DNA from: Acidimicrobiales bacterium
GTDB taxonomy: Bacteria; Actinomycetota; Acidimicrobiia; Acidimicrobiales; Iamiaceae
Assembly: GCA_025463365.1 (NCBI GenBank)
Contig: JAOBWM010000027.1
Span: forward strand, 1-32,180
Length of the DNA stretch: 32,180 bases
Direction of reading: 5' to 3'
The position numbers and the translations under genes are program-made. Shown here piece after piece: positions 1 through 32,180 of this stretch. The notes beneath the pieces were generated by a model. It saw only the letters and a program-made list of their open reading frames with translations, was not told the origin of the DNA and searched no databases. Positions within the stretch are counted from its first letter, which is position 1, and every line of letters starts with the position of its first letter.

Positions 1-741
1 GGGGGACGGGGCAGGGGGCGCCGCCTTGGCCGCGGGGGCCGGGCTGGCGGCGCGGACGTACGCCTCGGCATCGGCCCGCGTGATGCGGCCGCCGATCCCG
101 GTGCCCTGCACCTGCGAGGCATCGACCCCGGCCTCGTCGAGGAGGCGCCGGACCACGGGCGACAGCAACGGCGCGCCGTCGCCGACCGCCGGCTCGGCGG
201 GACGCTCAGGTGCCGCTGCCGCTGCCGGCTCCGGGGCGGGGGCCGGCGCCGGGGCTGGGGCCGGCTCGGGGGCGGGGGCCGGCTCGGGCTCTTGCTCGGG
301 CTCCTGCGGCGAGTACTCCAGGAGCGGCTCGGGCAGCGGCTCCGATTGGGGCGCCTCGGCCCGCGCCGGTGCCGGTGCCGGCTCTGGCTCTGGCTCGGGC
401 TCGGGAACCTCGGCATCGGACGGCTCGGGCTCCTGGGCGTTCTGCTGATCGGCGCCCTGGCTCTGGTCGTCGGCGCTCTCGCCCCCTCCGGCACCGTCGC
501 CGGCCGGCGCGTCGGACAGCACCGCCACCTTGGTGCCGACGTCGACCGTGTCGCCCTCCTCCACCAGGATCTCGGTGAGGTAGCCGGCGAACGGGGCCGG
601 GACCTCGGAGTCCACCTTGTCGGTGGACACCTCGAAGAGCGGCTCGTCCTCGGCCACCTGGTCCCCGACGGCCTTGAACCAGCGGGTGATCGTGCCTTCG
701 GTGACGCTCTCGCCGAGTTGGGGGAGCTCTACATCGGCCAT
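1..741 (-). CDS. 2-oxo acid dehydrogenase E2 (dihydrolipoamide acyltransferase), N-terminal part, cut by window edge
   Basis: E2 is the core of an alpha-keto-acid dehydrogenase complex: it carries the acyl group on a swinging lipoyl arm and passes it to CoA. The frame stays open for 247 codons from ATG at 741 to base 1, so the catalytic domain lies outside. Residues 1-80 form a lipoyl domain with the motif [11 protein letters not shown], Lys42 being the expected lipoylation site. About residues 83-190 are a flexible Pro/Ala/Glu linker, and about 190-228 a peripheral-subunit (E3/E1) binding domain ([24 protein letters not shown]). A GAGGAA ribosome site precedes the ATG. It lies 38 bp downstream of lpdA, which encodes its E3 partner. 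The N-terminus resembles actinobacterial SucB, but without the catalytic domain a pyruvate or branched-chain E2 cannot be excluded. Confidence 0.9.
225..300. repeat. low-complexity GC-only tract encoding the Pro/Ala/Glu linker of E2
   Basis: This tract repeats ggggccgg and ggctcggg units. Read on the minus strand it gives alternating Ala-Pro and Glu-Pro dipeptides. Such linkers let lipoyl domains swing between active sites. It is prone to length variation and assembly error. Confidence 0.7.
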
Positions 742-779
742 GGTTCGGTTCCTCGAGGGGTTCTGGTGTGCGGGCTGGA

Positions 780-2195
780 TCAGCTATTGAGAGAGCGGCC
801 GGTGAGGCTGAGCACGGCCTCGCCGAAGCTCTCCGAGAGCGACGGGTGGGGCTGGATGAAGTGGGCGATCTCCTCGACCGAGGCTTCCCAGTTGACGGCC
901 AGGTAGCCCTGGCCGAGCTGCTCGGTGACCCATGGGCCGGCCATGTGGACGCCGAGCACGGTCCCGCCCGTGCCGTCGGGCAGCTTCTCGGCGATGATCT
1001 TCACCACGCCCTCCGTGTCACCGATGATGAGGGCCCGGCTGTTGCCGCCCCAGCGGTGCTTGGTGGTGATCACGTCGTGGCCGGCATCGATCGCGGCCTG
1101 CTCCGAGAGGCCGACGAAGGCCACCTCGGGCTGGCAGTAGATGCACCAGGCGACCTTGCCGTAGTCGACCGGGATCGCGTCCTCGCCGAGGAGCTGCTTG
1201 ATCACCAAGATGGCCTCGGCGTAGCCGACGTGGGCCAGGCCCGGCGTGGCGATGAGGTCGCCGATGGCGTACACCCCGTCGAGGCCGGTGCGGCAGTACT
1301 CGTCGACTTCGACGAAGCCACGCTCGTCGACCGCAACGCCCGTGCCGGCCAGCCCGAGGCTGTCGGACAGCGGACGGCGGCCGACCGAGACGATGACCGC
1401 GTCGACGTTGAGCGTGTCGGCACCCTCGATCTCGATCGAGGTTCCGGTGCCGCCCGGTGTGTGGCCCTTGACCATGGCGCCCGTCTGGACGTCGATCTTG
1501 CGGCCCTTGAACGAGCGCAGCACCACGTTGACGACGTCCTTGTCGACGCCGGGAAGGATCTGCGGCAGCGCTTCGAGGATCGTGACCTCCGACCCGAGGT
1601 CCGACATCATCGACGCGAACTCGCAGCCGATCGCGCCGCCGCCGATGACCGCGACCCGCTTGGGGAGCTGATCCAGCTCGAACACCTCGTCGGAGGTGAG
1701 GACGATCTTGCCGTCGACCTCGAACCCGGGGATCGTGCGCGGGACGGATCCGGAAGCGAGGATCACGGCGTCGCCGGAGATGACCGCGGTGTCGCCGTCG
1801 TCGGCCGTCATGCGGACCGTCCGGTCCGCCATGAGCGTGCCGGTGCCCGAGAACACGGTGACCTTGCGGTGCTTGAGCAGCCCCGACAGGCCCTTGAACA
1901 ACCCGTCGACCACCTGCTGCTTGCGCGCCATGGTGGTGCCGAACTCGAGGGTGGGTGCCGAGGACTCGACGCCGAACGCCGAGGCGTGGCCGACGGTGCG
2001 GTACACGTGCGCCGTCTCGAGCAGCTCCTTGGCCGGGATGCAGCCACGGTGCAGGCACGTGCCCCCCACCTTGTCCTTCTCGACCAGCGCGATGTCGAGG
2101 CCGGCTGCGGCGCCGTACAGCGCGGCCCCGTAGCCCCCCGGGCCACCACCGATGATGACCAGGTCGTAGTGGGTCTTCAGGGCGTCGTCGCTCAC
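780..2195 (-). CDS. lpdA: dihydrolipoamide dehydrogenase (E3)
   Basis: E3 is a cytoplasmic FAD enzyme that reoxidises the dihydrolipoyl arm of 2-oxo acid dehydrogenase complexes and passes electrons to NAD+. The 471-residue product has the family's normal length. It shows the N-terminal FAD dinucleotide motif [13 protein letters not shown], the redox-active disulfide motif [13 protein letters not shown] (Cys47, Cys52), a second dinucleotide motif for NAD ([12 protein letters not shown]), the FAD-binding YAIGDL segment and the C-terminal HPHPSLSE motif with the catalytic His. The start is GTG at 2195 behind a GAGAGGA ribosome site. It is the upstream gene of a two-gene unit with the E2 gene. 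Confidence 0.96.
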
Positions 2196-2229
2196 GCTCG
2201 TCCTCTCGTCCAGCTGGAATCCGCCTGGG

Positions 2230-2235
2230 AGCCTA
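2230..2235 (-). promoter_or_regulatory. candidate -10 element (TAGGCT) for lpdA-E2
   Basis: A TAnnnT box lies 34 bases upstream of the lpdA GTG, leaving room for a short leader with the ribosome site. No convincing -35 was seen. The call rests on the same box recurring before many starts in this window. Confidence 0.3.
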
Positions 2236-2265
2236 CCGAGCCGGCCGCGCCCCCGTTCCCGGTGG

Positions 2266-4125
2266 TCAGCCGGTGAAGGCGGGTGCTCCCGACACCGGGC
2301 TCGCCCCGGTCGAGGCGGGCACCGAAGGACCCGGTTCGCCCGCCGTCGTCGCGGTCGTCGGGGGGGCCGGGGCCGGCACGAACGGGGCGGCCAGCACGAG
2401 CTCCACGTTCCGGGCCATGAGGTCGCCCTGTTTGGCCTCGGGGCCGGCTTGGGCGTCGTTGGCGCCGAGCTCGCGGCTGATCGCCGCGAGGCCGAGCACG
2501 TCGGTGGCGGAGCGGTCGACCGTCACGGGGGCGGCGTGCTCGATCATCGTCCCGAAGATCGACAACGTGCCGTCGTGGTTGTCGACCAGCTCGACCACGC
2601 GGGCCTGCTGGGGCCAGTCGACGTGGCTGGCCGTGTTGACCTCGAAGAAGCCCCCGGTGCGGCCCCCCGTCGGGCGGTGGGCGGTGATGCCGTTGGTGTG
2701 GGTGTGGCCGTTCACCCATGCCACGACGTTCGGGTAGCGCAGCAACGTGGCCGCCAGCTCGGGGCCGAGGATCCGGCGCTCCTCCGGGTGGTCGGGGTCG
2801 GGATCGTTGGCGTCCATCGTGCCCGCCGTGTGGTGGCTGAAGACCATGACGAGCTGGTCGTCGCCGGTCCCGCGCACCGGCGAGCCGTCGGCACCCCAGT
2901 AGCGGGCATGGTGCGCGGCAAGGCGTTCCTCGAGCCAGGCCACCTGCCCCGCCCCCAGCGAGCCGCCACTTCCGTTGGCCCCGCCGGCGTGGTTGGTCGT
3001 GTCGAGGCTGATGCCGACCACGCCCGGCGCGACCGAGAACTCGTAGTACAGGCGGCCGGCGGCGAGGTCGGCGTTGCCGTAGCCGTGGTGGCCGGTGGGC
3101 GAGGCGAGGTGGGCCTGCACCCAGTCGTGCACCGTCGCGGTCTGGCGTCGCGCATCGGCGCTCACCTGACGGAACGGGATGGTCCCGGCGTCCAGGTCGG
3201 CGAGCACCGAATCCGAGTCGCTGAACACGCGGAGGATGAACTGGAACGCCGACTCCCCGGGCTTGAGGCCGACCGGCTTGCGATCCCCGACGAAGATCGC
3301 GTCGATCGCATCGGTGCGCCGGCCGTTGCCCTGCACGTTGCAGTCGTGGTTGCCGTACGTGGAGAACCACGGGATCCCGAGGCCGGGCGACGTGAAGGGG
3401 GCGAGCGACCGGTCGAGCAGGCCGGGAACGTCCGGGTAGCCCTGGTTCGACTTGTAGTCGTCGGCGATGCCCGCGTCGGGATGCCAGTACCGCGCCGCCA
3501 CGTCGACGCCGTCCTGCACGCCTTCGTAGGTGCCGAGATCGCCGCTGTCGGGGGTGATCGTGCCGCCGTCGAGGATGGTGAGGAACCACTCCATCTCGTT
3601 GCGCTGCTGGTTGTCGACGTTGTCGCCGGTGCACACGACCATGTCGAACGTGCGACCGGTGACGGGACCCCGACCGAGGGCCGCCACGGCCGTCACCATC
3701 GACGTGGCGACGTGGGTCGTGAGGAGCTCCTGGGGCCGGAACGCGGACTGGAACAACGGGTCGTCCGGATCGAGGAACTCCACCCGGCCCGGGCTCTGGG
3801 CATCGATCAGGTGCTGATCGGTGAAGTGGACGAACGAGGCCAACGTGGTCCGGCGATCCTCGCGACCGGCCTTGGGCACGGCGAGGTCGACGCGGACGTT
3901 GATCGGTTCGCCTGGCCCCTCGGCGAGCAGCCGGTACGGTCCGGCACCGCTGGGGACGATCGTGGCCGCGAGCGTGGTGCCGTCGGGATCGACGACGGTC
4001 CGCCAGGTGCGATCGAGGGCGGTGGCCCGGTCGGCGGGCCACCAGCGCCCGGCCGAGGCGACGGCTGCCGCCCCGGCGGTGCCGGCCAGGAACCGCCGGC
4101 GCGTGAATCCTGGTGGTCGTCGCAT
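2266..4125 (-). CDS. Tat-exported metallophosphoesterase, TIGR03767 (PPA1498-like) family
   Basis: This is a 619-residue predicted secreted calcineurin-like phosphoesterase. The N-terminus has a twin-arginine signal (TRRRFLAGTAG) followed by an alanine-rich segment, so export through Tat is expected. The two-metal phosphoesterase motifs appear in order: HFTDQHLIDAQ, CTGDNVDNQQ, YGNHDCN, FSHHTAG and NGHTHTNG. The length and the D-x-H...GD-x-x-x...GNHD arrangement fit the actinobacterial TIGR03767 family, whose substrate is not established. The tail is rich in Pro, Ala and Thr and ends without an anchor. The start is ATG with an AGGGGA ribosome site. It is transcribed in the same direction as the neighbouring minus-strand genes but separated from them by 70 and 119 bases. 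Confidence 0.85.
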   Translation of the reverse strand: MRRPPGFTRRRFLAGTAGAAAVASAGRWWPADRATALDRTWRTVVDPDGTTLAATIVPSGAGPYRLLAEGPGEPINVRVDLAVPKAGREDRRTTLASFVHFTDQHLIDAQSPGRVEFLDPDDPLFQSAFRPQELLTTHVATSMVTAVAALGRGPVTGRTFDMVVCTGDNVDNQQRNEMEWFLTILDGGTITPDSGDLGTYEGVQDGVDVAARYWHPDAGIADDYKSNQGYPDVPGLLDRSLAPFTSPGLGIPWFSTYGNHDCNVQGNGRRTDAIDAIFVGDRKPVGLKPGESAFQFILRVFSDSDSVLADLDAGTIPFRQVSADARRQTATVHDWVQAHLASPTGHHGYGNADLAAGRLYYEFSVAPGVVGISLDTTNHAGGANGSGGSLGAGQVAWLEERLAAHHARYWGADGSPVRGTGDDQLVMVFSHHTAGTMDANDPDPDHPEERRILGPELAATLLRYPNVVAWVNGHTHTNGITAHRPTGGRTGGFFEVNTASHVDWPQQARVVELVDNHDGTLSIFGTMIEHAAPVTVDRSATDVLGLAAISRELGANDAQAGPEAKQGDLMARNVELVLAAPFVPAPAPPTTATTAGEPGPSVPASTGASPVSGAPAFTG

Positions 4126-4244
4126 CGCTGGTCCCCTGGCTGCGTCGTCCGCGGCTCACCGCGAAGCTGAACGACGTTCATGTTGCCACCTGACGGGCTC
4201 GCCCGCACGCGGGCCGGGCCCACGCCCGCTCCCGGAACGAGCCG

Positions 4245-5837
4245 TCAGCGCACCGACACCTCGATGGTGTGGTGGCCCGTCGACCCGTTCGGCTCGGGCG
4301 GGGCGAGGCGCGCGGTCTGGACCTTGCCGTCTCCGTCGGTGGCCCGCACCGCGATCGTGTGATCCCCGCGGGGCGCGTCCCACTGCCAGCGCCACTGCAC
4401 CCACGTGTCGGACGAAGCCACCCGACCGAGCTCGGCCGCCTTCCACGGGCCGTCGTCGACCGCCACCTCCACCTTGCGGATGCCACGGCTCGGCGCCCAC
4501 GCCACGCCGGCGACGGAGACCCGGCCGGCCGCGATCGAGTCGCCAGAGTGCGGCACGTCGATGCGCGACGCGGTCTTCACGGGTCCGAGGCGCGACCAGC
4601 CGAGCGGGATCCAGTAGCCGACCTCCGCGGCGAACGTCGTGAGCCGGATCTCCTTGATCCACTTGGTGGCCGACACGTAGCCGTAGAGCCCGGGCACCAC
4701 GAGGCGGGCCGGGTAGCCGTGGGCCGCGGGGAGCGACCGGCCGTTCATCCCGATGGCGAGGAGCGCGTGGCGGCCGTCGAGCGCGACATCGACGGGGAAC
4801 CCGGCGGTGAAGCCGTCGACCGACTCCCCCATCACCTGGTCGGCACCGCGTCGCACGCCCGCCTCCTGCAACAGCGTCGTGAGCGGGACCCCGGTCCAGC
4901 GGGCGTTGCCCACGAGGTCGCCACCGACCTCGTTCGAGACGCACTGCAGGGTCACGGGCAGCTCCACGAGGTCCCGCCGGGCGAGGAGATCGTCGTAGGT
5001 GAAGGTGAGCTCGTGGTCGACCATGCCGGTCACCTTCAGGGTCCACGATGCGGCGTCGACCGACGGGACCTCGAGTGCCGTGTCGATCCGGTAGAAGTCG
5101 GGGGCCGGGACGACGTACGGCGTGAGCCCTCGGACCTCGAAGGGCTGCGTGGCCGGGATCTCGGTGACCTTGGACGGGCGGGGCAGCGCTCGGGTCACGG
5201 CGGTCTTCGCCTGGCGCATCGAGGTTCGGACCCCGCGAGCGACGAGGTCGCCCAGGAACAGGCCGACCGCGACGGCACCGCCACCGAGGAGCACGCCCCG
5301 CCGCGACAGCATGGGGAGGTCGCTCGCGGTCCCTCGCCCGGGTCCGAGCGGGAGCCGCCAGCGCCGCTCCAATCCGACGGCGACACCGACCCCCACCGCT
5401 GCTCCCCCGACCGCCGCGATCACCGCCACGGGTGCCGACACCAGCGGGTCGTCGAGCGCCACGACGATTCCCAAGACCGCGAACGCCGCGAACACCGCGG
5501 CCACGATCTTCCAGCGGTCTCGTGCGATGGCGCCGACCAGCGCCCCGAGCGCCAGCACGACGAGCGCCGTGCCGAGCTGCAACACGACCTTGTCGTTGTG
5601 GCCGAACCGGTCGATCGCCCACTGCTTCAGGCCACCGGCGACGTGCTTGATGAACCAGTTCTGGATGGCGAGGGTGACCGAGGTGCCGGTGGCATCGGCC
5701 AGCGACACGAACTCGATCGTCACCAGCGCGGCGCCCGCACCGAGCAGGCCGGCCAGCGCGCCCCGGCCCGCGCTCACAGGCGCCGAGCCACCGGAGTCGC
5801 CACGGTCTGGCGCGGGCTCGAGCACCTGGGGATCCAC
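4245..5837 (-). CDS. membrane-anchored molybdopterin-dependent oxidoreductase (sulfite oxidase-like)
   Basis: The 530-residue product has an N-terminal half with about five hydrophobic segments (residues about 15-35, 78-98, 105-122, 130-152 and 180-200). Next comes an oxidoreductase Mo-cofactor domain and a C-terminal Ig-like Mo-co dimerisation domain. The motif LQCVSNEVGGD carries Cys299, the likely molybdenum ligand, and YGYVSATKWIKEI is typical of the fold. The active domain probably sits on the outer face. The physiological substrate cannot be read from sequence; sulfite oxidase, YedY-like sulfoxide reductase and nitrate reductase share this domain. The start at GTG 5837 is chosen because a TACCGT box ends 7 nt upstream. 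GTG 5840 is the alternative, and the frame stays open further to 5963. Base usage matches its neighbours. Confidence 0.85.
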   Translation of the reverse strand: MDPQVLEPAPDRGDSGGSAPVSAGRGALAGLLGAGAALVTIEFVSLADATGTSVTLAIQNWFIKHVAGGLKQWAIDRFGHNDKVVLQLGTALVVLALGALVGAIARDRWKIVAAVFAAFAVLGIVVALDDPLVSAPVAVIAAVGGAAVGVGVAVGLERRWRLPLGPGRGTASDLPMLSRRGVLLGGGAVAVGLFLGDLVARGVRTSMRQAKTAVTRALPRPSKVTEIPATQPFEVRGLTPYVVPAPDFYRIDTALEVPSVDAASWTLKVTGMVDHELTFTYDDLLARRDLVELPVTLQCVSNEVGGDLVGNARWTGVPLTTLLQEAGVRRGADQVMGESVDGFTAGFPVDVALDGRHALLAIGMNGRSLPAAHGYPARLVVPGLYGYVSATKWIKEIRLTTFAAEVGYWIPLGWSRLGPVKTASRIDVPHSGDSIAAGRVSVAGVAWAPSRGIRKVEVAVDDGPWKAAELGRVASSDTWVQWRWQWDAPRGDHTIAVRATDGDGKVQTARLAPPEPNGSTGHHTIEVSVR

Positions 5838-5844
5838 CACCCGA

Positions 5845-5850
5845 ACGGTA
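5845..5850 (-). promoter_or_regulatory. candidate leaderless -10 (TACCGT) for the molybdoenzyme gene
   Basis: TACCGT on the minus strand ends 7 nt before GTG 5837, where transcription would begin at or near the start codon. There is no Shine-Dalgarno sequence. No -35 was recognised. Confidence 0.35.
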
Positions 5851-5908
5851 CGGCGCCGGGGCCCGAGCCCGACGGCAGGGCGCCGACGGTCTGCTCGGCC
5901 GCGACCGG

Positions 5909-5998
5909 TCAGCCCAGCAGGATGAGCTGGAGCGTGAACGCCACGAGGATGGCCATGCCGCACAACAGCGCGGCGAGGATCAGCTTCCGGGTGCTCAT
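5909..5998 (-). CDS. possible 29-residue single-pass membrane microprotein
   Basis: This short frame (ATG 5998 to TGA 5909) encodes MSTRKL followed by an almost entirely hydrophobic segment with one Cys and a Gln, ending in LLG. It reads like a positively charged N-terminus plus one transmembrane helix. It fills part of the gap between the molybdoenzyme gene and the divergent dprE2. A TACGCT box ends 9 nt upstream, compatible with a leaderless start. No homolog is recognised. Because it is so short, a chance frame remains possible. Confidence 0.4.
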   Translation of the reverse strand: MSTRKLILAALLCGMAILVAFTLQLILLG

Positions 5999-6007
5999 GG
6001 CCGAGTC

Positions 6008-6013
6008 AGCGTA
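6008..6013 (-). promoter_or_regulatory. candidate -10 (TACGCT) for the 29-residue frame
   Basis: A TAnnnT box on the minus strand ends 9 nt before ATG 5998. It lies in the divergent gap with dprE2. Confidence 0.25.
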
Positions 6014-6086
6014 CCGAGGACACCGACGCGGACCCGACGCCGTGCGACACTGGATGACCGCCACCCGACCTCCAGGAGCCCCTTTC

Positions 6087-6854
6087 ATGCGAGACGCCCT
6101 CGGCGACGTGCAGTCCGTCCTCGTGCTCGGCGGCGGTTCCGAGATCGCCGTCGCAACGGTCAAGCAGCTGGCCAAGGGTCGCTGCCGCACGGCCGTGCTC
6201 GCTGGCCGCGACCTCGCCAAGCTCGCCGCGGTCGCTGACGACCTCCGGGCCGCCGGCCTCGCCACCGTCGACGTCGTCGCGTTCGATGCCGCCCAGCCCG
6301 ACACCCATGCTGCGGTCATCGCCAAGGTCTGGGCAGATCATCCGGATCTCGACGTGGTGCTCCTCGCGTTCGGCGTGCTCGGCGACCAGGCCGCGTTCGA
6401 TGCCGATCCGGCGGCAGCAGCCCAGGCCGCCGTGACCAACTACGCCGGCGCCGTGTCGGCCGGCCTGGCCGTGGCCGGCCACCTCGAAGGTCAGGGCCAC
6501 GGCACCTTGGCCGTGATCTCCTCGGTCGCCGGCGAACGCGCCCGCGCCGACAACTTCGTGTACGGCTCCACCAAGGCCGGGCTCGATGCCTTCGCCCAGG
6601 GGCTCGGCGACCGGCTGGCCGGCTCGGGCGCGTCGGTGCTCGTGGTCCGGCCCGGCTTCGTGCGGACCGCGATGACCGCCCACATGGACGACGGGCCCAT
6701 GGCGACCACCGCCGAGGCCGTCGCCACCGACATCGTCACCGGCATCCAGAAGGGCGCCCACACCGTGTGGTCGCCGGCCAAGCTCCGCTACGTCTTCGCC
6801 GTGCTTCGCCACCTCCCGCGGCCGGTCTGGCGCAAGGTCGCCGCCTCCCGCTGA
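6087..6854 (+). CDS. dprE2: decaprenylphosphoryl-2-keto-beta-D-erythro-pentose reductase (DprE2-like SDR)
   Basis: DprE2 performs the NADH-dependent second half of the epimerisation of decaprenylphosphoryl-ribose to decaprenylphosphoryl-arabinose, the donor for cell-wall arabinan. The 255-residue product is a short-chain dehydrogenase with the unusual DprE2-style nucleotide motif LGGGSEIA near residue 15. It also has NYAGAVS around residue 118 and the Ser145/146-Tyr159-Lys163 catalytic set (ISSVAGERARADNFVYGSTKAG). The C-terminal stretch LRYVFAVLRHLPRPVWRK closely follows what I recall of mycobacterial DprE2 (Rv3791). The start is ATG 6087 with CAGGAG upstream. Its partner oxidase DprE1 is not in the window, but DPPR synthase is 1.4 kb downstream, which supports the assignment. 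Confidence 0.85.
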   Translation: MRDALGDVQSVLVLGGGSEIAVATVKQLAKGRCRTAVLAGRDLAKLAAVADDLRAAGLATVDVVAFDAAQPDTHAAVIAKVWADHPDLDVVLLAFGVLGDQAAFDADPAAAAQAAVTNYAGAVSAGLAVAGHLEGQGHGTLAVISSVAGERARADNFVYGSTKAGLDAFAQGLGDRLAGSGASVLVVRPGFVRTAMTAHMDDGPMATTAEAVATDIVTGIQKGAHTVWSPAKLRYVFAVLRHLPRPVWRKVAASR

Positions 6855-6880
6855 ACCCCGGGTCCGCGGAGGCCGGGTGA

Positions 6881-6886
6881 TACCGT
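6881..6886 (+). promoter_or_regulatory. candidate -10 (TACCGT) for the nucleotide-sugar dehydrogenase
   Basis: The box lies 39 bases before GTG 6926. This would give a short leader containing the GGGGAGGGGG ribosome site at 6911-6920, which selects the GTG over the out-of-frame ATG at 6921. Confidence 0.3.
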
Positions 6887-6925
6887 CATCATCCGCCGCA
6901 CGGGCAACCAGGGGAGGGGGATGTC

Positions 6926-8209
6926 GTGAGCGCCAGCTCCGAGAAGGCCGAGCGAGTCGTCGTCATCGGTCAGGGGTACGTCGGACTGCCACTGGCCGTC
7001 CGAGCCGCCGAGCAGGGCTACGACGTCCTCGGCTACGACCTCGACAAGGCCAGGATCGGCCAACTCGCATCGGGCTCCTCCTACATCGAGGACATCCCCG
7101 ACGAGCGCCTGGCCGCCGTCGTGGCCAGCGGGCGCTTCCACGCCAGCTCGGACCCGGAGGACCTCGCCGACTTCGACATCGCCGTCATCTCGGTGCCCAC
7201 GCCGCTGCGCGAGGGATCCCCCGACCTCAGCTACATCGAGTCGTCGGCCGAGGAGCTCTCCCGCCACTTGCGGCCGGGTGCCTGCGTCATCCTCGAATCG
7301 ACCACCTACCCGGGTACCACCGAGGAACTGGTCGCTCCTCTGCTCGAGGACGGCAGCGGCCTGAAGGCCGGACCGGACTTCCACCTGGGCTACAGCCCCG
7401 AGCGCATCGACCCGGGCAACGCGACCTACACCCTGGAGACCACGCCGAAGGTCGTGTCAGGCATCGATCCCGAGAGCCTCGAACGGGTCAAGGGCTTCTA
7501 CGACCGGATCGTGACGACGACGGTGCCGGTGCGCTCGCCGAAGGAGGCGGAGCTCACCAAGCTGCTGGAGAACACGTTCCGCCACGTCAACATCGCCCTC
7601 GTCAACGAGCTCGCGATGTTCGCCCGCGACCTCGGGATCGACATCTGGGAAGCGATCGATGCCGCCGAGAGCAAGCCCTTCGGCTTCATGCCGTTCCGCC
7701 CCGGTCCGGGCGTCGGCGGCCACTGCCTGCCGATCGACCCCTCGTACCTGTCGTGGCGCGTCAAGCAGTCGCTCGGGCAGACCTTCCGCTTCGTGGAGCT
7801 CGCCAACGAGGTCAACGAGCACATGCCGGACTACGTCGTGCGGCGGCTCGTGGTGGCGCTCAACGAGCGCGGCCTGCCCGTCAACGGCCGTCGCATCCTG
7901 GTGCTCGGCCTCGCGTACAAGCGCAACACGGGCGACGATCGCGAGTCCCCCAGCACGCGGATCATCGAGCTGCTGACGGAACTGAAGGCCGACGTCGCCG
8001 TGGCCGACCCACACGTCGATCCCGACCGCAGCCACGCCACCGCCACCGCCGAGCGCGTCGAGGTCACCGCAGATGAGGTCCGCAGGGCCGACGCGGTGTT
8101 GGTCCTCGTCGACCATGACGGCTTCGATCTCGAGATGGTCAGTCGCGAAGCCAGCTACGTCTTCGACACCCGTCGCTGCGTGACCGGCCCCGCCGTCGAA
8201 CACCTCTGA
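6926..8209 (+). CDS. nucleotide-sugar 6-dehydrogenase (UDP-GlcNAc/UDP-ManNAc or UDP-glucose type)
   Basis: This cytoplasmic NAD-dependent enzyme oxidises C6 of a UDP-sugar twice to give a uronic acid for surface polysaccharide. The 427-residue product has the N-terminal Rossmann motif VIGQGYVGLPLA, the substrate segment YSPERIDPGN, the conserved Lys212 in AELTKLLENTFRHVN, the catalytic Cys267 in GVGGHCLPIDP and a C-terminal NAD-like domain with LGLAYKRNTGDDRESPS. The VGLPLA and PERIDPGN style fits the WbpA/VipA group (UDP-N-acetylhexosamine dehydrogenases) better than plain UDP-glucose dehydrogenase. Substrate remains inference. It lies between dprE2 and the DPPR synthase gene on the same strand, 71 and 54 bases apart. 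Confidence 0.92.
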   Translation: MSASSEKAERVVVIGQGYVGLPLAVRAAEQGYDVLGYDLDKARIGQLASGSSYIEDIPDERLAAVVASGRFHASSDPEDLADFDIAVISVPTPLREGSPDLSYIESSAEELSRHLRPGACVILESTTYPGTTEELVAPLLEDGSGLKAGPDFHLGYSPERIDPGNATYTLETTPKVVSGIDPESLERVKGFYDRIVTTTVPVRSPKEAELTKLLENTFRHVNIALVNELAMFARDLGIDIWEAIDAAESKPFGFMPFRPGPGVGGHCLPIDPSYLSWRVKQSLGQTFRFVELANEVNEHMPDYVVRRLVVALNERGLPVNGRRILVLGLAYKRNTGDDRESPSTRIIELLTELKADVAVADPHVDPDRSHATATAERVEVTADEVRRADAVLVLVDHDGFDLEMVSREASYVFDTRRCVTGPAVEHL

Positions 8210-8251
8210 CCCGACGAGCTCGCGGTGCGGTGGGCCGACGAGCCAGCCGCC

Positions 8252-8257
8252 TAACCT
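8252..8257 (+). promoter_or_regulatory. candidate leaderless -10 (TAACCT) for DPPR synthase
   Basis: TAACCT ends 6 nt before ATG 8264 and no Shine-Dalgarno sequence is present, the usual geometry of a leaderless actinobacterial start. Confidence 0.4.
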
Positions 8258-8263
8258 GCGCGG

Positions 8264-9217
8264 ATGCCCAGCGACGAGCCCGTTCCCCCTTCGCCGCGCT
8301 CGCTCCCCAAGGCCCTGCTGGTGGAGGCACGACCCAAGCAGTGGCTCAAGAACCTGCTGGTGTTCGCGGCGCCGGGCGCAGCCGGGGTGGCTGGGCAGGC
8401 GAAGCCGTTCCTGCAGAGCCTCGCCGCGTTCGGGTGCTTCTGCCTCGCCGCCGCCGGCACCTACTACCTGAACGACGCGGCCGACGTCGAGGCCGACCGC
8501 CTCCACCCGAAGAAGCGGTTCCGCCCGATCGCAGCCGGTGAGATCCCACTCGGCCTGGCGCGCGTGCTCGGGGCCTCCGGGATCGTGGTCGCGGTGGCGG
8601 CCGCGTTCCTCGTCAACTGGCACCTCGCCGTGGTGGTGGCCTGCTACGTCGGGCTCACCACCACCTACAGCCTCTGGCTCAAGCACGTCGCCGTGGTCGA
8701 TGTCGTGGGCGTGGCCGCGGGCTTCGTCCTGCGTGCCATCGCCGGCGGCGCCGCGGTCGATGTGCCCATCTCGAACTGGTTCTTCATCGTGGCGTCGTTC
8801 GGTTCGCTGTTCATGGTCGTGGGCAAGCGGCGTGCCGAGACCGACGAGATGGGCGACGACGCCGCCACGTTCCGCCCCACGCTCGGCGTCTACTCACGCT
8901 CGTACCTCACCCAGCTCCAGACGCTCAGCTCGAGCGTCGTGCTCGTGGGCTACTGCGTGTGGGCCTTCGAGAAGGCCGCAGACCTCCAGTCGCTGCACAC
9001 CCACGACCCGGCCGCGCTGCGCTTCCCCGACATCGCCACGATCCCCTGGTTCCAGTTCACGATCCTGCCGTTCGCGCTGGCGATCCTGCGGTACTCGCTG
9101 CTCATCGACACCGGGCACGGCGGAGCACCGGAGGACGTGATCTTGAAGGACCGGCCCCTCCAGGCGATGGCTCTCGTGTGGGCGGCGGTGTTCGCCGTCG
9201 GCGTCTACGTGAAGTGA
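8264..9217 (+). CDS. ubiA: decaprenyl-phosphate phosphoribosyltransferase (DPPR synthase), UbiA family
   Basis: DPPR synthase joins 5-phosphoribosyl pyrophosphate to decaprenyl phosphate, the first lipid-linked step towards the arabinan donor. The 317-residue product is a multi-helix UbiA-family membrane enzyme. Its first metal/diphosphate motif NDAADVEADRLHPKKRFRP (Asn70, Asp71, Asp74, Asp78) is followed by PIAAGEIP, as in mycobacterial Rv3806c. Other shared stretches are RPKQWLKNLLVFAAP, LRAIAGG, FGSLFMVVGKR and a C-terminal AILRYSLLIDTG...PEDVILKDRPLQ. The start is ATG 8264. The tandem hairpin-like array downstream separates it from a convergent gene. Together with DprE2 it points to decaprenyl-phosphoryl-pentose synthesis. 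Confidence 0.9.
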   Translation: MPSDEPVPPSPRSLPKALLVEARPKQWLKNLLVFAAPGAAGVAGQAKPFLQSLAAFGCFCLAAAGTYYLNDAADVEADRLHPKKRFRPIAAGEIPLGLARVLGASGIVVAVAAAFLVNWHLAVVVACYVGLTTTYSLWLKHVAVVDVVGVAAGFVLRAIAGGAAVDVPISNWFFIVASFGSLFMVVGKRRAETDEMGDDAATFRPTLGVYSRSYLTQLQTLSSSVVLVGYCVWAFEKAADLQSLHTHDPAALRFPDIATIPWFQFTILPFALAILRYSLLIDTGHGGAPEDVILKDRPLQAMALVWAAVFAVGVYVK

Positions 9218-9225
9218 CGCCTGGG

Positions 9226-9270
9226 GTCGCCAGCTGGCGGGTCGCCTGCTGGCGCGTCGCCTGCTGGCGG
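9226..9270. repeat. three tandem 15-bp units between convergent stop codons
   Basis: The units at 9226-9240, 9241-9255 and 9256-9270 have the form GTCGCC(A/T)GCTGGCG(G/C). The first contains the perfect palindrome CGCCAGCTGGCG; the others keep GCC...GGC arms. The array almost fills the 57-base gap between the stops of the DPPR synthase gene (9217) and the dehydratase gene (9275). It could therefore serve as a bidirectional terminator or transcription barrier, though it has no U-tract. Confidence 0.75.
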
Positions 9271-9274
9271 GTCC

Positions 9275-11143
9275 TCAGTCGACCGGGCCGACCGCCCTGC
9301 TGGGCTCGACGAGCACGTCGCACGCCGCACGGAGCTCGGCGACGGTCTCGTGGTCGGTGGCGCGGGCCCGGGCCACGGGTAGCTCCGACGTGGGCAGCGG
9401 GGGCACCCGGACGTGGTGGATCCGCGGGTGGCACGGCGACTCGCCGGCCTCGCCGGTGCCGAACAGCACCTCGTGCATCTTCTCGCCCTGGCGCATGCCC
9501 GTGTAGACGATCTCGATCGGGCGGTCGCTCTCGGCGATGAGCCGGCGGGCGACGTCGTCGATCTTCACGGGCTCGCCCATGTCGAGCACGAGCGCCTCGC
9601 CCGGGCGGCCGACGGCGCCCGCCTGGATGACCAGTTGGACGGCCTCCTCGACGGTCATGAAGTACCGCGTGACGTCGGGGTGGGTGACCGTGACCGGACC
9701 GCCGCCTTCGATCTGCTTGGCGAACGCGGTGAGCACCGATCCACGGCTGCCCAGCACGTTGCCGAAGCGGACGCTGAGGAAGGCACCGCTGCCCTGGCTC
9801 GTGGCATCGGCGGTGAGCCGTTCGGCCAGCCGCTTCGAGTAGCCCAGCACGCTGCAGGGGTCGGCCGCCTTGTCGGTGGAGATGTTGACGAAGCGCTCGA
9901 CCCCGCACGCGAGGGACGCGTCGACGAGGATCCGCGTGCCCCAGACGTTGGTCTTGAGCGCTTCCTGCGGGTGCATCTCCAACAACGGGAGGTGCTTGAG
10001 CGCCGCCGCGTGGAACACCACCTCTGGCCGGTGCTCCTCGAAGATGCGGGCCACACCGTCGCGGTCGCGGATGTCGCACACCACCAGGTTGCGGCTGTCG
10101 AGCAGGGCCCGGCCCTCGATGGAGAGCTGGACGGCGTGGAGGGCCGACTCGTCGCGGTCGAGCAGGATCAGGCTCGACGGGGCGAACCGGTAGAGCTGGC
10201 GGCTGAGCTCCGAGCCGATCGATCCGCCGGCACCGGTGACGAGCACCCGTTTGCCGGTGACGTAGCCGGCGATCGAGTCGACGTCGGTGTCGACCTCGTG
10301 GCGCCCGAGGAGGTCGGCGTGGGTGACCGGCCGGATGTCGGACGTGCTCAGCTGGGCGCCGTAGAGCTCGCTCGACGACGGCAGCACGAGCAGCCGCATC
10401 CCCGCCTCACGAGCCAGGTCGGCGAACTCGCGGATGATGGTGGAGTCGGCGGTGGGGATGGCCACCAGGGCCACCTTCGCGTTGCTCTGGGCCGCCACGT
10501 GGGCGAGGTCGGCGCGCCCACCGCTGACGCGGACGCCGCGGATGCGCAGGTTCCGCTTGAGCGGGTCGTCGTCGATGAGGGCGACGGGCAGGAACCGTCC
10601 GCTCGGGTTGCGCAGCATCGCCGTGATGATCTGCTGGCCGGCCTCGCCGGCACCGATCACGACGAGCGGCTCGAGCACGTCGCCCGTGGGCCGGAGCTTG
10701 CGCTCGTAGAACAGCCGCCACAGGTAGCGCACGCCGGCGGTCAGCGCGAGGACGATCGTGCTCGCGATCAACGGCACGGACTGCGGCACCGGACGGCCGA
10801 ACAGCAGGTCCGAGACCCACATGATCAAGGTGACGAAGACGATGGCGCTGACCAGCGCCGACACCTCCTCGAACGAGCCGAAGCTCCAGCGGCCGGCGTA
10901 GAGGCCACGCAGGGCGCCGCAGAGCACGAAGACCGTCGCCGCCGCAAGGGCGAAGTACGCAAAGTCGGAGTACTTGCGGCTCGGGATCTCGAAGTCGTAG
11001 CGGAGCGCTCCGGCCAAGACGACGGACACGCACATGACCGAGGCGTCGGCGACGACCTGCAGGCGTCGACGAGTGCGCACACTCGACAACAACACCATCA
11101 CGCCCGGTTTGCGGCGCTGGATGTCTTGCTGTTCTGCCGTCAA
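9275..11143 (-). CDS. membrane-bound NDP-sugar 4,6-dehydratase/epimerase (WbpM/PglF/CapD family)
   Basis: Such enzymes convert UDP-GlcNAc to a 4-keto-6-deoxy sugar, which feeds diacetamido-sugar or capsule pathways. The 622-residue product begins with about four membrane helices (roughly residues 30-150). A first Rossmann-like domain follows (VVIGAGEAGQQI), then the catalytic SDR domain (VTGAGGSIGSELSRQL, HAAALKHLPLLE, STDKAADPCSVLGYSK, RFGNVLGSRGSV). The catalytic position that is Met in WbpM and Tyr in short homologs is Leu433 here, four residues before Lys437. TTG 11143 is taken as the start because GGGGGGAGGG lies directly upstream; ATG 11098 is the alternative. The frame stays open far upstream, but that part overlaps the divergent DUF4012 gene and is not believable. 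Confidence 0.88.
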   Translation of the reverse strand: MTAEQQDIQRRKPGVMVLLSSVRTRRRLQVVADASVMCVSVVLAGALRYDFEIPSRKYSDFAYFALAAATVFVLCGALRGLYAGRWSFGSFEEVSALVSAIVFVTLIMWVSDLLFGRPVPQSVPLIASTIVLALTAGVRYLWRLFYERKLRPTGDVLEPLVVIGAGEAGQQIITAMLRNPSGRFLPVALIDDDPLKRNLRIRGVRVSGGRADLAHVAAQSNAKVALVAIPTADSTIIREFADLAREAGMRLLVLPSSSELYGAQLSTSDIRPVTHADLLGRHEVDTDVDSIAGYVTGKRVLVTGAGGSIGSELSRQLYRFAPSSLILLDRDESALHAVQLSIEGRALLDSRNLVVCDIRDRDGVARIFEEHRPEVVFHAAALKHLPLLEMHPQEALKTNVWGTRILVDASLACGVERFVNISTDKAADPCSVLGYSKRLAERLTADATSQGSGAFLSVRFGNVLGSRGSVLTAFAKQIEGGGPVTVTHPDVTRYFMTVEEAVQLVIQAGAVGRPGEALVLDMGEPVKIDDVARRLIAESDRPIEIVYTGMRQGEKMHEVLFGTGEAGESPCHPRIHHVRVPPLPTSELPVARARATDHETVAELRAACDVLVEPSRAVGPVD

Positions 11144-11255
11144 GAACCCTCCCCCCGAGGTGCAGATCCGGCCTGACGCCGCAGGACAAGATAGCGTCCC
11201 CCCGTCCCGTACGCCATCACCGTCGGCCTGCCGCCTCGGCGCCGCAGCAGGATCC

Positions 11256-13538
11256 ATGCCGAGTCGGCCTTCCGCCCCATCCCGATCGATGCGCTCCGCG
11301 GTGCTCTTCGCCGCGACCGGGGTCGCGGCGCTCGCCGCCGCCCTCGCTCCCGTCAGCCTGACGGGGAACGTCGTCGTCGACGTCGTCGAACGCGCGCTGA
11401 TCGCGGGCGGCGCCGCGTTCGTCGGTGCCCACGGCCGCCGATGGTCGTGGATCGTCGCCGCTGCCTTGATCGCCGCGCCCGCCCGAGGGGAGGCGCTCGC
11501 CATCACGCTGGCCGCGCTGATCGTCCTCGTGGCCGCCTCGGCGCCGCGCCGCCGTGCCAAGGACATCGGGGCCGTCGGCCTCGGCCTCCTCGTCAACGTG
11601 CCGTTCTGGTACGAGGCGAACGCGCTGCCCCTCGGGCCGCCGCTCGCGATCGCAGGGTTCGCGATCCTCGTGGGCTCGGGGATGCCCCACCTCCGGCGGC
11701 GTCGGCGGCGGGCGCTGAGCGCCTCGCTCCTGGTGATGGCTGGGATCGTGGCGGTGGCCGTGGCCGGAACCGGGATCTCGGTCCTGCTCGCTCGCTCGGC
11801 GGTGTCCGACGGCACCGCGCAAGCTCGCCAGGCGCTCAAGGCGGCGCGCAACGGCGATGCCGATGCTTCCGCCGCCGCCCTGGCACGTGCTCGTGGCTCG
11901 TTCGGGTCCGCCGTGAGCCGACTCGACGGCGTGGCCACCGCGCCGGCGTCGCTCGTGCCGGGCCTCGCCCAGCAGGTGCGCGCCGTCCAGGCCGCGGTGC
12001 ACGAAGGACGGCGGATCACCGCGACGGCCGACGATGTCGTGGCCACCGCCAACTACGACGAGCTCACCTACTCGGGCCGCATCGACCTGGGACAGGTCGA
12101 AGCGCTGGCCGGACCGACCCGCCGCACCAACCGCGTCCTCGAGCAGGCCGCCGGCCACCTCGATCGCGTGCGGGCCGGCTGGCTCCTCCCGCCGCTGAAC
12201 GATCGCCTCGACCAGTTCGCCGGCGATCTGGCCGACGCGCGCCGCGACACCGACCTCGCCTCCGAGATGCTCGACCTCACCCCGACGCTGTTCGGTGGCC
12301 ACGGGCCGCGGCGGTACCTGGTCGCGTTCATCACCCCGGCCGAGCTGCGCGGCGCCGGCGGCTTCATCGGCAGCTACGCCGAGCTCACGGCGATCGACGG
12401 CAAGGTCCGCCTCACCCGTTCCGGTCGCATCCGCGAGCTCATCGACGGCGCACCGCCCGACACCCGCCGGCTGCACGGTCCGCCCGACTACGTCCGCCGC
12501 TACGCGCGCATCCATCCCACGGATGCGTTGCAGGACATCACCGTCTCGCCGGACTTCCCGAGCGACGCCTCGGTCCTCCAGCAGCTGTACCCACAGTCCG
12601 GAGGGCTACCGATCGACGGCGTGATCGGCGTCGATCCGAGCGGGCTCGCGGCGCTGCTGAAGCTCACCGGGCCGATCACCGTCCCGGGGCTGGACGGCTC
12701 GCTCAACGCCCGCAACGCCGAGGAGGTCCTGCTGCGATCGCAGTACCTCTCCCTCCCCGACGAAGCCGAGCGGAACGAGATCCTCAGCGAGGCGATCCGA
12801 GCCACCTTCGAGAAGCTGACGAACAGCTCGTTGCCCGCCCCCCGCGCCATTGCCCGCGCCCTCAGCGACCCCACCCGTTCCGGGCACCTCCGCCTGTGGA
12901 GCCCCGACAAGGCCGAGGAGGCCCTCTTCGAGCGTCTCGGGGCCGACGGCGCCCTCGCGATCCCCAAGGGGAGCGACGGGTTCTCGGTCGTGCAACAGAA
13001 CGACGGCCAGAACAAGCTCGACGCCTACTTGCACCGCACGATCGCCTACCACGCCACGGTCGATGCCGACACGGGCGCGTTGAAGGCGCGCCTGTCGATC
13101 GAGTTGCGCAACGACCCGCCGGGGCTCGACCTGCCGCGAGCGGTGGTGGGCAACGTCCGCGGGGCGCCCGTGGGGACCAACGTGGCCCACCTGAGCATCT
13201 ACACCCGCCAGCACCTCGCGTCGGCGACGATCGACGGCGTCCCGGTGAAGCTGGGTCCGGACCGCGAACTGGGCTTGAACGTGTACGACACCGCAGACCT
13301 GCGGATCCCTCCGGGCGGAGTGGTGAAGATCGTGCTGGAGCTCGAGGGCGGCGTGGACCTCACCAACGGCTACGACCTGCACATCCTCCCCCAACCAGTG
13401 GCGAACCCCGACCGCATGAGCGCCACGTTGTCGCTGCGCAACGGCACCCTCGGCGCCGCCGGATCGACCGATGCGACGCTGCTCTCGGAACGTCCGATCA
13501 CCCGTCCCACTCGACGGCAGGTCCGCGTTCGTGACTAG
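11256..13538 (+). CDS. DUF4012 domain-containing membrane protein
   Basis: The 760-residue product starts with a hydrophobic region of about five helices (roughly residues 12-180). A long, probably extracytoplasmic part follows. It carries the DUF4012 signature around residues 345-390 (RRYLVAFITPAELRGAGGFIG, SYAELT). Proteins of this family occur next to capsule and exopolysaccharide genes in actinobacteria, with no proven activity. The divergent dehydratase gene across a 112-base gap fits that setting. The start at ATG 11256 precedes the first hydrophobic segment and has a weak CAGGAT; ATG 11289 is the alternative. No C-terminal anchor is seen. Confidence 0.8.
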   Translation: MPSRPSAPSRSMRSAVLFAATGVAALAAALAPVSLTGNVVVDVVERALIAGGAAFVGAHGRRWSWIVAAALIAAPARGEALAITLAALIVLVAASAPRRRAKDIGAVGLGLLVNVPFWYEANALPLGPPLAIAGFAILVGSGMPHLRRRRRRALSASLLVMAGIVAVAVAGTGISVLLARSAVSDGTAQARQALKAARNGDADASAAALARARGSFGSAVSRLDGVATAPASLVPGLAQQVRAVQAAVHEGRRITATADDVVATANYDELTYSGRIDLGQVEALAGPTRRTNRVLEQAAGHLDRVRAGWLLPPLNDRLDQFAGDLADARRDTDLASEMLDLTPTLFGGHGPRRYLVAFITPAELRGAGGFIGSYAELTAIDGKVRLTRSGRIRELIDGAPPDTRRLHGPPDYVRRYARIHPTDALQDITVSPDFPSDASVLQQLYPQSGGLPIDGVIGVDPSGLAALLKLTGPITVPGLDGSLNARNAEEVLLRSQYLSLPDEAERNEILSEAIRATFEKLTNSSLPAPRAIARALSDPTRSGHLRLWSPDKAEEALFERLGADGALAIPKGSDGFSVVQQNDGQNKLDAYLHRTIAYHATVDADTGALKARLSIELRNDPPGLDLPRAVVGNVRGAPVGTNVAHLSIYTRQHLASATIDGVPVKLGPDRELGLNVYDTADLRIPPGGVVKIVLELEGGVDLTNGYDLHILPQPVANPDRMSATLSLRNGTLGAAGSTDATLLSERPITRPTRRQVRVRD

Positions 13539-13628
13539 GTTTGCCGTGGCACGGGGGCGATCGTCCTTCAGGGCTGGGCGTCTTCAGCCGAGGATCTACC
13601 GGGGACCGCACCGTCCTGAGGCACAATG

Positions 13629-13649
13629 AACCGGACATTCCGGCCGGTT
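13629..13649. promoter_or_regulatory. nested inverted repeat before the LPXTG gene
   Basis: AACCGG and CCGGTT arms flank a 9-nt spacer, and within them CCGGA-CAT-TCCGG is a perfect 13-bp inverted repeat. It ends 17 bases before ATG 13667, so it could be an operator or an mRNA hairpin just upstream of the GAGGAA ribosome site. Confidence 0.35.
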
Positions 13650-13666
13650 CGAGAGGAAGAGACACG

Positions 13667-14191
13667 ATGGTTCGCAAGGTTCTGATCGGAGCAGTCCTCC
13701 TGGTGGCGCTGGCCGCCTCGCCGGCCGCGGCCGAGTACGACACGAGCGTGACCCCCGGCCAGGTGCAGGCGGGGGGCGTGATCACCATCACCGGCCAGGC
13801 CTGCGTGCCGAACGTGCCCATCACGATCACCATCAGCCGGGTGGCCGACCCAGGCGGCGCCCCCGGCACCGTCATCGGGACCATCACGGTCACGCCTGAC
13901 GCCGACGGCAACTTCTCCACCACGTTCACCATCCCGGCCGGTACCGCGCCAGGGACCTACGAGGTCTCCTCCACGGAGGCGTGCGTCAAGGGTGAGACCT
14001 TCGACGTCGCTCCGGCCTCGGTGGCCCCGGGTGGCACCGGGACGGGCGCCGGCTCGGGCAGCGGCAACCTTCCGCGCACGGGCAGCGACGTCGAGCGCCT
14101 CGGCCTCATCGGTGCCGGCCTGCTGGTCGCCGGTGGCCTCGTGCTGGTGGCCACTCGCCGCCGGCGCCACCTCGTCGGCCCCGCGATCTGA
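13667..14191 (+). CDS. LPXTG-anchored surface protein (small, secreted)
   Basis: The 174-residue product has a clean Sec signal peptide (residues 1-22, cleavage near AAA-EYD). A beta-rich domain of about 90 residues with an Ig-like or carbohydrate-binding look follows, then a Gly/Ser/Thr spacer and the sortase motif LPRTG at 135-139. A hydrophobic helix and an RRRRH tail complete the anchor. It should be linked to peptidoglycan by a sortase encoded elsewhere. Two Cys in the mature part (AC...EAC) could form a disulfide. GAGAGGAAGAG before ATG 13667 decides the start; the frame is open to 13541 but lacks a signal there. It ends 18 bases from the convergent mscL stop. Confidence 0.87.
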   Translation: MVRKVLIGAVLLVALAASPAAAEYDTSVTPGQVQAGGVITITGQACVPNVPITITISRVADPGGAPGTVIGTITVTPDADGNFSTTFTIPAGTAPGTYEVSSTEACVKGETFDVAPASVAPGGTGTGAGSGSGNLPRTGSDVERLGLIGAGLLVAGGLVLVATRRRRHLVGPAI

Positions 14192-14195
14192 TCAC

Positions 14196-14209
14196 GCCCC
14201 CGCCGGGGC
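14196..14209. terminator. short hairpin between convergent LPXTG and mscL genes
   Basis: GCCCC and GGGGC arms flank a CGCC loop in the 18-base gap between two stop codons. The stem is only 5 bp and lacks a U-tract, so a terminator role is a guess from position. Confidence 0.25.
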
Positions 14210-14617
14210 TCACACCGCTGGCGGAGCGGCGCTCCCCTGTGCCTTCAGGAGGTCGCGGATCTCGGCGAGCAGCTCCTCCCCGACCGTCAGCGGCTCGTTC
14301 TGCTCCTCGGTGTCAGCCGCCTGCTTGCGCAGCGACTGCAACCGCTCGAACGACTTGATCACCACGAACAACGTGGCGGCGATGATGAGGAAGCTCACCA
14401 CCGCGGTGACGAACGTGCCCCACTTGATGACGCTGTCATTGATCGTGATCGTGTAGGCGTCGAAGGAGGGCTTGCCGCCGACGATGCCGATGATCGGCAT
14501 GACGATCGACCCGACGAACGCGTCGACCACCGCCTTGAACGCGGCGCCGATGACCACGGCAACCGCCAGGTCGAGCACGTTGCCGCGCAGGATGAACTTC
14601 TTGAACTCTTGGAGCAC
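14210..14617 (-). CDS. mscL: large-conductance mechanosensitive channel MscL
   Basis: MscL is a homopentameric inner-membrane pore that opens under membrane tension and releases solutes on hypo-osmotic shock. The 135-residue product has the family's usual length. It has the N-terminal amphipathic LQEFKKFILRGNVLDLAVAVVIG helix leading into TM1, a short periplasmic loop with KPSFDAYTI, TM2 (about residues 67-92) and a charged cytoplasmic helix at the C-terminus. The start is GTG 14617, preceded by AGGAGG at a good distance. The 51 extra codons upstream of it contain no family sequence. It is divergent from the TIGR01777 gene. Confidence 0.95.
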   Translation of the reverse strand: MLQEFKKFILRGNVLDLAVAVVIGAAFKAVVDAFVGSIVMPIIGIVGGKPSFDAYTITINDSVIKWGTFVTAVVSFLIIAATLFVVIKSFERLQSLRKQAADTEEQNEPLTVGEELLAEIRDLLKAQGSAAPPAV

Positions 14618-14664
14618 GGGGGAACCTCCTGGTTCGGGCGGCAGCGGGTGTGCGCGCTCGCGGC

Positions 14665-14670
14665 AGGGTA
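14665..14670 (-). promoter_or_regulatory. candidate -10 (TACCCT) for mscL
   Basis: A TAnnnT box on the minus strand lies 47 bases before GTG 14617, giving a leader that includes the AGGAGG site. It pairs with a divergent box at 14690-14695. Confidence 0.3.
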
Positions 14671-14689
14671 GGGCGCACGCCGGCGCCAG

Positions 14690-14695
14690 TACGGT
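14690..14695 (+). promoter_or_regulatory. candidate -10 (TACGGT) for the TIGR01777 gene
   Basis: The box lies 47 bases before ATG 14743, whose ribosome site is GAGGAG at 14731-14736. Confidence 0.3.
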
Positions 14696-14742
14696 CCGTA
14701 GCCACCATCGCCCCACCGTTCGCCCGCCGCGAGGAGCCCCCC

Positions 14743-15654
14743 ATGGACATCGCCATCACCGGAGCATCGGGCTTCATCGGAAACGCGCTGCAGGCTTCGC
14801 TTCGCGCCGACGGTCACGGTGTCGTCGCGGTCTCTCGATCGGCCGGCGGCGGCGACACGATCCGCTGGGATCCGGCGACCGGGACGATCGACGGCGCCGG
14901 CCTCGAAGGGCTCGATGCGGTCGTGCACCTCGCGGGCGAGGGGATCGCCTCGGGGCCGTGGACCGCGAAGCAGCGCCGTCGCATCCACGACAGCCGCTCG
15001 CAAGGCACCGACCTGCTGGCCCACACCCTGGCCGGGCTCCAGCGGCCCCCGGCCGTGCTGCTGAGCGGATCGGCCGTGGGGGCCTACGGCGACCGCGGGG
15101 ACGAGGTGCTCACGGAGACCTCGGCCCGCGGCGACGACTTCTTGGCCACCGTGTGCCGGGACTGGGAGGAGGCCGCGGCGCCGGCCGCGGCCGCCGGCAT
15201 CCGGGTGGCCAACCTGCGAACAGGGGTCGTGCTGGCCCGCAAGGGCGGGGCGTTCGGCAAGCAGCTACCGATCTTCAAGCTGGGCCTGGGCGGCAGGGCC
15301 GGTGACGGGACCCAGTGGTTCCCCTGGATCGCCCTCGAGGACGACATCGCGGCGATCCGGTTCCTGCTGGCGGCGGAGATCTCCGGCCCGGTGAACCTGG
15401 TCGCCCCGCAGTCGGTGACCAACGCCGAGTTCACCAAGGCGTTGGGCCGTGTGCTCCACCGCCCGACGGTGATCCCGGTGCCTCGGCTGGTGCGCCACCT
15501 GCCGCTCGGCATCGGCGACCTCCTCGGGTCCTTGCTCTTCACCTCCCAGCGGGTGCAACCGGCCGCGCTCACCGCAGCGGGCTTCACGTTCGCCCGACCC
15601 GATCTCGACGGTGCGCTGGCCTCGATCATCGGGAGCCGCGGACCCGGCTCCTAG
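14743..15654 (+). CDS. TIGR01777 family NAD(P)-binding epimerase-like protein (YfcH type)
   Basis: The 303-residue product is an extended SDR-fold protein. It has the N-terminal nucleotide motif ITGASGFIG (residues 5-13), VVHLAGEGIASGPW, SGSAVGAYGDRGDE and TGVVLARKGGAFGK. It ends in the DUF1731 C-terminal domain typical of the family (LFTSQRVQPAALTAAGFTF). The family is widespread, including E. coli YfcH and plant SULA/GC1-like proteins, but the reaction is not known. The gene has GAGGAG before ATG 14743 and is followed after 12 bases by the HAD phosphatase gene on the same strand. Confidence 0.9.
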   Translation: MDIAITGASGFIGNALQASLRADGHGVVAVSRSAGGGDTIRWDPATGTIDGAGLEGLDAVVHLAGEGIASGPWTAKQRRRIHDSRSQGTDLLAHTLAGLQRPPAVLLSGSAVGAYGDRGDEVLTETSARGDDFLATVCRDWEEAAAPAAAAGIRVANLRTGVVLARKGGAFGKQLPIFKLGLGGRAGDGTQWFPWIALEDDIAAIRFLLAAEISGPVNLVAPQSVTNAEFTKALGRVLHRPTVIPVPRLVRHLPLGIGDLLGSLLFTSQRVQPAALTAAGFTFARPDLDGALASIIGSRGPGS

Positions 15655-15657
15655 GGT
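15652..15657 (+). promoter_or_regulatory. candidate leaderless -10 (TAGGGT) for the HAD gene
   Basis: TAGGGT overlaps the upstream stop codon and ends 9 nt before ATG 15667, which has no Shine-Dalgarno sequence. The HAD gene may therefore have its own leaderless transcript as well as read-through. Confidence 0.3.
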
Positions 15658-15666
15658 TGCCCGCCG

Positions 15667-16344
15667 ATGCCCGCCCTGCCTCCGATGCCCCCGATGCCTT
15701 CACCCTCCGGCCAGCCCGGTCGACCCGGCCGACGCATCGCGGCCTTCGACTTCGACGGCACGCTCACGCATCGCGACACGTTGCTGCCGTTCCTCGTCCG
15801 CGCCTTCGGCGCCCGTCGCGTCGCCGGGGCCGTCTCTCGCGTGGCTCCGCTGGCCGCGCGGGCCCGGATCGGTCGGCTCGAAGCAGAGCTCCACCACCGC
15901 GACGCGACCAAGGGTGCACTCCTCCGCCACCTCGTCGCCGGTCGGTCGGCCGACTGGCTGGCGTCCGAGGGCGAGTCGTTCGCCACCACCCTCGTCGCTC
16001 GCCTGCGCCCGCAGATGGTCGAGCAGGTGCAGCGGCACCGAGACGCCGGCCACGAGCTGGTGATCGTGTCCGCCGGGCTGCACGCCTACCTCGACCCGTT
16101 CGCCGCTGCCGAGGGCTTCGACCACGTGATCGCGGTCGGCCTCGCGACGAGCGATGACGGCCGCCTCACGGGAGCCCTCGACGGCCCCAACGTGCGCGGC
16201 CCGGAGAAGGCCGTCCGCTTCCGGGCCTGGCTCGGCGACGACGCACCCGAGACGCTCTGGGCCTACGGCAACTCGAGCGGCGACGCCGAACTGCTCGCGA
16301 TGGCCGACGTCCCGGTGTGGGTCGCGGGCCCAAACGCCCGCTGA
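15667..16344 (+). CDS. HAD-superfamily subfamily IB phosphatase
   Basis: The 225-residue cytoplasmic hydrolase has the nucleophile motif AFDFDGTLT (Asp28, Asp30), the Ser motif VIVSAGL, the conserved Lys in GPEKAVRF and the acidic motif GNSSGDAELLAMA. The helical cap between motifs I and II and this spacing match HAD-IB (phosphoserine-phosphatase-like) enzymes of the TIGR01490 sort, which act on phosphomonoesters. The actual substrate is unknown. The first 20 residues are Pro/Met-rich and probably disordered; an internal start is possible but none is marked by a ribosome site. It converges on the SDR gene with a 16-base gap. Confidence 0.85.
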   Translation: MPALPPMPPMPSPSGQPGRPGRRIAAFDFDGTLTHRDTLLPFLVRAFGARRVAGAVSRVAPLAARARIGRLEAELHHRDATKGALLRHLVAGRSADWLASEGESFATTLVARLRPQMVEQVQRHRDAGHELVIVSAGLHAYLDPFAAAEGFDHVIAVGLATSDDGRLTGALDGPNVRGPEKAVRFRAWLGDDAPETLWAYGNSSGDAELLAMADVPVWVAGPNAR

Positions 16345-16360
16345 CCCAGCACCGGTCAGG

Positions 16361-17143
16361 TCACTTCGGCTGCATCCGGATGCCGCCGTCGATGCGGATC
16401 GACTCGGCGTTCATGTAGCTGTTGCTCAGCAGTTCGGCCGCCAGCGACGCGAACTCGGCGGGCTGGCCGAGGCGCTTCGGGAAGAGCACGCCGACCTCGA
16501 GCCGGGCCTTGAACTGCTCCGAGGCCTCGCCCTCGCCGTAGATCGGGGTGTCGATCAGGCCGGGAAGGATGGTGTTGACGCGGACGCCGACGGCGGCGAG
16601 GTCCCGGGCGATCGGGAGGGTCATGCCGACCACCCCGCCCTTGGAGGCGGAGTAGGAGGCCTGGCCGATCTGGCCGTCCTCGGCCGCCACGGAGGCGGTG
16701 TTCACGATGGCGCCGCGCTCGCCGAACTCGTCGGGCTCGTTCTGCGACATCGCCGTGGCGGCGAGGCGGATGCAGTTGAACGTGCCGATCAGGTTGATCT
16801 CGACGACCTTCCGGAAGATGTCGAGGTCGTGCGCCGAGCTGTACTGGCCGTCCTTGCCCACGGTGCGGGTCGCCCAGCCGATGCCGGCGCAGTTGACGAG
16901 CGCCTTGAGTGGGCCGAGCTCCTTGGCGGCCTCGACGGTGGCGATGACCTGGTCGGTGTCGGTGACGTCGCACGCCACGAACACGCCGCCGAGCTCCTTG
17001 GCGAGGGCGTCGCCCTTCTCCTGCTGGCGGTCCAGGTCGGCGACGACGACCTTGGCCCCGAGGCTGGCGAGGTGACGGCTGGTGGCCTCACCGAGGCCCG
17101 AGGCACCACCCGTGACGATTGCGCTGATCCCGTTGATCTCCAT
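16361..17143 (-). CDS. SDR family 3-hydroxyacyl-CoA dehydrogenase type-2-like protein
   Basis: The 260-residue product is a classical NAD(H)-dependent short-chain dehydrogenase: TGGASGLG (11-18), NCAG (84-87), Ser151, Tyr164 and Lys168, then PGLIDTPIYG. The long loop with EFGERGAIVNTASVAAEDGQIG is characteristic of the HSD17B10/HADH2 group, which oxidises 3-hydroxyacyl-CoA or 2-methyl-3-hydroxybutyryl-CoA in fatty-acid or isoleucine breakdown. The start is ATG 17143, with a TACATT box 7 nt upstream and no ribosome site. A palindrome immediately further upstream suggests TetR-type control, common for acyl-CoA genes. It is divergent from the L,D-transpeptidase gene. Confidence 0.88.
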   Translation of the reverse strand: MEINGISAIVTGGASGLGEATSRHLASLGAKVVVADLDRQQEKGDALAKELGGVFVACDVTDTDQVIATVEAAKELGPLKALVNCAGIGWATRTVGKDGQYSSAHDLDIFRKVVEINLIGTFNCIRLAATAMSQNEPDEFGERGAIVNTASVAAEDGQIGQASYSASKGGVVGMTLPIARDLAAVGVRVNTILPGLIDTPIYGEGEASEQFKARLEVGVLFPKRLGQPAEFASLAAELLSNSYMNAESIRIDGGIRMQPK

Positions 17144-17150
17144 GGCCCCG

Positions 17151-17156
17151 AATGTA
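17151..17156 (-). promoter_or_regulatory. candidate leaderless -10 (TACATT) for the SDR gene
   Basis: TACATT ends 7 nt before ATG 17143. It lies immediately beside the palindrome at 17157-17172, so a bound repressor would block it. Confidence 0.4.
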
Positions 17157-17172
17157 TTGACTGATCGGTCAA
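17157..17172. promoter_or_regulatory. TetR-type operator palindrome
   Basis: TTGACTGATCGGTCAA is a 16-bp inverted repeat with a single mismatched pair (TTGACY-GATC-RGTCAA). Length, symmetry and a GATC core fit TetR-family operators. It covers the -10/-35 spacer region of the minus-strand SDR gene, and could also affect the divergent gene starting at 17232. No tetR gene is in the window. Confidence 0.6.
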
Positions 17173-17220
17173 GACGTGAAACCGGCCGATCCCGCCGCCT
17201 GGGTGACCCAGGGCACCGAG

Positions 17221-17226
17221 TACCGT
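17221..17226 (+). promoter_or_regulatory. candidate leaderless -10 (TACCGT) for the L,D-transpeptidase
   Basis: TACCGT ends 5 nt before GTG 17232 and 8 nt before GTG 17235, with no ribosome site. Confidence 0.35.
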
Positions 17227-17231
17227 CATCG

Positions 17232-18095
17232 GTGGTGCGCCGTCCAACCCCCTCCACTTCCTCGCGCCCCCTCGGGCGCTCCATCCTGGAATCCGTGGTG
17301 GGCCTCGCCGCCGTGGTCGCCGCGCTGGGCCTGCTCGGCTCGTGCGCCGGATCCCGGCCCACGCTCGGAGCGATCCCCCCTCGCACGACGACCACGACCA
17401 CCACGACCGTGCCGACCACGGCCGGCTCCACCACGAGCGCCGTGCCCGTGGTCCACGTGCTCGGGCCGGCCGACCTGCTGGGCTTCATCGCCACCCCGAA
17501 GGGCGCCCCGGTCGTCTACGCGGAACCGAACGCCGATGCCGCCAAGATCGACATCCCCTCCAAGACCGAAGCAGGCGCGCCGACCACCTTCGCCATCGTC
17601 GGTGACGCGGCTCCGTCGGCCGTCCTGGCCCACCCCGGGTGGCTCGAGGTGGCGCTCCCCACCCGCCCCAACGGCGGCACCGCCTGGGTCGAATCCAACA
17701 CCGTGGCTGTCTCCAAGACCGGGCTGCGGGTGTTCGTCGACCTCCCGGCCCGCAACATCCGCGTCGAGGATGGCGGCAAGCAGGTGTTCGACGCCAAGGT
17801 CGCCATCGGCACCACCGACAACCCCACGCCCACCGGTGCCACCTTCGTCACCGAGCTGATCCAGAACCAGAAGCCGGCCGGCTCCTACGGGCCCTACGCG
17901 TTCGGCCTGGCGCTGCACTCCAACACGCTCACCGAGTTCCAGGGCGGCGACGGCCAGGTGGGCATCCACGGCACCAACCACCCGGAGCTCATCGGCGATC
18001 GCGTCTCCCACGGCTGCGTCCGACTGAACAACGCGGACGTCACGAAGCTGGTCGACCTCCAACTCCCCCTCGGCGTCCCCGTCTTCATCACCTGA
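17232..18095 (+). CDS. L,D-transpeptidase (YkuD domain) lipoprotein
   Basis: L,D-transpeptidases make 3-3 peptidoglycan cross-links outside the membrane. The 287-residue product has an Arg-containing N-terminus, a hydrophobic segment and a lipobox LLGSC (Cys38), so it is probably a lipoprotein. A Thr-rich spacer follows (about residues 53-75), then an SH3-like region and the C-terminal YkuD domain. The active site reads HGTNHPELIGDRVSHGCVRLNN with the catalytic Cys near residue 262 and the upstream His. GTG 17232 (or 17235) is chosen because it gives a proper signal sequence and follows a TACCGT box. The frame is open back to 17082, but that part overlaps the divergent SDR gene. Confidence 0.88.
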   Translation: MVRRPTPSTSSRPLGRSILESVVGLAAVVAALGLLGSCAGSRPTLGAIPPRTTTTTTTTVPTTAGSTTSAVPVVHVLGPADLLGFIATPKGAPVVYAEPNADAAKIDIPSKTEAGAPTTFAIVGDAAPSAVLAHPGWLEVALPTRPNGGTAWVESNTVAVSKTGLRVFVDLPARNIRVEDGGKQVFDAKVAIGTTDNPTPTGATFVTELIQNQKPAGSYGPYAFGLALHSNTLTEFQGGDGQVGIHGTNHPELIGDRVSHGCVRLNNADVTKLVDLQLPLGVPVFIT

Positions 18096-18110
18096 CGCAG
18101 CCAAAGGGTG

Positions 18111-18116
18111 TACCGT
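18111..18116 (+). promoter_or_regulatory. candidate -10 (TACCGT) for the MEDS-kinase operon
   Basis: TACCGT ends 5 nt before the ATG of a 29-codon frame (18122) and about 100 nt before the MEDS gene. Transcription would start at or near the small frame. Confidence 0.35.
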
Positions 18117-18121
18117 CCGCG

Positions 18122-18211
18122 ATGCCGGCTCGGAGAGAGCCAGGGGGCGCTGTCCGGACCGCTGTGGAAGGGGTACTGGACGAGCACCGGACATGGTCCG
18201 GATGGAGGTGA
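18122..18211 (+). CDS. possible 29-residue leader peptide upstream of the MEDS gene
   Basis: ATG 18122 follows a TACCGT box by 5 nt. The frame reads MPARREPGG through to a Trp-Ser-Gly-Trp-Arg end, and its TGA at 18209-18211 sits inside the GGAGGTGAGG ribosome region of the next gene, 4 bases before ATG 18216. The 3' half contains a perfect CCGGAC-ATG-GTCCGG palindrome. The arrangement suggests translational coupling or attenuation, but no homolog is recognised and it could be a chance frame. Confidence 0.35.
   Translation: MPARREPGGAVRTAVEGVLDEHRTWSGWR
18187..18201. promoter_or_regulatory. perfect 15-bp inverted repeat before the MEDS start
   Basis: CCGGAC and GTCCGG flank ATG as a 3-nt loop. 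A self-complementary GTCCGGAC at 18152-18159 could pair with either arm, allowing alternative hairpins. The downstream arm is adjacent to the ribosome site of the MEDS gene. Confidence 0.4.
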
Positions 18212-18215
18212 GGCC

Positions 18216-18869
18216 ATGAGCGCCCACGACAGCGCGCTCCCCATCGCGCCGAACACCCTCGACGCCGGAAATCGTCACATCTGCGCGTTCTTCAACGGCA
18301 TGGACGAGCACTACCGCGTGCTCCAGCCGTTCATCAGGGACGGGTTCGACAAGCAGGAGAAGGCATTCCACCTCGTCGATCCTGCGCGACGGGAGGACCA
18401 CCTCAAGCGGCTCGGGGACGCAGGCATCGACGTCGCCGAGGCCATGGCCTCGGGCCAGCTCGAGGTGCACCCGTGGGAGGACGGGCCGCTCCACGGAGAG
18501 CGGTTCGACCAGGAGACGTGGCTCGCTCGATTCGAGGACGTGCTCCAATCCGGTCCCGCCTCCGGGTATGCCAAGACGAGGTTCCTGGCCCAGATGGAAT
18601 GGGCACTCGTCGACATGCCGGGCATCGACGACCTGATCGAGTTCGAGACGCGGGTCAACTACATCGTTCCCAAGTACGACGACGCGGTGATCTGCGCGTA
18701 CGACCTGTCGAAGTTCGGCGCGACGACCGTCATGTACGCCCTGCGGACGCACCCGGTCGTGATCATCGGCGCGTTGCTGCAGGAGAATCCGTTCTACGTG
18801 GATCCCGACCAGCTCCTCCGCGAACTTCGGGAGCAGCAGTCGCACGCCGGTGGCGACATGGCGGTGTAA
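18216..18869 (+). CDS. MEDS-domain sensory protein
   Basis: The 217-residue soluble protein matches the MEDS (methanogen/methylotroph DcmR sensory) domain, which is related to the KaiC/RecA fold but lacks its NTP-binding loop. Visible features are the early HICAFFNGMDEHYRVLQPFI strand-helix, FDKQEKAFHLVDPARREDHL, and later VDMPGIDDLIEFETRVN and VICAYDLSKFGA. Proteins of this type often sit beside histidine kinases and act as input or anti-sigma-like regulators; the ligand is unknown. ATG 18216 follows GGAGGTGAGG. Its TAA abuts the GTG of the kinase gene with no gap, so the two are almost certainly co-translated and functional partners. Confidence 0.85.
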   Translation: MSAHDSALPIAPNTLDAGNRHICAFFNGMDEHYRVLQPFIRDGFDKQEKAFHLVDPARREDHLKRLGDAGIDVAEAMASGQLEVHPWEDGPLHGERFDQETWLARFEDVLQSGPASGYAKTRFLAQMEWALVDMPGIDDLIEFETRVNYIVPKYDDAVICAYDLSKFGATTVMYALRTHPVVIIGALLQENPFYVDPDQLLRELREQQSHAGGDMAV

Positions 18870-21020
18870 GTGCACGTCGATGCCGACGCCGACGTCTCAG
18901 GCCTGCAAGCGATGGTGCGGGACCTCGTTGCGCTGTCGGCGATCCCGGCCGTGTGGATCGGGAGCGAGTCGCCGGCGGTGGTGGCCGGCCTCGCCGACGT
19001 GCTGGTCGGCTTGTTGCAGCTCGATTTTGCCTTCGTGCGGTTGAGCGATCCCGATGGCGGTGGAGCGACCGAGGTCACGCGCGGGAGCGCGTGGACGGAG
19101 TTTCCGACGTGGCTGCAAGGCCGCCTGGCGACGAGCGATCCGTTCCCGCGCAAGGAGGTCGTTCCCGACATCGGCGACGACTCGGTGCGGCGATGCGGCT
19201 TCGTCGTCCCGGTCGGCGTGAGCGGCGAAGGGGGTGTCGTTGCCGCCGCCTCCGAACGCAGCGACTTTCCCACCGCGAGGGAACAGCTGCTGCTCTCCCT
19301 CGCCGCGAACCACGCCGCCGCCGCCTTCCAGACTGCAGCGCTGATCCACGAGCGGCAACGAGCCGAAGCAGAGCTGCGCACGGCACGCGACGAGCTCGAG
19401 GTGAAGGTCGCGGAGCGGACCGCCGAGCTGCGTGTGGCAAATGACGAGTTGAGCGCGCTGCACCGCGTGGCGACCCTCGTGGCAGAGGGCGTCCAGCCTC
19501 AGGACCTGTTCGCCGTGGTGGCCGAGGAGGTCGCCCGCGTCGTCGTCGTCCCGCTCGTGAGCGTGGTCCGGTACGGATCCGACGGCGGCGCGACCGAGTG
19601 CGCCAGCTACTCGACGAAGGGCCCTGACGTCGAGCCGGGCCGCATCGACGACGACTCGCAGCTGGAAGGTGAGAACGCGGAGGGCATCGGACGCCGCGGC
19701 ACTTCGACGGTCCGGGTTCCGATCGTTGTGGCGGGGCGCGTCTGGGGTGCCATGGTCGTCTCCACCGCGGGGCAGGACCCGCTGCCCGACGGCGCCGAGG
19801 CGCGGCTCACCGAATTCACCGAGTTGCTCGCGACCGCAATCGAGAACGCCGAGTCACGGGAGGCGCTGGGTCGGCTCGTCGAGGAGCAGGCGGCCCTGCG
19901 GCGGGTGGCGACGCTCGTCGCGCAGGACGTCCCGCCGGCCGAGATCTTCTCGGCCGTCGTCGAGGAGGTCGGCCGGCTCTTCGGCACCGATACGGCGGCC
20001 GTCGTCAGGTTCGAGCACGACCCTCCGGCGATCGTCGTGACCGGCGTCGGCAAGAGCATCGGAGGGATCCCCCTTGGAACGCGGTCCGACCTGGACGAGA
20101 CGCTGGCTTCGACGGAGGTGTACCGCACCAGACGCTCGGCCCGCATCGACGCGAGGCACTCGCCGTCACCAGAGGGCCCGATCCACGTCGCCGCCCGTCG
20201 CCTGGGTCTCGTCGGCACCGTGGCGAGCCCGATCATCGTGAAGGATCGTCTGTGGGGTGCGATGAGCATCTCCGCCACGGAGCCTCTGCCGCTCGACGCC
20301 GAACAGCGGCTGGAGAACTTCACCGAGCTCGTGGCGACCGCGGTCGCGAACGTGACCAGCAGGTCCGAGCTCGCCGCCTCCCGGACGCGGATCGTCGCCG
20401 CGTCGGACGAGGCTCGCCGGCGGATCGAGCGAGACCTCCATGACGGCGCCCAGCAGCGGTTGATCTCGCTCGGACTCGCGGTGCGCGCCGTGGAGGGCAG
20501 CGTCCCTCTCGACAAGGCCGACCTCCGCGCCGAACTCTCCCGCATTGCGACGGGCCTGGCCGATGCGGTCGCGGACCTCCAGGAGACCTCCCGAGGGATC
20601 CACCCGGCGATCCTTTCCCAGGGCGGCCTCGGGCCCGCATTGCGGACGCTCGCTCGCCGCTCGCCGATCCCCGTCCAACTCGACGCCACGACCGACGCGC
20701 GACTCCCTGCGCCGATCGAGGTCGCGGCGTACTACGTCGCGTCGGAGGCCCTCGCGAACGCGACGAAGCATGCGCAGGCCTCTCGCATCGAGGTCACGCT
20801 CGCAACGCGCGACGACCGCCTGCTGTTGTCGATTCGAGACGACGGCGTCGGCGGGGCCGACGTCGGGCGCGGTTCAGGTCTCGTCGGCCTCGTCGACCGC
20901 GTGCACGCACTCGCCGGGTCGATCCATGTCAGCAGTCGGCCGGGCCACGGCACGCACATCACGGCCGAGCTCCCGGTCGAGTTGGAGGTCGAGCGCGATC
21001 CTGAGCAGCCCGTCATCTGA
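18870..21020 (+). CDS. multi-GAF sensor histidine kinase (NarL/HisKA_3 type)
   Basis: The 716-residue cytoplasmic kinase lacks membrane segments. An N-terminal GAF-like region (about 20-155) is followed by a coiled-coil signalling helix (about 160-198). Two further GAF domains each open with the near-identical RVATLVA segment (about 198 and 344). The HisKA_3 dimerisation domain carries the phosphorylated His524 in ERDLHDGAQQRL, and a HATPase_c domain follows with SEALANATKHAQ, IRDDGVGGAD and GSGLVGLVDR. It probably senses a small ligand or redox state and phosphorylates a NarL-type regulator; the one at 24880-25530 is a nearby candidate. GTG 18870 directly follows the MEDS stop codon. Confidence 0.92.
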   Translation: MHVDADADVSGLQAMVRDLVALSAIPAVWIGSESPAVVAGLADVLVGLLQLDFAFVRLSDPDGGGATEVTRGSAWTEFPTWLQGRLATSDPFPRKEVVPDIGDDSVRRCGFVVPVGVSGEGGVVAAASERSDFPTAREQLLLSLAANHAAAAFQTAALIHERQRAEAELRTARDELEVKVAERTAELRVANDELSALHRVATLVAEGVQPQDLFAVVAEEVARVVVVPLVSVVRYGSDGGATECASYSTKGPDVEPGRIDDDSQLEGENAEGIGRRGTSTVRVPIVVAGRVWGAMVVSTAGQDPLPDGAEARLTEFTELLATAIENAESREALGRLVEEQAALRRVATLVAQDVPPAEIFSAVVEEVGRLFGTDTAAVVRFEHDPPAIVVTGVGKSIGGIPLGTRSDLDETLASTEVYRTRRSARIDARHSPSPEGPIHVAARRLGLVGTVASPIIVKDRLWGAMSISATEPLPLDAEQRLENFTELVATAVANVTSRSELAASRTRIVAASDEARRRIERDLHDGAQQRLISLGLAVRAVEGSVPLDKADLRAELSRIATGLADAVADLQETSRGIHPAILSQGGLGPALRTLARRSPIPVQLDATTDARLPAPIEVAAYYVASEALANATKHAQASRIEVTLATRDDRLLLSIRDDGVGGADVGRGSGLVGLVDRVHALAGSIHVSSRPGHGTHITAELPVELEVERDPEQPVI

Positions 21021-21026
21021 CCGACC

Positions 21027-21073
21027 GGCTGACCGGCTGACCGACTGACCGGCTGACCGACTGACCGACTGAC
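21027..21073. repeat. 8-bp tandem repeat (GRCTGACC, about six copies)
   Basis: Units GGCTGACC, GGCTGACC, GACTGACC, GGCTGACC, GACTGACC and a partial GACTGAC follow without spacers, starting 6 bases after the kinase stop. Each unit carries a TGA, so the array stops translation in several frames. It looks like a simple-sequence expansion. Confidence 0.8.
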
Positions 21074-21230
21074 TCGGCATCCGTCGGTGTGCGGCGGGTC
21101 CGCCGCCGTGTCCGGGCCCGCGTTCCCAGGACGACCCGATCACGGGCGACGTCGGGTCTACGCGTTCGCGAGAGGTCAGGACCCCCTGTCGTGCGCACAT
21201 GCTGGACGGGAGCGAACAAGGGAGTTGGCA

Positions 21231-21638
21231 ATGCCGGAGAAGACACAGCTCGATGCTTTCCTGGCGAGCGGGCTCCTCGATGAAGCGCTGCGGGTCTTCG
21301 CGATGCTCGAGGCGAGCATGGTCGTCGACCCCGCAGTCGACGACGAGTTCCGGGAGCTCCTCGGGATCACCGCACGCGACCTCCTCGACGACGTCGCCCG
21401 CCTCACCCCCTTGGCCGCCACAGCTCCGGATCTGTCATCGTGGCGCCGAGATCCGTCAGAACCGCGTCCCGACGACCTTCAACCGTTCATCTGCAGGGCC
21501 GTCGAGGCGCTCGACGGGTACACGAGGCGGCTCGGCGCGATCGCGATCATCTTCACGAACCGGGGAGGGAACGCGGCAACCCTCTTCCGCGGGCTGGCCG
21601 AGGCGGCCGAGGCAAGGATGATGTTCCTCGCGTCGTGA
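21231..21638 (+). CDS. hypothetical protein, 135 residues
   Basis: I do not recognise this protein. It is acidic, mostly helical in appearance and has no signal or clear membrane segment: MPEKTQLDAFLASGLLDEAL, then FAMLEASMVVDPAVDDEF, then a C-terminal part with IAIIFTNRGGNAATLF. A GGGAG ribosome site lies 7 bases before ATG 21231. It follows the kinase gene after 210 bases that hold only the 8-bp repeat and no other gene. Its last 86 bases overlap the 3' end of the convergent MFS gene. Codon third positions are GC-rich like its neighbours, so it appears to be a real gene. Confidence 0.6.
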   Translation: MPEKTQLDAFLASGLLDEALRVFAMLEASMVVDPAVDDEFRELLGITARDLLDDVARLTPLAATAPDLSSWRRDPSEPRPDDLQPFICRAVEALDGYTRRLGAIAIIFTNRGGNAATLFRGLAEAAEARMMFLAS

Positions 21639-23112
21639 CGCCGTGACGGGCGCGCCGCCGCGATCCCGGGTCCGCTTTCAGCGACGAGCGTTCGCCAACG
21701 CGGCGGTCCGGGAGCACCAGGCTGAGGAGTGCGCCCAGCCCTGCAAGCCCGCTGGCGAATGCCAGCGCCATCCGAAGGTCGCTGGCGAGCGCGCCGGCGT
21801 CGCTGCCGACCCCTGTGTTTCCGGCGACCAGCGAGGCCAGCGCCGCCACCCCGAGTGCCGCACCGATCTGACGGGTGGCGTTGAGGAGCGCGCCGGCCAC
21901 ACCTTGCTCGTCGTTCGTGATCCCCATGGACCCAGCGACCGTGGCGCCGTACAGGAGGCTCGTCGTGCCGATCCCGATGCCGATCAACACGAGTCCCAGC
22001 ACCGGGTAGTGGGTCGTCGCAGGGAAGCGGAACAGGAGGAAGAGACTCGCACCGGTCAGCATGCAGCTCGCGAGCAGGAAGCGCCGGAGTCCCATGCGTT
22101 CCAGCAGCCGTCGGCCGACCACGCCTCGCAGGACGCCGCCCACACCCTGCGGCACCGCCACGAGCCCCGCCACCAACGGCGAATAGCCGAGCACCTGTTG
22201 GCAGTACAGGCTGAGCACCAACACCTCGCCGGCGTTCCAGGCGCCGATCAAGCCCGACAGAAGATCGCCGACGACGACGGCTCGATGGCGGAAGAGCGAC
22301 AACGGCAGGAGCGGCGAAGGGCTGCGCCGCTGCCGTGAGAGGAAGGCGAGGATCAGACCGCCGCTCGCGAGGATGCAGGCGGCGAGATCGAGCGAGGTCC
22401 ACCCCGCGTTGCTCCCGATGGTCGGTGCGAGCACCAGGCCCGCCATCCCTGCCGTGACCAGGGCGCCTCCGAACAGGTCGAGCTGGGCCTGCTCGTGGCG
22501 GTCGACGACGTCGGCGGGCAGCATCCGCCCGCCCAGCAGCGCCATGACGGCGCACAAGGGGACGTTGACGAAGAGCACGGCCCGCCAGCCGACCGTGTCG
22601 ACCAGCGCGCCTCCCACGACCAGACCAGCCACGAAGCCAACCGACGCCATCACGCCGTAGTAGCCGAGAACGCGGTTCCGGTCGGGCCCCTCCCGGAAGC
22701 TGGTCGTCAGCATCGAGAGCGCGGCTGGCGCAACGAGCGCTGCCGCCATGCCTTGGATCGCCCGCGCGGCGACGAGGACCTCCAGGCTGGGAGAGAAGCC
22801 GCCGCCGAGCGAGGCGACCGCGAACGCCGTGAGCCCGACCAGCAGCATCCGGCGCCTCCCGAACAGGTCGCACGCACGCCCGCCCACGATCAGCAAGCCG
22901 CCGAAGGTCAGCGCGTAGGCAGTCACCACCCAGTCCGCCGAGGACTCCGACACGCGGAGCCCAGCGATCAGGTCAGGCAACGCGACGTTGACGATGCTGA
23001 AGTCGAGGACGACGACGAGTTGGGCGGTCAGCACGATCCAGAGGGCGACGCCCCCCAGGGACGGCGACTCGTGCGGCACCTGCCGTGGTGTGGTCCTCGC
23101 CGGATCCTCCAT
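21553..23112 (-). CDS. MFS drug exporter, DHA2 (EmrB/QacA) family
   Basis: The 519-residue membrane protein is a proton-coupled exporter of the 14-helix DHA2 type. TM1 carries VVLDFSIVNVALPDLI, the family's D1 signature. Loop 2-3 carries motif A (GGRACDLFGRRR), and helix 5 carries the antiporter motif C-like GFVAGLVVGGALVDTVGWR. Helices continue to about residue 475, after which a basic, Pro/Arg-rich tail of about 45 residues runs over the end of the convergent 135-residue gene. ATG 23112 (GAAGG upstream) is preferred; GTG 23148 is also in frame. It lies 54 bases downstream of the GAF-LuxR gene and probably shares its transcript. Confidence 0.9.
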   Translation of the reverse strand: MEDPARTTPRQVPHESPSLGGVALWIVLTAQLVVVLDFSIVNVALPDLIAGLRVSESSADWVVTAYALTFGGLLIVGGRACDLFGRRRMLLVGLTAFAVASLGGGFSPSLEVLVAARAIQGMAAALVAPAALSMLTTSFREGPDRNRVLGYYGVMASVGFVAGLVVGGALVDTVGWRAVLFVNVPLCAVMALLGGRMLPADVVDRHEQAQLDLFGGALVTAGMAGLVLAPTIGSNAGWTSLDLAACILASGGLILAFLSRQRRSPSPLLPLSLFRHRAVVVGDLLSGLIGAWNAGEVLVLSLYCQQVLGYSPLVAGLVAVPQGVGGVLRGVVGRRLLERMGLRRFLLASCMLTGASLFLLFRFPATTHYPVLGLVLIGIGIGTTSLLYGATVAGSMGITNDEQGVAGALLNATRQIGAALGVAALASLVAGNTGVGSDAGALASDLRMALAFASGLAGLGALLSLVLPDRRVGERSSLKADPGSRRRARHGVTTRGTSSLPRPPRPARGRGLPRSLPGS

Positions 23113-23166
23113 GACTCGACCTTCGCTGGTTCCGGGCCGTCCGTGCACCGCTCAGGTGCGTAGGAA

Positions 23167-24357
23167 TCAGACCGAGATGGGCGCGACCTGCTCGACCATC
23201 GTGCGCTCGACGACGACCCGAGTGAGGTCGACGCGAGAGCCCACAGCGAGCTTGCGGTAGATCGACCGCAGGTGGAAGCCGACGGTGTGCGGTGAGAGGA
23301 ACAACCGCTCGGCGGCCTCCTTGTTCGTGAGGCCTTGCGCAACCAGATCGCTGACGCTGCGCTCGGTGTCGGTCAGGATCTCCCAACCGGACGCCGCCCC
23401 CGACGAGACCGCGCCGTCGTGCCGGTCGGGACCCACGGTGAGCCTCAGCACCGTGGCCACACGACGGGTCCCGTCGAGGAGCGGCTCGGCTCGGCCGGAG
23501 ACGGTTGCCCCCCGGTGGAGGACGAGGTCGAACGAAGGGGCCTCGCCGGGGCCGGCCGACCGCTGCGCGATCTCACGGAGGGCCTGCTCGTCATCGGGCG
23601 AGACCACGCGGGATGCGGCGGCGTTCGTGATCATCTCGCGATCGGTGAGGAACACCATGGGCCCTTTGGCGCCGCGTCGCTCGTGGAGGAACCGCTGGAG
23701 CACGAACCGCCTCTGGACCCCGCTGTCGTCGAGGAGGCGCTGCTCGATCTCCTCGGCGGCGCGAATCGCGAGGGGCAACATGAGCGCGCTGGCCTCGGCG
23801 GCCCGGCAGCTCAGGTCGAGGGCCCCGGCCAGCACGCCGCTCCCCGGGGCCGAGATCGGCGCGCCGGCGCACGACAACATCGTCAGCGCCTCTGCGAAGT
23901 GCTCCGCGCCGTCCACGGCGGCCGGACGCCGCTGTGCCAGCGCTGTCCCGATGCCGTTGGTCCCGACTGCGCTCTCGGCGAAACGATGACCGGGCGCGAG
24001 GCGGATCCGGTCCATCGCGTCGAGCAGGCTCGGATCCGCGACCCGGCGGTCGACGACTTGACCGCGTGCATCGGCCAGCACCACCACCATCCGGACATCA
24101 CGGAGATCGTGCGCGAGCTGGTCCAGCACCGGCCCAGCGGCGCGCACCAGCAGACTGTCCACGTCGACGTCGCCGTCGAACGGGACGTCGAGGCGTTCCG
24201 GCGACAGACCCCGTCCCGCGGCGCGCCTCCAGGAGGCTCCGATGTCGTGCCTGACGAATTCGGGAAGCTCGCCGCCCGCCAGCAGTCGAGCCAAGGCCTG
24301 GCGGAGGCGATCGGCTCGACGCTTGGCGACGAGGCTCGCATGTTGGGTCATGACCAT
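23167..24357 (-). CDS. GAF-domain LuxR-type transcriptional regulator
   Basis: The product (about 396 residues) has an N-terminal sensory region like that of AcoR-type activators: helical lead, GAF core, and the signature ESAVGTNGIGTALAQRRPAAV followed by HFAEALTMLSCAGAPI. The sigma-54 AAA+ module of AcoR is absent. A PAS-like middle part (VFLTDREMITNAAASRVV) leads instead to a C-terminal LuxR helix-turn-helix (LTDTERSVSDLVAQGL, NKEAAERLFLSPHTVGFHLR). It probably binds a small ligand and controls the DHA2 exporter downstream and perhaps itself. ATG 24357, ATG 24351 and ATG 24390 are all possible starts, and no ribosome site decides between them. Confidence 0.82.
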   Translation of the reverse strand: MVMTQHASLVAKRRADRLRQALARLLAGGELPEFVRHDIGASWRRAAGRGLSPERLDVPFDGDVDVDSLLVRAAGPVLDQLAHDLRDVRMVVVLADARGQVVDRRVADPSLLDAMDRIRLAPGHRFAESAVGTNGIGTALAQRRPAAVDGAEHFAEALTMLSCAGAPISAPGSGVLAGALDLSCRAAEASALMLPLAIRAAEEIEQRLLDDSGVQRRFVLQRFLHERRGAKGPMVFLTDREMITNAAASRVVSPDDEQALREIAQRSAGPGEAPSFDLVLHRGATVSGRAEPLLDGTRRVATVLRLTVGPDRHDGAVSSGAASGWEILTDTERSVSDLVAQGLTNKEAAERLFLSPHTVGFHLRSIYRKLAVGSRVDLTRVVVERTMVEQVAPISV

Positions 24358-24488
24358 GACGATCGCGCCAGCGGGGTGTCTCGTCTGCATGGCCAGCGGG
24401 CATCTTCGCCGGGGGCGAGCGTGGATCGAGAAATTCCTGCTGCCTTCAATGCCGAGCTGGCTCCCCGGCGCCATCCTGGGAGTTGACT

Positions 24489-24872
24489 ATGACGCTGCGC
24501 GCACTGATCGTCGACGACAACGTTGAGTTCCTCAATGCCGCACGGGCGCTGCTCGAGCGCGAGGGCGTCGACGTCCCCGCGCTTGCGTCGACCTCCGCTG
24601 AGGCGCTCGAGCAGGTCGACCGGCTCAGGCCCGATGTGGCGCTGGTCGACATCGACCTCGGGGCCGAGAGCGGGTTCGACCTGGCGGAACGCCTCGCCGG
24701 AGGAACGGCGGGCGGACACCGCCCTCGCATCGTCCTCATCTCGACCTACGCCGAACGCGATGTCGCCGAGTTGGTGGACGCGACTCCCGCGATCGGCTTC
24801 CTGTCGAAGTCCGACATCTCGGGAGCGGCGCTACGCGAACTCCTGGCGACGGCGTCGGGTGAGGAGCCGTGA
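24489..24872 (+). CDS. stand-alone response-regulator receiver domain
   Basis: The 127-residue protein is a bare CheY-like receiver: acidic pair Asp9/Asp10 (IVDDN), phosphoacceptor Asp54 (ALVDIDLG), switch Ser/Thr in LISTYAERD and the conserved Lys in GFLSKSDI. It has no output domain, so it would act by protein contact or as a phosphate sink. ATG 24489 has GGGAG upstream, preferred over TTG 24483. It is divergent from the GAF-LuxR gene and converges on the NarL-type regulator gene, whose stop is 7 bases away. Confidence 0.88.
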   Translation: MTLRALIVDDNVEFLNAARALLEREGVDVPALASTSAEALEQVDRLRPDVALVDIDLGAESGFDLAERLAGGTAGGHRPRIVLISTYAERDVAELVDATPAIGFLSKSDISGAALRELLATASGEEP

Positions 24873-24879
24873 CCCTCCG

Positions 24880-25530
24880 CTAGCGCGCCTCGAGGAACGT
24901 GATGACCGCCCGCACGCGGCGATGGTCGTCTGCGCCCTCCCCGATCTGGAGCTTCGGGAGGATGCTGTGCACGTGTTTCTCGACGGTGCCGTCGGTGACG
25001 AACAGTCGCCTCGCGATGCCTGAGTTCGACAAGCCCTCCGCCATGAGAGCCAGGACCTCGCGCTCGCGGGGCGTGAGGGCGTCCAGCGGATCGTCGCGCC
25101 GCCGGGCTGCCACGAGCTCCCGTACGAGCCCGGGGTCGACGACGGACCCCCCTCGAGCGATTCGGTCGACCGCGTCGACGAATTCCGCCACGTCGGTGAC
25201 GCGGCTCTTCAGCAGGTACCCCACACCTTCGCCGCTTGCGAGCAGTTCCATGGCGTGTTCGACCTCGACGTGGGCCGACAGCAGCAGGATCGACACGGCT
25301 GGCCGCTCCTGGCGAATCGCCAGCGCCGCCCGCAGTCCCTCGATCGAGTGGTCCGGCGGCATCCGGATGTCGATGATCACGAGGTCGGGCCCGGTCTCAT
25401 GCACCACACGCAGCAGATCCTCGCCATCGCCCGCCTGTCCGACGACGTCGAACCCTGAACGGTCGAGCAGGCTGGCGAGGCCCTCGCGGAGCAGGACGTC
25501 ATCGTCGGCAATCGCGATGCGGGCGCCCAT
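24880..25530 (-). CDS. NarL/FixJ-type response regulator
   Basis: The 216-residue DNA-binding regulator has a receiver domain (IADDD at 7-11, phosphoacceptor Asp54 in VIIDIRMP, Lys in YLLKSRV) and a LuxR-type helix-turn-helix near the C-terminus (LTPREREVLALMAEGLSN, GIARRLFVTDGTVEKHVHS). This is the normal partner type for HisKA_3 kinases such as the one at 18870-21020; the pairing is inferred from proximity only. ATG 25530 gives the usual N-terminus. The frame is open upstream to 25782 but carries no family sequence there. Confidence 0.92.
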   Translation of the reverse strand: MGARIAIADDDVLLREGLASLLDRSGFDVVGQAGDGEDLLRVVHETGPDLVIIDIRMPPDHSIEGLRAALAIRQERPAVSILLLSAHVEVEHAMELLASGEGVGYLLKSRVTDVAEFVDAVDRIARGGSVVDPGLVRELVAARRRDDPLDALTPREREVLALMAEGLSNSGIARRLFVTDGTVEKHVHSILPKLQIGEGADDHRRVRAVITFLEAR

Positions 25531-25749
25531 CTCGGCAATCGTGACACTCGGTTCATTGCGGGGACGCCCGTCGGCGCGATTTCCCCATGATGAGCGATGC
25601 CGTCCTCCCGGTACCGCCGGCGTGCGGCAGCGGGGATCCACCTGGCACGGCCCACGCGAGGTGGCGGTCCTGCCGCGATCCGTGTCACGACCGCGCTTGG
25701 GACTACGCGATCGCGTGAGGTGAGCGCCCGCTCGTTCACAGAGGCTGAT

Positions 25750-25787
25750 CGAGGGTGGAACATTCATCCGAGGGTGGAACATTCATC
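25750..25787 (+). repeat. perfect 19-bp tandem duplication upstream of the CWB2-like gene
   Basis: CGAGGGTGGAACATTCATC occurs twice without a gap (25750-25768, 25769-25787). It ends just before the GGAGG ribosome site (25791-25795) of the gene starting at 25805. Two adjacent identical sites could be an activator or repressor pair, or a recent duplication. Confidence 0.85.
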
Positions 25788-25804
25788 CACGGAGGTAAGA
25801 ACCG

Positions 25805-27259
25805 ATGTCCTTCTCCGCATCATTGAAGCGCCGACCGTTTCTGTTCGGCGGCGGCACTGCTCTCGCTGCCGCGGGCGCGGTCGTACTGGCGCTCGGACCC
25901 GGCAGCAGCGCCGGGGTTGCGAGCAAGCAGGCGGTGTCGCCTCGAGTCCGGCCGATCTCGGCCACCGCAGCGCCACCGAGCACTGCGGCCGACCCCAGCC
26001 ACCCGTTCGGGGCACCGACCGGGAACGGCGACTTCAAGGTCCCGCCACCACCGCAAGAGCCCACGCTGGTGCCGACGATCGGCACCAAGACGACGCAGCG
26101 CCTCTACGGCGCCGATCCCTTCCAAGAGGCGGTCTCGATCACCCAGCACCTCTGGCCCTCTGCGGTGCCGTTGGATGCGGCATCGGGGAACGACAACGTT
26201 CCCGACCGGCCGCGGGCGGTGATACTGCTCACGCCCGACGACCCGCTCACCGCGATCACCGCGACGCCGCTGGTCCACTTCCCCAACGACGCGCCGATCC
26301 TCTACGTCAACAAGAACGGGATCCCGAAGGTGAGCCTCAACGAGATCAAGCGGCTCGGCCCTGCGGGCATCGCGCGCTACAACAACGTGGACGCCTTCCT
26401 CGTCGGTGCCGCGGCGAACACGGGCGTCGAGAACCAGCTGAAGTCGATCGGCGTCAAGTACGTCACGGTGACGGCGCCGAACGTGCCCGAGCTCGCGAAC
26501 AGGGTCGACCAGCTCTACGGCTCGATCGAGAACCCCGACACCGGCGTTCCCAACATGGGCAACGGGGCCGAGAACGTGATGGTCGGCTCGATGGACGGGA
26601 CCGATTACCAGTTCGTGCTCCCGGCAACGCACTGGGTCACGCACATGGAGGCCGGGCTCCTCTGGGTGAACAAGAACGGCATCCCGGCGTCCACGATCAC
26701 CGCGCTCAAGCGCCGGACCGGACAGGCGCGCATCTACCTCTTCGGCGGCCCCAACCAGATCTCGGGCGCAGTCGCAAAGCAGCTCGCTGGATACGGGACC
26801 ATCATCCGCGTCAACAACGACGACGTTGTCGCCTTCAACACCCCGCCCACCGACACTCCTGTCGACACGGCGATCGCGTTTGCGAAGATGTGGGACCAAA
26901 CCGGCATGGTCGGCTGGAAGATCACCGGCCCCGGCCACGGCTTCACGCTCGCCAACATCAACGACTGGCAGGGCGCGGTTGCGTCCTCCCCCCTCTCCCA
27001 CCTGGGCTTCCATGCACCGTTGTTGTTCACGGACAACGCCGGCAAGCTGCCGCCCGAGCTCGCGGGCTACTTCCAGTCAGTCGCACCCACCTTCCTGACG
27101 ACGCCGGCCGACGGCCCGTACAACATGACCTACGTCCTCGGGAGCTGGAACCAGATCACCTGGCCGCAGCAGGCCAGCATCGACAATGCCTCCGAGATGG
27201 CCAACCGCAGGGACTGGAACCAGAACACCGGTAGCCGCTACACGGACTCCGGCCAGTAG
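25805..27259 (+). CDS. exported protein with three cell-wall-binding (CWB2-like) repeats
   Basis: The 484-residue product starts with a Tat-like signal (LKRRPFLFGGG and an Ala-rich segment, cleavage near residue 37). A Pro/Thr-rich spacer runs to about 90. Three related repeats follow, each with a hydrophobic strand, a turn, a helix and a second strand. The cores are ILYVNKNGIPKVSLNEIKRL (about 165-184), LLWVNKNGIPASTITALKRR (about 285-304) and LLFTDNAGKLPPELAGYF (from about 405). The partner strands are FLVGAA, YLFGGPNQIS and YVLGSWNQIT. This plan matches the cell wall binding repeat 2 family, which occurs as triplets and attaches proteins to wall polymers. No separate catalytic domain is seen. 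ATG 25805 has GGAGG. Confidence 0.7.
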   Translation: MSFSASLKRRPFLFGGGTALAAAGAVVLALGPGSSAGVASKQAVSPRVRPISATAAPPSTAADPSHPFGAPTGNGDFKVPPPPQEPTLVPTIGTKTTQRLYGADPFQEAVSITQHLWPSAVPLDAASGNDNVPDRPRAVILLTPDDPLTAITATPLVHFPNDAPILYVNKNGIPKVSLNEIKRLGPAGIARYNNVDAFLVGAAANTGVENQLKSIGVKYVTVTAPNVPELANRVDQLYGSIENPDTGVPNMGNGAENVMVGSMDGTDYQFVLPATHWVTHMEAGLLWVNKNGIPASTITALKRRTGQARIYLFGGPNQISGAVAKQLAGYGTIIRVNNDDVVAFNTPPTDTPVDTAIAFAKMWDQTGMVGWKITGPGHGFTLANINDWQGAVASSPLSHLGFHAPLLFTDNAGKLPPELAGYFQSVAPTFLTTPADGPYNMTYVLGSWNQITWPQQASIDNASEMANRRDWNQNTGSRYTDSGQ

Positions 27260-27365
27260 CCAGACCGAGATCGGCAACCACAAGCGCCTCGGCCATCAGG
27301 GCCACGACCCGACAACCCCCCTGACTGCATCAGATCCGGCGTGGCTCAGCCCCCGACTGCGGCAT

Positions 27366-28940
27366 TCAGGGGGAAGGCGTTCCCCACCCGCCGCCGCCGG
27401 GCGTCAGCATCCGCAGAACGTCACCAGCCCGCAGCCGGATGGTGCACTTGTCGGGAAGCCGTTCGGCTCGCGCCTCGTCCCCACCCGGCAGCAGCCAGTT
27501 CTCCCCCACCGCCCCCGGCTTGCCACCAGCCAGGCCCCATGGCTGCGAGAGCCGCCGTTCGGTGATGAGCGACACGGTGATGTCCTCGAGCATCTCCAGG
27601 TCCCGCTCGATCCCTTCGCCACCCGGCGCTGAGCCGGCGCCACCGCTCCCTCGCCGCAACCGAGAGCACAGCACGCGCACAGGGAACGCCCGCTCGAAGG
27701 CCTCGGTGGGGGTGTTGCGGGTGTTGGTCATCGCGGTGTGGACGCCGCTCATGCCGGGGACGGGCGGGCCGGGCTCGACGCCGGCGGGGACGGGCCGCGG
27801 CGGGCGGCCGCCCTGCCCGCCGGCGACCGTCTCGTAGGAGACCCAGCCGTCACCGCCGAGGAGGAGGTTGTTCATCGTGCCCTGCGACGCCGCCGGCACC
27901 CGGTCGGGAACGACCTGGGCCAGTGCACCGAGGCACACGTCGGCCACCCGTTGACTCACCTCGACGTTGCCGGCTCCGACCGCGACCGGCGGTCGCGCCG
28001 CGACAACCGACCCGCTCGGCGCATGCACTCGAACGGCGCGCAGGGCCCCGCCATTGGCCGGGATGGTCGGGTCGAGGACCGAGCGGAGGGCCCAGGCCAC
28101 CGCGCTCACGGTCACCGCCTCCACCGCGTTGACGTTGCCCGCTCGTTGCGGGTCGGTGCCCGTGAAGTCGAACGTGATCTCGTCGCCGATCACGGTGACC
28201 GCCAGGCGGATCGTCGTCGGGTGCTGTTGGTGCGGGCCGGAGCCGAAGCTGTCGAGCACGTCCTCGAACCGCCAGGTGCCGTCGGGCAGGGCACCGACCG
28301 CGGCCCGCATCCGGCGCTCGCCGTACGCGACGACCTCGTCGAGCGGGCGGTGGGCGAGGGCGGCGAACCGTTCGACGCCGAGGCGGTTGGCGCCGACCTG
28401 GGCCTCGAGGTCGCCGGCACGCTCGTCGGGCGTCCGCGACGACGTGGCCACGATCGCCGCCACCTCGGGGGTGAAGCGAACGGGCGGGATGCGCAGGCCC
28501 TCTTGTTGGATCTCGGTGGCGTCGGCCGGCATCGAGCCGGGAGCGGACCCGCCGAGATCGGCGTGGTGGGCTCGGTTGGCCACCCATCCGACCAGAGCGC
28601 CGGAGCGCTCAGGATCGAACACCGGGGCGACGAGCGTGATGTCGTTGAGGTGGGTTCCCCCGGCGAACGGATCGTTCAGGATCACCTGATCGCCCGGGCG
28701 GACGCCGGCGCCCAGCGCCGCGATGGCAGCCGCCACCGAGGCCGGCATCGACCCGAGGTGGACGGGGATGTGTTCGGCCTGCACGAGCAGGGTGCCATCG
28801 GCGGTGAAGAGCGCGGCCGAGCAGTCGGCGCGCTCCTTGATGTTCGGGCTCGACGCGCCGCGCCGGAGGACCTCGCCCACCTCCACCGCCACCCCGGTGA
28901 GGCGGGCGATGAGCACAGCCAGCTCGGCAGGATCGATCAC
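27366..28940 (-). CDS. hyuB: hydantoinase B / oxoprolinase-type subunit
   Basis: HyuB pairs with HyuA to hydrolyse hydantoins, N-methylhydantoin or 5-oxoproline with ATP, or to carboxylate ketones in related enzymes. The 524-residue product has the family's normal length. It has the N-terminal GEVLRRGASSPNIKERADCS, the metal-site stretch LNDPFAGGTHLNDITLVAPVF, NRAHHADLGG, and the C-terminal glycine-rich PGGGGWGTP. The start is GTG 28940, whose G-T-G overlaps the TGA of hyuA (GTGA), so the subunits are translationally coupled. Substrate cannot be told from sequence. It converges on the CWB2-like gene; the 106-base gap shows nothing else. Confidence 0.92.
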   Translation of the reverse strand: MIDPAELAVLIARLTGVAVEVGEVLRRGASSPNIKERADCSAALFTADGTLLVQAEHIPVHLGSMPASVAAAIAALGAGVRPGDQVILNDPFAGGTHLNDITLVAPVFDPERSGALVGWVANRAHHADLGGSAPGSMPADATEIQQEGLRIPPVRFTPEVAAIVATSSRTPDERAGDLEAQVGANRLGVERFAALAHRPLDEVVAYGERRMRAAVGALPDGTWRFEDVLDSFGSGPHQQHPTTIRLAVTVIGDEITFDFTGTDPQRAGNVNAVEAVTVSAVAWALRSVLDPTIPANGGALRAVRVHAPSGSVVAARPPVAVGAGNVEVSQRVADVCLGALAQVVPDRVPAASQGTMNNLLLGGDGWVSYETVAGGQGGRPPRPVPAGVEPGPPVPGMSGVHTAMTNTRNTPTEAFERAFPVRVLCSRLRRGSGGAGSAPGGEGIERDLEMLEDITVSLITERRLSQPWGLAGGKPGAVGENWLLPGGDEARAERLPDKCTIRLRAGDVLRMLTPGGGGWGTPSP

Positions 28941-30832
28941 GATGTCCTCACGTCGCGCGTGAGGACGAACGCACCGCTGGTGGGGTGGGGATCGGCGCGC
29001 CAGCCGTCGGCCACCCAGATCGTGCAGTCGGGTTCGGCGACCACCGCGGGGCCCGCGACCGCTCGGCGCTCGATGATCGGGAGGTCGTCGATCGACACCG
29101 CCGAGGCCCGCCGGGCCGAGGCCCGGATCGCCACCACCTCGATGGACGCGTCGACACGGAGGTAGCCGTTGCGACGTTCGTGGGCGGCGGGGAAGTCGGC
29201 CGGCGTCGACACCCGGATCTCGTGCGACTGGCCCTCGTACCGACACTCCACCGACGTCTCCACCTCCGCGCCGGCGACGGCGACGGCGGCGGCGGCGGCG
29301 GCCTCTTCGGCAAGCGTGGCGAGGGCCGCGTCGAGCCCGTCGAGATCGGTCCCTCCGGGCCAGGAGCGGACCAGGTCGGCCTGGTGCGGCGCCGCGAGGC
29401 AGCCGAGCGCCGACAGGACCCCGGCGCGCGCCGGGACGACGACGGCCGGCATGCCCAGCGCGTCGGCGATGGCGCACGCGTGCAAGGGCCCGGCACCCCC
29501 GAACGCCACGAGGGCCAAGCCGCTCGGGTCCACGCCCCGCGCCACCGACACCGCCCGCACGGCCTGCTCCATGGCAGCATCGACGACGGCGAGGATGCCA
29601 TCAGCCGACACTCCGGCCGCCGCCAGCGCGGCCTCGGCGGCCGATCGGTCGAGGCGGCCGATGCCGGGCAGCTCGACGTCGGGTGGGAGCCGGCCGGCCA
29701 TCAGGTCGGCATCGGTGACCGTCGCTTCGACGCCGCCGAGCCCGTAGCACGCCGGGCCCGGCACGGCGCCGGCGCTCCGTGGTCCCACCGCCAGGGCGCC
29801 ACCAGGATCGAGTGCGGCGATCGACCCGCCGCCGGCACCGATCGTGTGGACGTCGAGCGATGGCTGACGGATCGCGTACCCGGCCACCACGCGCTCCCCC
29901 GCCGGTTCGGGCACGCCCCCCTGCACCAGGCACACGTCGGTGCTCGTTCCACCCATGTCGAAGGTGACGGCATCGGGGAACCCGCTCGCCGCGCCCGCTG
30001 CGGACGCCGCCAGCACGCCGCCGGCCGGCCCCGAGAGCAGCAGCGACACCGGGAGCTCGGCCGCCCGCTCGAGCGGTGCCAGGCCACCGGCCGAGGTCAT
30101 CACCGACACCTCCTCCGCGATGCCGGCCAGGCCGGCGAGGTACGAGCGGCACACGGGCCGCAGGTATGCGTTCACCACGGTCGTGACCGTCCGCTCGTAC
30201 TCGCGGAACTGCGGCGAGACGTCGACCGAGGCCGACACGTCGAGGCCGCGTCGTTCGAGCTCGACCACCACCGCTCGCTCGTGCACGGCCCCCAGATCGC
30301 TGTGCAGCAGGCACACCGCGACGGCCTCGGCCTCGGCGGGGACCGTCGGGATCATCGACGGGTCGAGCGGTTCGAGCTCGCGACCATCAGGACCGAGCCG
30401 GCCGCCCACCTCCAACCGCAGGGCACGCGCGACCAGGGGCTCGGGGCGATCTGCCCACGGGTCATACAGCGACGGCCGATCCTGGCGAGCGATCTCGATC
30501 ACGTCGGCGAACCCGGTGGTGGTCACCAGCGCGACCGTGGCGCCCCGCCGTTCGAGGAGAGCGTTGGTGGCCACCGTGGTGCCATGGGCGAGCGACTCGG
30601 GCCGCGGTGGATCGATGGCGCGGTCGACCTGCCTGTGCCCTTGCCCGAGCCCTTGTTCATGCCCGTGCTCGTGCCCGTGCTCGTGCCCGTGCCCGTCTTG
30701 CATCGAGATGGCGGCGATCCCGGCTCGGACCGCGTCGCCCGGGTCGGCAGGCGTGGATGGCACCTTGGCGATCTGCCCGTCGGCTGTGACGACGTCGGTG
30801 AACGTGCCCCCGGTGTCGACCCCGACGCGCAT
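28937..30832 (-). CDS. hyuA: hydantoinase A / oxoprolinase-type ATPase subunit with His-rich insertion
   Basis: HyuA is the ATP-binding subunit partnering HyuB. The 631-residue product opens with RVGVDTGGTFTDVV (phosphate-binding motif of the actin-like ATPase fold). It has HGTTVATNALLERRG, the second ATPase motif FDMGGTSTDVCLV and the late GGAGPLHACAIAD, where the family's conserved His lies. Between the first strand region and HGTTVATN, residues 47-66 form an insertion of alternating His-Gly, His-Glu and Gln-Gly pairs. It is absent from HyuA proteins I recall and could bind metal or be disordered. ATG 30832 is chosen since it starts at the family N-terminus. The gene lies 7 bases after the small membrane protein gene. 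Confidence 0.92.
   Translation of the reverse strand: MRVGVDTGGTFTDVVTADGQIAKVPSTPADPGDAVRAGIAAISMQDGHGHEHGHEHGHEQGLGQGHRQVDRAIDPPRPESLAHGTTVATNALLERRGATVALVTTTGFADVIEIARQDRPSLYDPWADRPEPLVARALRLEVGGRLGPDGRELEPLDPSMIPTVPAEAEAVAVCLLHSDLGAVHERAVVVELERRGLDVSASVDVSPQFREYERTVTTVVNAYLRPVCRSYLAGLAGIAEEVSVMTSAGGLAPLERAAELPVSLLLSGPAGGVLAASAAGAASGFPDAVTFDMGGTSTDVCLVQGGVPEPAGERVVAGYAIRQPSLDVHTIGAGGGSIAALDPGGALAVGPRSAGAVPGPACYGLGGVEATVTDADLMAGRLPPDVELPGIGRLDRSAAEAALAAAGVSADGILAVVDAAMEQAVRAVSVARGVDPSGLALVAFGGAGPLHACAIADALGMPAVVVPARAGVLSALGCLAAPHQADLVRSWPGGTDLDGLDAALATLAEEAAAAAAVAVAGAEVETSVECRYEGQSHEIRVSTPADFPAAHERRNGYLRVDASIEVVAIRASARRASAVSIDDLPIIERRAVAGPAVVAEPDCTIWVADGWRADPHPTSGAFVLTRDVRTS
30635..30694 (-). 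repeat. in-frame hexamer-type repeat encoding the HyuA His-rich insertion
   Basis: On the minus strand GGGCAC and GAGCAC units alternate, giving His-Gly and His-Glu repeats, then Gln-Gly. The near-identical codons mark a recent simple-repeat expansion that kept the reading frame. Confidence 0.7.
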
Positions 30833-30839
30833 CGGCGCG

Positions 30840-31100
30840 TCAGCCGGCGAACGGGGGTGAGCCGGCCACCGGCGCGGCGGCATCGGCCGGGGCCACAGCG
30901 CTGGGCGGAACGGTGGTCATCGAGGTGGCCGAACTGGTCGAGGTGGTCGAGGTGGCCGAGGTGGTCGGGTTGTGCGACCGGGACTCCGACGTGATCCCCA
31001 CCGGCGCGGCCAAAGCCGGTGCGATGACCGCCAGCAGGACGCCGGCGATGAGCACGGCAGCCAGCACGATCGCCATGATCCGTCGCTGCCGCTGGTTCAT
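30840..31100 (-). CDS. small single-pass membrane protein, first gene of the hyu unit
   Basis: The 86-residue product has a charged N-terminus (MNQRQRR), one hydrophobic segment (about residues 9-31) and a short low-complexity tail rich in Ser, Thr, Ala and Pro (TTSATSTTSTSS). It is therefore a signal-anchored or secreted protein with a disordered outer part. I do not recognise a family. GGGAG precedes ATG 31100. Its stop is 7 bases from the hyuA start, so it is probably cotranscribed with hyuA-hyuB, but a functional link to hydantoin metabolism is not evident. The tail DNA (about 30920-30966) is a GAGGTGGTC-like repeat. Confidence 0.65.
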   Translation of the reverse strand: MNQRQRRIMAIVLAAVLIAGVLLAVIAPALAAPVGITSESRSHNPTTSATSTTSTSSATSMTTVPPSAVAPADAAAPVAGSPPFAG

Positions 31101-31121
31101 CTCGCTCCCGGTGTGCTGCCG

Positions 31122-31135
31122 ACCGTTCGACGGTA
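31122..31135. promoter_or_regulatory. candidate -10 (TACCGT) with overlapping palindrome for the hyu unit
   Basis: TACCGT on the minus strand (31130-31135) lies 29 bases before ATG 31100. It overlaps the inverted repeat ACCGT-TCG-ACGGT (31122-31134), so a protein bound there would cover the promoter. Both calls are by eye only. Confidence 0.3.
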
Positions 31136-31205
31136 GCCGCCCCTCGTCGCACACCTCCCGAACCGGTGTCGCTCGCTCAGCGCCAGCTGTGACGACCGGG
31201 GACAG

Positions 31206-31922
31206 CTAGCTCTCCTCGGTGGCGTCGTCCACGCCATGGTCACGAGGGCCGAGGTAGCGGGGGCCGGGGTCGATCAGGGCGTCCCACGCGGCCTTCACCG
31301 ACGCGGGCATCTCCCGCGCCGCGTTCATGGCCGGGCTGCCGCCGTTCGCCACCGACGCCACACCGACCGTGTCGATGCCCGCCTGCCGGCAGAGGAACAC
31401 GGCGCGGTGGATGTGGAAGCCCTGGGTGATGACGATCGCCCGGTCGACGCCGAAGATGCGGTGGGCGCGCTGGCATGAGTCGTACGTGTCGAACCCCGCG
31501 TGATCGCTGACGACCTTCGCCGCAGGGACCTGGTGGGCGACCAGCCACCGGGACATGGCACCGACCTCGTCGTAGTCCGTCCGGCTGTTGTCGCCCGAGA
31601 CGAGGATCGCCTGCACCTTGTGCCGCTTGTACAAGCGAGTGGCATCGCGAAGCCGGGCCTCGAGGTATTCGCTCGGTGTGCCGTCGGGGTGGAGCCCCGC
31701 TCCGAGCACGATGGCGACCGGCGCGGCGGGCACATCACCGACCTCGTACACGCTGCCTCGCGTCGACCACCGCACCCAGCCGACCGCCAGGACCACGAGG
31801 ATCAGGACGGACGAACAGCCGACCGCGGCGACCGAACGGATCGGGTGACGCCGCATCGCCCGAGCAAGCCCTCGGACCTTTGCCCATGCCGGACCGAAGA
31901 CCTCGCCGCCGCCCCGTCCCAT
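31206..31922 (-). CDS. SanA/YdcF-like DUF218 membrane protein
   Basis: The 238-residue product has one N-terminal membrane helix (about residues 28-50). A DUF218 domain follows: VAIVLGAGLHPDGTPSEYLEARL, ILVSGDNSRTDYDEVGAM, FDTYDSCQRAHRIFGV and VITQGFHIHRAVFLCRQ. E. coli SanA, a member with the same layout, affects envelope permeability; the enzymatic role of the family is unsettled. The start is uncertain: ATG 31922 and ATG 31856 both precede the helix and neither has a good ribosome site. The frame is open to 32111, but that part overlaps the divergent gene at 32059. Confidence 0.85.
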   Translation of the reverse strand: MGRGGGEVFGPAWAKVRGLARAMRRHPIRSVAAVGCSSVLILVVLAVGWVRWSTRGSVYEVGDVPAAPVAIVLGAGLHPDGTPSEYLEARLRDATRLYKRHKVQAILVSGDNSRTDYDEVGAMSRWLVAHQVPAAKVVSDHAGFDTYDSCQRAHRIFGVDRAIVITQGFHIHRAVFLCRQAGIDTVGVASVANGGSPAMNAAREMPASVKAAWDALIDPGPRYLGPRDHGVDDATEES

Positions 31923-32046
31923 GCGCGAGACCGTTGCAGCCCCGGCCTCGGGAATCCAGTCACCCGCCGTCCACGGCCGCCGACGAGCGAGGGGGGGAAT
32001 TGTCGGAATAGGGCGGGGAGGGGCTGAGAGTGTCAGACCCCCTGGG

Positions 32047-32052
32047 TACGGT
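32047..32052 (+). promoter_or_regulatory. candidate leaderless -10 (TACGGT) for the right-edge gene
   Basis: TACGGT ends 6 nt before ATG 32059, with no ribosome site. Confidence 0.35.
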
Positions 32053-32058
32053 GGGGTC

Positions 32059-32180
32059 ATGGGTTCGCAGGTGCAAGATCGGGGTTTGGCGGCCGCGTTG
32101 GACCAGCTCAACGCGGGTTTGGATGTGTTGGCGGCGGTGGGGGTGGTGCCGGTCGATGCCCGCGATGCGGTGACGGTGAT
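32059..32180 (+). CDS. start of a DUF222/HNH endonuclease-like gene, cut by window edge
   Basis: Forty codons are visible, reading MGSQVQDRGLAAALDQLNAG and then a Leu/Ala/Val-rich helix with PVDARDAVTV. The pattern of a short lead followed by ALDxLNAxLDVLAA resembles the N-terminus of DUF222 proteins, the large actinobacterial family with a C-terminal HNH nuclease motif (13E12-repeat-like). Leucine is mostly TTG here, unlike the CTC/CTG preference of its neighbours, which is often seen in that multicopy family. The HNH part would lie outside, so the assignment is tentative. Confidence 0.5.
   Translation, partial: MGSQVQDRGLAAALDQLNAGLDVLAAVGVVPVDARDAVTV

Follow-up and report, generated by a model that had tools for sequence, protein, structure and literature searches.

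A probable polyprenyl-phospho-arabinofuranose pathway with a candidate HAD phosphatase and an unlinked DprE1 in Acidimicrobiales

Genes at the locus and their distribution

The stretch of DNA analysed here (32,180 nucleotides, hereafter the window) contains three plus-strand genes in one block, encoding DprE2, a nucleotide-sugar dehydrogenase and UbiA, together with further genes. The features considered are the following.

6087-6854, plus strand: dprE2, polyprenyl-phospho-2-keto-erythro-pentofuranose reductase, second half of the epimerisation (NF053786, PDB 21gq)
6926-8209, plus strand: nucleotide-sugar dehydrogenase (TIGR03026, 421 bits, cut-off 189.8)
8264-9217, plus strand: ubiA, DPPR synthase (polyprenyl-phosphate 5-phosphoribosyltransferase; NF008978, PDB 8j8j)
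9218-9274, no strand: gap of 57 bp at the place of dprE1 in same-genus relatives
9275-11098, minus strand: capD, CapD-type nucleotide-sugar 4,6-dehydratase (PF02719, 329.5 bits)
11289-13538, plus strand: DUF4012 membrane protein, a conserved member of the genus block (PF13196, 118 bits)
15694-16344, plus strand: HAD-IB phosphatase candidate for 5-phosphate removal from polyprenyl-phospho-phosphoribose (TIGR01490)

The original prediction of DprE2-like and DPPR-synthase-like proteins in one block with a nucleotide-sugar dehydrogenase was confirmed, all three proteins scoring over the cut-offs of their models. DprE2, whose ATG start at 6087 is internal to a longer open frame, reached 311.4 bits (cut-off 250), above the equivalog threshold, and its sole solved relative at E ≤1e-15 was the DprE2 structure 21gq (E 1e-55). 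UbiA also exceeded its equivalog threshold (352 bits, cut-off 207), with the decaprenyl-phosphate phosphoribosyltransferase 8j8j as solved relative (E 1.1e-62). As judged by these models, both matches are far above chance, and the scores speak against the alternative of a general SDR and a menaquinone prenyltransferase: the next best SDR model gave DprE2 217.5 bits, under its own cut-off of 267, and the 4-hydroxybenzoate and menaquinone prenyltransferase models gave UbiA less than 25 bits, which rules out these two functions.

The dehydrogenase gene is found immediately 5' of ubiA in six same-genus loci; its linkage to ubiA is conserved in the genus, but it falls outside the steps of the arabinose-donor pathway. 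The capD gene flanks the block in five same-genus loci. The frame of the DUF4012 protein starts at 11160 or 11289 and ends at 13538. Its AlphaFold model (mean pLDDT 78.8) gave nothing at E ≤0.001 in Foldseek, and in VIA-align the matches fell largely on the beta part at the C-terminus, the best being 4g2a (Z 12.7, rmsd 2.8, 161 aligned), with OST chains at about Z 10.

The impression that the organism does not look mycobacterial was supported, the source being most likely a member of the Acidimicrobiales. Its genome is a draft assembly of 4.31 Mb, in which ubiA and capD lie on contig C31, dprE1 on C183 and the gene of an AftB-like protein on C142. At the level of sequence, the donor pathway is widespread in the order and is not odd for this organism, given that UbiA exceeded its threshold in two draws, with counts of 15 of 17 same-order genomes and 29 of 41. 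Outside the organism's own family it was over the cut-off in 9 of the 17 same-order genomes of the 41-genome draw, so the pathway is not universal. DprE1 scored at least 247 bits in 27 of the 41 genomes, all of which also had UbiA over the cut-off. In 14 of 15 relatives ubiA, dprE1 and dprE2 lie together within 5 kb, and in the fifteenth (G220) ubiA and dprE1 are followed by the end of the contig; we infer that these operons do the same job.

A candidate phosphatase for the phosphoribose intermediate

The HAD-IB protein scored 129.6 bits against TIGR01490 (cut-off 98.3), and its catalytic motifs (DxDxT, S, K and D) are intact, since D19, D21, T23, S126, K172 and D197 were invariant in all 23 rows aligned. 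Although in the window the gene is 6.5 kb away from ubiA, and in one other genome it is on a different contig, it adjoins ubiA or dprE2 in genomes of six families with varying gene order, and in one of these loci it overlaps its direct neighbour (ubiA or dprE2) by 4 bp. The HAD clade was found in 19 of 29 genomes with UbiA and in 1 of 12 without it (Fisher p 0.0014, genomes being counted as independent despite their kinship). It is reasonable to suppose from these sequence relationships that the phosphatase of the pathway is probably the window HAD-IB protein, with polyprenyl-phospho-phosphoribose as its putative substrate. The phosphatase had been thought absent here, which held insofar as no PAP2 (Rv3807c type) match was obtained among the window proteins scanned (part of the window's genes), but a HAD-IB candidate lies at 15694-16344.

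The HAD protein could instead serve the neighbouring polysaccharide pathway, and a less probable reading, the one that keeps most weight among the alternatives, is that the donor pathway is real, its phosphatase is a PAP2 or general enzyme, and the HAD protein serves a different sugar step in this polysaccharide block. The HAD clade is missing from 10 of the 29 genomes with UbiA and thus is not present wherever the pathway is, so that at least those genomes need another phosphatase; G262 retains dprE2-ubiA-dprE1 with no HAD gene between yfcH and the SDR gene, and in Rhodococcus ruber the gene 5' of ubiA is annotated as a PAP2 phosphatase. Against this reading are the recurrent adjacency of the HAD gene to ubiA or dprE2 in differing gene orders, the lack of a PAP2 match in the scanned part of the window's proteins and the fusion of HAD and UbiA domains in Ruegeria, and we retain the HAD-IB protein as the probable phosphatase.

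The vacant dprE1 place and the copy on contig C183

DprE1 had been reported as absent, and this is true of the window, where dprE1 was not found, but not of the genome, where a DprE1 on contig C183 scored 592.8 bits against NF053785 (cut-off 500), above the equivalog threshold. Loss of DprE1 from the genome is ruled out by this copy. All 60 DprE1 rows aligned keep the KNHHS histidine and the AKDSR lysine, and the residue of the C183 protein that corresponds to the benzothiazinone cysteine (Cys387) is Asn. In same-genus relatives dprE1 lies 3' of ubiA, the place taken here by the 57-bp gap, which holds 3.3 copies of a 15-bp tandem repeat (9224-9273).

The phylogeny of DprE1 was built on 60 rows out of 85 loci with a match (chosen loci, coverage at least 90%, no stop); duplicates of a single place (L139, for example, equals L134) were dropped, the identical pair L110 and L155 was retained, and no mycobacterial DprE1 was among the loci. 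That of UbiA comprised 48 rows out of 90 (chosen loci, coverage at least 88%, no stop), the genomes G253 and G255 being left out owing to a stop inside the translated match. UbiA falls within the genus clade (SH-aLRT 89), with 62-73% identity to same-genus rows. The C183 DprE1 is 53-57% identical to the seven full-length genus rows and 52% and 62% identical to two cut ones, and a single clade of the own DprE1 and the genus was rejected by the AU test, both with all 60 rows (p 0.012) and after removal of four long rows (p 0.0009). With UbiA inside the genus clade and the C183 DprE1 outside it, these trees suggest that dprE1 was probably lost behind ubiA and its function taken over by a DprE1 of foreign or ancient lineage. 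The copy could also be an ancient paralogue instead of a product of transfer.

Two other explanations of the moved gene have to be weighed, both of which we regard as improbable. One is an assembly or binning artefact, in which the true dprE1 would lie behind ubiA and the C183 copy would come from a contaminant; in its favour are the draft state of the genome (219 contigs, 2.65% contamination) and the short tandem repeat exactly at the junction. However, C31 runs unbroken from ubiA to capD, the GC content of the C183 dprE1 (0.72) is similar to that of its contig, and the runner-up match to the DprE1 model among the genome matches listed had only 46 bits. Furthermore, at a distance of about 1 kb from the C183 dprE1 there is a gene that shares 90% and 85% identity with genes of the same-genus genomes G255 and G253, respectively, and blastn matches to G255 extend further on the side of that gene; the matches to both genomes are confined to the side away from dprE1, and the relatives' contigs stop within about 1.2 kb beyond. 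In the same-genus genome G250, too, capD comes right after the dehydrogenase gene, and ubiA-dprE1 lies on a separate contig.

G250 in turn lends something to the other explanation, a vertically inherited genus gene that merely moved and evolved fast, since its ubiA-dprE1 moved without replacement and its DprE1 is still inside the genus clade. For the C183 copy this is as doubtful as the artefact, because both AU tests reject a clade of the own DprE1 and the genus. Displacement by a DprE1 of another lineage is thus preferred, and of the earlier notion of a split or altered pathway there remains a physical split with a dprE1 apparently of other lineage, but no donor-pathway enzyme searched for was missing.

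Arabinose transfer, the proposed pathway and known systems

An AftB-like GT-C protein is encoded on C142 (match to AftB 9dlf at 7.1e-65), so that both DprE1 and an arabinosyltransferase homologue, on which the original prediction hinged, were found in the genome. Of the active-site residues of McAftB named in the accessible part of PMC12041299, it keeps D62, T91, R221, R372, F448 and Y449 (positions counted by hand on the alignment); T243 was unplaced on the alignment and T524, D541, R560 and H563 lie outside the comparison. Against NF041481 it scored 266.5 bits, far under the curated cut-off of 1050, and the match of the C. glutamicum control was likewise under this cut-off. Because of the low score, its presence in 7 of the 41 genomes and gene neighbours that resemble housekeeping genes by eye, the protein may have another donor or acceptor.

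PF12250 (AftA_N) had no match in the genome, while the C. glutamicum control matched, and the best match of the Emb model PF04602 (19.7 bits, cut-off 25) fell in a gene for whose product no membrane spans are predicted. A mycobacterial-type arabinogalactan is disfavoured by these results, and the acceptor of the AftB-like protein should therefore differ. The idea of a different envelope polymer fits with them, the polymer itself being putative, and the best reading is that few arabinosyltransferases accompany the pathway in this genome.

In G280 the genes of a GT-C-like protein, HAD, ubiA, dprE1 and dprE2 follow in that order on one strand. A shared arabinosyltransferase among the GT-C-size membrane proteins beside the operon in seven loci was rejected, as phmmer gave no single family; model matches of such proteins were absent or mostly weak, and a 773-aa membrane protein of G280 had no match in the genome of the source organism and a weak one in G253.

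It is very unlikely that the product stops at lipid-linked ribose or a 2-keto-pentose and that the polymer receives ribofuranose. Lipid-linked ribofuranose systems are known (described in part of PMC11127046) and dprE1 is not beside dprE2 here, but DprE1 and DprE2 are both encoded and above equivalog cut-offs, their genes are close to ubiA in relatives, and an AftB homologue is encoded.

We postulate, with fair confidence, a complete polyprenyl-phospho-arabinofuranose pathway that comprises the HAD phosphatase and the C183 DprE1 and ends in AftB-like transfer to a non-mycobacterial glycan. UbiA would transfer 5-phosphoribose from PRPP to polyprenyl phosphate, the HAD-IB protein would remove the 5-phosphate, DprE1 would oxidise C2, filling in from C183 for the dprE1 gone from behind ubiA, and DprE2 would reduce C2 with inversion, yielding polyprenyl-phospho-beta-D-arabinofuranose (DPA or its undecaprenyl equivalent). 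The donor would presumably be flipped outward and the AftB-like GT-C would transfer arabinofuranose to an envelope glycan unlike mycobacterial arabinogalactan. A bolder combination is possible but tentative, in which the Acidimicrobiales make an undescribed arabinofuranose glycan, using a stand-alone HAD 5-phosphatase, an AftB-type retaining GT-C without AftA or Emb, and a foreign DprE1 exchanged for the original one; with the DprE1 step swapped in this manner, the pathway would have outlived the loss of its own dprE1.

DprE1, DprE2, UbiA and arabinosyltransferases are studied anti-tuberculosis drug targets, and a donor pathway widespread in the Acidimicrobiales offers outgroups for tracing how these enzymes evolved. 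The HAD protein is a candidate dephosphorylation enzyme for the order, some species of which also have the AftB relative. Our literature search found nothing joining DprE1 with Acidimicrobi-, nor wall-sugar data for Acidimicrobiia, the accessible part of PMC6113628 giving none; the pathway predicts that cultured Acidimicrobiales, Ilumatobacter for instance, have arabinose in their envelope.

By curated models and solved relatives, UbiA, DprE1 and DprE2 match the mycobacterial decaprenylphosphoryl-arabinose pathway (Rv3806c UbiA, Rv3807c, DprE1 and DprE2). In contrast to that pathway, the phosphatase candidate here is a HAD-IB protein instead of Rv3807c (the part of PMC11127046 available states that Rv3807c and HAD phosphatases are not related), dprE1 is unlinked, and DprE1 has Asn at the benzothiazinone cysteine. 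AftB, a terminal beta-(1->2)-arabinofuranosyltransferase (NF041481, 9dlf, PMC12041299), aligns with the AftB-like protein in two segments that together span almost the full length, and the DD motif and residues of the donor and acceptor sites, as given in the accessible part of that paper, are kept, whereas the score is about a quarter of what the equivalog cut-off demands. HAD-UbiA fusions (NF006088), such as that of the Ruegeria plasmid NZ_CP065364.1 (629.7 bits, cut-off 351), which is followed by genes annotated as GtrA, FAD-binding oxidoreductase and SDR, similarly couple a HAD phosphatase to a DPPR-synthase-like domain, but in Acidimicrobiales these are two separate proteins, and the fused HAD part matches TIGR01490 weakly (28.4 bits). 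The three-component pentofuranose systems, as described in the accessible part of Kelly et al. 2024 (PMC11127046), consist of a polyprenyl phosphoribose synthase with a HAD phosphatase, epimerases (homologues of DprE1/E2 in the systems that make arabinofuranose) and an outside-acting GT-C. They have the phosphoribose synthase, HAD, DprE1/E2 and GT-C types in common with the pathway proposed here, in which the HAD phosphatase is a separate protein and the GT-C is AftB-like and unlinked.

Core genes and distribution of the pathway

The genome under study is a draft of 4,308,786 bases in 219 contigs (completeness 98.42%, contamination 2.65%), the window being the entire contig C31, and dprE2, a nucleotide-sugar dehydrogenase gene and ubiA lie there as the original prediction stated, the scores exceeding the profile cut-offs. 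The gene dprE1, which that prediction had recorded as absent from the window, is present elsewhere in the genome, on contig C183, the single place matched by a PF04030 search.

Genes of the putative pathway and a neighbouring dehydrogenase gene
6087-6854: dprE2 (NF053786, 311.4 bits, cut-off 250)
6926-8209: nucleotide-sugar dehydrogenase gene (TIGR03026, 421 bits)
8264-9217: ubiA (NF008978, 352 bits, cut-off 207)
15694-16344: HAD-IB phosphatase gene, candidate (TIGR01490, 129.6 bits)
C183:25401-26765 (L003:11402-12766, minus strand): dprE1 (NF053785, 592.8 bits, cut-off 500)

The closest solved structures are DprE2 21gq for the window DprE2 and 8j8j, a decaprenyl-phosphate phosphoribosyltransferase, for UbiA, whose alignment spans residues 4-312 and keeps the stretch DVEADRxHPxKRFRPIAAG, and the C183 protein aligns with DprE1 structures at about 1e-122. 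If the steps follow the known chemistry of the named enzyme families, from which their order is taken, UbiA would be followed by the HAD-IB phosphatase, DprE1 and DprE2, yielding polyprenyl-phospho-arabinofuranose, with an AftB-like GT-C protein as transferase.

In a profile search of 246 genomes sampled across the phylum, NF008978 (UbiA) was above cut-off in 60, including 15 of 17 from the same order (our genome counted) and one of five from the class but outside the order; control genomes gave a match in 8/14 and an above-cut-off match in 1/14. In a second set of 41 genomes, our own and 40 relatives, UbiA was above cut-off in 29 (by hand count, 20 of 24 from the family and 9 of 17 others from the order) and DprE1 in 22, and all 27 genomes with DprE1 at 247 bits or more also have UbiA. 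Moreover, the surroundings of ubiA were compared in 15 relatives, one of them from the class and the others from the order; ubiA, dprE1 and dprE2 occur together in 14 of these, the contig of the fifteenth ending after dprE1. Among these loci, a methyltransferase gene lies between ubiA and dprE1 in five of the six of family f2. These counts and three-gene clusters indicate that the predicted arabinose-donor pathway is widespread across the order without being universal. Streptomyces and Actinacidiphila also have DprE1 relatives, at 55-58% identity. A dprE2-ubiA-dprE1 cluster in a record titled Thermoanaerobacterales bacterium (L156, PKRH01000017.1) groups with Acidimicrobiales rows in the DprE1 and UbiA trees, and its record title is possibly wrong.

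Location and lineage of dprE1

Every same-genus genome that shows both genes, nine in total, has dprE1 adjoining ubiA (G247, G248, G250, G252, G253, G254, G255 and G256 from loci, G251 from match coordinates). In our window, the ends of ubiA (9217) and of the opposite-strand capD (9275) lie on either side of a gap that holds 3.3 copies of a 15-bp tandem unit (9224-9273) exactly where dprE1 is missing. Six same-genus loci lack this array; two of them each contain a lone copy of the unit. In G250 (L126, L127), capD directly follows the dehydrogenase gene and ubiA and dprE1 are paired on another contig, which suggests a rearrangement-prone ubiA-dprE1 slot. At the end of its one contig, G248 (L124, L125) has another copy of the block with a broken frame, which may be an overlap between contig ends left uncorrected.

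Against seven full-length genus rows our DprE1 reaches 53-57% identity (52% and 62% against two cut rows). The corresponding values are 62-73% for UbiA, 73-77% for DprE2, where two genomes were compared, and 78-83% for the dehydrogenase. In a 60-row tree it pairs with the long-branch G282, outside the genus and family rows, and forcing it into one clade with the genus is 46.9 log units worse (AU p 0.012). With four long rows removed, the same constraint costs 36.4 log units (p 0.0009) and the nearest row is G134, of another family. Our UbiA, by comparison, falls among the genus rows in a quick tree (SH-aLRT 89). We read these results together as a putative replacement of the native dprE1 by a copy of another lineage, via transfer or an ancient paralogue, the data fitting either. 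Support for assigning C183 to this genome comes from a neighbouring gene, about 1 kb from dprE1, which shares 90% identity with a gene of G255 and 85% with one of G253. At the benzothiazinone-binding cysteine site, which we take to be Cys387 in M. tuberculosis DprE1 numbering, our protein has Asn; over the 60 rows the site is Ala in 44, Ser in 7, Thr in 7, Asn in 1 and Cys in 1.

An AftB-like putative arabinosyltransferase

The original prediction proposed a search for Emb and Aft proteins; with models for AftA, AftB and Emb, an AftB-like protein is encoded on contig C142, AftA_N had no match in the genome and the best Emb match was under cut-off. The AftB model NF041481 (cut-off 1050) gives 224.7 bits in the genome scan and 266.5 bits with the called protein; it matches in seven of the 41 genomes, our own and six others, G255 in pieces. 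These fall in 7/22 genomes with DprE1 above cut-off and 0/19 without (p 0.0098), or, by the looser DprE1 count, in 7/27 and 0/14 (p 0.075). The C142 protein aligns with the AftB structure 9dlf (7.1e-65) and conserves D62, T91, R221, R372, F448 and Y449, the six compared of the McAftB residues named in PMC12041299, which also names T243 (not placeable), T524, D541, R560 and H563. By eye, its gene sits among genes resembling housekeeping genes. On the Rhodococcus ruber plasmid NZ_CP145323.1, a gene beside ubiA (L180:6962-8833) is annotated 'flagellar motor control protein ZomB'; its product reaches 785.7 bits with the AftB model, also under the cut-off of 1050, and the label is probably misleading.

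The HAD-IB phosphatase candidate and its gene block

Relatives of the HAD gene directly adjoin ubiA in seven loci (L034, L036, L038, L041, L043, L112 and L138), with a 4-base overlap in L036, and dprE2 in three (L048, L110 and L111). In a phmmer search over 1631 called proteins from the fetched loci, every match of at least 98.5 bits comes from a locus that contains ubiA or dprE1, or from L116, L118, L127 or L128, where it stands beside other genus-block genes on contigs lacking both, and the remaining HAD-IB proteins score at most 60.2 bits; given that most loci were selected for dprE1 or ubiA, the informative part is this score gap, not the linkage count. A 23-row profile (alignment A1), to which many of the positive genomes contributed rows, finds a member in 20 of the 41 genomes at 176 bits or more, the next score being 102. 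The clade is present in 19 of 29 UbiA-positive genomes, the other ten giving no member with this profile, compared with one of 12 UbiA-negative genomes (Fisher p 0.0014, relatedness ignored), that one being G246, a draft of 540 contigs. In G272 the HAD gene and dprE1 lie on different contigs. In the Acidimicrobiia draft locus L152 (8046-12431), a HAD gene precedes two same-strand genes for large membrane proteins of GT-C size, a candidate donor-plus-transferase operon.

Around ubiA and the HAD gene, a block recurs in the genus that comprises the dehydrogenase, a CapD-type dehydratase, a DUF4012 protein, an LPXTG-like protein (at 19.8 bits marginally below the cut-off of 20), YfcH and a YkuD transpeptidase, and this recurrence suggests a wall-linked polysaccharide. 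The DUF4012 membrane protein (11289-13538) is conserved in the block, and the C-terminal beta part of its predicted model resembles 4g2a and OST chains.

The pathway itself is known, and no earlier report of it in this lineage was found in the searched literature. Three departures from the known pathway are the HAD candidate, the moved and putatively displaced dprE1, and an AftB relative accompanied by neither an AftA match nor an above-cut-off Emb match. As to the first, PMC11127046 describes Rv3807c as unrelated to HAD phosphatases and a Citrobacter synthase as having a HAD phosphatase domain. In our window the HAD phosphatase is a separate protein; on a Ruegeria plasmid, one protein combines a HAD domain with UbiA, and the genes after it are annotated as GtrA, FAD-binding oxidoreductase and SDR. 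Both this fusion and the Citrobacter domain support a coupling of HAD and UbiA.
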